Assembly (NCBI RefSeq): GCF_001653715.1
Contig: NZ_LWHQ01000017.1
Location: 19,490-83,489, forward strand
Direction of reading: 5' to 3'
DNA from: Methylobacterium platani
GTDB taxonomy: Bacteria; Pseudomonadota; Alphaproteobacteria; Rhizobiales; Beijerinckiaceae
Length of the DNA stretch: 64,000 nucleotides
Shown: positions 1 through 64,000 of the stretch, one piece after another
How the letters are laid out: each line of letters starts with the position of its first letter
Numbering within the stretch: position 1 is the stretch's first letter
The notes under the pieces: generated by a model
What the model saw: the letters and a program-made list of their open reading frames with translations, nothing else
Databases searched by the model: none
What the model was told of the DNA's origin: nothing
Made by a program: the position numbers and the translations under genes

Positions 1-132
1 ATCGTCCGCCCCTATGGTCGGGCCGCGGTCGCGGTGTCGTGTACCGTGACGCTGCAATCGGGCGCTGCTCCAGGTCTCTGATTTTGCCGCATTTTCTTCG
101 CCCGACCGGCGTCCGCTCGGTCGGACAATGCA

Positions 133-1557
133 CTAGGGCGTTGGTCCCCCGATCGGTCGCCCCGCCTCTGGCCCGAGGCCCGCCGCCGCCTCCCGCCGCT
201 CCAGCACCCCCACCGTCCGGAACGCCAGCGCGAGCCCGACCACCCCGAACAGCGCTGAGCCGATCCCCGTCCCGGCGAGCGCGCCTTCCGGCCCGGCGAG
301 ATGCGCGCCCAGCAGCGCCGGCGGCATGGTGCCGAGCGTGGCCCGGCCCCAGTTGAGGGCGCTCGCGGCGAGCGGGAAGCCGAGGTTGTTGAACGAGGCG
401 TTGCCGAGGAAGAGCAGCCCGTTGAAGAACCAGATCGCCCCGCCGGCGAGGCAGAAGAAGCCGAGGAGGTCGGCGCTGGCGCCCTCGAGCCCGAACAGGG
501 CGGTGAGGGGCCCGCGGCCGAGGAACAGGGCGAGCCAGACCGCCGCGACGTAGAGGCCGGTGACGAGCGCGGCGTCGCGCAGGCTCGCCCGCATCCGGTC
601 GAAGCGGCCGGCGCCCCAGTTCTGGCCGAGGATCGGCCCGACCGCGCCCGAGAGCGCGAACAACCCGCCGAAGGCCACCGGGATCACCCGCTCGACCACC
701 GCGTTGCCGGCGACCGTCGCGGTGCCGAAGCCCGCCATGACGTGGGCGAGGAACGCGCTCGCCACCGGCGGGGCGAGGTTGGTGAGCACGGTGGGCAACG
801 CGACGCGCAGGATCGGCCCGGCATCGGTGACGACCGCGGCGAGGCGCGGCCGCGCCACCATCCGGTGGACCCGCACCGCGCCGGAATAGCCCACCCACGC
901 GAAGGCGAGGCGGGCGAGCACGATCGTGACCGCCGCCCCCTCGATGCCGAGCTTGAGGCCGAAGATCAGCAGCGGATCGAGGAGCGCGGTCACGGCGGCG
1001 CCGGCGAGCGTCACGTTCATGCCCCGCCTGGCGTCGCCGACCGCCCGCAGCACGCCCGAGAAGCCCATGCCGAGCGCCATCAGGAGGGTCGAGGGCAGGG
1101 CGATCCACAGGAAGGTGCGGGCCGCCGGCACGGTCTCGGGCGGCGCGCCGATCAAGCCGAGGAACGGGGTGAGGAGCGGCAGCAGCAGGGCCGTCACCAG
1201 GCCCGAGGCGAGGAGCGCCAGGACCAGGGACGAGGCGGCCAGCCGCCGCGCCTCGCCGACGTCGCCGCGCCCGAGCGCCCGCGAGACCAGGGCGCCGACC
1301 GCGATCATCATGCCGATATTGATCGAGACCGCGAAGATCTGGACGATGGTGGCGAAACCGAGCGCCGCCGTCAGCACCGGATCGCCGAGCCGGGCGATGT
1401 AGAGCAGCGACAGGAGGTCGACGACGAAGATCGCCATCAGGCCGACCGAGCCCGTCGCCGCCATCACCACGACGTGGCGCAGGGTCGAGCCGGCGACGAA
1501 GCGGGCGGAGGGGGAAGCGGTGCCGGGGCCGGTCTCCGGCGGGCGCGCCTCACCCAT
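133..1557 (-). CDS. MATE family multidrug/toxin efflux transporter
   Basis: This is a polytopic inner-membrane protein of 474 residues, the usual length for MATE exporters. These proteins expel cationic drugs or metabolites in exchange for Na+ or H+. After a polar N-terminus of about 30 residues come about twelve hydrophobic segments in two similar halves. The first half contains the family-typical stretches ALGFATIVQIFAVSINIGMM and LVSRALGRGD; the second has GNAVVERVIPVAFG and VGPILGQNWGAGR. The ATG start overlaps the end of the upstream antiporter gene by 8 bp, so the two are almost certainly cotranscribed and translationally coupled. The substrate cannot be told from sequence. The MATE assignment is strong. 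Confidence 0.9.
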   Translation of the reverse strand: MGEARPPETGPGTASPSARFVAGSTLRHVVVMAATGSVGLMAIFVVDLLSLLYIARLGDPVLTAALGFATIVQIFAVSINIGMMIAVGALVSRALGRGDVGEARRLAASSLVLALLASGLVTALLLPLLTPFLGLIGAPPETVPAARTFLWIALPSTLLMALGMGFSGVLRAVGDARRGMNVTLAGAAVTALLDPLLIFGLKLGIEGAAVTIVLARLAFAWVGYSGAVRVHRMVARPRLAAVVTDAGPILRVALPTVLTNLAPPVASAFLAHVMAGFGTATVAGNAVVERVIPVAFGGLFALSGAVGPILGQNWGAGRFDRMRASLRDAALVTGLYVAAVWLALFLGRGPLTALFGLEGASADLLGFFCLAGGAIWFFNGLLFLGNASFNNLGFPLAASALNWGRATLGTMPPALLGAHLAGPEGALAGTGIGSALFGVVGLALAFRTVGVLERREAAAGLGPEAGRPIGGPTP

Positions 1558-3409
1558 CGGCGCCGGCCCGCTCGCGGGCGATGATGTCCTCGGTCTCGGG
1601 GTTGAGCCCGTGCGAGGCGTGGAGCGGCGCGGTCAGGGGCTCGGGCTTGATCCGCACCAGGCTGCGCAGGGGGTCGGCCCGGTCGAGGGGCTCGCCGGCC
1701 TGCTGCAGCACCAGCCGGGCGAGGTCGCGCTTGCGCACGTCGTCGACCGTCCGCGCCGCCTCCTCGGCGGGCAGGCCGAGCGCCTCCAGGGTGGCCCGCC
1801 CGAAGGCGAGGGCCGATTCGAAGGTCTCGCGGATCTGGTAGTCGACGTCGCGGCCCATCGCCTCGATCGCCTGGATCCGGTCGAACACCCGCACGTAGGT
1901 GCGGGCGGCCGGGAACTCGGCGTGGATGAGGTCGACGATCTTGAGCGTCGCCTCCGCGTCGTCGATGCAGATGCAGACCACCTCGGCCTTGCCGGCGCCG
2001 GAGGAGCGCAGCACGTCGAGGCGGGTGCCGTCGCCGTAATAGACCCGGAAGCCGAAGCGGGCGGCGCTGCGGATCTGCTCGACGTCCTTGTCGATCACCG
2101 TGACGCTCAGGCCCTGCGCCAGCAGCACCTGGTTGAGGATGTGGCCGAAGCGGCCGAAGCCGATCACCAGGACCCGCGCCTCGGCGCCCTCGATCGCCTC
2201 GTGCTCGGGTTCGAGCGGGGCGGTGGCGCGCCGCGACAGCACCCCGTCGAGGACCTTGGCGCCGATCGGGCCGATCAGCATCGTGATGGCGGCGAGCGCG
2301 ATGGCGAGCCGCCCCGCCGGGCCGTCGACGAGGCCGAGCTCCTGGCCGACCGGCAGCAGCACGAAGGCGAACTCGCCGGCCGGGGCCAGCACGGCGGCGC
2401 CGCGCAAGCCGTCGAGCCAGGACGAGCCGAACAGCCGGAACAGGCCGGCCACCAGCGCGACCTTGATGAGGATCGCCCCCACGGTCGCGACCGACAGGCC
2501 GAGCCAGTTCTGCCCGACGAGCGTCAGGTCGATCGACATGCCGACGCTCATGAAGAACAGGCCGAGCAGCATGCCGCGGAACGGCTCGATATCGGCCTCG
2601 AGCTGGTGGCGGAAGTTCGATTCGGCGAGCAGCAGGCCGGCGAGGAACGCCCCCATCGCCATCGACAGCCCGACCTCTTCCATGATGAGGGCGGTGCCGA
2701 GCACGACGAGGAGGGCGGCGGCCGTCATCACCTCGCGGGCGCCGCTGGCGGCGAGCAGCCGGAAGAACGGGTTGAGGCCGTAGCGCCCGACGAGCACCAC
2801 CCCGATCACCGCCGCCACCGCCGTGCCGGCCGATTGCAGCGCCGTGCCGAGCCAGGCCTCGCCGCCCTCGCCGGTGCCGGTCTGGGCGATGAGCGGCAGC
2901 AGCGCCAGGATGCCGACGATCGACAGGTCCTGGAACAGCAGCACCGCGAAGGCGCGCTGGCCGTAGGGCGCCGCGAGGTCGCGGCGCTCCTCGAGGAGCT
3001 GCAGGGCGACCGCGGTGGCCGAGAGCGCGAGCGCGATGCCGATCACGGTCGCGGCCCCGCCCGACAGCCCGGTGAGGTATCCCAGACCCCCGAGCGCCAG
3101 GGCGCAGAGCCCGAGCTGGAGCGTGCCGAGCCCCAGGATGTCGCGCCGCAGCGAGATCAGCCGCGAGATCTCGAGCTCCAGCCCGACGATGAACAGGAGC
3201 AGCACCACCCCAAGTTCCGAGACGCTGCGGGCGGTCTCCGGCTCGGTGATGAGCGACAGGCCCGACGGGCCGATGACGACGCCGGCCACGAGGTAGCCGA
3301 GCACGGCGCTCTGCCCGAGGAGGCGGAAGATCGGCACGCCGATCACCGCGGCGGACAGGAAGGTCAGGACCGGCGGCAGGAAGCTGGCGTGGTCGGCGGC
3401 GGTCGCCAT
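1550..3409 (-). CDS. CPA2 family K+/H+ antiporter with RCK (TrkA-N) domain, KefB/KefC-like
   Basis: This is a 619-residue monovalent cation:proton antiporter. Residues 1 to about 390 are the membrane exchanger domain with some twelve hydrophobic segments, including the typical GPSGLSLI, VVLLLFIVGLELE and ALALSATAVALQLLEE stretches. From about residue 410 a cytoplasmic RCK/TrkA-N Rossmann domain follows (VLVIGFGRFGHI, then VIDKD and YYGDGTRLDVLRSSG), which binds nucleotide and gates the channel. The build matches KefB/KefC, glutathione-gated K+ efflux systems that protect against electrophiles. Glutathione gating itself is inference. It is the first gene of a two-gene operon with the MATE exporter. 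No KefF/KefG-type partner is nearby. Confidence 0.88.
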   Translation of the reverse strand: MATAADHASFLPPVLTFLSAAVIGVPIFRLLGQSAVLGYLVAGVVIGPSGLSLITEPETARSVSELGVVLLLFIVGLELEISRLISLRRDILGLGTLQLGLCALALGGLGYLTGLSGGAATVIGIALALSATAVALQLLEERRDLAAPYGQRAFAVLLFQDLSIVGILALLPLIAQTGTGEGGEAWLGTALQSAGTAVAAVIGVVLVGRYGLNPFFRLLAASGAREVMTAAALLVVLGTALIMEEVGLSMAMGAFLAGLLLAESNFRHQLEADIEPFRGMLLGLFFMSVGMSIDLTLVGQNWLGLSVATVGAILIKVALVAGLFRLFGSSWLDGLRGAAVLAPAGEFAFVLLPVGQELGLVDGPAGRLAIALAAITMLIGPIGAKVLDGVLSRRATAPLEPEHEAIEGAEARVLVIGFGRFGHILNQVLLAQGLSVTVIDKDVEQIRSAARFGFRVYYGDGTRLDVLRSSGAGKAEVVCICIDDAEATLKIVDLIHAEFPAARTYVRVFDRIQAIEAMGRDVDYQIRETFESALAFGRATLEALGLPAEEAARTVDDVRKRDLARLVLQQAGEPLDRADPLRSLVRIKPEPLTAPLHASHGLNPETEDIIARERAGADG

Positions 3410-3616
3410 CGCGCGGGATTCTCCCGGGTTCGAGGTCGGCTCAAGCCCTCCCTTACCCCGATCGGGGCCGTCCGGCTAACCCGGTCTTCACCGGTCCGGC
3501 GACGGGCATCACGCACGTGCCGCAGGGGAGGTGTCGCTCGCGCGCGCTTTGGATCGGCGCGATTGCGTGGCACAAGAGGTTGACAGGGACAGCCCCGCCT
3601 CGCCACATCCCGGATC

Positions 3617-4618
3617 ATGAGCGCCTCCGTGAACCAGACCGACGCCGGTGCCGCCGCACCCGCGAAGCCGCCCCTCGAGATCCTCCTCTGCGCCCCGCGC
3701 GGCTTCTGCGCCGGCGTGGTGCGGGCCATCGACGTGGTCGAGCGCGCGCTCGCCCTCTACGGCCCTCCCGTCTACGTGCGGCACGAGATCGTGCACAACA
3801 AGTACGTGGTCGAGAGCCTGAAGCGCAAAGGCGCGGTCTTCGTCGCCGAGCTCGACGAGGTGCCGGACGGCAAGGCCCCGGTGATCTTCTCCGCCCACGG
3901 CGTGGCGAAGACCGTGCCGCAGAACGCGAACTCGCGCGGGCTGACCACCATCGACGCGACCTGCCCGCTGGTGACCAAGGTCCACCGCGAGGCCGAGATC
4001 CACCACAAGCGCGGCCGCCACGTGCTGCTCGTCGGCCATTCCGGCCACCCGGAGGTCGTCGGCACCATGGGCCAGCTGCCCAAGGGCTCGATCACCCTGG
4101 TCGAGGATATCGAGCAGATCGAGGCGCTGGAGCCCGAGAGCCGCGACAACCTCGCCTGGGTGACCCAGACCACCCTCTCGGTCGACGACACCCACCACAT
4201 CGTCGAGGCGCTCAAGCAGAAGTTCCCCAAGATCGTCGGCCCGCACAAGGACGACATCTGCTACGCCACCACCAACCGCCAGGAGGCGGTGAAGCAGGTC
4301 GCCCCCCTCGTCGACGCGCTGATCGTCGTCGGCTCGTCGAACTCCTCGAACTCGCAGCGCCTGCGCGAGGTCGCCGAGCGCGTCGGCTGCCCGATCACCC
4401 GGCTCGTCAACCGCGCCGAGGACCTGGACTGGGAGGCCTTCTCCGACATCCGCCGGCTCGGGCTGACCGCCGGCGCCTCGGCCCCCGAGGTGCTGGTGGA
4501 GGAGATCATCGACGCCTTCGCGACCCGCTACGAGGTCACGGTCGACACCGTCTCGACCACGACCGAGGACATGGTCTTCCCGCTGCCGCGCGAGCTGCGC
4601 AGCGAGGCGGCGGAGTAG
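3617..4618 (+). CDS. ispH: 4-hydroxy-3-methylbut-2-enyl diphosphate reductase
   Basis: This is the last enzyme of the non-mevalonate (MEP) isoprenoid pathway, reducing HMBPP to IPP and DMAPP with a [4Fe-4S] cluster in the cytoplasm. The 333 residues carry the three cluster cysteines in family contexts: C31 (GFCAGV), C116 (DATCPLV) and C215 ([11 protein letters not shown]). The substrate-binding histidines lie in [13 protein letters not shown] and GHSGHPE, and the [12 protein letters not shown] signature follows C215. The start ATG gives a short acidic/alanine N-terminal extension of about 19 residues, common in alphaproteobacteria. The palindromic repeat and thrB follow downstream on the same strand. 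Identification is secure. Confidence 0.97.
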
Positions 4619-4665
4619 GGTTAGTACAACCCTCCCGGTCTGGCGTTCGCAGGATGAGGCGCGCT

Positions 4666-4846
4666 CCCCTCTCCCGTGTGGGAGAGGGGCCGGGGGATCG
4701 AAGATCCCGCGTGAGGGTGGCTCGGGTTCCGCAGTGATCCTGAGCCATCGAGCTACGCAGCTCGATGCTGAGTGGCTTATCCTGAACCCGAGCCACCCTC
4801 GCGCGATCTTCGATCGCCCCTACCCCTCTCCCACACGGGAGAGGGG
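4666..4846. repeat. Composite palindromic repeat (REP/BIME-like), copy A
   Basis: A 181-bp imperfect inverted repeat lies between ispH and thrB. Each end is itself a hairpin: 4666-4689 has arms CCCCTCTCCC/GGGAGAGGGG with loop GTGT, and 4823-4846 is the same with loop ACAC. Inside the ends, a stretch containing GAGGGTGGCTCGGGTTC is matched inverted by GAACCCGAGCCACCCTC. The centre holds a 9-bp stem (4746-4754 with 4759-4767, loop ACGC). It carries no gene. Copies B (45911) and C (55577) have the same end design with a slightly different end sequence. It may act as terminator or mRNA stabiliser after ispH. Confidence 0.85.
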
Positions 4847-4918
4847 ATCCCGCGCCTTTTATTGAAGCGCCGATTTTTCGTTCATTCATCCCACCTCTTC
4901 GAGCAAAGCAGAACGGCC

Positions 4919-5893
4919 GTGGCGGTCTACACCGAGGTTCCGGACGAGGCGCTGGCCGCCTTTCTCGCCGCCTACGAGATCGGCGATCTCCTGTCCTACA
5001 AGGGCATCGCCGAGGGGGTGGAAAACACCAACTTCATCCTGCACACCACCACCGGTTCCTACATCCTCACTCTCTACGAGAAGCGGGTGAAGCCGGACGA
5101 CCTGCCGTTCTTCCTCGGCCTGATGGAGCACCTGGCGGCGAACGGCCTCGCCTGCCCGCAGCCGATCCGCACCCGCGACGGCACCACCCTCGGTACGCTC
5201 TGCGGCCGGCCGGCGGTGATCGTGTCGTTCCTGGAGGGCGTCTCGGTGCGCCGGCCGGGGGTCAAGCACTGCCGGGCGCTCGGTGCCGCGCTCGCCGGCC
5301 TGCACGCCGCCGGGGCCGATTTCGCGCTTGCGCGGCCGAACGCCCTCTCGGTCGCGGGCTGGCGCCCGCTCTTCGAGGCGGCGGAGGCCCAGGCCGACCG
5401 GGTCGCGCCGGGCCTCGCCGACCGCACCCGCCAGGATCTGGCGCTCCTCGAGGCATCCTGGCCGCAGGACCTGCCCGGCGGGGTCATCCACGCGGATCTC
5501 TTCACCGACAACGTGTTCTTCCTCGGCGACGAGGTCTCGGGCCTGATCGATTTCTACTTCGCCTGCACCGATTCCTTCGCCTACGACCTGGCGATCTGCC
5601 TCAACGCCTGGTGCTTCGAGGCGGATTACGCATTCAACCGCACCAAGGGCCAGGCGATGATCGCCGCCTACCAGGCGGTGCGGCCGCTCGCGCCCCGCGA
5701 GGTCGCGGCCCTGCCGTTGCTCGCCCGCGGCGCGGCCCTGCGCTTCATGCTGACCCGCCTCGTCGACTGGCTCAACGTGCCCCCCGGCGCCCTGGTCAAG
5801 CCGAAGGACCCGCTCGAATACGACCGCAGGCTCGCCTTCCACCGGAAGGTGGCGGCGGCGGAGGAGTATGGGTGGAGTCCGGTGGCGGTGTAA
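4919..5893 (+). CDS. thrB: Homoserine kinase, APH-fold type
   Basis: It phosphorylates homoserine to O-phosphohomoserine in threonine biosynthesis. The 324 residues show the aminoglycoside-phosphotransferase fold used for ThrB in alphaproteobacteria and pseudomonads: near the N-terminus [13 protein letters not shown] and YILTLYEKR, then the Brenner loop [13 protein letters not shown] around residue 190, followed by [13 protein letters not shown] with the metal-binding Asp. I place the start at GTG 4919 because the family begins with (M)AVYTEV; the longer reading frame from 4772 only adds residues read out of the palindromic repeat. No other threonine gene is adjacent; asd lies far away at 60.5 kb. 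Confidence 0.93.
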
Positions 5894-5986
5894 GGGGCGG
5901 CTTCCAGCGACGAACGAGTCTTTCCTCATCGACGTTGGTAAGAAAAATCATACCGATGGCACCGATCGTTCGAGGAAGCTCCGATC

Positions 5987-6271
5987 ATGCCTGCCACGAC
6001 CAAGCGGACCTTCAGCCTGCCCGACGAACAATCCCACTCCATCGACAGTCTTGTGGCCTCCGGCACCTATGCGACCGGCAGTGAGGTGGTGCGAGCGGGT
6101 CTGTGAGCCCTGCAGGAGCGCGATGCGGCGGTCGAAACCTGGCTGCGTGACGAGGTCGTGAAGACCGACGACGCGATGGTCAGCGACCCGGGCCGCGGAC
6201 GATCTACGGACGACGTGCGAGCCGGGCTTCGCGCCCGCCATGCCGCTCGGCTGCGGGACGCCGAGCGGTGA
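5987..6271 (+). pseudogene. parD: Broken ParD-type antitoxin (CopG/RHH family), one in-frame stop
   Basis: Read through, this 94-codon frame gives an intact ParD antitoxin: a ribbon-helix-helix N-terminus (KRTFSLPDEQSHSIDSLV), the signature TYATGSEVVRAGL, then ALQERDAAVETWLRDEVV and the toxin-binding C-terminal tail. Codon 40 (6104-6106) is TGA at the place where the family usually has an arginine after RAGL, which fits a CGA-to-TGA change. No frameshift is present. The stop overlaps the GTG start of the parE remnant in a GTGA arrangement, as in working parDE operons. A 39-residue fragment could still be made. Confidence 0.85.
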
Positions 6272-6582
6272 AACGGGCCATCGTCCTCTCGCCGGAGGCC
6301 GAAGCCGATCTGCAGGGCATCTACGACCCTATCGCGGACGGATCCGGGACGACACGCGCCCCCGGCCATGTCGAGCGAATCCCGGCGCATCGCGAGGAAT
6401 TCTCGACCTTTCCGGAGCGCGGATGAAGACGCGACGATCGTCGCCCGGGGTTACGGGTGACCGGGTTCGAGCACCGGGTCACGATCGCATTTCACCTGAC
6501 GATCGACCACGTCGTGATCAACCGGATCCTCGACGCCGGCCGGGACGTCGAGAGGGCTTTCGACGCGGATGATGCGTCGTAG
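6268..6582 (+). pseudogene. parE: Broken ParE-type toxin (RelE/ParE superfamily), one in-frame stop
   Basis: Read through, the 104-codon frame is a full-length ParE toxin: it opens KRAIVLSPEAEADLQGIYD, continues to STFPERG, and after a single TGA at codon 53 (6424-6426) runs on in the same frame through RRDD, PGLRVTGFEHRVTIAFHL and VINRILDAGRDVERAF. ParE toxins poison DNA gyrase. This copy should be inactive since the stop removes the C-terminal beta-strands. It starts at GTG 6268, overlapping the parD stop. The companion parD also has one stop, so the module has decayed by point mutation. Confidence 0.82.
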
Positions 6583-6604
6583 GAGACGGCCGGCCCGACT
6601 GTCC

Positions 6605-7399
6605 TCACAACCGCGCCAGCAGCTCCGCCTTCTTCGCCGCGAACTCGGCCTCGGTCAGCACGCCCTTGCGGTGCAGCTCCGCCAGGCGCTCGATCGTCCC
6701 GAGCACGTCGCCCGTAGGTGCGGCGGCCGGGTGAGCCGGGGGGACGGCCGCGGGCATCGCCGGCGCAGCCTGTGCAATAGGGTCCGTCTCCCGCTCCGGG
6801 GCACCCACCACCGGCAGCTCGTCCAGCCGCACCGGCCCGTGCTGGCTGGTGAAGCTCAGGGAGCGGGACGAGCCCTGCTGCTGCGAGACGCCGCCGATCC
6901 GGTGGTCGCCGGTGTCGTGGAGCGTCACCCGGCCGGCGGTCTTGATCGCGAGGCGGCGGGCCTCGGGGAAGAAGGCGTAGCGGGTGTCGTTCTGCGACCC
7001 GGAGCTGGCCGGCTGGCCGAGGCCGGCCGGCCACCACGAGCCGCCCGAGGACTCGCTCCGGGATCCGCTCCAAGATTCGCTCCAAGGTCCGCTCTCGGAC
7101 CCGTCCGAGCCGGTCCAGCCGAGGTCCTGACTCCGGTTCGATCCCGGGCTGGATCCCGGACTTTCCGCGGCGAGCGGTGCGAGCTCGTCGCAGAGCGCGA
7201 CGACCCGGGCCTTGAGGCCGGCATCGAACATGTCGCCGATCATCGTCATGCCGCCGGCCGACCACTGGCCCATGCCGCCGAGGTCGGGATGGTCGAACTG
7301 CGCCATCCGGCCGTGGCCGCGGGCGAGCGCCTCGAGAAGGTGGCGGACGGCGTCCGGGCCGACGCCGTGGCGGGTGGCGATCGCGTCGAGATCGGGCAT
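6605..7399 (-). CDS. SHOCT domain-containing protein of unknown function
   Basis: The protein has 264 residues and is soluble, with no signal peptide. The N-terminal 65 residues are a conserved-looking helical region (MPDLDAIATRHGV, ALARGHGRMAQFDHPDLGG). Residues about 75-125 are a Ser/Gly/Trp-rich low-complexity stretch encoded by short repeated units near 7055-7150. A beta-rich part follows, containing NDTRYAFFPEARRLAIKTAGRVTLHDTGDHRIGG. The C-terminal 30 residues form a SHOCT domain (LHRKGVLTEAEFAAKKAELLARL), a short helical module often found at protein ends with a suspected oligomerisation role. No function can be given. It stands alone between the dead parDE pair and a glycosyltransferase gene. 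Confidence 0.7.
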   Translation of the reverse strand: MPDLDAIATRHGVGPDAVRHLLEALARGHGRMAQFDHPDLGGMGQWSAGGMTMIGDMFDAGLKARVVALCDELAPLAAESPGSSPGSNRSQDLGWTGSDGSESGPWSESWSGSRSESSGGSWWPAGLGQPASSGSQNDTRYAFFPEARRLAIKTAGRVTLHDTGDHRIGGVSQQQGSSRSLSFTSQHGPVRLDELPVVGAPERETDPIAQAAPAMPAAVPPAHPAAAPTGDVLGTIERLAELHRKGVLTEAEFAAKKAELLARL

Positions 7400-7467
7400 C
7401 GTGGCAACTCGCTCCGGGGGCGGGAGACGGGCTTAGCGCAGTCCCACCCCGGGGGGAACGGCTCGCC

Positions 7468-8634
7468 TCAGCCGAGACCCGGCAGCACCCCGCGCAGGCG
7501 CTCCAGCATCCCCGGCAGCCCCCCGGGCCGGGGCGGCAGGGGCGGGATCGTCGGGGAGAGGTGCCAGGCGCCCGGATCGGCGCGCAGCTCGTGCTCGCGC
7601 AGGGTGGCGATGCGGGCGATCTTGTCGAGAAGCTCGGCGGCCACGACCTCCGGTTGCCGGAAGACGAAGTTGACGGTGAAGCCGTCGCCGGCGTGGCTGC
7701 TCGTCCCGACCGGGTAGTAGTAGTGCGCCTGCGTGCCGGTGATGAGGTCGATCAGCCGGTAGGTCGCGCTCAGCTTGAGCCGGTCGGCAATGGCGATCAC
7801 CCGCCGGCCCGGAGGGGCGAAGAGCAGGGTGTGGAAGGCCGAGCCGTTGGCCCCGAGCACGACCCGGTGGCGGGCGAACAGGCGCACCTGCTCGGGGAAG
7901 CTCAGGAGCTCGGGGTGGACGATCCGCACCCCGTTGGCGGCCAGCACCGCCGTCACCGCCTCCTCGTTGGCGAAGCGCCGGACCCCGTGCGTCAGCCGGG
8001 TCTTCGACAGGTAGACCGGTTGCGGGTCGGCATCGACCTCCTCGGGCGCGTAGTAGCCGCGCCCGATCTCACGGCACAGGTCGGCCAGGACCGGGAAGGC
8101 GTAGTCGTCCTGCTGCAGCGCGGCCTGGGGCACCAGGAGGGTGGGGATCCGCAGGGGCCGCCCGAACGCGGCGAGGTCCATCACGCTCAGGCCCAGCCGG
8201 CCGAGGATCTCCGGGATGAACGGGGTCGCGCCCCAATTCGCGTCGAGCCCCGGCCCGTGGCAGAGCAGGGTCGGGCGCAGGCCCCCATCGCCGCAATCGA
8301 GGAGCGGCCAGAACCGCGCCAGGGTGTTGATGACGAAATGGCCGTAATGCGGGTGGATCGCCCCGACATAGAGGTAGGTGCCCTCCGGCGCCGTCTCGGT
8401 CACCGGGCCCTGGCCCTCCGGCCACTCGGTCGTCTGCCAGGTCGGGATGCGGTCGCCGCCGTGGTGGTCGAGGGATTCGGGCACCATCCGGCCGGCGGCG
8501 TCGAAGATCGCCGGTACCTTGTCGAGATGGGGCACGCGCGCGAGGTAGTGGGCGTTCTCGACCAGGCGCAGGGCCGGTCGGCCCTCCCGCACCTCGGCAC
8601 GGCCGTAGAACGCTTCGCTCCGCTGCAGGATCAT
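7468..8634 (-). CDS. Glycosyltransferase family 61 (DUF563) protein
   Basis: This 388-residue soluble protein resembles the GT61/DUF563 family, whose members add xylose, N-acetylglucosamine or related sugars and occur in capsule and surface-polysaccharide loci of proteobacteria. Features seen are the HPHYGHFVINTLARFWPLLD segment (the family's H..HF...L...WPL pattern), PVYLSKTRLTHGVRRFANEE, HPELLSFPEQVRLFARHRVVLG and the nucleotide-sugar-site-like GANGSAFHTLLFAPPG. No membrane segment is visible. Neighbours give no hint of the acceptor: a SHOCT protein lies downstream and a sensor kinase upstream, both on the same strand. Confidence 0.75.
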   Translation of the reverse strand: MILQRSEAFYGRAEVREGRPALRLVENAHYLARVPHLDKVPAIFDAAGRMVPESLDHHGGDRIPTWQTTEWPEGQGPVTETAPEGTYLYVGAIHPHYGHFVINTLARFWPLLDCGDGGLRPTLLCHGPGLDANWGATPFIPEILGRLGLSVMDLAAFGRPLRIPTLLVPQAALQQDDYAFPVLADLCREIGRGYYAPEEVDADPQPVYLSKTRLTHGVRRFANEEAVTAVLAANGVRIVHPELLSFPEQVRLFARHRVVLGANGSAFHTLLFAPPGRRVIAIADRLKLSATYRLIDLITGTQAHYYYPVGTSSHAGDGFTVNFVFRQPEVVAAELLDKIARIATLREHELRADPGAWHLSPTIPPLPPRPGGLPGMLERLRGVLPGLG

Positions 8635-8679
8635 GCCGCTCTTGTCGGTTCCCGGAGGCCGGTCCTTCGGCGCGGGCCG

Positions 8680-10191
8680 TCAGGCCTGCGCCGCCGGGCT
8701 CGCATCGCCCGGGACCTCGATCACTGCCCTTAAGCCGCCGAGTGCGGCCGCGTCGAGGCGCAGGCGCCCGCGATACAGGGCGGCGAGGTCGGAGACGATC
8801 GAGAGGCCGAGGCCTGAGCCGGGCTTGGTCTCGTCGAGGCGCCGGCCGCGGGCGAGCACCGCGACCCGGGCCTCCGGCGGCAGGCCCGGCCCGTCATCCT
8901 CCACCGTGACGATGAGGTGCGGGTACTCGCCCTGGCCGATCACCTCGGCGCGGATCGAGACGCGGCCTTGCGCCCACTTGGCGGCGTTGTCGACGAGGTT
9001 GCCGATCATCTCCTCGAAATCCTGGCGCTCGCCGCGGAAGCGCAGGCCCGGGGTGACGCTGGTGTCGAAGGTCAGGTCCTTGTCGTAGAAGATCTTGCCG
9101 AAGGTGCGGACCAGGGCCGCCACCACCGGCTCGACGTCGGTGAAGGTGCCGAGCGCGCCGGCGAGCGCCGCGGCCCGGGCGCGGTCGAGGTGGTAGTTCA
9201 CCTGGTCGCGCATCACCGCGGCCTGCTCGCGCACCTTCACGGCGAGCTCGCTGTTGGCATCCCCCGTCGAGGCCTCGTTGACGATGATGCTCAACGGGGT
9301 CTTGAGCGCGTGCGCCAGGTTGCCGACCTGGGTGCGGGCCCGCTCGAGGATCTCGCGGTTGGTCTCGAGGAGCAGGTTCACCTCGCCGGCGAGCGGCGCG
9401 ATGTCCCGCGGGTACTCGCCCGAGATGCGGTCGGCCTCGCCCCGGCGGATCGCGCCGAGCGCCGCCCGCAGCTTGATCAGCGGCGCGAGGCCGAAGCGGA
9501 TCTGCAACAGGGTGGTGAGGCCGAGCGACAGGCCGAGGAGCGAGAAGGTGATGGTGAGCGCGAGCGTGAAGCGCCGCATGTCGGCGGCGATCTCGTCCGA
9601 GGGGCCGGCGACCCGCACGATGTAGCGGCCCTCCTCGCCGAGATCGACGGTGCGCTCGATGATGCGCAGCGGCCGGTCGTCCTGGGCCTTGCCGTAGCCC
9701 TTGCGCAGCTGCCCGGCCCCGGCCTCGCCGACCGCGTTGTCGGGGGGCTGGAGCGGCACGCCGACGAGGGAGCGCGAGGTGCGCAGGTCCCGCGGCCGGG
9801 CATTCGGCCGGCCGACCTGCCAGTACCAGCCCGACAGGGGCAGGTCGAAGCGCGGGTCGCCGAGCGCCCCGAAGCTGCGCGCCTCGGAATCGGAGGGCGA
9901 GACGAGGTTGGTGGCGAGATCGTTGGCGTAGACGAGGAGCCGGCTGTCGAAGGCCCGCTCGGTGGTCTCGCGGTAGAGGGTCGAGAGGATCAGCCCGGCG
10001 ATCAGCAGGATGAGCGCGCTGGAGATGAGCGACGACACCGCGAGGCGCACCGCGATCGAGCGCTTGCGCCACGGCCGCCAGCCGAGCCAGGCGAGGCGCC
10101 CGGCGGCGCGCGGCGGGCCGAGGGCGACGCCGCCGGCAAGGCCGGTCTCGGCGGCCGGCGTCTCGGCCGCGGCGCGACCGGGGCCGGTCAC
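8680..10191 (-). CDS. Sensor histidine kinase, FeuQ/PhoQ-like
   Basis: A 503-residue membrane sensor kinase. After a cytoplasmic Arg/Ala-rich start of about 45 residues there is a first membrane helix (SSLISSALILLIAGLILSTL), a periplasmic sensor region of about 150 residues, and a second helix (FTLALTITFSLLGLSLGLTTL). HAMP, dimerisation and ATPase parts follow. The H-box is GNLAHALKTPLSIIV, the N-box NLVDNAAKWA, and the glycine boxes are DDGPGLPPEAR and GSGLGLSIVSDL. The layout matches PhoQ and the rhizobial FeuQ. It overlaps the response-regulator gene by 4 bp (ATGA), so the two are made together. The signal is unknown; in rhizobia FeuPQ responds to osmotic and envelope conditions. Confidence 0.85.
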   Translation of the reverse strand: MTGPGRAAAETPAAETGLAGGVALGPPRAAGRLAWLGWRPWRKRSIAVRLAVSSLISSALILLIAGLILSTLYRETTERAFDSRLLVYANDLATNLVSPSDSEARSFGALGDPRFDLPLSGWYWQVGRPNARPRDLRTSRSLVGVPLQPPDNAVGEAGAGQLRKGYGKAQDDRPLRIIERTVDLGEEGRYIVRVAGPSDEIAADMRRFTLALTITFSLLGLSLGLTTLLQIRFGLAPLIKLRAALGAIRRGEADRISGEYPRDIAPLAGEVNLLLETNREILERARTQVGNLAHALKTPLSIIVNEASTGDANSELAVKVREQAAVMRDQVNYHLDRARAAALAGALGTFTDVEPVVAALVRTFGKIFYDKDLTFDTSVTPGLRFRGERQDFEEMIGNLVDNAAKWAQGRVSIRAEVIGQGEYPHLIVTVEDDGPGLPPEARVAVLARGRRLDETKPGSGLGLSIVSDLAALYRGRLRLDAAALGGLRAVIEVPGDASPAAQA

Positions 10192-10865
10192 GGCACCGGC
10201 CCGCCGGCGCCCGCGTCGATCAGGTAGCCGAGGCCGCGCACGGTCTGGATCAGGTCGACCGCGAGCTTCTTGCGCAGGCGTCCGACGAAGACCTCGATGG
10301 TGTTCGAGTCGCGGTCGAAATCCTGGTCGTAGAGGTGCTCGGTCAGCTCGGCCCGGGAGACGACCCGGCCGGTATGGTGCATCAGGTAGGAGAGCAGCCG
10401 GTACTCGTGCGAGGTGAGCTTGACCGGGCTGCCGTCGACGAAGACGCGGCCCGACCGGGTGTCGAGCACCACCGGCCCGGCGCTGATCTGGCTCGTCGCG
10501 TGGCCGGCGGTGCGGCGGAGCAGCGCGCGCACCCGGGCCAGCAGCTCCTCCATGTGGAAGGGCTTGGTGACGTAGTCGTCCGCGCCGGCGTCGAAGCCGT
10601 TGACCTTGTCGCTCCAGCGGTCGCGGGCGGTGAGGATGATGACGGGCGTCTTCACCTGCGCCCGGCGCCAGCCCGACAGCACCGAGACGCCGTCGGCCTT
10701 CGGCAGGCCCATGTCGAGGATGATGCAGTCGTAGGGCTCGGTCTCGCCGAGGAAGGCGCCCTCCTCGCCGTCGAACGCCTTGTCGACGGCGTAGCCCGCC
10801 TCCTCCAGGGCGCTCACGACCTGGCGGTTGAGATCCCGGTCATCCTCGACCACGAGCAGACGCAC
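10188..10865 (-). CDS. OmpR-family response regulator, FeuP-like
   Basis: The regulator has 225 residues. The receiver domain carries the acidic pair ED(8-9), the phosphoacceptor D51 (IILDMGLP), T79 (LTARDRWSDK) and K101 (VTKPFHMEE). The C-terminal winged-helix DNA-binding domain contains LTSHEYRLLSYLMHHTGRVVSR and the recognition-helix area DSNTIEVFVGRLRKKL. Sequence style and pairing with a PhoQ-like kinase point to FeuP of Rhizobiales. It is the middle gene of PepSY-regulator-kinase, with a 34-bp gap after the PepSY gene and a 4-bp overlap with the kinase gene. The FeuP name is from memory of the family, not from a search. Confidence 0.88.
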   Translation of the reverse strand: MRLLVVEDDRDLNRQVVSALEEAGYAVDKAFDGEEGAFLGETEPYDCIILDMGLPKADGVSVLSGWRRAQVKTPVIILTARDRWSDKVNGFDAGADDYVTKPFHMEELLARVRALLRRTAGHATSQISAGPVVLDTRSGRVFVDGSPVKLTSHEYRLLSYLMHHTGRVVSRAELTEHLYDQDFDRDSNTIEVFVGRLRKKLAVDLIQTVRGLGYLIDAGAGGPVP

Positions 10866-10899
10866 GACCCGAACTCCCCGCTGCGAACCAAACCCGGGA

Positions 10900-11277
10900 T
10901 CACCACTGGCCGGCTACTTTTCCCGACCGGGCATCCACCATCACGTGCACGAACTGGCCGTCCTTGCGCAAGGCCGTCAGCATGTAGACCAGCGCCTCGT
11001 CCCGGCGGCAGAGGTTGGCCCGCACGATGTCGGCCCGGGGCACGGCGGCGCGCGCCGCGCGGATCGCCGCCACCGGCTCGACCACCCGCTTCTCCGCCAC
11101 CGCCTCGCGCAGGTCGCCGGAGGAGAGGCAGGTCTGGGTGGTCTCGGCGGCCTTGACCGGCCGGGCCGGCACCGCCCCGGTGGCGGTCTCGTCCCGCTCC
11201 TCCGCGGCCGCGAGCCAGCCCGAAGCGCCGGCGAGGCCGACGAGGGCGGGAAGCAGGAGGAGAACGAGCTGGCGCAT
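10900..11277 (-). CDS. Secreted PepSY-domain protein at head of two-component operon
   Basis: The product has about 125 residues. A signal peptide is obvious (MRQLVLLLLPALVGLAGASGWLAAA, shown in part), so the mature protein is periplasmic. The mature part ends in a PepSY-like unit: CLSSGDLREAVAEKRVVEP, a middle helix, then DEALVYMLTAL and FVHVMVDARSGKVAGQW, the typical strand with Asp-Ala-x-x-Gly. PepSY domains are thought to inhibit proteases or to bind sensor partners. I chose ATG 11277, where the hydrophobic signal begins; ATG 11289 is an equal alternative adding four residues. Its place just ahead of feuP/feuQ suggests it modulates or reports to the kinase; this is inference. Confidence 0.75.
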   Translation of the reverse strand: MRQLVLLLLPALVGLAGASGWLAAAEERDETATGAVPARPVKAAETTQTCLSSGDLREAVAEKRVVEPVAAIRAARAAVPRADIVRANLCRRDEALVYMLTALRKDGQFVHVMVDARSGKVAGQW

Positions 11278-11501
11278 GCCGGGGACCATCGTCGCCGGGC
11301 ACTGAATGCACCCTGAATGCGAAAGTGCCGGGTTTCCTCGCCTCGGCCCGGTCACATCCTCGTGTGCCGCACGGGACCGGCTCGCGGGCCGGCTGTGGCG
11401 CGGGCGCCGCGGGTGAACCGAACCGGCACCGTCCCGGTTATGGTTAAGGCTGCGTTCACCGCGCCGTTCGACCCTGCAATCCGTCACCAGGGAGAGGCTT
11501 C

Positions 11502-11927
11502 TTGCGCCCCGCCGCGATCCCGTTCCTCGCCGCCGCGTGGCTCGTCGCCGGAGCGGCGCATGCCCAGGAGGCGGCTCCCGCGCCGGACCCGACGTCCGGG
11601 TCGGGCTCCCTCGTCGCCGAGGCGGCGGGCGGTCCCCTGCTGCTGCGCATCCGCCCCCGCGACGAAGCGCCGGAGGACGGCCCGGGCGCCGACGCGGCCG
11701 AGGCCGCCCGCGCGGCGGAGGGCGCTCGCCTCGCCGCGCTCGCCCGCGCCGCGGCCGCCCGGGAGGCGTTCGAGGCGCGGATCACCGCACGGGCCAACCG
11801 GGCGATCGCCTCGGTCTGCACCGGCTGCCTCGGCCCGGTGCCGCGTTCCCTGGCGCTGGCGCCGCCGGAGGGCGGGCCCGCAGCGGCGCGGCTGGTCCCG
11901 GCGTCGATCGCCATGACGGAGCCCTGA
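11502..11927 (+). CDS. Hypothetical secreted alanine-rich protein
   Basis: I do not recognise a family. The 141-residue product begins with a clear signal peptide (PAAIPFLAAAWLVAGAAHAQ, cleavage after AHA). The mature part is short: an acidic/Pro stretch, a hydrophobic patch GGPLLLRIRPRDEAPEDG, a long Ala/Arg/Glu helix of about 50 residues that could form a coiled coil, and a CTGCLGP segment with two cysteines three apart. The start is TTG 11502, chosen because GGAGAGG lies at 11491-11497 just upstream and the signal peptide starts there. It is divergent from the PepSY operon and could share its promoter region. Confidence 0.6.
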   Translation: MRPAAIPFLAAAWLVAGAAHAQEAAPAPDPTSGSGSLVAEAAGGPLLLRIRPRDEAPEDGPGADAAEAARAAEGARLAALARAAAAREAFEARITARANRAIASVCTGCLGPVPRSLALAPPEGGPAAARLVPASIAMTEP

Positions 11928-12048
11928 ACCGGCCCGCCCGACGGCCGGTCACGGCGATCGCCCCTGCGCGGGCGACGATGCGTCCGCACCTGAAAATGCG
12001 CTCGACAACCTCAAGTCGCCAAGACAATCTGAGCCTTAACCGCGGTGA

Positions 12049-12065
12049 TGGGACACGGTGTCCCA
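12049..12065. promoter_or_regulatory. Perfect 17-bp palindrome, candidate operator
   Basis: TGGGACACGGTGTCCCA is perfectly palindromic around a central G, with 8-bp arms. It lies 88 bp upstream of the proteasome-like gene, in the gap after the hypothetical secreted protein. A symmetric site of this length fits a dimeric repressor. No regulator gene is adjacent, and use as an operator is inference. Confidence 0.35.
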
Positions 12066-12152
12066 AGGGCACGAGCGATGACGGCCGAAAGGCCCGTCGC
12101 TGCTCGTCGATGGGCCATGGTCATCGCGCCGCGGCTGGGGGGACGAAGAAGA

Positions 12153-13469
12153 ATGACGGCCGAGATTGCACTTCTGAACCGGTCCGCTCTCGCTTTGGCG
12201 GCCGATAGCGCCGTCACCCTGAGAATAGGATCGAGCCAAAAAACCTATAACACGGCGGAAAAAATCTTCGAATTTTCCTGCAACCAGCCCATCGCGCTGA
12301 TGATCTACAACAATGTGGATTATGTCGGTGTGCCGCTCGACGTGGTCGTCCGGAAGCATCGCGTCGATTGCAAGCAAAAATTCTCGACCCTCAAGCAGGC
12401 GGCGGACGAGTTCGTCTCCTACCTGCTGAACTTCAAGCGCACGGCCGATCAGGAAAAATCGTACTTCGCGGCCGTTCTCATCGACAAATATCAGGAAATT
12501 TTTAACAAATTCTACGACGAATTCGCGATGTCGTCGCTCAAGATGAAGGGAAAGAAGCTCTCGCTCAACTCCTATGCGACCTTGACCCGCTTGATAACGG
12601 CCGCGCTGACGGCCGCTCAAACGACCGTGATGGACGATTTCCTCACCGACATCACGCTCGACCAGTTCAAGGAAGCCTATGGCTCGGTGTGCGACGATGC
12701 GATCAAGATCGTGTTTCGATCGCTGGATCCGTCGAGCGAGCACCGGGAGCTTCTCTATCAGCTCGCGTTCGCGGTCATGCGCAGCTCCGACGGCTCCGAT
12801 TTCCTGACGGGGCTGGTCTTCGGCGGCTTCGGCTTGGACGACCTGTTTCCGACGCTGCATTATTTCGAGATGGACGGAATCTATTTCGGCCAGATGAAAA
12901 TCATCAATCGCAGCGAGATCGACATCGACCGGAACGGCCATCTCGCGCAGATCGTCTCGTTCGCTCAGAAGGAGATGGCGGAGCGATTCATCTACGGCAT
13001 CGATGCATCGTTCCGTGACGATATCGCGGATTTCGTCTCGAAAGTGATCGATAAAATTGCAGAAACAAAACCGCGGTCATTTACTGCGTCCGAGAAGCGT
13101 ACGATTCGTCGAGAGGTGTTGAAAAGCTTCCACAGCACTCTCGACCAGTTCCGGGGGCATGAGCACCAGTCAATACTTGACATCGTCAATTTTATGTCCA
13201 AAAAGGAGCTGGCCGAAATGGCCAGTGCTCTGGTCGAGCTTACGTCCGCGAAGCGGCGGTTCTCGACGGCGCAAGAGACCGTCGGCGGGCCCATCGACGT
13301 GGCGATCGTGTCGCGCAGCGAGGGGTTCATATGGATCAAGAGGAAGCACTATTTCGACCGTGAGTCGAACCCGGGCTTCTTCAACCGAGTTTACACGCCA
13401 CAGGCGGTAGGAGATGCGAATGGCCAAGCAAGCGAGTCGCGACCAGCAGGCTCAACCAGCGGGTCGTGA
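12153..13469 (+). CDS. Proteasome-beta-like Ntn-hydrolase fold protein, predicted Thr nucleophile
   Basis: The product is 438 residues, soluble and without signal peptide. After Met removal its N-terminus (TAEIALLNRSALALAADS) lines up with proteasome beta subunits: threonine at 1, the LALAADS strand placing Asp at exactly 17, and AEKIF placing a lysine near the catalytic Lys33 position (here 35 after Met removal). After the ~200-residue core lies a helical C-terminal region of about 200 residues that 20S beta and HslV lack (LDDLFPTLHYFEMDGIYFGQ, RFIYGIDASFRDDI, then charged helices). I chose ATG 12153 because it places Thr second and has a purine-rich SD just upstream. Base composition is clearly A/T-richer than the neighbours, suggesting transfer. 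Substrate and oligomeric state are unknown. Confidence 0.6.
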   Translation: MTAEIALLNRSALALAADSAVTLRIGSSQKTYNTAEKIFEFSCNQPIALMIYNNVDYVGVPLDVVVRKHRVDCKQKFSTLKQAADEFVSYLLNFKRTADQEKSYFAAVLIDKYQEIFNKFYDEFAMSSLKMKGKKLSLNSYATLTRLITAALTAAQTTVMDDFLTDITLDQFKEAYGSVCDDAIKIVFRSLDPSSEHRELLYQLAFAVMRSSDGSDFLTGLVFGGFGLDDLFPTLHYFEMDGIYFGQMKIINRSEIDIDRNGHLAQIVSFAQKEMAERFIYGIDASFRDDIADFVSKVIDKIAETKPRSFTASEKRTIRREVLKSFHSTLDQFRGHEHQSILDIVNFMSKKELAEMASALVELTSAKRRFSTAQETVGGPIDVAIVSRSEGFIWIKRKHYFDRESNPGFFNRVYTPQAVGDANGQASESRPAGSTSGS

Positions 13470-13602
13470 GCCGATCCACGACAATCGCTATGTGGCGGAC
13501 TGGAACAGGAAAACCCGAAAGGACATCATCCGCGACACCATCGCCGATCTGGGGATGGCGTTGAAGGGGGCCCGGGACAAGGGGCGCCTGTCGGAGGATT
13601 GA
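13420..13602 (+). CDS. Small basic/charged protein coupled to the proteasome-like gene
   Basis: This is a 60-residue polar protein of unknown function. It is rich in Gln, Arg, Lys and Asp, with a C-terminal amphipathic helix (RKDIIRDTIADLGMALKGARDKGR) and a central NRYVADWNRKTRK. Start ATG 13420 is preferred over ATG 13414 because GGAG at 13409-13412 then has a 7-nt spacing. It overlaps the last 50 bp of the proteasome-like gene in another frame, so the two are translated from one message. It could be a partner, substrate or adaptor; nothing in the sequence decides. Confidence 0.55.
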   Translation: MAKQASRDQQAQPAGREPIHDNRYVADWNRKTRKDIIRDTIADLGMALKGARDKGRLSED

Positions 13603-13760
13603 GGCTCCGTCGTTCGAAAATTGTCGGACGCGGACGCCGCATTGCGGGGTAGCCCCGTGTCGACCCGCGCCTTATGACCGCGTCTGCCTCGCAGGACGCC
13701 GCGGACGCTCGCCTGCGGATCGGACGGGCGAGGCGCCGGCCCCGCTGCCCCGAGAGCGAC

Positions 13761-14498
13761 GTGATCCGCCCAGCCCTCCCGATCCTCTTCGCCCTTCTCG
13801 CCACCCCCGCCCGTGCGGTGGTCGGCGGGAGCGAGGCGCCCGATGCGGCGCTCGCCCGCTCGAGCGTGATGGTGCTGTCCTCCCGCGGCGGGGTCTGCAC
13901 CGGCATCGTGCTCGCCCGCGACGTGGTGCTCACCGCGGCCCATTGCGCCGCGCCCGGTGTCGAGCACCGCGTGCATTACCGCGACGAGGCCGGGGCGCCG
14001 GTGATGCTCGGGCTCGCCGCCCGGGCGGTGCATCCGGGCTACGATGCGGGGGCGATCGCCGGGCGGCGGCGCTCGATCGACCTCGCGCTGCTGCGCACCG
14101 AGACGCCGCTTCCGGCCCGCTTCGTCCCGGCCGCGCTCTCGGAAGCGCCGGTCCCCGCCGGCACGGCCCTGACGCTCGGCGGCTACGGCGTGGCGCGGCC
14201 CGGCGACCACCGCAGCACCGGCACCTTCCGCACCGCGACCCTGCCGCTGGTCGAGCCCTACGGCCCGAGCCGCATCCTGGCCTGGCTGAAGGGGCCTGCG
14301 GCCTCCGGCGCTTGCGAGGGCGATTCCGGCGGGCCGATCGCCGGGTCGGCGGGGAGCGTCGTGGCGGTGACGACCTGGGCGAGCGGATCCGGGAAGGCGC
14401 CGTGCGGCGGCGTCTCGCAGGGCGTGCTGGTCGGGCCGCAGCGGGACTGGATCGCCCGCACGACCGCCGGCTGGGGCGCTCCGGCACGGTGGGAATGA
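13761..14498 (+). CDS. Secreted trypsin-like serine protease (S1 family), first of two
   Basis: The product has 245 residues, starting at GTG 13761 where a signal peptide begins (VIRPALPILFALLATPARA). The mature protein begins VVGGSEAPDA, like an activated trypsin (IVGG). The catalytic triad is visible: His in VVLTAAHCAAP, Asp in RRRSIDLALLRTE, and Ser in ACEGDSGGPIAG. Cysteines flank the His and Ser as in chymotrypsin-fold enzymes. The frame is open further upstream, but that part looks like spurious Arg-rich translation. A second S1 protease gene follows in the same direction 133 bp downstream; the two mature domains differ too much for a recent duplication. Confidence 0.85.
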   Translation: MIRPALPILFALLATPARAVVGGSEAPDAALARSSVMVLSSRGGVCTGIVLARDVVLTAAHCAAPGVEHRVHYRDEAGAPVMLGLAARAVHPGYDAGAIAGRRRSIDLALLRTETPLPARFVPAALSEAPVPAGTALTLGGYGVARPGDHRSTGTFRTATLPLVEPYGPSRILAWLKGPAASGACEGDSGGPIAGSAGSVVAVTTWASGSGKAPCGGVSQGVLVGPQRDWIARTTAGWGAPARWE

Positions 14499-14631
14499 GT
14501 CCGCTCGCGCGGACGTGACGCCGGCACGCTCACGGTTTCGTTGCCGCTGCGGCCCCGTGCCGGTGCGGAACCACACCCTCGGCGCGAGACTTCACTTGTC
14601 GAGCGTGGCCGCACGCTTCTAGGGTGGTCTC

Positions 14632-15501
14632 ATGCGCGTCTCCCCGTCCCGCCTCCGTTCCACCCTGGCCGCCCTCGCGGTGGCCGCGCCCCTCGGCCTG
14701 TGGAGCGGCGCCGCCGGCGCCGTGGTGCGCGGCGAGGTGACCCGCGACCCCGACGGCCTGCGCAGCTCGGTGGTGCGGATCGAGAGCACCACCGGCGAGA
14801 TGTGCTCGGGCTCGCTCATCGCCCCCGACCTGGTGCTGACCGCCGCCCACTGCGTGATGCGCAAGGCCGGCTACTGGGTCGTGGTCGTCGACCGCACCTT
14901 CCGCCAGCGCCGCCTGCGGGCGATCGCGGCATCGATGCATCCGGATTTCGTGCCCGGCACCACGCCGGAGAACCAGCCCGGCACCGACCTCGCCATCCTC
15001 AAGCTCGACGCGCGCCTCGGCCCGGATTTCCGCCCCCTCGATCTCCGCTCTGGCGGCGACATCCCGCAGGGCGACACCGTCGCCATCGCCGGCTACGGCG
15101 TGGTGGCGGAGAACCGCCGCGGCACCGCCCGGGTGCTGCGCCAGGCCCGCCTCGTCTCTCTCGGCGAGCTTCAGGTCGCCAACACCGTCACGGTGGTGGC
15201 CGACCGCGCGACGCTGGCCGAGACCGCCGGCGCCGGGGCCTGCCTCGGCGATTCCGGCGGCCCGATCCTGCGCGCCGGCCCCGGCGGCTACCAGCTCGTC
15301 GGGGTGGTGAGCTGGTCGAGCGGCGCCGCCCAGCAGGGCCGGGTCCGCACCGCCTGCGGCGGCTTCACCGCCGTGACGCCGATCGGCCAGCATGCCGGCT
15401 GGATCAACGCCCGCGTCGCCGAGCTCGCCCGCTTCGAGCCCGGCGAGTCGATGCCCGCTGGCGCCCGTCCCCATCCGTCGGACTGGACGGGAGGCCGGTG
15501 A
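14632..15501 (+). CDS. Secreted trypsin-like serine protease (S1 family), second of two
   Basis: The product has 289 residues. It has a signal peptide (RLRSTLAALAVAAPLGLWSGAAGA) and then VVRGEVTRDPDGLRSSVVRIES, so the activation site is less trypsin-like than in the first protease. The triad is intact: His in LVLTAAHCVM, Asp in GTDLAILKLD, Ser in ACLGDSGGPIL. The C-terminal tail of about 25 residues (ESMPAGARPHPSDW) is polar and Pro-rich. Both proteases probably act in the periplasm or outside. ATG 14632 follows closely on the previous gene on the same strand. Confidence 0.86.
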   Translation: MRVSPSRLRSTLAALAVAAPLGLWSGAAGAVVRGEVTRDPDGLRSSVVRIESTTGEMCSGSLIAPDLVLTAAHCVMRKAGYWVVVVDRTFRQRRLRAIAASMHPDFVPGTTPENQPGTDLAILKLDARLGPDFRPLDLRSGGDIPQGDTVAIAGYGVVAENRRGTARVLRQARLVSLGELQVANTVTVVADRATLAETAGAGACLGDSGGPILRAGPGGYQLVGVVSWSSGAAQQGRVRTACGGFTAVTPIGQHAGWINARVAELARFEPGESMPAGARPHPSDWTGGR

Positions 15502-15572
15502 GGCGCTGACACGAGCTTGACTGTTTCGCGGCCAGGCCGTCCAACGGGCCCCGGTCAACCCCGGAGGTCCCG

Positions 15573-15962
15573 ATGAGCCAAGCCGTGTTCAGTGTCGCCC
15601 GCATCCTCGTCGTGGTCCTGTTCTGCGTCTCCGGCGCCCAGAAGCTGATGAATCCCGGCATGGTCGCCGGCGCGATCTCGGCCAAGGGGCTGCCCTACCC
15701 GCAGGTGCTGGCCTACCTCACCATCGCGGCCGAGCTCGGCCTCGGCCTGCTGATCGCCCTCGGCTTCTACGCCCGCGCGGCCGCCGTGCTGCTCGCCGTC
15801 TTCACCCTCGCGACGATCGTGGTCTTCCACAATTTCTGGTCGATGACCGGCGACGCCGTCCGGACCAACCAGATCCAGGCGATGAAGAACCTCTCGATCA
15901 TCGGCGGCCTCCTGATGATCGCGGCCGCCGGTCCCGGCCGCTTCGCCCTCAACCGGCGCTGA
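15573..15962 (+). CDS. DoxX family membrane protein
   Basis: This is a 129-residue inner-membrane protein with four hydrophobic helices. DoxX family features are seen: VFSVARILVVVLFCVSGAQKLMNPG near the start (quoted in part), then AAELGLGLLIALGFYARAAAVLLAVFTL, and a HNFWS motif before the last helix. The family takes in subunits of terminal oxidases and small oxidoreductase-linked membrane proteins; the exact role is unknown here. A strong GGAGGT at 15561-15566 supports the ATG start. It stands between the proteases and a histidine kinase gene with no sign of coupling. Confidence 0.85.
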   Translation: MSQAVFSVARILVVVLFCVSGAQKLMNPGMVAGAISAKGLPYPQVLAYLTIAAELGLGLLIALGFYARAAAVLLAVFTLATIVVFHNFWSMTGDAVRTNQIQAMKNLSIIGGLLMIAAAGPGRFALNRR

Positions 15963-16070
15963 ACGCGAGGCTTTTTCGTCCCGCGGCCGCCGGAACGGCG
16001 CCCCTCCCGGCACGTTGACCGGCTCCTGAGGGAGCGCCATCGGCGACGGCGAGCGGAGCAGGTGAGGGTC

Positions 16071-17072
16071 ATGGCCGCGGACACAGCATCGCCGGACGGG
16101 GCGGAGGCGGCCTTCCGCAGCTTCGCCGAGGGCGCCGGGCTGATGATCTGGCGCGCCGACCGGCAGGCGCGCCTGATCTACGTCAATCCGGCCTGGACGG
16201 AGTTCCGCGGCCGCCCGGCCGAGCAGGAGATCGGCCACGGCTGGAAGGACGGCCTTCATCCCGAGGACCGCGCCGACCACGAGGCCGCCCTGGCGGCGGC
16301 CTATGCCCGGCGGGCGCCGCACAGCGCCGAGTACCGCCTGCGCCGCCGCGACGGCGCCTTCCGGTGGGTCCACGGCCACGCCTATCCGCTGCACCGGGAC
16401 GGGGATTTCACCGGCTTCGCCGGCTCCTGCTTCGACATCACCGAGCGCAAGGCGGCCGAGGAGCAGGCGGCCAAGGCGCTCGCGGAGCAGGAGGCGCTGC
16501 TCGCCGAGATCTACCACCGGGTGCGCAACAACCTGCAGGTCACGGTCAGCCTGATCGGGCTGTTCGGCCGCGCCGCGGCGCCGGCCTGCCGCCCGGCCTT
16601 CGACGCGCTCGGCCAGCGGGTCCGGGCGATCGCCCTGGTGCAGCAGCACCTGCACGAGGCGCCGCAGATCGCCAGCGTCGACCTCGCCGACTACCTGACG
16701 CGCCTCGCCGAGGGCCTGAGCCAGCTGCGACGGGCCGGGCGGATCGCCGTCACGGTCGAGGCCGGGCGCACGGTGCTGCTCGAGCCGCGCATCGTCAACG
16801 CCCTCGGCATGATCCTGGCCGAGATCGTCGCGGAATGCCTCGACGGCACCGGGGAGGGTGTGTCCTGCGTCACCCGGGTCGAGGTGCCGGCGGGGGACCC
16901 CGGCGAACCGGTGCGGGTGCGGATCGCCTCGAGCGGCGTCGCCGGCGCGCCGCCTCCCGGCGTGCCGCGCCTCGGGCCGCGGCTGATCGCGGCCTATGCG
17001 GGCCAGGCCGAGATCGCGGTCTCGGGGGCCGGCACCCCGGAGGCGCCGCTCGACCTGACGCTGCCGCGGTGA
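16071..17072 (+). CDS. PAS-domain HisKA_2-type histidine kinase with degenerate ATPase domain
   Basis: The product has 333 residues and is cytoplasmic. A PAS_3 domain spans roughly 12-125 (LIYVNPAWTEFRGRPAEQEIG, YRLRRRDGAFRWVHGHAYPL, SCFDITERKAAEE). It is followed by a HisKA_2 phosphoacceptor helix, ALLAEIYHRVRNNLQVTVSL, with His at about 151. The C-terminal part should be the ATPase, but the N-box is worn: ALGMILAEIVAECLDG has Cys where the Mg-binding Asn is expected, and the DxGxG and GLGL boxes are not recognisable. It may receive phosphate or bind partners without autokinase activity. GTG 16062 is an alternative start. No response regulator is adjacent. Confidence 0.75.
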   Translation: MAADTASPDGAEAAFRSFAEGAGLMIWRADRQARLIYVNPAWTEFRGRPAEQEIGHGWKDGLHPEDRADHEAALAAAYARRAPHSAEYRLRRRDGAFRWVHGHAYPLHRDGDFTGFAGSCFDITERKAAEEQAAKALAEQEALLAEIYHRVRNNLQVTVSLIGLFGRAAAPACRPAFDALGQRVRAIALVQQHLHEAPQIASVDLADYLTRLAEGLSQLRRAGRIAVTVEAGRTVLLEPRIVNALGMILAEIVAECLDGTGEGVSCVTRVEVPAGDPGEPVRVRIASSGVAGAPPPGVPRLGPRLIAAYAGQAEIAVSGAGTPEAPLDLTLPR

Positions 17073-17139
17073 CGCGGTGGCGGGGACGGGCCGGCCCGCC
17101 TATATGCCGGGTCTCACGCCGTCATCATCTTCGGATCCC

Positions 17140-17568
17140 ATGCTGCCGCCCATCGACGAGATCGTCTCCAACTTCGAGTTCCTGGACGAGTGGGAGGACC
17201 GCCATCAGTACCTGATGGAGCTCGGCCGCAAGCTGCCGCCCCTGCCCGAGGAGGCCCACAGCGAGGCCAACCGGGTGCGCGGCTGCGTCAGCCAGGTCTG
17301 GCTCGAGACGGAGGTCGACCGCTCCGGCCCCGAGCCGCGGCTGCATTTCCGCGGCGACAGCGACGCCCACATCACCAAGGGCGTGGTGGCGGTGCTGATC
17401 GCCTTCTTCGACGGCCGCACCGCGACCGAGGCCGCCCGGGCCGACGCGCTCGGGCTGTTCCAGACCCTCGGCCTCTCCGAGCACCTGACGGCGCAGCGCT
17501 CGAACGGCGCCCGCGCGATGATGGACCGCATCCGGGCCGATGCCGAGGGGGTCGCGGCGGCCGCGTAA
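17140..17568 (+). CDS. sufE: SufE family cysteine desulfurase sulfur acceptor
   Basis: This 142-residue cytoplasmic protein accepts persulfide sulfur from SufS and hands it to the Fe-S scaffold. Family features are IVSNFEFLDEWEDRHQYLMELG (quoted in part) near the start, EANRVRGCVSQVWL with the acceptor Cys49, SDAHITKGVVAVLIAFFDG, and the C-terminal LGLSEHLTAQRSNGARAMMDRI. I start at ATG 17140 because the family begins PPIDEIVSNFEFL; the longer frame from 17077 adds unconserved sequence. No other suf genes are within the window, as is common for stand-alone sufE copies. Confidence 0.93.
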   Translation: MLPPIDEIVSNFEFLDEWEDRHQYLMELGRKLPPLPEEAHSEANRVRGCVSQVWLETEVDRSGPEPRLHFRGDSDAHITKGVVAVLIAFFDGRTATEAARADALGLFQTLGLSEHLTAQRSNGARAMMDRIRADAEGVAAAA

Positions 17569-17640
17569 CGCCGCGCGGCCCTTGCGGCGGCCGGCCCGGG
17601 ACGGCACATCCGTGCCGTATGCCACATCCCGGGGAGCCGC

Positions 17641-19773
17641 ATGACCCTTCGCCTGAGCCCGCCCGCCGCCGCACCGACGGCGCCCGCCCGGCCCGTCACC
17701 GTCACGGTCCACGGCCGCGCGGTGACCGACCCCTATGCCTGGCTCAAGGCGGAGAACTGGAAGGACGTGCTGAAGGATCCGGCCGCCCTGCCGGCGGAGA
17801 TCCGCACCCTGCTCGCGGCCGAGAACGCCTACGCGGAAGCGGCGCTCGCCGGCACCACCGCCTTGCGCGAGACCCTGGTGGCCGAGATGCGCGGGCGCAT
17901 CCGCGAGGACGACGGCAGCGTGCCGGACCTCGACGGCCCCTTCGCCTACTACACCCGCTACCGCGAGGGCGGGCAGCACCCGCTGGTCTGCCGCCGCCCG
18001 GCGGCCCTCGTCGCTCCCGGCCTCGTCGGCGACCTGTCGGGCGAGGGTGAAGAGATCCTGATCGACGGCGACCGGGAAGGGGAGGGGCACGCCTTCTTCA
18101 GCCTGGAGGGCGCCGCCCATTCCGACGACCACGCCCTCGTCGCCTGGAGCGCCGACACCAAGGGCTCCGAGCTCTACACCATCCGGATCCGCGATCTCGC
18201 GACGGGGCAGGACCGCGAGGACCGGGTGGCCGCCACCACCGGCGACGTGGTGTGGAGCGCCGACGGCAAGGCGTTCTGGTACGTCGCCGTCGACGAGAAC
18301 CACCGCCCGGCGACCGTGATGCTGCACCGCCTCGGCACGCCGCAGAGCGACGACGCGACGGTCTACGAGGAGAGCGACGCGGGCTTCTTCGTCGGCATCG
18401 GCGAGACCCAGTCCGGCGCCTACCTGGTGGTGACGGCGAACGACCACGAGACCTCCGAGGTCCACCTCGCCGAGCGCGCCACGCCCTTCGCGCCCCTGCG
18501 CGTCGTGGCGCCGCGCGAGCACAAGCTGATCTACTCGGTCGAGCATCGCGGCGACGACGTGTTCGTGCTGACCAACGCCGACGGCGCCGAGGACTTCAAG
18601 ATCGCGGTGGCGCCGGTCGCGGATCCGGCCCGGGCGAACTGGCGCGACCTCATCCCGCACCGCGCCGGCGTGATGATCCGGTTCCAGCACGTGCTCGCCC
18701 GCCATCTCGTGCGGCTCGAACTGGAGAACGCCCGCCCGCGCCTGATCGTGCGCGACGCGGAGAGCGGCGCCGAGCATACGGTCGCCTTCGCCGAGGAGGC
18801 CTATTCGCTCGGCCTCTCGCCGGGCCACGCCTTCGACACGGACCTCGTCCGCTTCACCTACTCGTCGATGACGACGCCGGCGGAGACCTACGACTATCAC
18901 GCCGCGACCCGCGAGCGGACCCTGCGCAAGCGCCAGGACGTGCCGAGCGGCCACGACCCGGCGGCCTACGTGACCCGGCGGCTGTTCGCCACCGCGCCGG
19001 ACGGCGAGGAGGTGCCGGTCTCGCTGCTGCACCGGCGCGACACCCCCCTCGACGGCACCGCGCCGCTGCTGCTCTACGGCTACGGCTCCTACGGTTCGCT
19101 GATGTCGGCGGCCTTCCGCACCAACCCGCTCTCGCTCGTCGATCGCGGCTTCGTCTACGCCATCGCGCATGTCCGCGGCGGCACCGAGAAGGGCTGGCGC
19201 TGGTACCTCGACGGCAAGCGCGAGAAGAAGCCCAACACCTTCTCGGATTTCGTCGCCTGCGCTCGCGCCCTGATCGCGGCGCGCTACACGGGGGCGGGCC
19301 GCATCGTCGCCCATGGCGGCAGCGCCGGCGGCATGCTGATGGGGGCGGTCGCGAACATGGCGCCCGAGCTCTTCGCCGGCATCGTCGCCGACGTGCCCTT
19401 CGTCGACGTCCTCAACACCATGCTGGACGGCGACCTGCCGCTGACCCCGCCGGAATGGCCCGAATGGGGCAACCCGGGCGCCGACCTCCAGGCCTTCGAG
19501 ACCATCCTGTCCTACTCGCCCTACGACACCATCACGGCTCAGGCCTACCCGGCGATCCTGGCGCTCGGCGGCCTCACCGACCCGCGGGTGACCTACTGGG
19601 AGCCGGCGAAATGGGTCGCGCGCCTGCGCGCCACCATGACCGGGGGCGGCCCGGTGCTCCTGCGCACCAACATGGAGGCCGGCCACGGCGGCGCCGCGGG
19701 CCGCTTCGACCGGCTGGAGGAGGTGGCGCTGATCTACGCCTTCGCGCTGGCGGCGGCGGGAGCGGAGGCTTAG
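17641..19773 (+). CDS. ptrB: Oligopeptidase B (S9A prolyl oligopeptidase family)
   Basis: This 710-residue cytoplasmic serine peptidase cleaves short peptides after basic residues. It shows the two-part S9A build: an N-terminal beta-propeller of roughly 400 residues and a C-terminal alpha/beta-hydrolase domain from about 430. The nucleophile is in AHGGSAGGMLMG, the Asp in LGGLTDPRVTYWEP, and the His in EAGHGGAAGRFD. VRGGTEKGWRWYLDGKREKK and FVDVLNTMLDGDLPLTPPEW are typical of oligopeptidase B and separate it from prolyl endopeptidase. No signal peptide is present. ATG 17641 immediately follows a GGGGAG-type SD. A hairpin terminator follows the gene. Confidence 0.93.
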   Translation: MTLRLSPPAAAPTAPARPVTVTVHGRAVTDPYAWLKAENWKDVLKDPAALPAEIRTLLAAENAYAEAALAGTTALRETLVAEMRGRIREDDGSVPDLDGPFAYYTRYREGGQHPLVCRRPAALVAPGLVGDLSGEGEEILIDGDREGEGHAFFSLEGAAHSDDHALVAWSADTKGSELYTIRIRDLATGQDREDRVAATTGDVVWSADGKAFWYVAVDENHRPATVMLHRLGTPQSDDATVYEESDAGFFVGIGETQSGAYLVVTANDHETSEVHLAERATPFAPLRVVAPREHKLIYSVEHRGDDVFVLTNADGAEDFKIAVAPVADPARANWRDLIPHRAGVMIRFQHVLARHLVRLELENARPRLIVRDAESGAEHTVAFAEEAYSLGLSPGHAFDTDLVRFTYSSMTTPAETYDYHAATRERTLRKRQDVPSGHDPAAYVTRRLFATAPDGEEVPVSLLHRRDTPLDGTAPLLLYGYGSYGSLMSAAFRTNPLSLVDRGFVYAIAHVRGGTEKGWRWYLDGKREKKPNTFSDFVACARALIAARYTGAGRIVAHGGSAGGMLMGAVANMAPELFAGIVADVPFVDVLNTMLDGDLPLTPPEWPEWGNPGADLQAFETILSYSPYDTITAQAYPAILALGGLTDPRVTYWEPAKWVARLRATMTGGGPVLLRTNMEAGHGGAAGRFDRLEEVALIYAFALAAAGAEA

Positions 19774-19794
19774 GCTCCCGCACCTGAACGCAAG

Positions 19795-19823
19795 AACCCT
19801 CCCCCCTTCTGCGGGGGAGGGTT
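19795..19823. terminator. Hairpin between convergent ptrB and hdeD
   Basis: Arms AACCCTCCCC and GGGGAGGGTT form a perfect 10-bp stem around an 8-nt loop. The position between two converging genes fits a two-way terminator. There is no long T-tract on either strand. Confidence 0.6.
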
Positions 19824-19836
19824 CAGGCGGCGGCTC

Positions 19837-20487
19837 TCACACCGGCCGCATCGTCCCGCCCGTCCCGACATGCCGGCTGCGCAGCCGGAAGGCCAGGACC
19901 AGCATGAAGGCCCCGAAGGCGATGGCGTAGCCGCCCATCCAGTAGGTCAGCACCAGGAGCGACAGGGCCGGGCTCGCGATCAGGGCGATCGCGAACAGCA
20001 CCGACAGGGCGCCGCCGATCGCCAGCCACCAGCGACCGTGATCGAGGTGGAGCCGGAAGGCGGCGGCGATCATCAGGGCGCCGGTCACCAGCGCCCAGGC
20101 GGCGATGAGGTAGACGAAGGCGACCAGCGCGCTGCCCGGCATCAGGAAGGCGAGGACGCCGACCAGGATGTTGATCGCGCCCGCGGCGAGCAGGTAGCCC
20201 CAGCGCTGGTGCCGCTCCGCCGCCCGGACCGCGGCGACGATCTCGGCGATGCCGTCGACCAGCATGTAGGCCGAGAAGAAGATCACCAGCGTCAGCAGGG
20301 TGGCGCCGGGCGCCACCAGCGCCACGATCCCGAACAGGATCGCGAAGACGCCGCGCAGGGCAATCAGCCACCAGTTGCGGGCGAGGACCGCGCTCATCGC
20401 GTCGAGGCGGGCGAGCGGGTCGGTCGCGCTGCCGTAAGGGGAGGCGCCGCCGGGCGCCGTATTCGGAAGGGGAGATGCTGTGCTCAT
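19837..20487 (-). CDS. HdeD family membrane protein (DUF308)
   Basis: This is a 216-residue inner-membrane protein with six predicted helices arranged as three hairpins (WLIALRGVFAILFGIVALVAPG, LLAAGAINILVGVLAFLMPG and GGALSVLFAIALIASP are the repeated units, each ending in a Pro/Gly turn). This is the HdeD/DUF308 pattern. In enterics HdeD aids acid resistance at high cell density; here the role is unproven. Start ATG 20487 is chosen for the GGAGGA SD directly upstream; the frame is open further but encodes Arg-rich nonsense. It is divergent from the efflux-pump gene that follows. Confidence 0.85.
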   Translation of the reverse strand: MSTASPLPNTAPGGASPYGSATDPLARLDAMSAVLARNWWLIALRGVFAILFGIVALVAPGATLLTLVIFFSAYMLVDGIAEIVAAVRAAERHQRWGYLLAAGAINILVGVLAFLMPGSALVAFVYLIAAWALVTGALMIAAAFRLHLDHGRWWLAIGGALSVLFAIALIASPALSLLVLTYWMGGYAIAFGAFMLVLAFRLRSRHVGTGGTMRPV

Positions 20488-20735
20488 CCGATCATCCTCC
20501 GGTATGAGGGCCGCCAAGGTCCGGCGTACCCAGGGTGAACGTCGTCGGAGCGCGGCCGTTCCGCCCGCCCGCGGCCGCTCGAGTACGCAAGACGAGGCGC
20601 GCTCGGGTTTCATCCCGGCGCCGGCCCGACTTTTTTGCCGCATTGCGGAACCCGCGCCTCCGCCGCTGCGTCTACAGGGCCGAGGCGGGCGCCTTGGCCC
20701 GGCCCGGAGCCGGGCCGTCGCGTGGATTTCACGAC

Positions 20736-21986
20736 ATGCTGGACGATCAGTCGCGGGCGGAGGCCCCGGTGGGACGGGACGCGCCGGCGTCCGTCGTGAC
20801 GCAGGGAAATGCGACGCGGGCCGAGAACACCCGCGCGCTCCAGGAGAACACCCGCGCCCTGCGCGAGCGCGTGCCGCAGGACGAGGCGGCGGGCAAGCCG
20901 GGCGACGCGGACGAGACGACGTCCGACGACCGGAGCGACGACGGCAAGCAGAAGAAGCCGGGCCTGGTCCGGCGCCATCCGCTGTGGTTCGTCCTCGGTG
21001 CGGTGGTCCTGCTCCTCGCGGCGGCCGGCGGCTACTGGTACTGGCTCACGTACGTCCACCCCTACGAGAGCACCGACGACGCCTTCGTCGACGCGCGCCA
21101 GTTCGCGGTCTCGCCGAAGGTGTCGGGCACCATCACCGCCGTGCCGGTGACCGACAACCAGCACGTCGAGGCCGGCGCGGTCCTGTTCCAGATCGACACG
21201 CGCGACTACGAGGTCGCGCTTCAGCAGGCGCGGGCGCAGGTCCAGTCGGCCCAGGCGCAGATCCAGGGCTTCGAGGCGCAGATCCTGGCCCAGCAGGGGA
21301 GCATCCAGGAGGCCAAGGCCCAGGTCGAGCAGGCCAAGGCGGCGCTCCAGTTCGCCAAGCAGGACGCGGCGCGCTACCAGGATCTCGCCCAGCGCGGCGC
21401 CGGCTCGGTGCAGCAATCGCAGCAATCGACCTCGAACCTGCAGCAGCAGCAGGCGAACGTCGATCGCGCCAACGCCGCCGTGACGGTGGCCCAGCGCCAG
21501 ATCGGCTCGCTCCAGGCCCAGAAGGCCGGCGCCGAGGCGAGCCTCGCCCAGGCCCGGGCGCAGGAGGCGCAGGCGAAGCTGAACCTCGACTACACGACCG
21601 TCACGACGGCTCAAGGAGGGCGGGTGGTGCGCCTCACCGGCGCGGTCGGGCAGTTCGCGCAGGCGGGGCAGGCGCTCAGCATGTTCGTACCGGACGACAT
21701 CTGGGTCACGGCGAACTTCAAGGAGACCCAGATCACCGACATGCGCCCGGGCCAGCCGGTCGACGTCGAGATCGACGCCTATCCGGACCATAAAATCACC
21801 GGCAAGGTCGATTCGGTCCAGCCGGGCTCGGGCACCGCCTTCAGCCTGCTGCCGGCCGAGAACGCCACCGGCAACTACGTCAAGGTGGTGCAGCGCGTGC
21901 CCGTGAAGATTTCGGTCGACAACTGGCCGAAGGACGTCTCGATCGGCCCCGGCATGTCGGTCGTCCCGACGGTGCGGGTCCGCTGA
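20736..21986 (+). CDS. HlyD/EmrA-type membrane fusion protein of an efflux pump
   Basis: The product has 416 residues: a charged cytoplasmic N-terminus of about 85 residues, one membrane helix (LWFVLGAVVLLLAAAGGYWYW, in part), then a periplasmic adaptor. Adaptor features are YESTDDAFVDARQFAVSPKVSG, a lipoyl/barrel half, a long Gln/Ala-rich coiled-coil hairpin (about residues 160-280), and the returning half LNLDYTTVTTAQGGRVVRL with VTANFKETQITDMRPGQPV. It pairs with the DHA2 transporter that starts 11 bp downstream, as in EmrA-EmrB. The unusual N-terminus repeats the unit ENTRAL (ENTRALQENTRALRER). I start at ATG 20736; upstream codons look non-coding. Confidence 0.9.
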   Translation: MLDDQSRAEAPVGRDAPASVVTQGNATRAENTRALQENTRALRERVPQDEAAGKPGDADETTSDDRSDDGKQKKPGLVRRHPLWFVLGAVVLLLAAAGGYWYWLTYVHPYESTDDAFVDARQFAVSPKVSGTITAVPVTDNQHVEAGAVLFQIDTRDYEVALQQARAQVQSAQAQIQGFEAQILAQQGSIQEAKAQVEQAKAALQFAKQDAARYQDLAQRGAGSVQQSQQSTSNLQQQQANVDRANAAVTVAQRQIGSLQAQKAGAEASLAQARAQEAQAKLNLDYTTVTTAQGGRVVRLTGAVGQFAQAGQALSMFVPDDIWVTANFKETQITDMRPGQPVDVEIDAYPDHKITGKVDSVQPGSGTAFSLLPAENATGNYVKVVQRVPVKISVDNWPKDVSIGPGMSVVPTVRVR

Positions 21987-21996
21987 GGGGCCTGCC

Positions 21997-23592
21997 GTGA
22001 GCGGTCAGAACCCCGCCGACAGCGCCGCCGGCGACCACAATCCCTGGATCATCGCCATGGTGGTGGCGCTCGCCACCTTCATGGAGGTGCTCGACACCAC
22101 CATCGCCAACGTGGCGCTGCGCTACATCGCGGGCGGCCTGGCGGTCGGCCCCGACGAGGCGGCCTGGGTGGTGACGAGCTACCTCGTCGCCAACGCGATC
22201 GTGCTCACCGCGTCGAGCTTCCTCGCCAAGCGCTACGGCCGCAAGGCGTTCTTCATGGCGGCGATCGCGCTGTTCACCGTCTCCTCGGTGCTGTGCGGCC
22301 TCGCCTGGAGCCTCGAATCGCTCCTGTTCTTCCGGATCCTCCAGGGGCTCGGCGGCGGCGGCATGGCGCCGCTGGCGCAATCGATCCTGGCGGATTCCTT
22401 CCCGCCGGAGAAGCGCGGCCAGGCCTTCGCCCTCTACGGCGTCGCGATCGTGGTCGCCCCGGTGGTCGGGCCGACGCTCGGCGGCTGGCTCTCCGACCAG
22501 TATTCCTGGCACTGGTGCTTCCTCATCAACGCCCCGGTCGGCGTCGTCGCCCTGTTCCTGATCTGGTGGCTGGTGCAGGACCCGAAATCGGCGGTCGAGG
22601 AGAGGAAGCGCCTGCGCCGCGAGGGCGTGCGCTTCGACATCGTCGGCTTCGTCCTGGTCGCGACCTTCCTCGGCTCGCTCGAGGTCGTCCTCGACGAGGG
22701 CCAGCGCAAGGACTGGTTCGGCTCGAACCTGATCGTGGTCTTCGCCTGCCTGATGGTGCTGTCGTTCGTCGCGATGATCCCGTGGGAGCTGAAGCACAAG
22801 AACCCGGTCATCGACCTGCGCCTGCTCGGCCAGCGCCAGTTCGGTTCCTGCTTCCTGGTGATGCTCGCCACCGGCGCCATCCTGATCGCCACGACGCAGT
22901 TCCTGCCGCAACTGCTTCAGGACTATTTCGGCTACACCGCCACCTGGGCCGGCCTGGCCTTGTCACCGGGCGGCATCGTCACCTGCGTGATGATGTTCGT
23001 GATCGGCCGCGTCTCGACGTTCGTCCAGCCGAAATACCTCATCGCCACCGGCGCCACCATCATCGCCTTCGCGATGTACGAGCTCACCAACCTGTACGGT
23101 GACCTCAACTTCGGCTTCTTCGTCTGGTCGCGGGTCTATATCGGCATCGGCCTGCCGATGATCTTCCTGTCGATCACCGCGGCCTCGTACGAGGGCATCT
23201 CCAAGGACCAGACCGATCAGGCCTCGGCGCTGATCAACGTCGCCCGCAACGTCGGCGGCTCGATGGGCGTGTCGCTGGCCCAGAATATCCTGGCCTATCG
23301 CCAGCAATTCCACACCAGCCGGCTCGTCGAGCACATCGTTCCCTCGGAGCCAGCCTACAAGGAGACCTTGCGGGCCGCGACGCAGTTCTTCTCGACCCGC
23401 GGCGCCAGCACGGTCGATGCCCAGAACCAAGCCATCGCCTGGATCGGCCAACAGGTTCAGACCCAGTCCGCTTTTCTCGCTTACATCGACGTGTTCTGGG
23501 CGCTCGCCGTGGTCTCGGCCTGCGCCGTGCCGCTGGCGATGATCCTCAAGAACGTGAAGCGCGGCGGCGAGGCGCCGGTGGGGGGGCACTGA
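21997..23592 (+). CDS. DHA2 (EmrB/QacA) family major facilitator drug exporter
   Basis: This is a 531-residue inner-membrane transporter with 14 helices, driven by proton import. Motif D1-like MEVLDTTIANVALRYIAGGL in helix 1, motif A-like FLAKRYGRKAFF between helices 2 and 3, and motif C-like GVAIVVAPVVGPTLGGWLSD in helix 5 are all typical of EmrB. The start is GTG 21997. It is cotranscribed with the HlyD-type adaptor, and together with an outer-membrane TolC they would span the envelope; no TolC gene is present. The substrate is unknown. A cation-diffusion-facilitator gene starts 3 bp after its stop. Confidence 0.93.
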   Translation: MSGQNPADSAAGDHNPWIIAMVVALATFMEVLDTTIANVALRYIAGGLAVGPDEAAWVVTSYLVANAIVLTASSFLAKRYGRKAFFMAAIALFTVSSVLCGLAWSLESLLFFRILQGLGGGGMAPLAQSILADSFPPEKRGQAFALYGVAIVVAPVVGPTLGGWLSDQYSWHWCFLINAPVGVVALFLIWWLVQDPKSAVEERKRLRREGVRFDIVGFVLVATFLGSLEVVLDEGQRKDWFGSNLIVVFACLMVLSFVAMIPWELKHKNPVIDLRLLGQRQFGSCFLVMLATGAILIATTQFLPQLLQDYFGYTATWAGLALSPGGIVTCVMMFVIGRVSTFVQPKYLIATGATIIAFAMYELTNLYGDLNFGFFVWSRVYIGIGLPMIFLSITAASYEGISKDQTDQASALINVARNVGGSMGVSLAQNILAYRQQFHTSRLVEHIVPSEPAYKETLRAATQFFSTRGASTVDAQNQAIAWIGQQVQTQSAFLAYIDVFWALAVVSACAVPLAMILKNVKRGGEAPVGGH

Positions 23593-23595
23593 GCG

Positions 23596-24543
23596 TTGCC
23601 ATCGGGATCGAAGCTCGTCGTCTACGCCGCGCTGGCCGGCAACCTCGCCATCGCGGTCACCAAGCTCGCGGCGGCAGCGTATACCGGTTCCGGGGCGATG
23701 TTCACGGAAGCGGTGCACTCCTTCGTCGATACCGGCAACCAGGGCCTGCTGCTCTACGGGATGCGCCGCGCCGCGCGGCCGGCCGACGACAGCCACAACT
23801 TCGGGCACGGGCTGGAGCTGTACTTCTGGTCCTTCGTCGTCGCGCTGCTGATCTTCACCCTCGGCGGCGCCTACGCGGTCTACGAGGGCGTCGAGAAGCT
23901 GCGCCATCCCGAGCCGATGACGACGCCATGGGTCAACGTCGCGGTGCTGGGCCTGTCGGCGGTGTTCGAGGGGCTGTCCTTCCGCACGGCGCGTCGCGAG
24001 ATGCGGGCCCGCTTCGCCCGCGAATCGCTCTGGCAGGCGGTCGCCCGCAGCAAGGACCCGAGCACCTTCGCGATCATCCTGGAGGACGGGGCGGCGCTGA
24101 TCGGCCTGGGGCTGGCGCTCGCCGGCGTGGTCGCGAGCGGCTTCCTCGGCCGGCCCGAGGGCGACGGCATCGCCTCGGTGGCGATCGGGCTCCTGCTCGT
24201 CGCGACCGCCGGCGTGCTGTTCCGCGAGACCCGCAGCCTGCTCACCGGCGAGAGCGCCTCGCCCCGGCTGATCGAGACCGCGCGGGAGATCCTGGCCGGC
24301 GACCCCCGGGTGGTGCGGATCGAGCGGATGCGCAGCCTGCAGCTCGGGCCCGGCACGGTGCTGCTCGCCGTCACCCTCGATCTCGCCCCCGGCCTCTCCG
24401 CCGACGGCCTGCGCCGCGCCACCGCGGACCTGCGCGCCGCGATCCGCCACGGCCTGCCGGGCATCGCCCATCTCTATTTCCAGCTGCCGGCGCGGGAGCA
24501 CGAGGGCGCGGACGCGAGCGAACGATCGGTAAAAAAATCCTGA
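23596..24543 (+). CDS. Cation diffusion facilitator (CDF) family transporter
   Basis: The protein has 315 residues and about six membrane helices. Helix 2 carries the metal-binding pattern FTEAVHSFVDTGNQGLLL (HxxxD), helix 5 has AIILEDGAALIGLGLAL with the second acidic residue, and HNFGHGLELYFWSF lies in between. The C-terminal 90 residues form the soluble ferredoxin-like domain (RMRSLQLGPGTVLLAVTLDLAPG, in part). It exports divalent metal such as Zn, Co, Fe or Mn; the HxxxD/ExxxD variant does not fix the metal. Translation starts at TTG 23596, 3 bp after the emrB-like stop, so it is coupled to that operon. Confidence 0.88.
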   Translation: MPSGSKLVVYAALAGNLAIAVTKLAAAAYTGSGAMFTEAVHSFVDTGNQGLLLYGMRRAARPADDSHNFGHGLELYFWSFVVALLIFTLGGAYAVYEGVEKLRHPEPMTTPWVNVAVLGLSAVFEGLSFRTARREMRARFARESLWQAVARSKDPSTFAIILEDGAALIGLGLALAGVVASGFLGRPEGDGIASVAIGLLLVATAGVLFRETRSLLTGESASPRLIETAREILAGDPRVVRIERMRSLQLGPGTVLLAVTLDLAPGLSADGLRRATADLRAAIRHGLPGIAHLYFQLPAREHEGADASERSVKKS

Positions 24544-24661
24544 ACGAGCCGGAACCGGCCGGCGCATCATCCGTTGATGCAGTGTCTCCGGCGCCGGGCC
24601 GTCCTTGCCCTGCGCTGCTCCCGTGGCCGCTTCGCTCAAGCTGAGGCCCGGGATCACGGGA

Positions 24662-26038
24662 TCAGGGGAGCTGGCTCAGGGCTGCGGGCGGTGCCTCGTT
24701 CGGCCTGCGGGTATCGATCTGCTCCGCGATCGCCGCGACTGGCTGGTACAGGTCGAGGCGCTGATCGATCATGCCGTCGAGTCGGTTATAGACCTCGGCG
24801 ACCGTCAGGCTGCGCAGCTTCCGCCCCTCGCGACGGAAGAACAGGCTGCGATTGGCCTTCGCCGCCGCCCGGAACGATGCCTGGGCCGGCTGATGCGGCT
24901 TCTCGGCCGTCAATTCCATGAACTTACCGGCGCTCGCGGCCCCCAGGAAATGCGCGAAGTAGCATTCCGTGGTCGTCAGGTCGCGCCCGAGGCGCTGCTC
25001 GACCCGCGAGCGGTCGCGCTTCATCATCTCGCCGGCCATCAGGCTCGCCGCGTAGGGGTCGCGGCGCAGGGCCAGCACCCGGCGCCGGTCGGCGTCCTTC
25101 AGCACCACCAGCGTCCCGCCCCGCTTCTCGATCAGGTCGGCCTCGGTCGCATATCCGTGCTTGGCGCCGAAGTTGCGCAGGAGTTCGAGCCAGGTGCCGG
25201 TGAGGAACTGGAACAGCCCCTCGGCAGTCGAGGTGCCGGCGCGGACGCTCGGCTGGAAGCTCGATTCCTTGTCGGCGAGCGCCATCAGGTAGACCGGATC
25301 GACCTCGGTCTCGCGGGCGGCCCGCACGATGGTCTCGACCAGCGCCCGCGGCACCTTCTTGTCGCCGAACACCACCCGGCCGTCCTCGGTCTCCTCCGGC
25401 AGGGCGGTCACCTCGGGCAAGGAGATCTCGGGCAGGGAGATCTCGGGGGCGGGAGAGGCCGCCCGGGGCAGGGAGGCGTCCTGGGCCAGAGAAGCCTCTT
25501 GAACCACGGAGGCGTCCTGGGCCGCGGAGCCGGTCTGGGCCAGCGACATCTCCGGCGACAGGGACGCCTCCCGGGTCGACGGCGCATCGGCGCGGGGCGC
25601 GTCGTCGCCCGGAATCACCGCCTCCGGCGCCGTGCTCGCCGGCACCGTGTCCTGCACGTCCTGGCGCAGGCGCTCGAGGTCCTGCCGGATCAGCGCAGAG
25701 GTGCTCGGAGTCTCCTCGACGAGGGCCGGGCCCGGCCAGTCCGGCATCAGGCCGCGGGACGCGGCGGGCGGACGGGGGGCGGAGAAGTCGATCCGGTCAT
25801 GCGCCTCGGCCGCCGGGGCCACGGCGTCCTGCGGCAGGCAGGCCGCGAAGGCGACGCCGACCGCGAGCGCCGCGGCGGTCTTGCGGGCGAGCGAGGCCGC
25901 CAGGGACACCGTGTGGCTGCGCGCTCTCGAATGATGGCCTTCGCGGGCGGTCAGCCAGCGGATGGTATCGGTGCCCGCCTCGGGCACGAGTCGGCCAGCG
26001 TCGTCGGCGCAGGGCGCCGGCTCCGGGTGAACCCCCAT
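24662..26038 (-). CDS. Lytic-transglycosylase-like (SLT) protein with long disordered linker
   Basis: The product has 458 residues. A hydrophobic segment near residue 50 (AASLARKTAAALAVGVAFAA) is a signal peptide or anchor, placing the rest in the periplasm. Residues about 90-245 are low-complexity, built on repeated units such as EASL, AQDASL and EISLPEISLPEV. The C-terminal 200 residues are an SLT-type domain with the catalytic Glu in YLMALADKESSFQPSVRAG (in part), AEGLFQFLTGTWLELLRNFG and YFAHFLGAASAGKFM. It would cleave peptidoglycan glycan strands. Start ATG 26038 is the first plausible one downstream of an Arg/Pro-rich open stretch; a GTG just before the hydrophobic segment is possible. 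Confidence 0.75.
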   Translation of the reverse strand: MGVHPEPAPCADDAGRLVPEAGTDTIRWLTAREGHHSRARSHTVSLAASLARKTAAALAVGVAFAACLPQDAVAPAAEAHDRIDFSAPRPPAASRGLMPDWPGPALVEETPSTSALIRQDLERLRQDVQDTVPASTAPEAVIPGDDAPRADAPSTREASLSPEMSLAQTGSAAQDASVVQEASLAQDASLPRAASPAPEISLPEISLPEVTALPEETEDGRVVFGDKKVPRALVETIVRAARETEVDPVYLMALADKESSFQPSVRAGTSTAEGLFQFLTGTWLELLRNFGAKHGYATEADLIEKRGGTLVVLKDADRRRVLALRRDPYAASLMAGEMMKRDRSRVEQRLGRDLTTTECYFAHFLGAASAGKFMELTAEKPHQPAQASFRAAAKANRSLFFRREGRKLRSLTVAEVYNRLDGMIDQRLDLYQPVAAIAEQIDTRRPNEAPPAALSQLP

Positions 26039-26368
26039 CTCCAACCTTTTGTCCTTGGCGCGGAACCGGTCCTGTCGGGGCCGCGCCGTTGCTTCGCTCG
26101 TCCGCACCTCTGGCCGCCGGGTGTGTCCATAATGGGACGAGGCCGGGGCAGGCCCGGCGGCGATTTTGCGGCGCGGCCTCCGGCGGGGGGCGGGGCCCAG
26201 CGCTGTCAGAGCCTCAGGGAGCGACCGGCGGCGCGCGAAAAAATCGTGCACCCTTCGGGAACCAAAGACTCCGCCGGGCATTTCCAGTCGCCACGCGGAA
26301 GTAGAGCGAACGATTGCTCCAGCGCCCCTTCCGGGGTCCGCGGGTCTGAAAGAGGACAATCCCTACCG
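26039..26368. other. Divergent intergenic region between the SLT gene and the inositol cluster
   Basis: These 330 bp separate two genes read away from each other and must hold promoters for both. Several G/C-rich inverted stretches are present around 26140-26210, but I cannot place a convincing -35/-10 pair. AGAGGA at 26351-26356 is a distant SD for the ATG at 26369. No gene is seen. Confidence 0.4.
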
Positions 26369-27559
26369 ATGAGCATGCAGCCCGGTCGGCGCGTCGGCGT
26401 CGCTTTCGTCGGGATGGGTGGGGCTGTCGCCACCACTGCCATCGCCGGCATCGAGATGATCAAGTCCGGTTCGAATCGTCTCGATGGTCTGCCCCTTGCG
26501 GGCCATGCCGTGGCCGGGATGGTCGGTTACAAGGATCTGGTCTTCGGCGGGTGGGACCTCAATGGCGACGATCTCGGCGCCGCGGCGGCCGGTCACGGCG
26601 TCCTCACCCGGCAGGACATCGAGAACGGCGCCCAGGTGCTCAACGGCATGAAGCCGTGGCCGGCGGTCGGCAGCGCCAAGTTCTGCAAGAACATCGACGG
26701 CGGCAACCGCATCGTCGCCAAGGACCACCGCGAGGCGGTCGACTGCATCGCCGGCGACCTTAAGCGCTTCCGCGAGGAATCGGGCGTCGACGACGTGGTG
26801 GTGGTCAACCTCGCCTCGACCGAGCGCTGGCCCGACCTCGACGACCCGACGCTGAACTCGGCGGCCGCCTTCGAGCGCGGCCTCGATTCGAGCGACGAGG
26901 CGATCAGCCCGGCGATGCTCTACGCCTACGCGGCGATCAAGAACGGCATCCCCTACGCCAACTTCACGCCGTCGGTCGCCGCCGACGTGCCGGCGCTGGT
27001 CGATCTCGCCAAGCAGATGAACGTCCCGGTCGCCGGCAAGGACGGCAAGACCGGCCAGACGATGATGAAGACGGTGCTGGCCCCGGCGCTCAAGTCGCGG
27101 GCGCTGCACGTCGACGGCTGGTTCTCGACCAACATCCTCGGCAACCGCGACGGCCTCGCCCTCAACGACAAGGACTCGCTCCAGTCCAAGCTCAACACCA
27201 AGGGTACGGTGCTGGATTCGATCCTCGGCTACCCGGTCGAGGATCACCTGGTCCACATCCACTACTATCGCCCGCGCGGCGACGACAAGGAAGCCTGGGA
27301 CAACATCGACGTCACCGGTTTCCTCGGCCAGCGGATGCAGATCAAGATCAACTTCCTGTGCAAGGACTCGATCCTGGCCGCCCCGCTGGTGATCGAGATC
27401 GCCCGCGTCCTCGACCTCGCCAAGAAGCGCGGCGACGGCGGCGTGCAGGAGCAGCTGTCGCTGTTCTTCAAGGCGCCGATGGTCAAGAACGGCCACGGCC
27501 CCGAGCACGCCTTCGGCGCGCAGGAGCGCATGCTGCTCGACTGGCTCGGCGTCCACTAG
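26369..27559 (+). CDS. ino1: Inositol-3-phosphate synthase (MIPS)
   Basis: It converts glucose-6-phosphate to 1L-myo-inositol 3-phosphate with NAD+ as a recycled cofactor, in the cytoplasm. The 396 residues begin with the NAD-binding glycine motif VGVAFVGMGGAVATTAIAG and show family stretches VVVVNLASTERWPDL, SPAMLYAYAAIKNGIPYANFTPS, the catalytic-lysine region VAGKDGKTGQTMMKTVLAP, DGWFSTNILGNRDGLAL and LGQRMQIKINFLCKDSILAAP (in part). The start is ATG 26369. It opens a run of eight or nine same-strand genes with very small gaps, suggesting that the inositol phosphate is the starter unit of a dedicated pathway. Proteobacteria rarely need this enzyme for housekeeping. Confidence 0.93.
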   Translation: MSMQPGRRVGVAFVGMGGAVATTAIAGIEMIKSGSNRLDGLPLAGHAVAGMVGYKDLVFGGWDLNGDDLGAAAAGHGVLTRQDIENGAQVLNGMKPWPAVGSAKFCKNIDGGNRIVAKDHREAVDCIAGDLKRFREESGVDDVVVVNLASTERWPDLDDPTLNSAAAFERGLDSSDEAISPAMLYAYAAIKNGIPYANFTPSVAADVPALVDLAKQMNVPVAGKDGKTGQTMMKTVLAPALKSRALHVDGWFSTNILGNRDGLALNDKDSLQSKLNTKGTVLDSILGYPVEDHLVHIHYYRPRGDDKEAWDNIDVTGFLGQRMQIKINFLCKDSILAAPLVIEIARVLDLAKKRGDGGVQEQLSLFFKAPMVKNGHGPEHAFGAQERMLLDWLGVH

Positions 27560-27561
27560 GA

Positions 27562-28488
27562 ATGGCCGCCAACCACGACGCGGCTGGCGGGGCTCACGCC
27601 CCGCTCGCCCTGCGCGAGCTTCTCGTGGAGCTCAACGACATCAAGCGCGTCCGATCCGCCGGGCGCGACGGCTCGATCGCCGAGCGGCTCTTCCTCCAGG
27701 CCTGGGCGGCGCTGGCCGGCGGCGCCGATCCGGCGGACCTCGCCCTCGACATCACCGCCAAGGCGCTCGCGGCCTCCCGCCTCGGCGACCTCGACGCGGC
27801 GTTCCTCGCCGTGGCCGGCCTCTCCGCGGATCAGGCCTCCGCCGTGCTGGTGCGGGGCTTCGACGAGGTCGCCGGCCCGCTCGACCCGGCCCTCGCCGAC
27901 CGCCTGCGCGCCCGCCTCGCCGCGCCGCGGGAGTGGACACCCGGTCCGCTGCCGCACTTCGCGCGGCTCCAGGCCGACCAGCCCCGGGCCGGCGTCACCT
28001 GCCCGGGCAAGCCGCGCATCCTGCTCGAGCCGCCCGAGAACCATGCCGAGCACTGCCTGACCGTCGCGGTCTACGGCGTGGCGCTCAGCCCGTTCTACGG
28101 TGCCGACCCGACCACGGTCTTCGTCGCGGCCCTCGCCCACCACCTGCACAACGCCCTGATGCCGGATGCCGGCTTCACCGGCGAGATCCTGCTCGGCGAC
28201 CACCTCGATGCGGTGATCGCGACCTTGAGCGAGCGGGCCCTGTCGGAGCTGGACGCGCCGCTGCGGGACGTGGTCGCCGCCTCGCGCAAGATCCTGGCGG
28301 ACGATCGCACGGCGGAGGGCCGGGCCTTCCACGCGGCCGACGTGATCGACCGGGTGCTGCAGATCGCCCAGCACCTGCGGGCCGCCTCGCTCACCATGGA
28401 TACGGTGCTCGGCGAGATGGCGCTCGTCCATGACGGCCCGGTGAAGGGCTTCCACGATCGGGTGCTCGCCGACATGCGGCTGCCGTGA
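27562..28488 (+). CDS. HD-like metal-dependent phosphohydrolase family protein (tentative)
   Basis: The product is 308 residues, soluble and mostly helical. The middle carries NHAEHCLTVAVYGVALSPFY then FVAALAHHLHNALMPDAGF, which resembles the H...HD...D metal-site pattern of HD-domain hydrolases, though with HH in place of the canonical HD pair; DVIDRVLQIAQHLRAASL follows. The N-terminal third (LRELLVELNDIKRVRSAGRDGS) is unassigned. If an HD enzyme, it could dephosphorylate an inositol phosphate or sugar-inositol phosphate. It begins 2 bp after the ino1 stop and is certainly cotranscribed. The exact function is unknown. Confidence 0.5.
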   Translation: MAANHDAAGGAHAPLALRELLVELNDIKRVRSAGRDGSIAERLFLQAWAALAGGADPADLALDITAKALAASRLGDLDAAFLAVAGLSADQASAVLVRGFDEVAGPLDPALADRLRARLAAPREWTPGPLPHFARLQADQPRAGVTCPGKPRILLEPPENHAEHCLTVAVYGVALSPFYGADPTTVFVAALAHHLHNALMPDAGFTGEILLGDHLDAVIATLSERALSELDAPLRDVVAASRKILADDRTAEGRAFHAADVIDRVLQIAQHLRAASLTMDTVLGEMALVHDGPVKGFHDRVLADMRLP

Positions 28489-28496
28489 CGAGGGCG

Positions 28497-28560
28497 GCGG
28501 ACGCCCTTTCGGGTCCCTCGGGGGATCCGTTCGGGAGTCCGCCCGTCCTTGGGCGTCCGC
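28497..28560. other. Long-range hairpin between cluster genes
   Basis: GCGGACGCCC (28497-28506) is the exact reverse complement of GGGCGTCCGC (28551-28560), enclosing a 44-nt loop. It lies in the 133-bp gap between the HD-like and methyltransferase genes, the widest gap inside the first seven genes of the inositol cluster. It could attenuate or stabilise the message. Confidence 0.4.
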
Positions 28561-28621
28561 GCCCGCGCTCTATCTCACGTCAGAGCCTGCTGCAGGGCGG
28601 GCGCCGCGAGGAAACGCATCC

Positions 28622-29794
28622 GTGATCCCGTTCGGGCTCCTCTCGCCGGTGACCGGCGAGGCGCTGCACCACGATACGCCCCATTCCCTGCGCGAGGGCA
28701 AGCGCGGCCCGCGCTGGCCGGTGGTCGACGGCATTCCCTACCTGCGGGTCGGGCGCGACGGCCTGATCGGCGAGGTGCTCGGCCATCTCGACAAGGGCGC
28801 GCCGGGCCACGCCCTCGAAGTGCTGCTGGCCGACCAGGACGATTGGTGGACCGGGCCGAGGGCCGATCCCGCGACCCTGCGCGACCTCGTGCGCGAGATG
28901 AAGTACGTCTCGCTGCGCGAGGCCTGCGCCCGCCTCGGCTGGGGCCGGGTCGGCGACTACTTCGTCAACCGCTGGACCGACCCGACCTATCTCGCCGGCC
29001 TCGCCCTGCTGGAGGCGCACTGGAACAAGCCCTCTTGCGCCTTCGAGCTCGCCTGCGGCATCGGCCATTACCTGCGCGAGCTGCAGGGGCGGGGCGTGCG
29101 GGTCTCGGGCGGCGACGTGGTCTTCGCCAAGCTCTGGGTCGCCCGCCACTGGGTCGCCGGGCAGCGGCCGCAGCTCGTCTGCTTCGACGCCGCCTCGCCG
29201 CACTGGCCGATCGACCAGGCGCCCGTCGACCTCGTGATGTGCCACGACGCCTTCTACTTCCTGCCCGAGAAGGCCCGGATCCTCGAAGCCCTGCGCAAGA
29301 CCGCCGGCGAGGAGGGATGGCTGGCGCTCAGCCACGTCCACAACAGCGCCCGGCCGGGCTTCTCCGCCGGGCACGCGGTCTCGGGAACCGAGATCGAGGA
29401 GCTGTTTCCCGACGGCCTCGTCTACGACGACGACGAGCTGACCCGGGCGCTGGTCGAGGCCCGCGCGCCGGTGCCGGCCGCGCCGGCCGCCCTCGACCAC
29501 GTCGAGGCCTTCTCGGTCGTCTGCGGCCCCGGCATGCGCCCGGCGCCCCGGCCCCTGGTCGATGGCCTGACCCTGCCGCGGGAGGGGGCGCACTTACGCC
29601 TCAACCCGCTCTACGCGCCCGATCCGGCGGGGGGCACCACCATCGCCTGGCCGTCCGAGCGCTACCGCGACGAATACGCGCCGCGTGCCACCTACCCGCT
29701 GCACTCCGAGGGACCCGAGACCCTGGAGATGACGCCCGACACCCTCGACCGCGCCCGCATCCGCGAGTTCGTCGACCTGCCGGAGCGGTGGTGA
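28622..29794 (+). CDS. Class I SAM-dependent methyltransferase-like protein
   Basis: The product is 390 residues and starts at GTG 28622. The first 60 residues look like a Trm112/zinc-ribbon-like leader without the cysteines (LLSPVTGEALHHDTPHSL, WPVVDGIPYLRVG). A Rossmann methyltransferase core follows, with motif I as FELACGIGHYLRELQGRGV, then GGDVVFAKLWVARHW, and the motif IV region VDLVMCHDAFYFLPEKARIL. The C-terminal 110 residues are a separate, unassigned domain. The substrate is presumably the pathway intermediate. Its stop overlaps the next ATG (TGATG), showing translational coupling. Confidence 0.75.
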   Translation: MIPFGLLSPVTGEALHHDTPHSLREGKRGPRWPVVDGIPYLRVGRDGLIGEVLGHLDKGAPGHALEVLLADQDDWWTGPRADPATLRDLVREMKYVSLREACARLGWGRVGDYFVNRWTDPTYLAGLALLEAHWNKPSCAFELACGIGHYLRELQGRGVRVSGGDVVFAKLWVARHWVAGQRPQLVCFDAASPHWPIDQAPVDLVMCHDAFYFLPEKARILEALRKTAGEEGWLALSHVHNSARPGFSAGHAVSGTEIEELFPDGLVYDDDELTRALVEARAPVPAAPAALDHVEAFSVVCGPGMRPAPRPLVDGLTLPREGAHLRLNPLYAPDPAGGTTIAWPSERYRDEYAPRATYPLHSEGPETLEMTPDTLDRARIREFVDLPERW

Positions 29795-30837
29795 TGCCGG
29801 ATTCGATCGGCTGGGGCATCGTCGGGTTCGGCTGGGTCGCCCGGGACTTCATGGCGCCGGCGATCCGGGAGGCCGGTCACCGCCTCGTGGCGGTCTGCGA
29901 TCCGGGGGCCGAGGCGCGGGCCGCCGCCGCTGCGCTCGGCGCGCGGGGTCACGCCGACCTCGCCGGGCTCATCGCCGAGCAGGCGGTCGAGGCGGTCTAC
30001 GTCGCCACCCCCAACCATCTCCATCGCGGCGCCGTCGAGGCGCTGGCGGAATCCGGCAAGGCGATCCTGTGCGAGAAGCCGATGGCGGCCGCGCTCCCCG
30101 ACGCCGAGGCGATGGCGGCGTCGGTGGCCCGGACCGGCATCCTCTACGGCACCGCCTTCGACCAGCGCCACCACCCGGCCCACAAGCTCCTGCGCGACGA
30201 GATCCGCGCCGGCCGGGTCGGCACCGTCACGGCGGTCCGGATCGTCTATGCCTGCTGGCTCGACCGGGGCTGGACGGCGATTCCCGGGCAGGCCAACTGG
30301 CGCATCGATGAGGCCCAGGCCGGCGGCGGGGCCTTGATGGACCTCGCCCCCCACGGCCTCGACCTGACCGACTTCCTCCTCGACGAACCGATCCTCGACG
30401 TCACGGCGCTGACCCAGGCCCGCGCCCAGGATTACGCCGTCGACGACGGCGCGCTGGTGATCGGCCGGACCGGTTCGGGCGTGCTGGCGAGCCTGCACGT
30501 CGCCTATAACTGCCCCGACGCGCTGCCGCGGCGGCGTCTCGAGATCGCCGGCACCCGGGGCCTGCTCGTCGCGACCGACACGATGGGCCAGGAGGCCGGC
30601 GGCCGCGTCACCTTCACGAGCGGCGCCACGGGCGAGAGCGTGCCGCTCCCCTTCGACGCGGCGGCCTCGCCGTTCCTGGAGCAGGTGCGGGCCTTCGGGC
30701 GCAGCGTCCGCGATCCGGCCGGGCGCGACGCCTGGTCGGCCGCGCGCGACCTCCACACGATGCGCCTCCTCGCCCGCGCCTACGCCGCCTCGCCCTCGCA
30801 TCTGCCCGCCCGATCCCCCGTCATGCCGGCCGCCTGA
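29794..30837 (+). CDS. Gfo/Idh/MocA family NAD(P)-dependent oxidoreductase
   Basis: The product is 347 residues. The N-terminal Rossmann domain starts at once (IGWGIVGFGWVARDFMAPAI) with VCDPG after it, then VYVATPNHLHRGAVEAL and the family signature ILCEKPMAA containing the catalytic-site lysine. The C-terminal domain includes ANWRIDEAQAGGGALMDLAPHGLDL (in part), with the family's GGGALMDxxxHxxD pattern. Members oxidise or reduce sugar or inositol hydroxyls (inositol dehydrogenase is one), so a role on the inositol or sugar ring is reasonable. It overlaps the methyltransferase gene and precedes the ycaO gene by 24 bp. Confidence 0.9.
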   Translation: MPDSIGWGIVGFGWVARDFMAPAIREAGHRLVAVCDPGAEARAAAAALGARGHADLAGLIAEQAVEAVYVATPNHLHRGAVEALAESGKAILCEKPMAAALPDAEAMAASVARTGILYGTAFDQRHHPAHKLLRDEIRAGRVGTVTAVRIVYACWLDRGWTAIPGQANWRIDEAQAGGGALMDLAPHGLDLTDFLLDEPILDVTALTQARAQDYAVDDGALVIGRTGSGVLASLHVAYNCPDALPRRRLEIAGTRGLLVATDTMGQEAGGRVTFTSGATGESVPLPFDAAASPFLEQVRAFGRSVRDPAGRDAWSAARDLHTMRLLARAYAASPSHLPARSPVMPAA

Positions 30838-30861
30838 GGCCCGCGGAGAAGTTTCCTCATC

Positions 30862-32418
30862 GTGGACAAACCCACCGCCCCCCGCCCGTATTCCTACGGC
30901 CAGAAACGCATCGTCGAGGGCCTCCCCGGGCGCCTGCCGGACGCGGTCCGCGCCTATCTCGACGTGCTGCCCCCGGGAAGGATCGTCGGCTTCCCGCTCG
31001 CGCCCCTCGACCGCACCGGGGTGCCGTGCTGGTTCGTGTCGCTGTTCCTCGACGATCCCTACTTCGTCGGCGCGATGCCGAGCGGCATCGGCTACGGCGC
31101 CACCGACGACGAGGCGATCATCGGCTCGGTGGCGGAGATCGCCGAGAACCTGATGCCGAGCCTGGCGCTGATCCCGCGCAAGAAGGAGCGCGGCAGCTAC
31201 CACGACCTCGTGCGGGTGTTCGGTGCGAATTCGGTCGCCGATCCGCTCACCCTCGGCCTGCCGGCGGGAAGCCCGGTCGACCGCGACACCGTGCTCGAAT
31301 GGACCGGCACCGTGCGGGCGCGCACCGGAGAGACGGTGCTGATGCCGCTCGACCTCGCGGCGACCGACTATTTCGAGCTGTCGCCGCGCTACCAGCCCTT
31401 CACCAACCTGATCACCAACGGGCTCGGCGCCGGGCCGGACGTCGAGTTCGCCCTCGGGCACGGGCTGCTCGAGCTGCTCCAGCGCGACGGCAACGGCCTC
31501 CTGTTCCGCGCCCTCGACCAGGGCGTGATGCTCGACACGTCGGAAGGCCTGGGGCCAGAGACGCGCGGCATGCTCGACCGGCTGGAGGCGTTGGGCATCC
31601 GCGCGATGCCGAAATTCGCCACCGACCAGTTCGGCTTCACCAACGTCTACTGCGTCGGCTACGACGTCGACCCCTCCCGCGCCCCGGCGCCGATCGCGCT
31701 CTCGGCCTGCGGCGAGGCCTGCGATCCCGACCGCGAGCGGGCCCTGCGCAAGGCGATCCTGGAATTCCAGGCGGCCAGGGTGCGCAAGACCTTCGGGCAC
31801 GGGCCGCTGGATCTCGCCCGCTCGATCACCCCGCCGGGCTACGTCGACGCCTTCATCGAGAAGGCGCTGCCGAGCCTCGACCTCGAGGAGGGGAGGGCGC
31901 TCGCCGCGATGCTCGACTGGATCGACAAGCCGGCCGAGACCCTGCGGGGCTTCCTCAGCCAGACGGTCTATTCCGAGCGCGCGACCAAGCGCTTCACCGA
32001 CCTGCCGACGCAACCCGCGCCCACCGGCCAGGACCGCGCCCGCATCGCCCGCGAGCGGCTGGAGGCCGAGGGCTTCGACGTGCTCTACGTCGACGCCTCG
32101 CCGCCGGGCGGCGGGGTGGGCATCGTCAAGGCGATCGTGCCGGGGCTCGAGGTCGAGACCATGAGCTACGCCCGCATCGGCGAGCGCAACACGCGCAAGC
32201 TCCTCGAGCGCGACCACCCGCTGATCCGCTTCGGTGAGGAGAGCGAGAGCCTGCGCCCGGTGCGCCTGACGCCCGAGGCCCTGGAGCGCTTCGGCGGCCA
32301 GCCGCTCTTCGACGTCGCGCTGGCGGAGACGATCGTCGGGCCGCTCTATCCGCTCTACCGCGAGCCGGAATCGCACCACGCGCCGTTCCGCCTCGAACGC
32401 CGGGGGAGGGCGGCATGA
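30862..32418 (+). CDS. YcaO-family ATP-dependent cyclodehydratase/thioamidation-type enzyme
   Basis: The product is 518 residues and starts at GTG 30862. The YcaO ATP-binding signature is visible: TNLITNGLGAGPDVEFALGH then GLLELLQRDGNG (the ...E....LLE..QRD pattern), and later EACDPDRERALRKAILEFQ with the second Glu/Gln set. YcaO enzymes activate an amide oxygen with ATP, making azolines, thioamides or amidines. The usual companions (E1-like Ocin-ThiF protein, TfuA, dehydrogenase, short precursor peptide) are absent, and the C-terminus lacks the Pro-rich tail of azoline synthetases. Its place among sugar/inositol genes suggests a small-molecule or unusual protein substrate. ATGA overlap with the next gene. 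Confidence 0.85.
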   Translation: MDKPTAPRPYSYGQKRIVEGLPGRLPDAVRAYLDVLPPGRIVGFPLAPLDRTGVPCWFVSLFLDDPYFVGAMPSGIGYGATDDEAIIGSVAEIAENLMPSLALIPRKKERGSYHDLVRVFGANSVADPLTLGLPAGSPVDRDTVLEWTGTVRARTGETVLMPLDLAATDYFELSPRYQPFTNLITNGLGAGPDVEFALGHGLLELLQRDGNGLLFRALDQGVMLDTSEGLGPETRGMLDRLEALGIRAMPKFATDQFGFTNVYCVGYDVDPSRAPAPIALSACGEACDPDRERALRKAILEFQAARVRKTFGHGPLDLARSITPPGYVDAFIEKALPSLDLEEGRALAAMLDWIDKPAETLRGFLSQTVYSERATKRFTDLPTQPAPTGQDRARIARERLEAEGFDVLYVDASPPGGGVGIVKAIVPGLEVETMSYARIGERNTRKLLERDHPLIRFGEESESLRPVRLTPEALERFGGQPLFDVALAETIVGPLYPLYREPESHHAPFRLERRGRAA

Positions 32419-33239
32419 GCCTGCGCTTCGCCTACAACACCAACGGGGCGGCCAATCACCGCCTCGACGACGCGCTCGATCTCGTCGCGGATGCCGGCTA
32501 CGACGGCGTCGCGCTGACCCTCGACATCCACCACCTCGACCCGTTCGCGGAAGGCTGGGCGCGGGAAGCCGAGCGGGTGCGCGGCCGGCTCTACGCCTTG
32601 GGCCTCGGCTCGGTGATCGAGACCGGGGCCCGCTTCCTCCTCGACCCGCGGGCCAAGCACGAGCCGACCCTGGTGACGGCGGATGCGGCGGGCCGCGCCC
32701 GCCGGGTCGCGTTCCTGCACCGGGCCGTCGACATCGCGGCGATCCTGGGCTCGGAGGCCGTGTCGTTCTGGGCCGGCGTGCCGAAGCCCGGCATCGATCC
32801 CGCCGAGGCGCGGGGCTGGCTGCGGGACGGCCTGGAGCAGGTCGTCGCCTACGCCGCCGAGCGCCGGGTGGTCGCCGCCCTCGAACCCGAGCCCGGCATG
32901 CTGGTCGAGACCCTGGACGACTACGCCGCCCTCGCCATCCCGGGCCTGCGGCTGGCTCTCGATACCGGCCACTGCCTGGTGACGCAGGAGCGCGAGCCCG
33001 CCGCGGCGGTTCGCGAGTTCGCCGAAAGCCTCGGCACCGTGGCGATCGAGGACATGGCGCGCGGCAGCCACGTCCACCTGCCCTTCGGCGAGGGCGACAT
33101 GGACGTGGCGGGCGTGCTCGACGCCCTCGACGCCATCGATTTCGACAGGCTCGTCTGCGTCGAGCTCTCCCGCGAGAGCCACCGGGCCGACCGGATGATC
33201 CCGGATTCGCTCCGCTACCTCAGGGAGTGCCGCCGATGA
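32415..33239 (+). CDS. Sugar phosphate isomerase/epimerase (xylose-isomerase-like TIM barrel)
   Basis: The product is 274 residues. Features of the AP-endonuclease-2/xylose-isomerase-like barrel are AYNTNGAANHRLDDALDLVADAGYDGV at the start (in part), EPEPGMLVETLDDY with a metal-binding Glu, LALDTGHCLV with Asp/His, and GSHVHLPFGEGDMDVAGVLDAL with the last His/Glu set. Members include EboE, IolE/IolI (inosose enzymes) and hydroxypyruvate isomerase. A role in rearranging an inosose or ketose intermediate fits the neighbours, but this is inference. It starts at ATG 32415 overlapping the ycaO stop and overlaps the GT4 start by 4 bp. Confidence 0.8.
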   Translation: MSLRFAYNTNGAANHRLDDALDLVADAGYDGVALTLDIHHLDPFAEGWAREAERVRGRLYALGLGSVIETGARFLLDPRAKHEPTLVTADAAGRARRVAFLHRAVDIAAILGSEAVSFWAGVPKPGIDPAEARGWLRDGLEQVVAYAAERRVVAALEPEPGMLVETLDDYAALAIPGLRLALDTGHCLVTQEREPAAAVREFAESLGTVAIEDMARGSHVHLPFGEGDMDVAGVLDALDAIDFDRLVCVELSRESHRADRMIPDSLRYLRECRR

Positions 33240-34471
33240 GGATCTGCTTCGTCAGCCGGCGCTACTTCCCGGCGATTTCCGGCATGAGCGTCTACGCCCA
33301 GAACCTCTTGCGCGAGCTCGTCGGCGCCGGCCACGACGTCACGATGGTGAGCCAGTACCGGGGCGACGCCTTCGGCACCAAGGTCTATGGCGGCGGCCCG
33401 CCGCCGCCGGTCCCGGGCGTGCGGGTGATCGGCCTCGAGCAGCGCGGCGAGCAGGAGAGCGGCGACTTCGAGCGCGACATCGCCACGATGGTCGAGACGA
33501 TCGCGGCCGAGCACGCCAGGCAGCCCTTCGACGTGCTGCACGCCCAGTACGGCTACCCGACGGGCTTCGCCACGCTGATCGCCTCCGAGCGACTGGGCGT
33601 GCCGAACGTGGTCTCGATCCAGGGCGGCGACGGCCACTGGGTCGGCTCGTGCTGCGAGACCCATCGGCTGGCCATGGTGCGGGTGCTGGCCCATGCCAAC
33701 GCGCTGCTGATCGGCGGCCGCTCCTTCGTGGCCGAGGTCTGCGACCGGCTCGGCAGCGATCCCGGTCGCTTCACCATCGTGCCGGGCGCCGTCGACACCG
33801 CGCGCTTCCGGCCGCCGGCGGGCTGGCAGCCGGGTGACGCCGCCGACCCGGTGCGGCTGTTCTACCACGGCCGGGTCGACCGCCGGAAAGGCGTGCTGGA
33901 CTTCCTCGATGCCTTGAGCCTGCTGCGCCTGCGCGGCACGCCGTTCTCAGGCGTCATCTCCGGCATCGGGCCCGACGTGGAGCCGGCCCGCGCGCTCGCC
34001 GCCGATCTCGGCTTCTCGGAGGCCGACGTCCGCTTCACCGGCTACGCCGAGTACGACGCGGTGCCGGGCCTCTACGCGATGGGCGACGTGTTCGTCTCGC
34101 CGACCTACGCGGAGGGGTTCTCCAACACCATCCTGGAGGCGATGGCGGCCGGCCAGGCGGTGGTCTCGACCCACTCGGTCGGCGTCTCGGACTGCCTGCG
34201 CGATAACGAGAACGGGCTCATGGTCCAGCCCGGCGACGTGCCGGCTCTGGCCGAGGCCCTGCACCGGATCGTCACCGACCGCTCACTTCGCGCCCGCCTC
34301 GCGGCGGCCGCCCTGGAGGAGTGCCGGCGGGTCTATTCCTGGCAGGCGGTGGGGCGGCAGATCATGGAGGTCTACGCCGCGGTGAAGGACGAGCGGCCGG
34401 ATCCCGGGTTCGATCCGGACCTGCCGCACGACCCGAATTGCCGCTTCCGGGCGGAGCCGCATCTGTTGTGA
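33236..34471 (+). CDS. Glycosyltransferase family 4, MshA-like position
   Basis: This 411-residue retaining GT-B glycosyltransferase opens with the acceptor-domain stretch MRICFVSRRYFPAISGMSVY and the NLLRELVGAGHDVTMVS helix. HAQYGYPTGF sits in the acceptor site, and the donor domain has RLFYHGRVDRRKGVLDFLDAL and the EX7E motif (AEGFSNTILEAMAAGQAVV). Start ATG 33236 overlaps the upstream stop and has GGGAG upstream. In mycothiol and related pathways a GT4 enzyme (MshA) joins GlcNAc to inositol-3-phosphate; here the first gene supplies that acceptor and the next gene is a PIG-L deacetylase. Donor and acceptor remain unproven. Confidence 0.88.
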   Translation: MRICFVSRRYFPAISGMSVYAQNLLRELVGAGHDVTMVSQYRGDAFGTKVYGGGPPPPVPGVRVIGLEQRGEQESGDFERDIATMVETIAAEHARQPFDVLHAQYGYPTGFATLIASERLGVPNVVSIQGGDGHWVGSCCETHRLAMVRVLAHANALLIGGRSFVAEVCDRLGSDPGRFTIVPGAVDTARFRPPAGWQPGDAADPVRLFYHGRVDRRKGVLDFLDALSLLRLRGTPFSGVISGIGPDVEPARALAADLGFSEADVRFTGYAEYDAVPGLYAMGDVFVSPTYAEGFSNTILEAMAAGQAVVSTHSVGVSDCLRDNENGLMVQPGDVPALAEALHRIVTDRSLRARLAAAALEECRRVYSWQAVGRQIMEVYAAVKDERPDPGFDPDLPHDPNCRFRAEPHLL

Positions 34472-34499
34472 GGTTCGCTCCCGGATCGTGCGCATGTCC

Positions 34500-34523
34500 C
34501 CTCTCCCCGCCCGCGGGGAGAGG
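34500..34523. terminator. Hairpin between GT4 and PIG-L genes
   Basis: Arms CCTCTCCCCG and CGGGGAGAGG around loop CCCG form a perfect 10-bp stem in a 90-bp gap. It resembles one end-hairpin of the palindromic repeats at 4.7, 45.9 and 55.6 kb. It lacks a T-tract, so it may only lower readthrough into the PIG-L gene. Confidence 0.5.
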
Positions 34524-34561
34524 AGAACCCGCGCCATCCAAGTCGTCGTCAGTCGAGTCCC

Positions 34562-35311
34562 ATGCCCACAGCCCTCGCCCTCTCGCCCCATCTCGACGAC
34601 GCCGCCTTCTCCTGCGGCGGCACCCTGGCGCAGCTCGCGAGTGCCGGGTGGCGGGTCGTGATGGTGACGCTGCTCACCGCGAGCGTGCCGGAGCCGGCGG
34701 GGTTCGCGCTGGCCTGCCAGCTCGACAAGGGGCTCGGGCCGGAGGTCGACTACATGGCGTTGCGCCGCGACGAGGACCGGGCGGCGGCGGCCGCGCTCGG
34801 CCTCGGCCCGCCGGTCCACGTCGCCCTGTGGGAGGCGCCGCATCGCGGCTACGCCTCGGCGCCCGAGCTCTTCGCCGAAACCCGGGCCGACGACCGGCTC
34901 GCCGACGACCTCGCCCCGGTCCTCGCGCGCCTGATGGACGAGGGGGCGCCCGACCTGCTCCTGGCGCCGCAGGGGGTGGGCGGCCACGTCGATCACGTCC
35001 AGCTGGTGCGGGCGCTCACCGCGCTCGCACCCGCCTGCCCGATTCTGTGGTGGCGCGACTTCCCCTACACCGTGCGCGCCCCCGACCCGAAGGAGCCGTT
35101 CCGCGAGACCTTCGCGGCCCTGGCGCCCGTCACCGTGCGCCTGTCCCCGGAGGAGGCGGCGGCCAAGCACGCCGCCTGCGCGGCCTATGCGAGCCAGATC
35201 GGCTTCCAGTTCGGCGGCCCCATCGGCCTCGCCGAGCGCCTGGACGCCGAGGGCGCGCGCGAGCATTTCCGCCTCGCCGGCACGATGCCGGACGGGCTCG
35301 CCCTCGCGTGA
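34562..35311 (+). CDS. PIG-L family N-deacetylase
   Basis: The product is 249 residues. The zinc site is seen as LALSPHLDDAAFSCGG (the family's HPDD motif as HLDD) and, near residue 140, GVGGHVDHVQLVRAL with the third ligand His. Members include MshB (GlcNAc-inositol deacetylase), BshB in bacillithiol synthesis and PIG-L itself, so removal of an acetyl group from a GlcNAc-inositol conjugate would match the synthase and GT4 genes upstream. The start is ATG 34562. Its stop overlaps the GTG of the next gene. Confidence 0.87.
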   Translation: MPTALALSPHLDDAAFSCGGTLAQLASAGWRVVMVTLLTASVPEPAGFALACQLDKGLGPEVDYMALRRDEDRAAAAALGLGPPVHVALWEAPHRGYASAPELFAETRADDRLADDLAPVLARLMDEGAPDLLLAPQGVGGHVDHVQLVRALTALAPACPILWWRDFPYTVRAPDPKEPFRETFAALAPVTVRLSPEEAAAKHAACAAYASQIGFQFGGPIGLAERLDAEGAREHFRLAGTMPDGLALA

Positions 35312-35937
35312 GCGACGGGCCGGCCGCACCGAAGAGCCTGGCCGATCCCGGCGCCCTCGCGGCGCGCCACGCCCTCGTCGCGGCCAGTCCCCACCTCGCG
35401 CCCCTGCGCCGCCTCGCCGAGCGGATCCGGGCCGAGCAGGACCGGCCGGTGCCGGAGGCGGACCCGCTGGACGGAGGCGTGAACGCCCGCCTGCTGCTGC
35501 TGCTCGAGACCCCCGGCCCGGCCACCGGCCGCACCGCCTTCGTCTCCCGCGACAACCCGACCGGCACCGCCGCCAACCTGTTCCGCTTCCTCGCCGGCGC
35601 CGGCATCCCGCGGGGCGACACCCTGATCTGGAACGCCGTGCCGTGGGTGATCCACGCGCCCGGCGCCCGCAACCGGGCGCCGCGCACGGGCGAGATCCGG
35701 GCGGCGCGGGCCTACCTGCCGCCGCTCGTCGCCCTGATGCCGGACCTCGCGGTCGTGGTCCTGTCGGGCCGGGTCGCGCAGGGGCTGGCGTCGGGCCTCG
35801 CCGAGGCGCGTCCCGGCCTGCCCGCGGTGGCGATCCCGCATCCGAGCCCGACCTATGTCTGCACCAGTCCGGCGGTGCCCGAACGCATCGCCGCGGGCCT
35901 CGCGCAGGCGGCCCGCCACCTCGGCCTCCCCGGCTGA
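35308..35937 (+). CDS. Uracil-DNA glycosylase superfamily protein
   Basis: The product is 209 residues and starts at GTG 35308, overlapping the deacetylase stop (GTGA). The UDG-superfamily pattern is visible: LLLLLETPGPATGRTAF in place of the motif-I region, TLIWNAVPWVI, VVVLSGRVAQGLASGL, and the second motif AIPHPSPTYVC. The usual motif-I catalytic Asp/Asn context is changed (ETPGP), as in the divergent UDG families that work on other lesions or have no known activity. It has no 4Fe-4S cysteine set. Coupling to the deacetylase gene is probably positional, although a role on a small molecule cannot be excluded. Confidence 0.75.
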   Translation: MSDGPAAPKSLADPGALAARHALVAASPHLAPLRRLAERIRAEQDRPVPEADPLDGGVNARLLLLLETPGPATGRTAFVSRDNPTGTAANLFRFLAGAGIPRGDTLIWNAVPWVIHAPGARNRAPRTGEIRAARAYLPPLVALMPDLAVVVLSGRVAQGLASGLAEARPGLPAVAIPHPSPTYVCTSPAVPERIAAGLAQAARHLGLPG

Positions 35938-36106
35938 TTGCCCGCTGCCGCATGGTCCGGCTGGTCATTCGGCGGCGGAGGGCCTACATGGCGAGCACAT
36001 GCGAGCGGGGCTCGGTCGGAGTGCCGCCGGGCACCCTTGTGCGCGAGCCTGGCCGCGAACGGCCGCGGGCTCGCGCCGGCGACCAGCGGAGTCGGACGCC
36101 GACGCG

Positions 36107-37243
36107 ATGAATTTCGCCACGCAGGACAAGAACCTCGCGCAGGCCCAGCGGCTGCGCGACGCGGCGGCCGGGACGGCGCCGCCGCGCGACGAGGATCCGG
36201 CCGGGCAAGATCCCGGACAGGATCCCGGGCGTGACCCGTCGGCGCCGGAGGAGCGCCACGCCCGCCACCGCCGACGCTATGCCTGGATCGGCACGGTGGC
36301 GAGCGTCGTGCTGTTCGTCATCTCCCTCGGGGTGCTCGGCAAGCTCGTCTCCACCGTCACCTGGGCCGACCTGCGCACCGCCTTCCTGGCGGCGACGCCG
36401 AACCAGATCGGGCTCGCCATCCTGCTGGTGGTGGTGAGCTACCTCTTCCTCACCTGCTACGACGCGCTGGCCCTGCGCCAGCTCAGGCTGAAGGTGCCCT
36501 ACCGCACCACCGCGCTCGCCTCCTTCACCAGCTACGCGGTGAGCTTCAACCTCGGCTTCCCGCTGCTGACGGCCGGCACGGTGCGCTACTGGATCTATTC
36601 CGGGCAGGGCTTGAGCCCCGGGCGCATCGCGGCGCTCACCATCGTGGCGGGCTTCACCTTCTGGCTCGGCATGGGGGCGGTGCTCGGCATCAGCCTGATC
36701 CGCGAGGCCGAGCCGCTCTCGCACCTCACCTACACGAGCGTCCTGTTCAACCAGGGCCTCGGGGTCGCGACGCTGGCCGCCGTCCTCGGCTACCTCGCCT
36801 GGGTCACGGTCGGGCGGCGCAGCGTCAAGGTGCGGGGCTGGCGCCTGGAGCTGCCGGGCCTGAAGCTGTCCCTGAGCCAGATGCTCGTCGGCGCCGGCGA
36901 CGTCTGCGCGGCGGCCGGCGTGCTCTACGTGCTGCTGCCGGCCGGCCACGGCGTCAGCTTCGAGGCCTTCGTGGCGATCTACGTGCTCGCCGCGATGCTC
37001 GGCATCGCCAGCCACGCGCCGGGCGGGCTCGGGGTGTTCGAGGCCACGGTGCTGCTGGCCCTCTCGGGCCTGCCGCGGGAATCGGTGCTCGGCGCGCTGC
37101 TGCTGTTCCGGGTCTGCTACTACCTGGTGCCGTTCGTGGTGGCGCTGGCCGCCCTCGGCGCCTATGAGATCGCCAAGCGGGCGCGCCTCACCCCGCGGGA
37201 GGCGCCCGACGATGATGCCGCCGAGAGCGACCCGACGCCCTGA
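36107..37243 (+). CDS. UPF0104/LPG-synthase-TM-like membrane protein
   Basis: The product has 378 residues: a polar N-terminus of about 55 residues containing the repeat GQDPGQDPGRDP, then about eight hydrophobic helices. The family features are YAVSFNLGFPLLTAGTVRYW, LTIVAGFTFWLG and SHAPGGLGVFEATVLLAL near the end; PGGLGVFE is the hallmark of the UPF0104 / lysylphosphatidylglycerol-synthase membrane domain, a putative lipid flippase part. The C-terminal aminoacyl-transferase domain of MprF is missing, so it should not make lysyl-lipid by itself. Its 3' end overlaps the PhoR-like kinase gene by 32 bp. Confidence 0.85.
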   Translation: MNFATQDKNLAQAQRLRDAAAGTAPPRDEDPAGQDPGQDPGRDPSAPEERHARHRRRYAWIGTVASVVLFVISLGVLGKLVSTVTWADLRTAFLAATPNQIGLAILLVVVSYLFLTCYDALALRQLRLKVPYRTTALASFTSYAVSFNLGFPLLTAGTVRYWIYSGQGLSPGRIAALTIVAGFTFWLGMGAVLGISLIREAEPLSHLTYTSVLFNQGLGVATLAAVLGYLAWVTVGRRSVKVRGWRLELPGLKLSLSQMLVGAGDVCAAAGVLYVLLPAGHGVSFEAFVAIYVLAAMLGIASHAPGGLGVFEATVLLALSGLPRESVLGALLLFRVCYYLVPFVVALAALGAYEIAKRARLTPREAPDDDAAESDPTP

Positions 37244-38624
37244 GCCCGGGCCCACGCCGGACGGCGCGGCCCCGGACGAGCCGGCCGCGCCGCCGCCGTT
37301 CCTGCCGGGGGCGGCCGGCACGCTCTCCTCCGCCCGGCGGGCGGCCTGGCGCGGGGCGTTCTGCGCCGTCCTGATCCTCGTCGGCGGCCTGACCTGGCTG
37401 CACGGCCCCGATCTCGGCACCGGATTGATGGCCGTCCTCGCCCTCCTGGCCGGCGGCCTCGTCGCCGCGCCGCGCCGGGGCGAGCCGGTGCCGCGCTCCG
37501 ACGCGCAAGCCAGGAGCGGCCGCCACGGCATCGCCGAGGCGCTGCTCGCCAACATCCCCGACCCGGTCATCCTGATCGACCGCCGCGCCCTGGTGATCGA
37601 GACCAACGCCGCCGCCCGCGCGCTCCTGCCCTCCCTGCGCACGCGCCACCCGCTCTCCTTCGCGCTGCGCGACCCCGACGTGCTCGACGGCATCGAGACG
37701 GTCCTGCGCACCGGCGAGCCGCTGAAGACCCTGTATTCCCCCCGGGTGCCGACCGAGCGCACCTTCGAGGTGCAGATCGGCGCCATGCAGGGCGGCGAGG
37801 CCGGGCGGGGCGGCCCGAACGTGGTGCTGTTCCTGCGCGACCTCACCTCGGCCCAGCGCCTCGAGACGATGCGGGTCGATTTCGTCGCCAATGCCAGCCA
37901 CGAGCTGCGTACCCCGCTCGCCTCGCTGCTCGGCTTCATCGAGACCCTGCAGGGCCCGGCCCGGGACGACACCAAGGCGCGCGAGCGCTTCCTCGGCATC
38001 ATGCGGGTGCAGGCCCTGCGGATGACGCGGCTGATCGACGACCTGCTGTCGCTCTCCCGCATCGAGTTGCGCGCCCACGTGCCGCCGACCGAGGTGGTCG
38101 ACGTCGCCCCGCTCGCCCGCCAGATCGCCGACGCGCTCGGGCTCATCGCCCGCGAGCGCGGCGTCGCCATCGCCCTCGATGCCGAGCCGGGCCCGCAGCG
38201 GGTCCTCGGCGACCGCGACGAGATCCTGCGGGTGATCGAGAACCTGGTCGAGAACGCCGTGAAGTACGGCGGCGACGGCGGCCGGGTCGACGTGCGGCTC
38301 GGCCGCCTGCCGGCGGAGGACGGGCGGCCGCCCCAGATCGAGATCGCGGTGCGCGACGAGGGCGCCGGCATCGCGCCCGAGCACCTGCCGCGCCTGACCG
38401 AGCGGTTCTACCGGGTCGACGCCGCCTCGAGCCGGCAACAGGGCGGCACGGGCCTGGGCCTCGCCATCGTCAAGCACATCCTCAACCGCCATCGCGGCCG
38501 GCTGGTGATCGAGAGCACGCCGGGGGAGGGGGCGACCTTCCGCGCCCTGCTTCCCGCCCACGGCGAGTCCAGGGCGGCGGCCATCCCCGATCAGGGGCAG
38601 GCGACGAGCAGCCGCCCGGTATAG
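37212..38624 (+). CDS. phoR: PhoR-like sensor histidine kinase
   Basis: The product is 470 residues. The N-terminus is Pro/Ala-rich, followed by two closely spaced membrane helices (FCAVLILVGGLTWL and GLMAVLALLAGGLVA), no periplasmic domain, and a PAS domain (NIPDPVILIDRRALVIETNAAA, in part). HisKA is FVANASHELRTPLASLLGFIE, the N-box NLVENAVKYGGDG, and the G-boxes DEGAGIAPEHL and GGTGLGLAIVKHIL. This build matches PhoR of the phosphate regulon. Start ATG 37212 (ATG 37215 also possible) lies inside the previous gene. No phoB, phoU or pst genes follow; a DUF1007 gene comes convergently and overlaps its end by 34 bp. Confidence 0.85.
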   Translation: MMPPRATRRPEPGPTPDGAAPDEPAAPPPFLPGAAGTLSSARRAAWRGAFCAVLILVGGLTWLHGPDLGTGLMAVLALLAGGLVAAPRRGEPVPRSDAQARSGRHGIAEALLANIPDPVILIDRRALVIETNAAARALLPSLRTRHPLSFALRDPDVLDGIETVLRTGEPLKTLYSPRVPTERTFEVQIGAMQGGEAGRGGPNVVLFLRDLTSAQRLETMRVDFVANASHELRTPLASLLGFIETLQGPARDDTKARERFLGIMRVQALRMTRLIDDLLSLSRIELRAHVPPTEVVDVAPLARQIADALGLIARERGVAIALDAEPGPQRVLGDRDEILRVIENLVENAVKYGGDGGRVDVRLGRLPAEDGRPPQIEIAVRDEGAGIAPEHLPRLTERFYRVDAASSRQQGGTGLGLAIVKHILNRHRGRLVIESTPGEGATFRALLPAHGESRAAAIPDQGQATSSRPV

Positions 38625-39232
38625 TCGACCGCCGCCGCCGCGGCGGCGCCCGGGGTGCCGGTGGCCTCCCCGTCGGGGATCAGCTGCTCGCCCTCCTGGG
38701 CCTCCCGGGCCGGGCGGTTGAGCTTGAGCACGCAATCCGGGCTGCCCGACAGCCTGACCGGATCCCCCGGCGGCAGCCCGAAGGCGACGTAGAAGTCCGG
38801 GTCGTCGAAGCTCACCACCAGGGTGCGCACCGGAGCGGCGGGCCCCTGCGGCACCAGGGTGAACTCCATGGTGAGGCGCCCATGCGCGAAGCTCGCCTTC
38901 GGGCCGGGGCCGGCCTTGAGGACGAGGGGGCGCCCGTTGAGCTTTCCCTGCGTGAAGAACGCGGTCTCGGCCATCGCGTCCAGGCGCTCGACGGCCATCG
39001 CGTCGAGCTTGGCCGGATCCGGCACCCCGTCGCGCTTCGAATCGAGGTTCAGGACCGCGAAGGCGGAGTATTCCGGATCGAAGGTCCAGGATTCCCGGAT
39101 CGCCACCAGGTTGCGCTTCTGGTCGAGCACCAGCTCGGCCCGGGCCTGCACCCAGACGTGCGGGTGCGCGAGCGCCGCTCCCGCCGTGCCGCACAGCATC
39201 GCCAAGGCCGCCAGTCCGCGCCCGATCATCAT
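38591..39232 (-). CDS. DUF1007 family secreted protein
   Basis: The product is 213 residues. A signal peptide ([17 protein letters not shown]) precedes the hallmark [12 protein letters not shown] with its two near-N-terminal histidines; [15 protein letters not shown] and [12 protein letters not shown] are further DUF1007 stretches. These periplasmic proteins often accompany nickel/cobalt (RcnA-type) or other metal transporters and the new N-terminal HxH could bind metal. Here it is divergent from a copper-type P-ATPase gene, which supports a metal link. Start ATG 39232 (or 39229) has GGGAGCGG upstream. Its 3' end overlaps the phoR gene by 34 bp in opposite direction. Confidence 0.8.
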
Positions 39233-39404
39233 CCGCTCCCGCCTCGGCCCGCGCCCGATCGTGTCCCGACCGTGTCCCGGGACCGCTCCGCCCTCTGGAG
39301 CGAGAGCGCGGCGAAACCATGTTCGTGACGCAACGGCCGGCGGCGATCCCGGCCATGTCGCAACGCCGCCCCGCACCCCACATCCGTCGCGGGAGACCGC
39401 CACC

Positions 39405-41837
<2,433 letters not shown>

Positions 41838-41849
41838 GGCCCGGCGGCC

Positions 41850-43085
41850 TCACCGTCCCGTCGCGAGGGCCGGGCAGTTCCCCTGCTCCAGCGGCCGGAA
41901 CGCCTGCTCGCCCGGGATCGTCGCGACCGTCTCGTAGAAGTCCCACTCGCCCATCGAGGCGGCGGGCGCCTTGACGCGGAAGACGAAGACGTCGTGTACC
42001 ATCCGCCCGTCCGGGCGCAGGCGCGCGTTGCGCACGACCTCGTCGGCGATCGGCACCCGGTGCATCGCCGCCATCACGGCGCCGGCCTCGTCGGTGCCGG
42101 CGGCGGCCGCCGCCTTCAGGTAGTGGCGCACCGCCGAATAGATCCCGGCATGGATCGCCGAGGGCACGGTGCCGTGGCGCGCCCGGAACCGGGCCGAGAA
42201 CGCCCGGGTGCCCGGGTCGAGGTCCCAGTAGAAGCCCTCGGTCAGCACCGTGCCCTGCGCGGTCTCGAGCCCGATGCTCCGCACGTCCATCACGGTGAGG
42301 AAGAAGGCCGCGAGACGCTGGCCGCCGCCGAGCAGCCCGAAGTCGCGCGCCGCCTTGACGCCGGTGATCGTGTCGCCGCCGGCATTGGCGAGCGCCACGA
42401 TGTCGGCGCCCGACCCTTGCGCGGTGACGATCTGCGACGAGAGGTCGGCGGCCGGGAAGGGATGGCGCACCGAGCCGAGGACGCGCCCGCCCTTGCGGGC
42501 GACGAGCTGGCGCGTATCGGCCTCGAGCTGGTTGCCCAGCGCGTAATCGGCGGTGACGAGCTGCCAGGTCGTGCCGGGCTGCGTCAGGGTCGTCGCGACG
42601 CCGGCGACCTGGACGTAGGTGTCCCACATCCACTGCACGATGTGGCTCGGCAGGCAGGAATCGCCGGTGAGCCGCGCGGTGCCGCCCGGGAACAGGCCGA
42701 GGCGGTTCTTGGCCTTGAGCAGCGGCGGCAGGGCGAGCTGGATCGAGGCGTTCGACATGTCGGTCAGCACGTCGACGCCCTGGCGGTCGATCCACTCGCG
42801 GGCGAGGGCGGAGGCCACGTCGGCCTTGTTCTGGTGGTCGGCGGAGACGACCTCGATGGTCATTCCCCGGCACTCGGCCGCGAGGCAGTCGTCGACCGCC
42901 ATCTGGGTCGCCGCCACCGAGCCCTTGCCGGTGATGTCGGCATAGACCCCCGCCATGTCGGTGAGGACGCCGATCCTGACCTTGCCGTCCGAGAAGTCGG
43001 CGGCGGCGGGGCGTGCGGTGGCGAGGCTCGCGGCGAGGAGGGCGGCGAGGAGGGCCGGGCGCCGCGACCCCGGCATCGAACGCAT
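41850..43085 (-). CDS. ABC transporter substrate-binding protein, branched-chain amino acid/amide type
   Basis: The product is 411 residues. A signal peptide (SRRPALLAALLAASLATARPAAA) is followed by the Peripla_BP_6 (LivJ/urea/amide type) fold: KVRIGVLTDMAGVYADITG at the start, AADLSSQIVTAQGSGADIVALA and VLTEGFYWDLDPGTRAFSARF later. The start is ATG 43085, 2 bp past the enolase-superfamily gene stop, so the two form an operon. No permease or ATPase of the LIV type is present in the window, leaving this binding protein without its transporter. Ligand unknown; pairing with a sugar-acid dehydratase-like enzyme hints at an acidic ligand. Confidence 0.87.
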   Translation of the reverse strand: MRSMPGSRRPALLAALLAASLATARPAAADFSDGKVRIGVLTDMAGVYADITGKGSVAATQMAVDDCLAAECRGMTIEVVSADHQNKADVASALAREWIDRQGVDVLTDMSNASIQLALPPLLKAKNRLGLFPGGTARLTGDSCLPSHIVQWMWDTYVQVAGVATTLTQPGTTWQLVTADYALGNQLEADTRQLVARKGGRVLGSVRHPFPAADLSSQIVTAQGSGADIVALANAGGDTITGVKAARDFGLLGGGQRLAAFFLTVMDVRSIGLETAQGTVLTEGFYWDLDPGTRAFSARFRARHGTVPSAIHAGIYSAVRHYLKAAAAAGTDEAGAVMAAMHRVPIADEVVRNARLRPDGRMVHDVFVFRVKAPAASMGEWDFYETVATIPGEQAFRPLEQGNCPALATGR

Positions 43086-43087
43086 CG

Positions 43088-44179
43088 TCACGAGGCCCGG
43101 ATCCGGTCGAGGCCCGTCCAGTCGAACGCGATGCCGTGGCCGGGCCGGTCCGGCGCCACCGCGGCGCCGTCCTCGATCGCCAGCGGCTCGGCGATGTAGG
43201 CGTCGAGGCCGAAGCCGTGCGCCTCGAGGTAGGAGCGGTTCGGGCAGGCGGCGAGGAGGTGCACCGTGACGTCGTGCGCGCCGTGCGACGTGACCGGCAG
43301 GTTGAAGGCTTCCGCCAGGTGGGCGATCTTCATGAACGGGGTCACGCCGCCGCAATTGGTCACGTCCGGCTCCGGATAGGTGACGCCGCCGGCCGCGATC
43401 AGCTGCTTGAAGTCCCACAGGGTCCGCAGGTTCTCGCCCGCCGCGATCGGCAGGCCGCCCTCGCGCACGACGCGGGCCTGGCCGGCGACGTCGTCCGGGA
43501 TCACCGGCTCCTCCAGCCAGGTGAGGTCGAAGGGCTGGAACGCCCGCGCGGCGCGGATCGCCTCGTCGGCGCTCCAGCGCATGTTGGCGTCGGCCATCAG
43601 CGGGAACCCGTCGCCGAGATGCTCGCGCATCGCCCGCACCCGCTCGACATCCTCGGAGAGCCTGGGCCGTCCCACCTTCATCTTGATGGCGCGAAAGCCC
43701 TTCTTCAGGTTGTCGTCGGTCTGGCGCAGCAGCCGGTCGAGGGGCAGCTGGAGGTCGATGCCGCCGGCATAGGCCGGCACGCGCGGATCGTGGCCGCCGA
43801 GCAGGGTCCAGAGCGGCTGGCCGAGGCGCTTCGCCTTCAGGTCCCACAGGGCCATGTCGACGGCCGACTGGGCGAGCACCGTCGGGCCGCCGCGGCCGCC
43901 GTAATGCTGGCCCCACCACAGGCGCTGCCACAGGTGCTCGATCCGGTCGGCCTCCTGGCCGACGACCTGCTCAGGGACGTCGCGCCGCAGGATCGCCTCG
44001 ACCGCCGCGCCGTTGCGGCCGCAGGTATAGGTGTAGCCCACGCCCTCGGCGCCGTCGGCATCGCGCAGCCGGACGGTGTTGAGCTCGAAGTCGGGCATGT
44101 CGCCGTGCATGCTGTCGCTGAGGGTGACCGCCAGCGGCACCCGGTAGTAGCCGGATTCCAGCGCAACGATGCGGGGCAT
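43088..44179 (-). CDS. Mandelate racemase/muconate lactonizing enzyme (enolase superfamily)
   Basis: The product is 363 residues. The N-terminal capping domain (IVALESGYYRVPLAV) leads to the TIM barrel with the KxK base in GFRAIKMKVGRPRL, the metal ligands in PLMADANMRWSADEA (Asp), LTWLEEPVIPDD (Glu) and IAAGENLRTLWDF (Glu), and a His in PVTSHGAHDVTVHLL. The KxK plus His arrangement is that of the mandelate-racemase subgroup, many of which dehydrate sugar acids. Start ATG 44179 has a full GGGAGGAA SD; the longer frame does not. It opens a two-gene operon with the solute-binding protein and is divergent from a sugar ABC operon. Confidence 0.88.
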   Translation of the reverse strand: MPRIVALESGYYRVPLAVTLSDSMHGDMPDFELNTVRLRDADGAEGVGYTYTCGRNGAAVEAILRRDVPEQVVGQEADRIEHLWQRLWWGQHYGGRGGPTVLAQSAVDMALWDLKAKRLGQPLWTLLGGHDPRVPAYAGGIDLQLPLDRLLRQTDDNLKKGFRAIKMKVGRPRLSEDVERVRAMREHLGDGFPLMADANMRWSADEAIRAARAFQPFDLTWLEEPVIPDDVAGQARVVREGGLPIAAGENLRTLWDFKQLIAAGGVTYPEPDVTNCGGVTPFMKIAHLAEAFNLPVTSHGAHDVTVHLLAACPNRSYLEAHGFGLDAYIAEPLAIEDGAAVAPDRPGHGIAFDWTGLDRIRAS

Positions 44180-44308
44180 GGCGTTCCTCCCTGCCTGGCA
44201 GCTCATCGGCCGCGCCCGGACAGACCAGTCTTATATTTATGGCCAAGGTCTATTGGCGGGCCGCCATGTGGTCAAGACGTGATCGTGACGTCATGCCGGC
44301 GGGCGCCT

Positions 44309-44324
44309 CGCGATTATTATCGCG
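44309..44324. promoter_or_regulatory. Palindrome in divergent promoter region
   Basis: CGCGATTATTATCGCG has perfect 6-bp arms with a 4-nt A/T centre. It lies in the 316-bp gap (44180-44495) between the enolase-superfamily gene and the sugar-ABC operon, whose remaining sequence holds the promoter listed next and no gene. It could be an operator for one or both transcripts. Confidence 0.3.
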
Positions 44325-44420
44325 GGCGCGCGATGGGCGGCCGGATCGTCGCCCTCGGGGCGATCCATCGTGCGCGATCCAATTTCGGATGGTGCCTACC
44401 TTGTGTTGACTTCCGCCGAA

Positions 44421-44467
44421 TTGCCTCCGGGCCCGTCCCGTGCTGATATATCGGACGATCGCCCGAT
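44421..44467 (+). promoter_or_regulatory. Candidate promoter and operator of the sugar ABC operon
   Basis: TTGCCT (44421-44426) and TGATAT (44444-44449) are 17 nt apart and resemble a -35/-10 pair; the binding-protein ATG lies at 44496. The imperfect palindrome ATCGGAC-GATC-GCCCGAT (44450-44467) overlaps the expected start of transcription, where a GntR- or LacI-type repressor would bind. No regulator gene is adjacent. Confidence 0.35.
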
Positions 44468-44495
44468 CAACGAGGCGGATGGGAGGAACGGACCG

Positions 44496-45875
44496 ATGAA
44501 GCGAGTGATCGCGGGAGCGCTGTCGCTGGGCGCCCTGATGCTGGCAGCGCTGCCGGCCGTGGCGCAGGACAACAAGACGCTCACCGTCTGGTTCAGCAAG
44601 GGCTTCTACCGGTCCGAGGACGAGTCGCTCTGGGCGACGATCAAGAAGTTCGAGCAGAAGACCGGGATCAAGGTCGAGCTGTCGCAATACGCGATCCAGG
44701 ACATGATCCCCAAGACCGTGGCGGCGCTCGATTCCGGCTCGCCGCCCGACGTCGGCTACTCCGACACCTACAACAACCAGGCCGCCGGCAAGTGGGCCTA
44801 CGAGGGCAAGCTCGAGGACCTCACCGACATCCTCCAGCCGATGATGCCGCGCTTCGCGCCCCAGACCGTCGAGCACGTGCTGCTCATGAACGGGCAGACC
44901 GGCAAGAAGGCCTATTACGGCTTCCCGCTCAAGCGCCAGACGCTCCACACCGAGATCTGGGGCGACATGCTGGAGAAGGCCGGCTTCAAGCAGGCCGACA
45001 TCCCGCAGAAATGGGCCGATTACTGGGCGTTCTGGTGCGACAAGGTCCAGCCGGCCTACCGCAAGGCGTCGGGCACCCGCACCTACGGCATCGGCGCGCC
45101 GATGGGCGTCGAGTCGACCGACAGCTTCCAGTCGTTCTACGCCTTCATGGACGCCTACGACGCCCGGCTCGTCGACAGCGACGGCAAGCTGACCGTCGAC
45201 GATCCGAAGACCCGCGAGGGGCTGGTCAAGGCGCTCAAGGACTACACCGACCCCTACGTGAAGGGCTGCGTGCCGCCCTCGGCCACGACCTGGAAGGACC
45301 CCGACAACAACGTCGCCTTCCACAACCGCACCACGGTGATGACGCACAACTTCACCATCTCGATCGCCGCGAAGTGGTACGAGGACAGCGTCAACCCGAA
45401 CAACACGCCCGAGCAGCGCGAGGCGGCGAAGAAGGCCTACGAGGAGACGATCATCACCGCGCCGTTCCCGGCCCGGCCGGACGGCAAGCCGATGACCTAC
45501 CGCGCCGACGTCAAGCACGGCGTCGTGTTCTCGGGCGCCAAGAACAAGGCGGCGGCCAAGGAGTTCGTGAAGTTCATCATGGAGGAGGACAACCTCCGTC
45601 CCTACGTCGAGGGCGCGATCGGCCGCTGGTTCCCGGTGACGAAGGAGTCGATCGAGAGCCCGTTCTGGCAGGCCGACAAGCACCGCAAGGCCGTCTACAA
45701 CCAGTTCAAGTCCGGCACCGAGCCGTTCGACTACGTGAAGAACTACAAGTTCACGCTGGTCAACAACGAGAACGTGTTCGCCAAGGCGATGAACCGGGTG
45801 GTGAGCGAGAAGGTCCCGGTTGAGAAGGCCGCCGACGAGATGCTGGCCCGCGTCAAGCAAATCGCCGGGCAGTAA
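44496..45875 (+). CDS. Sugar ABC transporter substrate-binding protein (family 1)
   Basis: The product is 459 residues. A signal peptide (KRVIAGALSLGALMLAALPAVAQ) precedes a family-1 extracellular binding protein: KTLTVWFSKGFYRSEDESL, a mobile hinge region, YNNQAAGKWAYEGKLEDLTDI and a C-terminal VPVEKAADEMLARVKQI. These proteins bind mono- or oligosaccharides, polyols or glycerol phosphates. The start is ATG 44496 with GGGAGGAA at 44481-44488. Two permease genes follow after a palindromic repeat. The operon lacks an ATPase gene, so an MsmK/UgpC-type ATPase encoded elsewhere would be shared. Confidence 0.9.
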   Translation: MKRVIAGALSLGALMLAALPAVAQDNKTLTVWFSKGFYRSEDESLWATIKKFEQKTGIKVELSQYAIQDMIPKTVAALDSGSPPDVGYSDTYNNQAAGKWAYEGKLEDLTDILQPMMPRFAPQTVEHVLLMNGQTGKKAYYGFPLKRQTLHTEIWGDMLEKAGFKQADIPQKWADYWAFWCDKVQPAYRKASGTRTYGIGAPMGVESTDSFQSFYAFMDAYDARLVDSDGKLTVDDPKTREGLVKALKDYTDPYVKGCVPPSATTWKDPDNNVAFHNRTTVMTHNFTISIAAKWYEDSVNPNNTPEQREAAKKAYEETIITAPFPARPDGKPMTYRADVKHGVVFSGAKNKAAAKEFVKFIMEEDNLRPYVEGAIGRWFPVTKESIESPFWQADKHRKAVYNQFKSGTEPFDYVKNYKFTLVNNENVFAKAMNRVVSEKVPVEKAADEMLARVKQIAGQ

Positions 45876-45910
45876 GACGGCAGGTCTGATCGTTCGAAGT
45901 TAAGGCGCTT

Positions 45911-46020
45911 CCCCTCCCCCTTGTGGGGAGGGGCTAGGGGTGGGGGTGGTGCAGAAGGCACCTCTGAGCCTTATCCGGCACCACCCCCACCCCCTGACCC
46001 CTCCCCACAAGGGGGAGGGG
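45911..46020. repeat. Composite palindromic repeat, copy B
   Basis: A 110-bp inverted repeat lies in the 314-bp gap between the binding-protein gene and the first permease gene. The outer ends are hairpins (CCCCTCCCC...GGGGAGGGG, 45911-45933 and 45998-46020). Inside them, GGGGTGGGGGTGGTGC pairs with GGCACCACCCCCACCCC. It is closely similar to copy C at 55577. The rest of the gap (46021-46189) holds no convincing gene. Confidence 0.85.
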
Positions 46021-46189
46021 AGGGCGCTCGATCCTTTGAAGGACAGTCCCGCCCAGACCCGCGGAACAAGAGGAGAGGCACACGTGCCTCAACCCACATC
46101 ATCCAGAGCGGGGTCCGATCGCACGGCGCTCGGGGCCCGCTCTCGGTTTTCGCGTACCCCCCATCCCGGCCTCATCGAGGAGACCGACC

Positions 46190-47059
46190 ATGTCCGCAAC
46201 GGTCGCTGAGGCAGCGCCGGTCGCCGCGGCCCAGCCCTTCCGCCTGACCTCGTGGCAGGCCTGGGGGCTGATCCTGATCGCGCCCTACCTGCTGATCTTC
46301 ACTTTCTTCGTCATCTACCCGATCGGCTACGGGTTGTGGCTGGCGCGCAGCCCCGCGAGCTACGTGCATCTGGCGGAAGACCCGATCTTCGCCCGCGCCG
46401 TCGTCAACACGCTGATCTTCCTGATCGTCGGCATCAACGTGAAGATGGCGATCGCGCTGCTGCTGTCGGGCTTCTTCACCAACGAGCGGAAGTGGATCCG
46501 CTGGCTGTCGGTGCTGTTCATCCTGCCCTGGGCGGTGCCGTCGATCCCCACCATCCTGTCGGTGCGGTTCATGCTGAACCCCGAATGGGGCGTGGTGAAC
46601 CAGCTGATCTTCCGCTTCACCGGCGACGACGGCCCGAACTGGCTCAACGACCCGTCGCTGGCCCTCACGCTCGCCATCGGCGTCCATATCTGGAAGTCGC
46701 TGCCGTTCTGGACGCTGATCCTGCTCGCCGGGCGGCTCGCCATCTCGGCCGACCTCTACGAGGCGGCCTCGGTCGACGGCGCCACCAAGTGGCAGAAGTT
46801 TTTGCACGTCACCTGGCCGTCGATGCGAACGCTCTACGTGACCTGCACCATCCTGTCGATGATCTGGACGCTGGGCGACTTCAACTCGGTCTACCTGCTC
46901 ACCGGCGGCGGTCCCGCCGACCTCACCCACGTGCTCGCGACGCTCGGCATCCGGTATCTGCGCCTCGATCAGGTCGACCACTCGATGGCGGCGGTGGTCT
47001 GCGCGATGCCGTTCGTGCTGCCGCTGGTCTACGTGCTGATGAAGAGGCTCTCGAAATGA
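46190..47059 (+). CDS. Sugar ABC transporter permease (MalF/UgpA type)
   Basis: This 289-residue inner-membrane permease has six hydrophobic helices; the first follows a short cytoplasmic start of about 15 residues (LTSWQAWGLILIAPYLLIF). The EAA loop that docks the ATPase is seen as ISADLYEAASVDGATKWQKFLHVTWP (in part; EAAxxDGA...F). It forms the transport channel with the next gene product. It sits 170 bp after the palindromic repeat; its stop overlaps the following ATG (ATGA). Confidence 0.9.
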   Translation: MSATVAEAAPVAAAQPFRLTSWQAWGLILIAPYLLIFTFFVIYPIGYGLWLARSPASYVHLAEDPIFARAVVNTLIFLIVGINVKMAIALLLSGFFTNERKWIRWLSVLFILPWAVPSIPTILSVRFMLNPEWGVVNQLIFRFTGDDGPNWLNDPSLALTLAIGVHIWKSLPFWTLILLAGRLAISADLYEAASVDGATKWQKFLHVTWPSMRTLYVTCTILSMIWTLGDFNSVYLLTGGGPADLTHVLATLGIRYLRLDQVDHSMAAVVCAMPFVLPLVYVLMKRLSK

Positions 47060-47961
47060 GCACGACCCTGACAGCCCGCGCGACGCCGTCCGCCGAGGAG
47101 CGCTCCGCCGCCCGCACCAACTGGCTGCGCGCGGCCGGCACGGAGGCGAAGCTCCTCCTCATCGGCATCCCGGTCCTGCTCTGGACCGTGATCCCGATCT
47201 ACCACCTCGTCCTGTTCGCGATCTCGCCGAAGCAGGACGCGATGTCGGGGGCGCTGTTTCCGGCCCACCCGACCCTGCAGAATTTCAAGATCGTCTTCGG
47301 GCAGCAGCATTACTTCCTGTCGAACTTCTGGCAGCAATTCTGGAACTCGGCGGTCATCGCCTTCGCGACCGGCGTGCTGACGCTGTTGGTGGCCACCGCG
47401 GCGGCCTTCGCGATCAGCCGCCTGAAGGTGAAGGGCGGCCGGACCGTGATGAACATGGCGCTCTTCACCTACTTCATCCCGGCCGCGTTCCTGGCCGTGC
47501 CGATGTACAAGACGATGGGAGCGTACGGGCTGCTGAACAGCAAGTGGGCACTGATCCTCGCGATGGTGACGATCGCCAGCCCCTACGCGATCTGGGTGCT
47601 GAAGCAGGCCTCCGACAAGCTGCCGGTGGAGCTGGACGAAGCCGCGATCATGGACGGCGCCTCGCCGCCCCAGCTCTTCCGCTTCGTCTACCTGCCGCTG
47701 ATGGTCCCGTCGCTGGTCGCGATCGGCGTCTACGCGCTGCTGCTCGCCTGGAACGAGTACCTTTTCGCCTTCCTGCTCCTCTCCCGCGACACCGACGTGA
47801 CCCTGCCGGTGGCCCTGGGCAGCTTCCTGGCGGCGGATGACTCGCCGTGGGAGCTGCTGATGACCACCGGGTTGATCTACGCGATGCCGCCGGCCGCGAT
47901 CTATTATGTGTTCAAGCGGTATATGGTGGGTGGGTTGACGGCGGGGGCGGTGAAGAGCTGA
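47056..47961 (+). CDS. Sugar ABC transporter permease (MalG/UgpE type)
   Basis: The product is 301 residues with six membrane helices (first: LLLIGIPVLLWTVIPIYHLV; then FATGVLTLLVATAAAFAISRL). The EAA loop is LPVELDEAAIMDGASPPQLF, typical of MalG. LLAWNEYLFAFLL before the last helices is also a family mark. ATG 47056 overlaps the previous stop. A strong hairpin terminator follows at 47996. After this gene, base composition changes sharply to A/T-rich, marking the left edge of the island. Confidence 0.91.
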   Translation: MSTTLTARATPSAEERSAARTNWLRAAGTEAKLLLIGIPVLLWTVIPIYHLVLFAISPKQDAMSGALFPAHPTLQNFKIVFGQQHYFLSNFWQQFWNSAVIAFATGVLTLLVATAAAFAISRLKVKGGRTVMNMALFTYFIPAAFLAVPMYKTMGAYGLLNSKWALILAMVTIASPYAIWVLKQASDKLPVELDEAAIMDGASPPQLFRFVYLPLMVPSLVAIGVYALLLAWNEYLFAFLLLSRDTDVTLPVALGSFLAADDSPWELLMTTGLIYAMPPAAIYYVFKRYMVGGLTAGAVKS

Positions 47962-47995
47962 CGGAACGAGCGGTTCAGCAATCTGACATTTGCGG

Positions 47996-48030
47996 CCGAT
48001 AGCGAACGTTAGCGTTCGCTATCGGTCTCT
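47996..48030 (+). terminator. Rho-independent-like terminator of the sugar ABC operon
   Basis: Arms CCGATAGCGAAC and GTTCGCTATCGG form a perfect 12-bp stem around GTTAGC, followed by TCTCTT. It lies 35 bp after the permease stop and 60 bp before the converging NTPase gene of the island, so it may act for both. Confidence 0.7.
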
Positions 48031-48092
48031 TCTATGGCTCAACTACCGCAGCTAATCATGCTTGCCGGAGCAAAAATTCCTATAAATATCGA

Positions 48093-50828
48093 TTATAGGC
48101 GCTTTCTCGCACGGTTATATAGATTCACGACGCTACGTCGCGCTCCTGAATGTTTCAATCCTAGACCACGACGGAAAAGCTCGGGTACCTCGTAAGGCGA
48201 CTTTTCTCCAAATATGATGCCGTGGCGCACGAGTGAGCTGACCTCAGTTGGTGTAAGTCCTAGCTGCGCAATTACTCCATCTGTGAGCGGAACAGACAAT
48301 TCGTCAGCCTGCGATTTGAATTTATCAAACGCCGTCTTGAGCTCAGCTATCTCTTCTTCCGTTTCTGATACCTTGACACTGCTTGTTGGCTCAACGGCTG
48401 TTCTTAGAGATCTGGGAGTGAGGAGCCTGCTGGTGTAGAGGTCAAGCTCCTCCTTGTCCGGCTCGATTTTTGCCGCGCTTGCTAATAAACGGACGAGATC
48501 GCGCGGTACAAGGCGACCACGCAGATCAGAGAGAACCGCGATCACCCATGTTGCTGTGTATGCCTCTCTAGTCCTACGTCCAGGTTGATCGTCAGGCCCC
48601 AATTTGCTTCCCCAAAGCGGTTCAAGCAGCGTGGCGCGCTCTGCGGCAGGGCGTTCACGAAATCCGTTTGACCAGAGGCCCGGAAGCGCGTTCGATTGGT
48701 CTGCTAGCCATGCTGCTAACTCAAGTACGTCCTCTTCAGTCCAGTTGAGGGCAAATGGCGCATACTCCCTGCGAAATTGATCGAGATTTTGTTTGACAGC
48801 TGCTTCTACCGTATCGCGGCGTACAAGAGTAAGAATTCCAATCGGTCTACGCGGTTCAGAACGCAGTTTTTGAGGCAAAGAAATTAGCAGCGCTCTCATA
48901 GCAGGCTCTACGCCCGCATCCGCTACCGAGCTATATAATTCTTCAAGACCTTCGAATATGGCGATGACGGATTTTTCTTGTCTCCTAAGCTCGCTGAAAA
49001 ATTCTTCGCCGGCACCTGTAGATCGAGGTCTAAAACCTATGCTCCAAGCGATTATATCTAGCCATATGGAAACCCACTGATTTTCTGTTAAGTTTGAACT
49101 AATTCTATCTTTTATGAATGTTGTTGTGTCGTATATGCTGAGTGGCTCGGATAAACCAAGCGCACCGCTGTTAAGACGCCTAGCATCGTCGGCTTCGCGT
49201 TGAAATATTTCACTTGATTGAACTGAGGCCGTGACAGGTATTAAATGCGCTGCAACAGCATCTCTAGCTCCAATCAAATCTTGAACAACCAAATTCCAAT
49301 TATATTTAGATACAATATAACGAGCGGCCAAGGTTTTTCCTGTTCCCTTCGCTCCCTCCGCAATAGCGATCGGCACCTCAGATTTGTATCGAGACGACAG
49401 CGCACTAAGCGGCTGCGTGACCAGCGGGCGGGGTACTTTTCCCTGGACGTTTTCAGCTGCTATAAGCTGGTTGGCAAATGACTCAAGCAACTGACGTCGG
49501 TTACTCGGTGAAGATTCCGGAGATGCTATAGGCGTGGTATCCTTTCTTTTAAAAGAAAGCTCTGTAGTTAAAAATTCATGGAGACTCTCTGAGAGTGCGC
49601 GCGAGAATCCGCTATTTTGCAATTGCTCGACGAAATCGCGCCAATTGCCTGTGGGAACTTGCATATCAGCTAATTCAGGAACGTTGGCTTGAATGTATGG
49701 CTGAATTTCTGGTACGGCTGTGTAGATGTCCTGGGATGACGTTACCTCATCAGTGCCAACCACTAGAGTATCGACCAAGCCTGCAATAAGTGGTTCGGTG
49801 ATTTTTTTATCCATGCCGGTTTGCCGAAAAACGAGCGGCACACGATTCACAACGAGCAGTGGTCGGCGAGGGGTGGCGCCTGCCCGCCGGAACTCACGCG
49901 CAAGGAATGCTGAAAAATCCGTCGTAGCGCGAACTGATTGTTCGGCCAAGCTGGTAACGATGATTGGCGATACATCTGGATCCATAGCTAAATTTACGCC
50001 AAGCGGAACTAGTCCGGCTCTCACGTCTACGACTATGCCGACCGCCCCAAGTTTTTCACCCACATGAGATAGTAGATCGGCCATCGCAAAAGGGCGCTCT
50101 GGCGTCGATAAATGTTCTGGTTTGACTGATGAGCTTGCTAGCTCGTCGATGTCGCGCCGCAACGGCAAGACATAAATATTTCCAGTTAGCAGATGATCGC
50201 GCAAGCGCTCTGCGACGAATGTCGTTGTTGCAGGGGCTCCGTCTGTTCCTTCGGAATGTGCAAGGGTAATCAAATCCTCCAAAGAGATTTTCGGTCTTCC
50301 GGCAAAAGCTTCAAAAAGATAGCTGATTCCAGGGGCTTCAAGGTCAGCATCAACAAGTAGTATTGGGCCGTTGGCCGCTTCCGCCCAATGCAGTGCAAAG
50401 GCGACGGCTGTGGTTGTCCGACCAGTGCCACCCTTCACACTGAGAGCCGCTGCAATAGGCACAGCGCGCCTGTTGGGCTTTAACGCGGGGCGCCGAAAGT
50501 CGATCCACCCATCGACAACACCAAACGGTTGCCGTGGGGCTAACGAGACAGTGCCTACTTCTATTTCGATTTCTAGTTCAGAGGCCACAGCTCCGCTGTC
50601 TAACGCTATTCGAAGTGGGTTCTTATGTATGCGCGATGGGAAAAGTTCTTCGAGAGCAGTTGCGATGATATCCTCTGCTACGACTGCATCAGTCTGAATC
50701 AGAACTCCAAACCACCCGACGCGCGCGGAGACGACCTCTGGAGGAAATGGAGAGGATCCTGGTTCGACGCGCGCGAGACTTCTTGCGACATCGAGCCAAG
50801 TCATCAGAGATTGATCAGATATGGTCAT
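48093..50828 (-). CDS. Large protein with two P-loop NTPase domains (ParA/MinD-like plus AAA/STAND-like), island gene
   Basis: The product is 911 residues, with no signal or membrane helix. Residues 1-110 are an unassigned leader. Residues about 122-400 are a SIMIBI (ParA/MinD-like) domain: deviant Walker A at 132-140 (KGGTGRTTT, Arg137 where the P-loop Lys is expected), VDADLEAPGISYLF at 159-172 and IVVDVRAG near 265. After a Ser/Pro linker (430-445) comes a second NTPase: GAKGTGKT at 492-499, a Walker-B-like VIAIFEGLEELYSS, and a sensor-like LTLVRRDT. The last 250 residues are helical, with a winged-helix-like IAQLGLTPTEVSSLVRHGI near the end. It is coupled to the HEPN-like gene by a 4-bp overlap. 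Composition is strongly A/T-rich against its neighbours. I cannot match it to a named system. Confidence 0.7.
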   Translation of the reverse strand: MTISDQSLMTWLDVARSLARVEPGSSPFPPEVVSARVGWFGVLIQTDAVVAEDIIATALEELFPSRIHKNPLRIALDSGAVASELEIEIEVGTVSLAPRQPFGVVDGWIDFRRPALKPNRRAVPIAAALSVKGGTGRTTTAVAFALHWAEAANGPILLVDADLEAPGISYLFEAFAGRPKISLEDLITLAHSEGTDGAPATTTFVAERLRDHLLTGNIYVLPLRRDIDELASSSVKPEHLSTPERPFAMADLLSHVGEKLGAVGIVVDVRAGLVPLGVNLAMDPDVSPIIVTSLAEQSVRATTDFSAFLAREFRRAGATPRRPLLVVNRVPLVFRQTGMDKKITEPLIAGLVDTLVVGTDEVTSSQDIYTAVPEIQPYIQANVPELADMQVPTGNWRDFVEQLQNSGFSRALSESLHEFLTTELSFKRKDTTPIASPESSPSNRRQLLESFANQLIAAENVQGKVPRPLVTQPLSALSSRYKSEVPIAIAEGAKGTGKTLAARYIVSKYNWNLVVQDLIGARDAVAAHLIPVTASVQSSEIFQREADDARRLNSGALGLSEPLSIYDTTTFIKDRISSNLTENQWVSIWLDIIAWSIGFRPRSTGAGEEFFSELRRQEKSVIAIFEGLEELYSSVADAGVEPAMRALLISLPQKLRSEPRRPIGILTLVRRDTVEAAVKQNLDQFRREYAPFALNWTEEDVLELAAWLADQSNALPGLWSNGFRERPAAERATLLEPLWGSKLGPDDQPGRRTREAYTATWVIAVLSDLRGRLVPRDLVRLLASAAKIEPDKEELDLYTSRLLTPRSLRTAVEPTSSVKVSETEEEIAELKTAFDKFKSQADELSVPLTDGVIAQLGLTPTEVSSLVRHGIIFGEKSPYEVPELFRRGLGLKHSGARRSVVNLYNRARKRL

Positions 50829-51241
50829 CTATTTTTCCTGCACCAATCAATCAGTGACGCGAGCCAATCATAAATCGTATTTGCGTCTTTAACTTTCTCA
50901 CCATACCGCCATGCTTCATGCAGCACGAGAGGATGGCCTGATAAGCCGGAACGCGCGATCACGATTGGCGGGGCGGGTCGGATGCTCACGCGGGAAATGT
51001 TCAGCGCGATCATCAGGTTGACTATATTATGAGAAAAACTGCGGGCTGACTGCGCGTTCGCCCGCTCGTCATCAGTGGATCTTAGATTATTTCTTAGCAT
51101 ATATATAGATTTGAGGCCACATTCAACTGCGTAAAAAAGTAACAGCGCAGCAGAATCTTCTTTGTGCGGTCTTTCTCTTTCGGCGGAGTTAAATAACTCT
51201 TCCGAGCGGCGGCGAAGAGTGAGGGCAGGCGGATTGATCAT
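50825..51241 (-). CDS. HEPN-like helical protein, first gene of the island operon
   Basis: The product is 138 residues, soluble and all-helical. ALLLFYAVECGLKSIYML is the helix-2 pattern of HEPN domains (..YYAvE.aLKall), and SARSFSHNIVNLMIALNI is the later helix with the conserved His before hydrophobic residues. The RNase form of HEPN has Rx4-6H; here Arg and His are three residues apart (RSFSH), so catalysis is uncertain. HEPN proteins are common effectors or partners in phage defence and toxin-antitoxin systems. Its ATGA stop/start overlap with the dual-NTPase gene shows tight coupling. The assignment is by pattern only. Confidence 0.5.
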   Translation of the reverse strand: MINPPALTLRRRSEELFNSAERERPHKEDSAALLLFYAVECGLKSIYMLRNNLRSTDDERANAQSARSFSHNIVNLMIALNISRVSIRPAPPIVIARSGLSGHPLVLHEAWRYGEKVKDANTIYDWLASLIDWCRKNR

Positions 51242-51268
51242 GGTGCGTTGGAAATCCTCCCAGCGCGA

Positions 51269-51295
51269 ATTTTACGAAAAAATCCCGATTGTCAA
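51269..51295 (-). promoter_or_regulatory. Candidate sigma70 promoter of the island operon
   Basis: Read on the minus strand, TTGACA (51295-51290) is a perfect -35 and TAAAAT (51274-51269) a good -10, separated by a slightly short 15 nt. GGGAGGA lies at 51261-51255, upstream of the ATG at 51241. Such a near-consensus promoter is unlike the weak promoters of the surrounding G/C-rich genes. Confidence 0.5.
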
Positions 51296-51312
51296 TCGTT
51301 GTTTCGAGCTAT

Positions 51313-51342
51313 GGCCTTCTCGGGACGACACCCGAGAAGGCC
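51313..51342. other. Perfect 12-bp hairpin upstream of the island promoter
   Basis: GGCCTTCTCGGG and CCCGAGAAGGCC flank the loop ACGACA. It lies 18 bp upstream of the -35 box in the A/T-rich gap 51242-51520, which otherwise shows no gene. It could insulate the island as a terminator of leftward or rightward transcription, be an operator, or be carried-over foreign sequence. There is no clear T-tract. Confidence 0.5.
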
Positions 51343-51520
51343 AAATTATGCAATTTAATAACAATTAAAATAAAACTCTGCACATTTGATGCTTGATTCA
51401 GGAAGTAATCGACATTAAAAAAATTCGTACGCCATTTCTCAATTGCTAGAATTATTGCATACTGTCATGGATATCGCGATTTTTCGTCTGTGCGCAGTTT
51501 CTTTATCGTTGCACAAATAA

Positions 51521-52567
51521 CTAAGCCACCGCAGCCACACCCCCCGGCATCAACCGCCCTTCCTCCACCGCATGACACGCCACCCCATCCCGAAACACCG
51601 GCACCTCCGCCTTGCACCGGTCATTCGCGAACGGGCAGCGCGGGTGGAAGGTGCAGCCTGACGGCGGGTTGATCGGGTTGGGTATCTCGCCCTGCACCGG
51701 CACCCGCTGCCTCCCGACATGCGCAAGATCCGGGACCGCATCGAGGAGCATGCGGGTGTAGGGGTGCTTCGGGGCGGTGAAGAGCTCGCGGCCGCCGCCG
51801 ATCTCGACGATGCGGCCGAGATACATCACGCCGATGCGGTTCGCCATGTGGCGCACCACGGCGAGGTTGTGGCTGATGAACAGGTAGGTCAGGCCGAGCC
51901 GGTCCTGGAGGTCGCGCATCAGGTTCAGGATCTGGGCCTGGACCGAGACGTCGAGGGCCGAGGTCGGCTCGTCGGCGACCAGGAACTCGGCCTCGGAGGC
52001 GAGCGCCCGCGCGATGGCGATGCGCTGGCGCTGGCCGCCCGAGAAGGCGTGGGGGTAGCGCTTGCCGTCGTCGGGGTGCAGGCCGACCAGGGTTAGGAGC
52101 TCGCCGACCCTACCTTGAATCTCGCGCTCGCCGTTGAGGATCCCGAAGGCGCGGATCGGCTCGGAGACGATCCGGTCGACCCGCCAGCGCGGGTTCATCG
52201 AGGCGTAGGGGTCCTGGAAGATCATCTGGATGCGCCGGCGCAGCTGGCGCCGCTCGGCGGCTTGGCGCGGGTCGGTCATCGAGATGCCGGCGATCGAGAC
52301 CTCGCCGTCGGAGGGCGGCATCAGGCCGACCACCATGCGGGCGACCGTCGACTTGCCGGAGCCGGATTCGCCGACGATCGCCAGGGTCTCGCCCTTGGCG
52401 ACCGAGAACGAGACGTGGTCGACGGCGCGTAAGTATTGGCGCGGCTGGCGCTCGATCACCCGGTTGAGCCAGGGGCGCGAGACGTCGAACAGGCGGCGCA
52501 GGTCGCGGACCTGCACGTAGTCGGGCTGGGGAGCGATCACGGGATTCAAGGCAATATGGGGCTTCAT
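51521..52567 (-). CDS. dppF: Dipeptide/oligopeptide ABC transporter ATPase, DppF/OppF type
   Basis: The product is 348 residues. It is a cytoplasmic ABC ATPase with Walker A AIVGESGSGKSTVARM, signature HAFSGGQRQRIAIARAL, Walker B LVADEPTSALDVS and the H-loop LFISHNLAVVRHMA. The C-terminal oligopeptide domain has PPSGCTFHPRCPFANDRC, which in this family binds an Fe-S cluster or zinc. It is the last gene of dppABCDF, joined to dppD by an ATGA overlap. Its 3' end is the right border of the A/T-rich island. Confidence 0.93.
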   Translation of the reverse strand: MKPHIALNPVIAPQPDYVQVRDLRRLFDVSRPWLNRVIERQPRQYLRAVDHVSFSVAKGETLAIVGESGSGKSTVARMVVGLMPPSDGEVSIAGISMTDPRQAAERRQLRRRIQMIFQDPYASMNPRWRVDRIVSEPIRAFGILNGEREIQGRVGELLTLVGLHPDDGKRYPHAFSGGQRQRIAIARALASEAEFLVADEPTSALDVSVQAQILNLMRDLQDRLGLTYLFISHNLAVVRHMANRIGVMYLGRIVEIGGGRELFTAPKHPYTRMLLDAVPDLAHVGRQRVPVQGEIPNPINPPSGCTFHPRCPFANDRCKAEVPVFRDGVACHAVEEGRLMPGGVAAVA

Positions 52568-53565
52568 GCGGCGGCCTGTCCGGTCGCGTCGTAGAGGTGG
52601 CAGGCGACCCGGTGCGAGCCGACCGTCAGGGGCTCGGGCCGGTCGACCGTGCAGCGGGCGAACACCTTCGGGCAGCGCGGGTTGAAAGCGCAGCCGGGCG
52701 GGATCGCCGAGAGCCGCGGCATCGCGCCGGGGATCTGGGCGAGGCGGTCGGCCTCGTGCGACAGGCTCGGAATCGCCCCCATCAGGCCCTTGGCGTAGGG
52801 GTGGAGCGGATCGCCCACCACCGCCGCCACCGGGCCGATCTCGGCGACGCGGCCGGCATACATCACCGCCACCCGGTCGGCGGCCTCGGCGATCACCCCC
52901 ATGTCGTGGGTGATCAGCATCACGGCGGTGCCGTGGTCGCGCCCGAGGCGCTTCAGGAGCGTGATGATCTGGGCCTGGACCGAGACGTCGAGGGCCGTGG
53001 TCGGCTCATCCGCAATGATCAGCTCCGGCTCGGCAGCGAGCGCGAGCGCGATGACGACGCGCTGGCGCATGCCGCCGGAGAATTCGTGCGGGAAGCCGTC
53101 GATGCGCCGCTCCGGCGCCGGGATGCCGACCTCGGCCAGCAGGTCGATCGCCCGCTGGCGGGCGGCCTTGGCGGAGAGATCGGTATGGGTGCGGATCGTC
53201 TCCTCGATCTGCCTTCCGACCCGGTAGAGCGGGTTGAGGCTGGTCAGCGGGTCCTGGAAGATCATGCCGATGCGCTTGCCGCGGACCTTGCGCATCGCTT
53301 CCGGGGGGAGGTTGTCGATGCGCTCGCCGTTCAGGCGAATCTCGCCGCCGGCGATGCGGCCGGGCGGGTCGATCAGGCCGATCACCGCCGAGCCGGTCAC
53401 CGACTTGCCGGCGCCGGACTCGCCGACGACGCCGAGCACCTCGCCGCGGTTGATCTCGAAGGAGACGCCGTCGAGCGCGGTCAGCACGCCGCGGCGGGTG
53501 GCGAACTCGACCCGCAGGTCGCGCACCGAGAGGACGGGTTGGGACATGGGGGAACCGGGGGTCAT
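52564..53565 (-). CDS. dppD: Dipeptide/oligopeptide ABC transporter ATPase, DppD/OppD type
   Basis: The product is 333 residues. Walker A is GVVGESGAGKSVTGSA, signature HEFSGGMRQRVVIALAL, Walker B IIADEPTTALDVS, H-loop LITHDMGVIAEAA, and the C-terminal cysteine domain PPGCAFNPRCPKVFARC. RVGRQIEETIRTH and IFQDPLTSLNPL are typical of DppD. ATG 53565 is chosen because it overlaps the dppC stop (ATGA); an inner ATG at 53547 is possible. It forms the ATPase heterodimer with the dppF product. Confidence 0.93.
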   Translation of the reverse strand: MTPGSPMSQPVLSVRDLRVEFATRRGVLTALDGVSFEINRGEVLGVVGESGAGKSVTGSAVIGLIDPPGRIAGGEIRLNGERIDNLPPEAMRKVRGKRIGMIFQDPLTSLNPLYRVGRQIEETIRTHTDLSAKAARQRAIDLLAEVGIPAPERRIDGFPHEFSGGMRQRVVIALALAAEPELIIADEPTTALDVSVQAQIITLLKRLGRDHGTAVMLITHDMGVIAEAADRVAVMYAGRVAEIGPVAAVVGDPLHPYAKGLMGAIPSLSHEADRLAQIPGAMPRLSAIPPGCAFNPRCPKVFARCTVDRPEPLTVGSHRVACHLYDATGQAAA

Positions 53566-54506
53566 TGCAGCTTGGGGTTCAGGGCGTCGCGCAGCCAGTC
53601 GCCCAGCAGGTTGATCGCCAGCACCAGGCCGGCGAGCGCCAGGCCCGGAAAGGCGACGATCCACCACTCGCCCGAGAACAGGAAGCGGTTGCCGGTGCGG
53701 ATCAGCGTGCCGAGGGAGGGCATCGTCTCCGGCAGGCCGGTGCCGAGGAAGGACAGGGTCGCCTCGGTGATGATGGCGAGCGCCAGGTTGATGGTGGCGA
53801 TGACGAAGACCGGGCCGGTGACGTTCGGCAGGATGTGGCGGGTGAGGATCACCGGCGCCGACAGGCCGATGAGCCGGCCGGCCTGGACGTAGTCCTTGTT
53901 CTTCTCGACCAGCACCGAGCCGCGCACCGTGCGGGCGTACTGGACCCAGAACGACAGGCCGATCGCCACGACGATCAGCGCGATCTGCGCATCCGCCTCC
54001 ATGTGGCCGCCGGCCACCGCCTTGGCGACGCCGTCGACGATGAGCGCGATCAGGATCGCCGGGAAGGTCAGCTGCACGTCGGCGACGCGCATGATGATCG
54101 TGTCGACGAAGCCGCCGGCATAGCCGGCGATCAGCCCGAGGCCGATGCCGATAAAGCCCGACAGGAGCACGCCGAGCACGCCGACGAGGAGCGACAGGCG
54201 CATGCCGTAGAACACCGCCGAGAGCACGTCGCGGCCCTGGTCGTCGGTGCCGATCAGGAACGGCGCCTGGCCGTCGGCGTACCAGAGCGGCGGCAGGCTG
54301 GCGTTCATCAGCTCGAGCTGCGCCGGGTCGTAGGGATTCTGCGGCGAGATGACGGGGGCCAGCAGCGCCAGGGCGACGAACAAAACCGTCGCCACGAAGG
54401 CCGCGATGGCGAGCTTCGAGCGCTTGAAGTTGGCGAAGAGATCCGAATCGAGGAAGCGCGCGAGGCGCGACGGTGGCGCTGCGGCGGGAAGGGCGGGGGA
54501 GGCCAT
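53562..54506 (-). CDS. dppC: Dipeptide/oligopeptide ABC transporter permease, DppC/OppC type
   Basis: This 314-residue inner-membrane permease has a cytoplasmic start with the OppC_N region (FKRSKLAIAAFVATVLFVAL), then five further helices. LIGTDDQGRDVLSAVFYGMRLSL is the DppC hallmark (quoted in part: GTDDQGRDVLS), and the ATPase-docking loop follows ARTVRGSVLVEKNKDYVQAG. It pairs with the dppB product. 16 bp separate it from dppB upstream. Confidence 0.93.
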   Translation of the reverse strand: MASPALPAAAPPSRLARFLDSDLFANFKRSKLAIAAFVATVLFVALALLAPVISPQNPYDPAQLELMNASLPPLWYADGQAPFLIGTDDQGRDVLSAVFYGMRLSLLVGVLGVLLSGFIGIGLGLIAGYAGGFVDTIIMRVADVQLTFPAILIALIVDGVAKAVAGGHMEADAQIALIVVAIGLSFWVQYARTVRGSVLVEKNKDYVQAGRLIGLSAPVILTRHILPNVTGPVFVIATINLALAIITEATLSFLGTGLPETMPSLGTLIRTGNRFLFSGEWWIVAFPGLALAGLVLAINLLGDWLRDALNPKLQ

Positions 54507-54522
54507 GGGCTCTAAACAATCC

Positions 54523-55503
54523 TCACGTCGCCCGCCGCACCGAGAGGCGCAGGCGCGGATCGACGATGGTGTAGAGGAGATCGACCACGAGGTTGATCGT
54601 CACGAAGATGAGGGCGACCAGCAGCAGGTAGGCGGCCATGATCGGCACGTCGACGTTCTGCACCGCCTGCACGAAGAGCAGGCCCATGCCCGGCCACTGG
54701 AACACCGTCTCGGTGATGATCGAGAAGGCGATGATCGAGCCGAGCTGGAGGCCGGCGACGGTGATGACCGGGACGAGCGTGTTCTTCAGCGCGTGGCCGA
54801 AATGGATCGAGCGGGTGGTGAGGCCCCGGGCGCGGGCGAAGCGGATGTAGTCGGTGCGCAGGACCTCCAGCATCTCGGCCCGGACGAGGCGCATGATCAG
54901 CGTCATCTGGAACAGCCCGAGGGTGATCGAGGGCAGGATCAGGGCCTTCCAGCCGGAGACGGTCAGGAAGCCGGTGGTCCACCAGCCGATCCGCACCGTG
55001 TCGCCGCGCCCGTAGGACGGCAGCCAGCCGAGCGTCACCGAGAACAGGAAGATGAGCAGGATGCCGATCAGGAAGGTCGGCAGCGAGACGCCGACGAGCG
55101 AGATGGCCTGGACGAGCTTCGCGCCGACGCTGTCGCGGTGGAGCGCCGAGTACACCCCCATCAGGATGCCGGCGGTGAGCGCGAACAGGGTGGCGCAGAG
55201 CGCGAGTTCGAGCGTCGCGGGCATCCGCTCGGCGAGCAGCGTCGAGACCGGCTGGCGGAACTGGTACGAGTTGCCGAACTGGCCGCGCACGGCGTTGCCG
55301 GCATAGCGGGCGAACTGCACCAGCACCGGATCGTCGAGGCCGAGGCTCTGGCGGATCTGCAGCCGCTCGGCATAGGGCGTATCGGGTGCCACGAGCTGGT
55401 TCACCGGATCGCCGGCGAAGCGGAACATCGCGAAGGCGATCAGCCCGACCGCCAGCAGCACCCCGACGGATTGCAGCAGGCGGCGGAGAATGAAGGCGAG
55501 CAT
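54523..55503 (-). CDS. dppB: Dipeptide/oligopeptide ABC transporter permease, DppB/OppB type
   Basis: The product is 326 residues with six helices. The first helix (LRRLLQSVGVLLAVGLIAFAM) begins at once, and the periplasmic loop (FRFAGDPVNQLVAPDTPYAE) is that of DppB. ARAEMLEVLRTDYIRFARARGL is the docking loop (here read LVRAEMLEVLRTDYIRFARA). It is separated from dppA by 248 bp holding palindromic repeat copy C; the remaining genes are packed without gaps. The short region before ATG 55503 has no good SD. Confidence 0.93.
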   Translation of the reverse strand: MLAFILRRLLQSVGVLLAVGLIAFAMFRFAGDPVNQLVAPDTPYAERLQIRQSLGLDDPVLVQFARYAGNAVRGQFGNSYQFRQPVSTLLAERMPATLELALCATLFALTAGILMGVYSALHRDSVGAKLVQAISLVGVSLPTFLIGILLIFLFSVTLGWLPSYGRGDTVRIGWWTTGFLTVSGWKALILPSITLGLFQMTLIMRLVRAEMLEVLRTDYIRFARARGLTTRSIHFGHALKNTLVPVITVAGLQLGSIIAFSIITETVFQWPGMGLLFVQAVQNVDVPIMAAYLLLVALIFVTINLVVDLLYTIVDPRLRLSVRRAT

Positions 55504-55576
55504 GAGGGGTTTTCTTGTGTTCTCGTGTGGTCCGAGACCGCGTCACGGGCTCTGTTTGGGAAAAAAAGAGCGCTTT

Positions 55577-55718
55577 CCCCTCCCCCTTGTGGGGAGGGGT
55601 CAGGGGTGGGGGTGGTGCAGGAGGCACCGCTGAGACTTCTCCGGCACCACCCCCACCCCTAGCCCCTCCCCACAACTTGCAGCGATACCGGGCAAGCCCG
55701 GGATCGCCTGGGGAGGGG
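55577..55718. repeat. Composite palindromic repeat, copy C, interrupted
   Basis: This is the same design as copy B: left end-hairpin CCCCTCCCC...GGGGAGGGG (55577-55599), inner GGGGTGGGGGTGGTGC pairing with GGCACCACCCCCACCCC, and a right end that should repeat the end-hairpin. The right end-hairpin is split by a 34-nt insert (55676-55709). It lies between dppA and dppB. Confidence 0.85.
55682..55707. repeat. Short hairpin element nested in repeat copy C
   Basis: GCGATACCGGG and CCCGGGATCGC pair with one mismatch around CAAG. With a few flanking bases it makes up the 34-nt insert that splits the right end-hairpin of copy C. It looks like a second, smaller palindromic repeat family that inserted into the first. 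Confidence 0.6.
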
Positions 55719-55751
55719 AAGTGCTCGCATTTGAAAGAGTTCAGTCAGGCC

Positions 55752-57362
55752 TCACGGCTCCTTCGACACCCAGTACAGCATCATCTGGTTGTCGGCACGC
55801 GGCACTAGCTTCACCTTCTTCGACACGCCCCAGGCCAGCGCCTGCTGATGCAGCGGGATGTAGCCCCAATCGTTCATGACGATCTCGTAGGCCTGCTTGA
55901 TCATCAGGTTGCGGGCCTCCTGGTCGGTCTCGCGCTCGATCTTGTCGGCGAGCGCGTCGACCTTCGGGTTGCAGTAGTTCCCGAGGTTGGTGGTGCCGCG
56001 CGGCGAGGACTTGTCGTTGCGGCAGCCGGCGATCTCGTACAGGATGTTGTGCGAGTCCATCGACGACGGCGTCCACCCCAGCATGTAGAACGAGGTATCG
56101 AAGGCGGGCTTGAGGATCTTGGCGAAGTACTTCGCCTTGGGCTGGGCGATCAGGTTCACCTTGACGCCGACGCGGGCGAGCATCGAGGTCACGGCCTGGC
56201 AGATCGCCTCGTCGTTGACGTAGCGGTCGTTCGGGCAGTCGAGCGGCACCTCGAAGCCGTTCGGGTAGCCGGCTTCCGCCAAGAGCGCCTTGGCCTTGTT
56301 CGGGTCGTAGGCCGGGCGCTTGAACTCGCCGGCGAGGGGGAAGAGCGGCGGGGCGATCAGGAGCGCGGCCGGCGTCGCCTGGCCGCGCATCACGCGCTTG
56401 ACGATCGCGTCCTCGTCGATCGCCCGGAAGAACGCCTCGCGCACCCGCACGTCCTTGAACGGGTTCTTGCCCTTCACGTTGGAGCCGCGCAGCTCGTCGC
56501 TGGTCTGGTCCATGCCGAGATAGATCGTGCGCAGCTCGGGCGCGTTCACCACGACCGCGTTGGCGCTGGAACTGACGCGGCTCTGGTCCTGGAGCGGGAC
56601 CGGATCGACCCAGTCGACCTCGCCCGAGAGGAGGGCGGCGACGCGGGTGGCGTCGTTGCTGATCGTGGTGAAGACCGCCTCGTCGATGTTCGAGTCGACC
56701 TTGCCCCAGTAGCCGTCGAACTTCTTGAACACCGTGCGCACGCCGGGCTGGTGCTCGGTGATGGTGAACGGGCCGGTGCCGTTCTCGTGCAAAGCCGCGT
56801 AGCTCGGGGTCGAGGCCGAGACCGGGGTGGGCTTGAGGGCGTCGTGCTTCTCGGCCCAGGCCTTCGACATGATGTACCAGCCGCCGAACTGGTACAGGGC
56901 GATCGGGTTGGGGTTCTTCAGCACCATGTCGACGGTGTGGTCGTCCACCTTCACGAAGGTGGCGTCCGCCGGCACGTTGGTCTGGAAGTTCGAGCCCGGC
57001 GCCCGCACGCGCTCGGCGGAGAAGATCACGTCGTCGGCGGTGAAGGGCGAGCCGTCGTGGAACTTGACGTTCTTGCGTAAGCGGAAGCGGTAGCGGGTCG
57101 GCTCCGGGGTCTCCCAGGACTCGGCGAGGCCCGGGACCAGCTTCAGGTCCTTGTCGCGGGTGACGAGCGATTCGTAGACCGCGCCGTGGGCCGCGATCGT
57201 GAACGTCTCTTTCAGGGTGTACGGGTCGAGGGACTTGAGGTCGCCCTGGAAGGCGAACCGGAAGGTGTTGGCGGCCGAGGCCGGCGCGGCACCGGCGATC
57301 GCCACGAGGGCGGTGGCGGCGGCGAGGCAGGCCAGCAGCGGACGAAACTTCACAGGCGACAT
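55752..57362 (-). CDS. dppA: Dipeptide/oligopeptide ABC transporter substrate-binding protein
   Basis: The product is 536 residues, a usual SBP_bac_5 length. A signal peptide (RPLLACLAAATALVAIAGAAPASA, in part) leads to NTFRFAFQGDLKSLDPYTL, the opening strand of the family. KNVKFHDGSPFTADDVIFSAERV is the family signature (quoted in part: FHDGSPFTADDV), and YPNGFEVPLDCPNDRYVND lies in the ligand lobe. ATG 57362 is preferred with GGAG 11 nt upstream; GTG 57374 is an alternative. Peptide, nickel or opine ligands are all possible in this family; the divergent M20 amidohydrolase gene favours an N-acyl amino acid or peptide. Confidence 0.92.
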   Translation of the reverse strand: MSPVKFRPLLACLAAATALVAIAGAAPASAANTFRFAFQGDLKSLDPYTLKETFTIAAHGAVYESLVTRDKDLKLVPGLAESWETPEPTRYRFRLRKNVKFHDGSPFTADDVIFSAERVRAPGSNFQTNVPADATFVKVDDHTVDMVLKNPNPIALYQFGGWYIMSKAWAEKHDALKPTPVSASTPSYAALHENGTGPFTITEHQPGVRTVFKKFDGYWGKVDSNIDEAVFTTISNDATRVAALLSGEVDWVDPVPLQDQSRVSSSANAVVVNAPELRTIYLGMDQTSDELRGSNVKGKNPFKDVRVREAFFRAIDEDAIVKRVMRGQATPAALLIAPPLFPLAGEFKRPAYDPNKAKALLAEAGYPNGFEVPLDCPNDRYVNDEAICQAVTSMLARVGVKVNLIAQPKAKYFAKILKPAFDTSFYMLGWTPSSMDSHNILYEIAGCRNDKSSPRGTTNLGNYCNPKVDALADKIERETDQEARNLMIKQAYEIVMNDWGYIPLHQQALAWGVSKKVKLVPRADNQMMLYWVSKEP

Positions 57363-57450
57363 CGACGAGGACACTCCGCGGGGGCAAAAAGGGCGGTCAA
57401 GCGCGTTAGAGCATCTTCCGGCGCCGCAGGCGACGCCGAATTGATGAAAA

Positions 57451-57462
57451 ATGATGCATCAT
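57451..57462. promoter_or_regulatory. Palindrome in the dppA / M20 divergent region
   Basis: ATGATGCATCAT is a perfect 12-bp palindrome in the 312-bp gap 57363-57674 between dppA and the amidohydrolase gene. It lies in the only A/T-rich patch of that gap and could be an operator shared by both. Confidence 0.3.
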
Positions 57463-57604
57463 ACCGGCCCATCCCGCCAGGAGGCCGGATGGGTGTGGAA
57501 CGATCGCGCAGCACTAACAAGTCCCGGGCCAACAGGCACTCGGGCACGTCCCCGGCCATGCGCCCGGTGCCGGGGCCGCGACATTCACGAGCCGCACAAG
57601 GGAG

Positions 57605-57633
57605 TTGACCGCGCAACGGTCTGCCTGTTGCAT
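57605..57633 (+). promoter_or_regulatory. Possible promoter of the M20 amidohydrolase gene
   Basis: TTGACC (57605-57610) and TTGCAT (57628-57633) are 17 nt apart, 42 bp before the ATG at 57675. The -35 is good and the -10 weak. Confidence 0.3.
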
Positions 57634-57674
57634 CCAGCGCGTCAGTTCCCGCCCCACCATGAGCGTATTGTCAC

Positions 57675-58844
57675 ATGCCCGTCATCAACCGCGTTGCCGC
57701 CCTCGCCGACGAGATCACGGCCTGGCGCCGCGACTTCCACCAGCATCCCGAGCTGCTGTTCGCCCTCGACCGCACCTCCGGCCTGGTGGCCGAGCGGCTG
57801 CGGGCCTTCGGCTGCGACGAGGTGGTGACGGGGCTCGGCAAGACCGGCGTCGTCGCCGTCATCCGCGGCCGCAATTCCGGCTCGGGCAAGGTGATTGGCC
57901 TGCGGGCCGACATGGACGCCCTGCCGATCGAGGAGACGAGCGGCGTTCCCCACAGCTCGACGGTGCCGGGCAAGATGCACGCCTGCGGGCATGACGGCCA
58001 CACCGCGATGCTGCTCGGCGCCGCCAAGTACCTCGCCGAGACCCGCAACTTCGACGGCACGGCGGTGATGATCTTCCAGCCGGCGGAAGAGGGCGGCGGC
58101 GGCGCCGACGTGATGCTGAAGGACGGCCTGATGGAGCGCTTCGGCATCCAGGAGGTCTACGGCCTGCACAACAAGCCCGGCATGCCGCTCGGCAGCTTCG
58201 CGATCCGCCCCGGCGCGATCATGGCGGCGGCCGACCGGGTCACCATCACGGTCCGCGGCAAGGGCGGCCACGCGGCGGCCCCGCACGACTGCATCGATCC
58301 GGTGCTGGTCGCCTCCCACATCGTCACCGCCCTGCAGTCGATCGTCTCGCGCACCGTCGATCCGGTGTCCTCGGCGGTGATCTCGATCACGCAGGTGAAG
58401 GCGGGCGACGCCTTCAACGTGATCCCGGAGGTCGCGGTGCTCAACGGCACGGTGCGCACCCTGTCCGAGAGCGTCCGCGACCTGTGCGAGGCGCGCATCG
58501 GCCACGTGGCCGCGACCATCGCCGCCGCCTTCGGCGCCACGGCAACCACCGATTACGGCCGCGGCTACCCGGTGACCGCCAACGATCCGGAGAAGACGAG
58601 CTTCATGGCCGACGTCGCCGCGGAGGTCTCGGGCGAGGGCGCGGTGGAGCGCGCGGTCCAGCCGATGATGGGCGCGGAGGATTTCTCCTACATGCTGAAC
58701 GCGCGCCCCGGCGCCTACATCTTCCTCGGCACCGGCCCCGGCGCCGGCCTGCACCACCCGGCCTACGACTTCAACGACCAGGCGACGCCCTACGGCGTCT
58801 CGCTGTTCGCCCGGATGATCGAGCGGGCGATGCCGGCGGCCTGA
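57675..58844 (+). CDS. M20 family amidohydrolase (hippurate hydrolase/N-acyl amino acid type)
   Basis: The product is 389 residues. The two-metal site is seen: GLRADMDALPIEE, KMHACGHDGHTAMLLGAA (Cys/His ligands), FQPAEEGGGGADVML (Glu pair), YGLHNKPGMPLGSFA and, near the end, PMMGAEDFSYML. The dimerisation insert begins KGGHAAAPHDCIDPVLVAS. These enzymes split the amide of hippurate, N-acyl amino acids or auxin conjugates in the cytoplasm. It is divergent from the dpp operon, which could import the substrate. Confidence 0.92.
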   Translation: MPVINRVAALADEITAWRRDFHQHPELLFALDRTSGLVAERLRAFGCDEVVTGLGKTGVVAVIRGRNSGSGKVIGLRADMDALPIEETSGVPHSSTVPGKMHACGHDGHTAMLLGAAKYLAETRNFDGTAVMIFQPAEEGGGGADVMLKDGLMERFGIQEVYGLHNKPGMPLGSFAIRPGAIMAAADRVTITVRGKGGHAAAPHDCIDPVLVASHIVTALQSIVSRTVDPVSSAVISITQVKAGDAFNVIPEVAVLNGTVRTLSESVRDLCEARIGHVAATIAAAFGATATTDYGRGYPVTANDPEKTSFMADVAAEVSGEGAVERAVQPMMGAEDFSYMLNARPGAYIFLGTGPGAGLHHPAYDFNDQATPYGVSLFARMIERAMPAA

Positions 58845-58854
58845 CGGGGGGGCG

Positions 58855-58881
58855 GCCCGGCGCCGACGCGGCGCCGGGCCA
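58855..58881. terminator. Hairpin between convergent M20 and ALDH genes
   Basis: GGCCCGGCGCC and GGCGCCGGGCC form a perfect 11-bp stem with loop GACGC in the 43-bp gap between the two converging genes. It fits a shared two-way terminator. Confidence 0.65.
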
Positions 58882-58887
58882 CGTCCC

Positions 58888-60414
58888 TCACACCTCGAAC
58901 GTCACGCCCTGCGCCAGCGGCAGGGTCTTGCCGTAGTTGATGGTGTTGGTGGCGCGCCGCATGTAGGCCTTCCAGGAATCCGAGCCCGCCTCGCGGCCGC
59001 CGCCGGTCTCCTTCTCGCCCCCGAAGGCGCCGCCGATCTCGGCACCCGAGGGGCCGATATTGACGTTGGCGATGCCGCAATCGGAGCCGGACGCCGACAG
59101 GAAGGTCTCGGCCTCGGACAGGTCCCTGGTGAAGATCGACGAGGACAGGCCGGCCGCGACCGCGTTCTGGGCCTGGATCGCCTGCTCGAGGTCGCCGTAG
59201 CGCGTCACGTACAGGATCGGCGCGAAGGTCTCGCGGCGCATCGGGCCGGCCTGCTCGGGCATCTCGACGAGCGCCGGGCGGACATAGGCCGCGCCGTCGC
59301 CGCGGATGTCGCGCAGGCGCTCGCCGCCATGCACGGTGCCGCCGATGGCCCGGGCCTCGTCGAGGGCGCGCGCCATGGCGTCGGCGGCGGCGACGTCGAT
59401 CAGCGGGCCGATCAGGGTGGCGGGGTCGCGCGGATCGCCGATCCGCACCGAGCCGTAGGCCGCCTTCAGGCGCGGCACGAGCGCGTCGTAGACGCTGTCG
59501 TGGACGAACAGGCGCCGCAGGGTGGTGCAGCGCTGGCCGGCGGTGCCCATCGCCGCGAAGGCGATGGCGCGAAGTGCGAGATCGAGGTCGGCGGAGGGGG
59601 CGACGATGGCGGCGTTGTTGCCGCCGAGCTCGAGGATCGCCCGGGCGAAGCGGGCGGCGAGCTTCGGCGCCACCTGCCGGCCCATCGCGGTCGAGCCGGT
59701 GGCGGAGATCAGCGCGACGCGCTCGTCCTCGACCAGCCGCTCGCCGAGCTCCCGGCCGCCGATCATGAGGCCGAGCAGGCCGTCCGGCGCGTCCGATCCG
59801 AAGCGCTTCACCGCCCTCATGGCGAGCGCGTGGACGGCGAGCGCGGTGAGCGGGGTCTTCTCCGACGGCTTCCAGATCACCGGATCGCCGCAGACCAGCG
59901 CGAGGCCTGCGTTCCACGCCCACACCGCGACGGGGAAGTTGAACGCCGTGATGACGCCGCATACGCCCAGCGGATGCCAGACCTCCATCATGCGGTGGTC
60001 CGGCCGCTCGGTGGCGATGGTGAGGCCGTGCAATTGCCGCGACAGGCCGACGGCGAAGTCGCAGATGTCGATCATCTCCTGGACCTCGCCGAGGCCCTCC
60101 GAGAGGATCTTGCCGGCTTCCAGCGTCACGAGCCGGCCGAGATCGTCCTTGTGGGCGCGCAGCTCCTCTCCGAGCAGCCGTACCAGCTCGCCGCGGCGCG
60201 GACCCGGCACCCGGCGCCAGGCGAGGAAGGCTCGCGCGGCCGCTGCTGCCGCCGCCTCGGCCTCGTCGGGCGTCGTCTGGCGCAAGTGCGCCACCACGCC
60301 GCCATCGACCGGCGAGCGCGCCGGGAGCCCGCCCTCCGCGAAGGCCGAGGCCGGGACGCCGAGGCGCTCCAGCACCGCCAGGGTGTCGTCGCGGACGGAC
60401 AGGGTCGGGGCCAT
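58888..60414 (-). CDS. Aldehyde dehydrogenase, ALDH7/aminoadipate-semialdehyde (AmaB-like) type
   Basis: The product is 508 residues. The NAD-binding fold and active site are clear: GVCGVITAFNFPVAVWAWNA, IWKPSEKTPLTAL, ISATGSTAMGRQV, catalytic Glu in ILELGGNNAAIVAPSAD and catalytic Cys in TAGQRCTTLRRLFVHDSVYD (quoted in part). CGVITAFNFPVAVWAWN and the C-terminal GSDSWKAYMRRATNTINYG are typical of ALDH7 (antiquitin/AmaB), which oxidises the piperideine-6-carboxylate/aminoadipate semialdehyde of lysine breakdown. No other lysine-catabolic gene is adjacent, so the substrate is inferred from subfamily alone. Confidence 0.9.
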   Translation of the reverse strand: MAPTLSVRDDTLAVLERLGVPASAFAEGGLPARSPVDGGVVAHLRQTTPDEAEAAAAAAARAFLAWRRVPGPRRGELVRLLGEELRAHKDDLGRLVTLEAGKILSEGLGEVQEMIDICDFAVGLSRQLHGLTIATERPDHRMMEVWHPLGVCGVITAFNFPVAVWAWNAGLALVCGDPVIWKPSEKTPLTALAVHALAMRAVKRFGSDAPDGLLGLMIGGRELGERLVEDERVALISATGSTAMGRQVAPKLAARFARAILELGGNNAAIVAPSADLDLALRAIAFAAMGTAGQRCTTLRRLFVHDSVYDALVPRLKAAYGSVRIGDPRDPATLIGPLIDVAAADAMARALDEARAIGGTVHGGERLRDIRGDGAAYVRPALVEMPEQAGPMRRETFAPILYVTRYGDLEQAIQAQNAVAAGLSSSIFTRDLSEAETFLSASGSDCGIANVNIGPSGAEIGGAFGGEKETGGGREAGSDSWKAYMRRATNTINYGKTLPLAQGVTFEV

Positions 60415-60442
60415 GGCAGGGATCTCCGCGTCTGACGAAGCA

Positions 60443-60468
60443 CGGCCCGCCTCGGGGGAGGCGGGCCG
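60443..60468. terminator. Hairpin downstream of asd
   Basis: CGGCCCGCCT and AGGCGGGCCG form a 10-bp stem around CGGGGG in the 107-bp gap between asd and the aldehyde dehydrogenase gene. On the minus strand it follows asd and would separate the two transcripts. Confidence 0.6.
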
Positions 60469-60521
60469 GGTAGGGTTCGCGATCTTACGGGATTCGCTCC
60501 CGTTTCACAGCAGGAGCGCGG

Positions 60522-61556
60522 TCACGCCGCCTTCTGCTTCGGCTGGATCAGCTTGCGGTTGACCAGCACCTCGGCGATCTGGACCGTGTTGAGGGCCGCG
60601 CCCTTGCGCAGGTTGTCCGACACGCACCAGAACGACAGGCCGTTCTCGACCGTGATGTCCTCGCGGATGCGCGAGATGTAGGTCGCGTCCTCGCCCGCCG
60701 CCTCGTGGGGCGTGATGTAGCCGCCGGGCTCGCGCTTGTCGTCGACCAGGATGCCGGGCGCCGAGCGCAGGATCTGGGTCGCTTCCTCGGCCGAGAGCGG
60801 GCGCTCGAACTCGACGTTCACCGCCTCGGAGTGGCCGATGAACACCGGCACGCGCACGCAGGTCGCCGTCAGCTTGATCTTGGGGTCGAGCATCTTCTTC
60901 GTCTCGGCCACCATCTTCCACTCTTCCTTGGTGGAGCCGTCCTCCATGAAGACGTCGATGTGCGGGATGACGTTGAAGGCGATGCGCTTGGTGAACTTCT
61001 GCATCTTGACCTCGCCGGCGGTGAACACCGCGCGGGTCTGGTTGAACAGCTCGTCCATTCCTTCCTTGCCGGCGCCGGAGACCGACTGGTAGGTGGCGAC
61101 GACGACGCGCTTGATGGTGGCGGCCTCGTGCAGGGGCTTCAGGGCCACGACGAGCTGCGCGGTCGAGCAATTCGGGTTGGCGATGATGTTCTTCTTGGTG
61201 AAGCCCACGACGGCGTCGGCATTCACCTCGGGCACGATCAAGGGCACGTCGGAATCGTAGCGGAAGGCCGACGAGTTATCGATGACGACGCAGCCCTGCT
61301 GGCCGATGCGGGGCGACCACTCCTTCGAGGTCTCGCCGCCGGCCGACATCAGGCAGATGTCGGTGTCGGAGAAGTCGTACTGGTCGAGGGCCTGAACCTT
61401 CAGGGTCTTGTCGCCGAAGGAGACTTCCTGCCCGAGGCTGCGGCGCGAGGCGAGCGCCACCACGGTGTCGGCCGGGAAGGCGCGCTCGGCCAGGATGTCG
61501 AGCATCTCGCGGCCCACATTGCCGGTGGCTCCGACGACGGCAACCTTGTAACCCAT
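60522..61556 (-). CDS. asd: Aspartate-semialdehyde dehydrogenase
   Basis: This enzyme reduces aspartyl phosphate to aspartate semialdehyde with NADPH, the branch step toward lysine/diaminopimelate, methionine and threonine. The 344 residues open with YKVAVVGATGNVGREML (NADP motif), the catalytic Cys130 sits in IIANPNCSTAQLVVAL, and SVSGAGKEGMDELFNQT and FIGHSEAVNVEFE carry substrate and His residues. This is the usual proteobacterial/Gram-positive class length. The upstream gap up to 61983 has no gene and should hold its promoter. Confidence 0.96.
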   Translation of the reverse strand: MGYKVAVVGATGNVGREMLDILAERAFPADTVVALASRRSLGQEVSFGDKTLKVQALDQYDFSDTDICLMSAGGETSKEWSPRIGQQGCVVIDNSSAFRYDSDVPLIVPEVNADAVVGFTKKNIIANPNCSTAQLVVALKPLHEAATIKRVVVATYQSVSGAGKEGMDELFNQTRAVFTAGEVKMQKFTKRIAFNVIPHIDVFMEDGSTKEEWKMVAETKKMLDPKIKLTATCVRVPVFIGHSEAVNVEFERPLSAEEATQILRSAPGILVDDKREPGGYITPHEAAGEDATYISRIREDITVENGLSFWCVSDNLRKGAALNTVQIAEVLVNRKLIQPKQKAA

Positions 61557-61983
61557 CTCAATCGCTCCAGTTCGGATGACTTCCTCCCCGGACGATCTCA
61601 GGCGGGCTCCCGAGGAGCCCGGCCTCCGCCCGCCACGGACGGGGAGGGATCCGAGGACGACGCGAGGCTTCAGCCGGCGGCGGTCATCGCCGTCGTGGCT
61701 TTGCGTTTCGTCGTGGTCGACACAGGCCGCATGGCGCGGTCAGTCCTCGGACATGGCGACACCCGAGATGGGGTGCGCGAGCGCGGGAAGCAACAGCCCG
61801 AACGCGACGATCTGTCAAGGGCCGGAACCGGTCGCCGGCAACAGATCTCGCCTTCCGTCACATGTTAGAGTCTCGTTGACTCTGCTTCCGGCCAGCCGGG
61901 GACAAGTCCGGCCGGGTCAAGGAAATCGCTAGAATGCGATGCGATTCCGGGTGGGCGACCCACGCAACCGGAGGAGCGATCCC
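61557..61983. other. Long intergenic region between asd and a divergent envelope-protein gene
   Basis: These 427 bp separate asd (read left) from an unknown gene (read right). A 63-codon minus-strand frame at 61670-61861 exists but its Arg/Ser/Pro-rich product looks like noise. TTGACT at 61876-61881 resembles a -35 box for the right-hand gene, without a convincing -10. GGAGGAG at 61970-61976 is the SD that fixes the start of the next gene. Confidence 0.4.
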
Positions 61984-62877
61984 GTGCGGCAGAGGCCGGA
62001 CTTCGACGACGCCGCCCTGGCGCGGGCGGGCGAAGCACTTGCGCAGGACATTCTCGTGCAGGACATCGGTCCCGTCGCGCCGCTGCTGCCGCGGCCGCTC
62101 CCGCGCGCCGTGCCGCCCTCGTCCTGGCGCCGGCGCGTCGCCGGCCGGACGATCGGCGCCGCGGCGGTGATCGCGCTCCTCAGCGTGCTCGCCAGCGAGC
62201 GGCGACAGGCGGATCCGCCGATCGCCCGCGAGGCCGCCTTCGTGCCGCGCTACGCCGCCCCCGCGGTGGCGCCGCCGGCGTGGCGCGAGGCCGCTCCCGA
62301 CCGCTACCGCCTCGGCGAGGCGACGGGCAGCGCCCGGATCCAGCCCGACCTGCGCGAGGACACGCTGACCGCCGGCGCCTTCGCGGTGCAGGAGGCGCCG
62401 TTCCTGCGCCTCGTCGCCGCCGAGACGGCGGAGCCGGACGGGGAGGGGAGCCTGTTCGTCACCCTGGCCCGCCGCGCCGCGGAGGCCGGCGGCCTCTCGG
62501 TGGCGCGCACCAGCGAGCGCGGCCAGGTCGCGACGCGGTTCGGGGCGCTCGACACCGTCGACGCGGTGCTCGCCGATGCGGACGGCCGCCGATCCTGCAC
62601 CGCGTTCCGCCTCAGGGCGGCGCTGCAGGTCGAGGGCTGGCTGTGCGCGCCGCTGGGGCAGTTGCCCGAGCCGCAGGCCGTGGCCTGCGCGGTCGAGCGC
62701 CTCGGCGCCCTGCCGGGAGCGTCCCTGTCCCCGCCGATCGCCGAGATGCTGGCCCGGCCGCGCTCGGCCGCCTGCCCGCCGGAGGAGCCCGCCACCACCG
62801 CGGCCCTGCCGGCGCCGCGCAGGGCGGTTCGCAAGAATGCGGCGAGAGTGCGGCATTCGCGACCAGCTTCGCCGTGA
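61984..62877 (+). CDS. Unknown single-pass membrane-anchored protein
   Basis: I do not recognise a family. The product is 297 residues: a cytoplasmic N-terminus of about 55 residues (RQRPDFDDAALARAGEALAQ), one membrane helix (RTIGAAAVIALLSVLA), then a periplasmic region of about 200 residues with APFLRLVAAETAEP, SLFVTLARRAAEAGGLSVAR and two paired cysteines (RRSCTAFRLRA and GWLCAPLG), which could form a disulfide. The C-terminus is basic. Start GTG 61984 is chosen over ATG 61939 because GGAGGAG lies 7 nt upstream of it. Confidence 0.65.
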   Translation: MRQRPDFDDAALARAGEALAQDILVQDIGPVAPLLPRPLPRAVPPSSWRRRVAGRTIGAAAVIALLSVLASERRQADPPIAREAAFVPRYAAPAVAPPAWREAAPDRYRLGEATGSARIQPDLREDTLTAGAFAVQEAPFLRLVAAETAEPDGEGSLFVTLARRAAEAGGLSVARTSERGQVATRFGALDTVDAVLADADGRRSCTAFRLRAALQVEGWLCAPLGQLPEPQAVACAVERLGALPGASLSPPIAEMLARPRSAACPPEEPATTAALPAPRRAVRKNAARVRHSRPASP

Positions 62878-62974
62878 GCGGGAACCTCGGCCGCGCTCGC
62901 ACGTCTCTTTCCACAACGGCGTCGTTTCTTAACGAGTGCGGCGCTACCCTGGCGACGTTCATCAAAGGTGCGTC

Positions 62975-63388
62975 ATGCGCTTCCAGACTCTCGCCCTGAC
63001 CGGGCTCCTCTCCCTCGCGACCCTGGGCGCCGGCACCGCTGCCTCGCAGGCACAGGACAGCTACGTCATCCGCAGCTACAAGGACGGCCAGGGCCTCGCG
63101 ATCCGCGTCCGGCCGCGCAGCTGGCTCGATGCCGGCAACGTGGTCGAGGCCAATTCGGGCGCGACCGGCAACCCGGCCACCAACCCGCACTTCATCGCCG
63201 CGTCCTACCTGAACTCGCCGCCCTACATCGCCAACCGCGAGCGTTTCGGCGGCGCCGGCATCCTGCCCGACCCGATCACCAACGGCCCGTTCATCGGCGC
63301 CCGCCGCAGCGCCGTGACGGTCGACCTCTCGGCGATCGACTACCTCGACCCGACCTCGCCGCTGTCGCGGGCGCGCTACGGCTACTGA
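62975..63388 (+). CDS. Hypothetical periplasmic protein
   Basis: The product is 137 residues. A signal peptide (RFQTLALTGLLSLATLGAGTAASQA, in part; cleavage before QDSYV) precedes a mature part of about 110 residues rich in Asn, Pro, Tyr and Ile: SYVIRSYKDGQGLAIRVRPRS, NPATNPHFIAASYLNSPPY and DYLDPTSPLSRARYGY. No known domain is seen. It is followed by a strong terminator, which suggests a well-expressed single gene; small Tyr/Pro-rich secreted proteins of this kind are common in Methylobacterium-type genomes. It starts 98 bp after the previous gene. Confidence 0.65.
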   Translation: MRFQTLALTGLLSLATLGAGTAASQAQDSYVIRSYKDGQGLAIRVRPRSWLDAGNVVEANSGATGNPATNPHFIAASYLNSPPYIANRERFGGAGILPDPITNGPFIGARRSAVTVDLSAIDYLDPTSPLSRARYGY

Positions 63389-63414
63389 GCGGACGAGAAT
63401 CGGCTGGACGTGCG

Positions 63415-63443
63415 ACGGGCCCCGACAGGGGCCCGTTTCGTTT
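63415..63443 (+). terminator. Rho-independent terminator
   Basis: ACGGGCCCC and GGGGCCCGT form a 9-bp G/C-rich stem with loop GACA, followed by TTCGTTT. It lies 27 bp after the periplasmic-protein gene and is the most canonical terminator in the window. Confidence 0.8.
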
Positions 63444-63481
63444 GTGGCAGCCGTCCGGGAAGGGGGAGGGAGCCGGAGGAC

Positions 63482-64000
63482 CTACCGCTCCTCCGCCTTC
63501 ACCCACTTGATCACCCGCGGCGGCTCGTAGGCCCGGATCCGCGCGACGAGATCCGCCGGCTCGGTGCCGACGATCAGCATCGCCCGGTGCGGCTCGCGCA
63601 CGAAGCCCTCCCGGACGACGGAATCGAGGAAGCCGAGCAGCCCGTCGTAGAAGCCGCCGGCGTTGAGCACGGCCAGGGGCTTCCTGTGGTAGCCGAGCTG
63701 GGCCCAGGTCCAGACCTCGAACATCTCCTCGAAGGTGCCCAGTCCCCCGGGCAGCGCCACGAAACCGTCGGCGAGGTCGGCCATCAAGGCCTTGCGCTCG
63801 TGCATCGAGGCGACGACGCGAAGCTCCGTCAGCCCGAGATGCGCGGTCTCCTTCTCGACGAGGCTTTGCGGGATGATGCCGGTCACCCGGCCGCCGGCGG
63901 CGAGCACACCGTCGGCGACCGCGCCCATCAGCCCGACCTTGCCGCCGCCATAGACCAGCTCGATCCCGTCTTGAGCGAAGTGGCGCCCGAGCGCGGTCGC
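63482..64000 (-). CDS. LOG family (TIGR00730) nucleotide 5'-monophosphate phosphoribohydrolase, 5' end outside window
   Basis: The gene is cut by the right edge: the frame is open through position 64000, upstream of the first in-window ATG (63928). Visible are [19 protein letters not shown] (partly before that ATG), [15 protein letters not shown], the substrate region [20 protein letters not shown] and the catalytic [20 protein letters not shown] (quoted in part). The family hydrolyses AMP or cytokinin riboside monophosphate to ribose phosphate and base. About 173 of roughly 200 residues are present. The C-terminus is complete. Confidence 0.9.

Follow-up and report, generated by a model that had tools for sequence, protein, structure and literature searches.

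Gene content and organization of the cluster

Within the window, the 64,000-nt stretch of Methylobacterium platani DNA that was analysed, reading of the open reading frames (ORFs) places eight intact genes on one strand (+) between positions 26369 and 35311, with a further associated gene overlapping the last of them:

26369..27559, +: ino1, inositol-3-phosphate synthase, 396 aa (Pfam NAD_binding_5, 5e-63; Inos-1-P_synth, 2e-34)
27562..28488, +: HD-superfamily-like protein, 308 aa, putative phosphatase acting on inositol phosphate (HD_3 below its cut-off at 20.6 bits; weak HD-fold matches of its model; His/Asp conserved)
28622..29794, +: class I methyltransferase, 390 aa (Pfam Methyltransf_11, 2e-7)
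29794..30837 (alternative start GTG 29791), +: Gfo/Idh/MocA dehydrogenase, IolG/anhydrofructose-reductase-like (Pfam GFO/IDH/MocA, 3e-26)
30862..32418, +: YcaO-family ATP-dependent enzyme, 518 aa (Pfam YcaO, 2e-45)
32415..33239, +: AP_endonuc_2 TIM barrel, 274 aa, ketose-epimerase/IolE-like (Pfam, 6e-34)
33236..34471, +: GT4 glycosyltransferase, 411 aa (Pfam, 3e-30)
34562..35311, +: PIG-L deacetylase, 249 aa, motifs PHLDD and HVDH (Pfam, 8e-17)
35308..35937, +: UDG-superfamily protein, associated with the cluster, overlapping PIG-L (Pfam UDG, 4e-10)

The ORFs and their Pfam matches agree with the eight-gene run and the enzyme classes given in a preliminary description of this DNA, an observation that is confirmed here, while the interpretation placed on it is partly supported. 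Overlaps are seen in the DNA at the methyltransferase/dehydrogenase, YcaO/TIM, TIM/GT4 and PIG-L/UDG junctions, the first three of which bear out the earlier statement that overlaps link five of the genes; the remaining junctions have gaps of 2 nt (ino1-HD), 133 nt (HD-methyltransferase), 24 nt (dehydrogenase-YcaO) and 90 nt (GT4-PIG-L). Among the papers listed in literature searches there is no account of this cluster, which looks like an undescribed eight-enzyme route to a small molecule built from sugar and inositol.

Properties of the encoded enzymes

The window Ino1 is 70% identical to the Roseomonas copy and 59% identical to that of Hymenobacter. The earlier HD-like assignment of the second gene is weak when taken by itself. 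The predicted structure is confident (pLDDT 93) and, among its 50 best fold matches, gives high probability just for HD-domain proteins and 1xx7, which is annotated merely as 'conserved hypothetical'; each half of the protein weakly matches HD proteins in profile comparison, and its His/Asp residues are kept among homologues. Against this, the best fold E-value is a poor 0.12 and the HD_3 score in the Pfam profile search (20.6 bits) lies below the cut-off of 22.5. The phosphatase role of this protein and the dehydratase role of the TIM-barrel protein (profile matches to UlaE, 3e-11; IolE, 4e-8; IolI, 5e-5) are proposed from distant folds.

The cluster has in common with iol inositol catabolism (IolG, IolE, IolI) a Gfo/Idh dehydrogenase and an IolE-superfamily TIM barrel. 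The cluster proteins do not qualify as IolG or IolE equivalogs, the dehydrogenase (PDB match 2glx, 4e-42) scoring 104 bits against the IolG cut-off of 355 and no IolE model matching at E 0.1, and the cluster is coupled instead to inositol synthesis and glycosylation rather than breakdown. Many residues are kept across the cluster enzyme families; in PIG-L, the His/Asp of both PHLDD and HVDH are unchanged in 97% or more of 92 sequences.

The nearest solved relative of the cluster YcaO is MJ1094 (profile, 9e-28), an archaeal stand-alone, thioamide-forming YcaO with a role in McrA glycine thioamidation. Glu92, Glu95, Glu204 and Arg306 are conserved and the second Glu of motif 2 is replaced by Gln207, all of these presumably being ATP-site positions. 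With its YcaO domain and a predicted ATP/Mg site, whose frame is kept apart from the Glu to Gln207 change, the protein is on sequence a member of the YcaO superfamily. It differs from MJ1094 in its predicted small-molecule substrate and in having a zinc-ribbon metallo-beta-lactamase-fold (MBL) partner, fused to it in four loci (see below).

Distribution and conservation of gene order

Gene order is collinear in all 98 loci compared (96 after removal of repeats), spanning three phyla (represented by Alphaproteobacteria, Bacteroidota and Actinomycetota). The counts leave out loci shorter than 5 kb, L014, L015, L017, L018 and L019 (repeats of others), tblastn matches of at most 60 bits or at most 38% identity, and opposite-strand matches; two repeats, recognized by identical GT4, remain within the 98 (L027 = L065 and L031 = L045). 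Conservation of the order in 98 of 98 loci places it beyond chance. The preliminary description had named a synteny comparison as a check and scattering of the genes among relatives as counter-evidence; the genes are not scattered. Its restriction of the product to an alphaproteobacterium was too narrow, as the Bacteroidota and Actinomycetota loci show.

The methyltransferase, present in 88/98 loci and absent from all seven in Bacteroidota, is a dispensable part of the cluster. Three plasmid records carry the cluster (Roseomonas haemaphysalidis, Hymenobacter volaticus and Methylobacterium aquaticum); in M. aquaticum 22A the plasmid is pMaq22A_1p. This plasmid carriage, the three-phylum spread and the dispensability of the methyltransferase go beyond what had been seen from the window.

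Within the class the cluster is rare (3/385 genomes), and the five Skermanella genomes are all positive against 1/77 in the remainder of that family. It is near-fixed in the window's genus, a major leaf genus, and common to distant bacteria: ycaO occurs in 36 of 37 genomes, the sole exception being G012, where no ino1 match was found either, while five other genus genomes used as positive controls match at 86-100%. Some per-genome scorings took at most six candidates a genome, and misses are possible. Together with the collinearity of the loci, the joint loss of ycaO and ino1 in G012 upholds the view that the genes serve one dedicated pathway. The same joint absence, set beside the five controls, disfavours a role of ino1 in lipid synthesis only, as does a second, distant Ino1 (28-31% identity), present in three of six genomes including the window's own, because that copy could serve other needs.

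The MBL-fold partner of YcaO

A gene for a zinc-ribbon MBL-fold protein directly precedes ycaO in 41/98 loci and is fused to it as one ORF in four, and YcaO is therefore considered to have an MBL partner. The MBL/YcaO and YcaO/TIM overlaps have a median of 4 nt. In the window's genome the MBL gene is unlinked to the cluster, so that neither the partner nor its fusion was visible to the preliminary description. Its membership of the genus set is confounded by kinship: the gene is found in all 37 genomes of the genus, G012 among them, and gave one weak match among 24 other genomes.

The YcaO family includes enzymes of ribosomally synthesized peptides (RiPPs), and the cluster YcaO scores 76 bits with the SagD-type model (cut-off 219), but an azoline or thioamide peptide made with borrowed sugar genes is highly improbable. 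Among the eight cluster genes Pfam reveals no E1-like or TfuA partner, and the overlapping MBL/YcaO/TIM genes leave no space for a precursor there; because both partner and precursor space are missing within the cluster, a RiPP/TOMM system was rejected. The C-terminal PxPxP tail is also absent from the window protein and from all eight aligned family members.

Relationship to mycothiol biosynthesis

Ino1, GT4, a PIG-L deacetylase and possibly inositol-phosphate dephosphorylation are common to the cluster and the mycothiol pathway (MshA-MshD), from which the cluster differs in its extra dehydrogenase, TIM barrel, YcaO, MBL and methyltransferase. The closeness to mycothiol suggested earlier is not supported by comparison with the models. 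The cluster GT4 scores 77 bits with the MshA model (cut-off 462.5) and the cluster's own proteins reach 20 bits with that of MshB (cut-off 224.35), placing neither GT4 nor PIG-L among the Msh orthologues. No MshC over the cut-off was found in the window's own genome, the one match scoring 260.6 bits against 485.1 in a search that matches 14/14 controls, one of them over the cut-off. GshB and EgtD, enzymes of glutathione and ergothioneine, are both over cut-off in that genome.

A GlcN-inositol low-molecular-weight thiol or redox cofactor, to which YcaO would add sulfur without an MshC cysteine step, is accordingly considered unlikely, because no MshC exceeds the cut-off and GshB and EgtD are already present. 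GT4 and PIG-L belonging to the same classes as MshA and MshB speak in its favour, as does the YcaO profile, which matches MJ1094 best and the McrA-glycine thioamidation model of NCBIfam second (52.6 bits, under the cut-off of 365). What endures of the earlier scaffold, a GlcN-inositol that is oxidised, methylated and ATP-dependently modified, is a reasonable reading of enzyme families in which many residues are conserved; a close kinship with mycothiol is not supported.

A candidate pathway to a UV-absorbing cyclitol

The reading that we favour, with some reserve, is that this mobile, non-RiPP cluster makes one glycosylated UVA-absorbing cyclitol serving as a sunscreen, perhaps methylobamine; each reaction, their order, the product and its role are what we infer from the enzyme families. 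Ino1 would convert glucose-6-phosphate to inositol phosphate, from which the HD protein would strip the phosphate. The Gfo/Idh/MocA enzyme could then oxidise a ring hydroxyl to a ketone, which the TIM barrel, with its ketose-epimerase/IolE fold, may enolise or dehydrate to a conjugated enol-ketone, and in loci having one the methyltransferase would cap a hydroxyl. YcaO and its MBL partner are predicted to phosphorylate the enol oxygen with ATP, whereupon an amine (or sulfide) would replace it and yield a push-pull chromophore; the nearest solved YcaO, MJ1094, a thioamide-forming enzyme, speaks for sulfur no less than for nitrogen, which counts against this reading. GT4 would attach GlcNAc and PIG-L unmask the glucosamine, giving a predicted UVA absorber that would shield cells living on sunlit surfaces.

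Mycosporines are built via pentose-phosphate or shikimate routes, and the pathway to mycosporine-like amino acids is MysA-MysD. The candidate pathway has in common with the latter a predicted logic of cyclitol enone formation, O-methylation and ATP-dependent amine condensation, but begins instead with inositol and employs YcaO; of the mycosporine-like hallmarks, neither a DHQ-synthase-type cyclase nor an ATP-grasp ligase is found by Pfam among the eight genes, and a PurD-like ATP-grasp gene lies near six loci. More tentatively, the cluster could represent a new, inositol-based class of bacterial sunscreen with a YcaO-MBL chromophore-forming pair, passed between phyla of leaf, lichen, air and dry-surface bacteria, and the genetic basis of methylobamine in Methylobacterium. 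Photoprotection of Methylobacterium is attributed to methylobamine or UVA-absorbing compounds in the literature (PMC9664959, PMC12573535), and one review likens such absorbers to avobenzone. The product may be this Methylobacterium absorber, although the methylobamine skeleton may not fit the proposed cyclitol, and the dispensable methyltransferase counts against the sunscreen proposal.

Among the best 80 of 192 relatives, ordered by likeness to a Hymenobacter query, holders include Sphingomonas Leaf20, Leaf208 and Leaf230, Methylobacterium Leaf108, Lichenibacterium, a Peltigera lichen MAG, Skermanella aerolata and Rubrobacter marinus, and some names also point to soil crust; Hymenobacter volaticus is recorded as an air isolate. 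These habitat names, which carry no background count, are in keeping with a sunscreen but would suit a desiccation or oxidative-stress product equally well, and Rubrobacter marinus and a tick isolate fit poorly with sunlit surfaces. Genes of the spore-photoproduct-lyase (repair) family, a further point in favour, lie near the cluster in some loci only (L009, L037, L053), a count that carries no chance rate.

The same leaf, lichen, air and soil-crust names would agree with a modified glucosaminyl-inositol stored as a desiccation or osmotic protectant or exported as a surface glycoside, as would MdoH-like glycosyltransferases adjoining or near the cluster in 14 loci and NAD-dependent epimerases in 10 (non-Methylobacterium loci clustered). 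We nevertheless doubt this explanation, as a plain solute needs no YcaO, TIM barrel or zinc-ribbon MBL, yet all three are strongly conserved. Improbable, too, is an aminocyclitol antibiotic, an oxidised, glucosaminylated and deacetylated inositol modified at an amine and presumably resembling fortimicin or kasugamycin: Ino1, Gfo/Idh, GT4, PIG-L and methyltransferase do occur in one set, and a putative MFS-transporter-like gene (so named by us) lies upstream in eight Acetobacteraceae loci, but Pfam finds no aminotransferase among the eight genes and near-fixation in a genus is atypical for an antibiotic.

If the favoured UVA-absorbing cyclitol is the product, the cluster would explain part of the tolerance of phyllosphere bacteria to sunlight, provide the genetic basis of a natural UV filter and show a YcaO, paired with an MBL-fold protein, at work on a small molecule derived from sugar; if the product is another, it would all the same be a cross-phylum metabolite whose pathway is genetically tractable in Methylobacterium.

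Hopanoid cyclitol ethers and flanking genes

According to PMC12583986, BHT cyclitol ether hopanoids (HpnI, HpnK, HpnJ) are made by GlcNAc transfer followed by deacetylation, an order also predicted for the cluster. That system has enzymes of its own, including a radical SAM step, and a hopanoid anchor, whereas the present cluster reaches Hymenobacter and Rubrobacter (best 80 of 192 relatives); the different enzymes and distribution led to its rejection.

The UDG-superfamily gene that follows PIG-L was missed by the preliminary description. Flank-family clustering, which took in L030 and L049 as its only Methylobacterium loci, places such a gene next to the cluster in both of these and also in L039, L052, L069 and L091.

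Gene content of the locus

Pfam searches bear out the families named in the preliminary description for the eight genes, in the case of the HD-like gene weakly; they comprise ino1, an HD-like gene, a methyltransferase, a Gfo/Idh/MocA dehydrogenase, ycaO, a TIM-barrel gene (AP_endonuc_2, ketose-epimerase/IolE-like), GT4 and PIG-L. Stop/start overlaps had also been described as linking five of the genes; three such overlaps, joining these five, are present in the DNA, and a fourth joins PIG-L to a UDG-superfamily gene.

24662-25987, SLT (transglycosylase) domain gene, upstream of the cluster and pointing away from it
26369-35311, + strand, eight-gene cluster
35308-35937, + strand, UDG-superfamily protein gene, overlapping the end of PIG-L
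36107-37243, membrane protein with an LPG_synthase_TM domain, downstream of the UDG gene

NCBIfam UDG models score the UDG-superfamily protein far below their cut-offs, and it may therefore have a function other than base excision; relatives adjoin the cluster in Skermanella and Acetobacteraceae too. The membrane protein resembles the flippase part of MprF, with a score under the MprF cut-off.

Distribution and conservation

The cluster is a unit. YcaO searches found the protein in 36 of the 37 genomes of the genus; the sole member lacking it (G012) lacks an ino1 match too, five other members matching at 86-100% in the same search. Elsewhere in the order, 24 genomes of other families gave three weak YcaO matches (best E 3e-5), and in a sample of the family YcaO was present at 50% identity or more in 22/199 genomes, with weak matches (≤33%) in ten more. 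The TIM protein, a well-conserved marker for the cluster, was detected in 3/385 genomes of the class, of which two belong to the genus and one to another family, and in 6/398 genomes of the phylum, every one a genus member; few candidates were scored per genome in both searches. Judged by this marker, Skermanella, assigned as such because one member genome shares an identical TIM protein with S. aerolata, is filled with the cluster (5/5 genomes) while the rest of its family is nearly devoid of it (1/77). Of six genus genomes searched with Ino1, three show in addition a distant match at 28-31% identity (G000:C43:6826-7377 in the window's own genome, G006:C35 and G036:C1).

Gene order is collinear in all 98 loci compared, which span Alphaproteobacteria, Bacteroidota and Actinomycetota. 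Exceptions in content within long contigs are locus L016, from which ino1 is missing, and L043, where PIG-L is not beside the other genes; the methyltransferase is absent from ten loci, seven of them from Bacteroidota and three truncated by contig ends. A named-genome scan found 192 relatives, and 33 of the best 80 are titled Methylobacterium or Methylobacteriaceae, the remainder including Sphingomonas, Acetobacteraceae, Lichenibacterium, Skermanella, Hymenobacter, Solirubrum, Rubrobacter, a Mycobacterium and others. The cluster is also present on three plasmid records, from Roseomonas haemaphysalidis, Hymenobacter volaticus and Methylobacterium aquaticum 22A. Identity between the window proteins and their counterparts is 44-73% for Roseomonas and 41-66% for those proteins that are unbroken in the Hymenobacter record. 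On the H. volaticus plasmid (L010, 10159-11207 and 14428-15659) the annotation splits the dehydrogenase into two pieces, and the match to GT4 likewise falls in two, unlike the intact GT4 of other Hymenobacter; the methyltransferase was not found in this record. A quick seven-protein tree (48 rows) groups the Mycobacterium copy with that of Sphingomonas lenta at full SH-aLRT support, and this indicates that the cluster has passed between phyla, provided that the Mycobacterium contig is no contaminant.

Predicted enzyme chemistry

Residues are strongly conserved in all nine protein families, which suggests working enzymes. Aligned with E. coli YcaO, the cluster YcaO keeps the frame of the ATP site, apart from a glutamine in place of the second glutamate of motif 2. 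Its profile matches MJ1094, the YcaO of a methanogen, at 9e-28, and more distantly two cyclodehydratases, TruD and LynD (4e-9). Since Pfam detects no E1-like, TfuA or peptide gene in the cluster gene set and neighbouring genes overlap around ycaO, the enzyme most likely acts on a small molecule. Sulfur insertion would also fit a methanogen-like YcaO. By profile, the TIM protein matches the structures of UlaE, MJ1311, L-ribulose 3-epimerase, IolE and IolI, for the most part enzymes with enediolate chemistry on alpha-hydroxyketones, and the adjacent Gfo/Idh enzyme would supply such a ketone. Combined, the YcaO, TIM and Gfo/Idh readings lead to the route that we tentatively favour, in which oxidised and enolised or dehydrated inositol would receive an amine (or sulfide). 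For the HD protein, the proposed role is based on weak matches by profile and by fold.

A putative partner of YcaO is encoded immediately 5′ of ycaO in 41/98 loci, and combines a zinc-ribbon-like N-terminus (CxxC...CPxC) with a metallo-beta-lactamase (MBL) fold. A representative had no Pfam match; its model (pLDDT 92), however, aligns with structures of the MBL fold (E about 1e-7, best 5e-9), among them ODP and rubredoxin:oxygen oxidoreductase. The two proteins form a single open reading frame in four Bacteroidota loci (L032, L033, L034, L038), which argues that they act on the same step, where the MBL protein could, by analogy with other YcaO partners, release or guard the nucleophile. In Methylobacteriaceae the gene lies outside the cluster, an opposite-strand homologue adjoining it in L013, L016 and L106; all 37 genus genomes searched hold a homologue elsewhere (G000:C27 in the window's own). 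G012 retains an unlinked copy, so the protein may have a second role or persist after cluster loss.

A possible sunscreen

Among the best 80 of the 192 relatives, holders with habitat-telling names point to leaves, lichens, air or crusts, and we infer that the genera of the Skermanella family lacking the cluster are soil or root bacteria. This pattern suits a desiccation or redox role equally well. Flanking genes, given as raw counts, include spore-photoproduct-lyase-family genes beside or near the cluster in three unrelated loci, UDG-family genes in several, and, about 6-7 kb away in six related loci (mostly Sphingomonas), desaturase and hydroxylase genes that resemble those for carotenoid ketolase and hydroxylase. 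UVA absorbers, one named methylobamine, are reported for Methylobacterium in PMC12573535 and PMC9664959. The habitats with the Skermanella contrast, the repair- and carotenoid-like flanks and these absorbers are arguments, not proof, that the product may be a sunscreen. A PurD-like ATP-grasp gene, possibly an amino-acid-adding tailoring enzyme, lies near the cluster in L020, L057, L058, L068, L074 and L098.

Previous surveys and other features

A literature search covering few subscription papers found no description of the cluster. In the portions available, an antiSMASH survey covering 62 species of PPFM (Methylobacterium and Methylorubrum) lists clusters of the terpene, homoserine lactone, PKS, poly-amino-acid, PQQ and NRPS types and names none like the present one (PMC8561711), and another, on 139 genomes of Acetobacteraceae, mentions a YcaO cluster for a single species (PMC8776678); the cluster thus seems to have been overlooked by standard mining, as far as these portions tell.

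Two low-GC stretches lie elsewhere in the window:

12162-13469, + strand, ORF of about 435 aa
48093-51241, - strand, island of about 49-54% GC per 2 kb against roughly 70% for the window

The ORF has no match in Pfam or PADLOC. The island encodes a 911-aa protein with a weak ParA-like domain and PADLOC PDC-M28B/M28C matches, together with a 138-aa ORF, and is possibly a phage-defence island.
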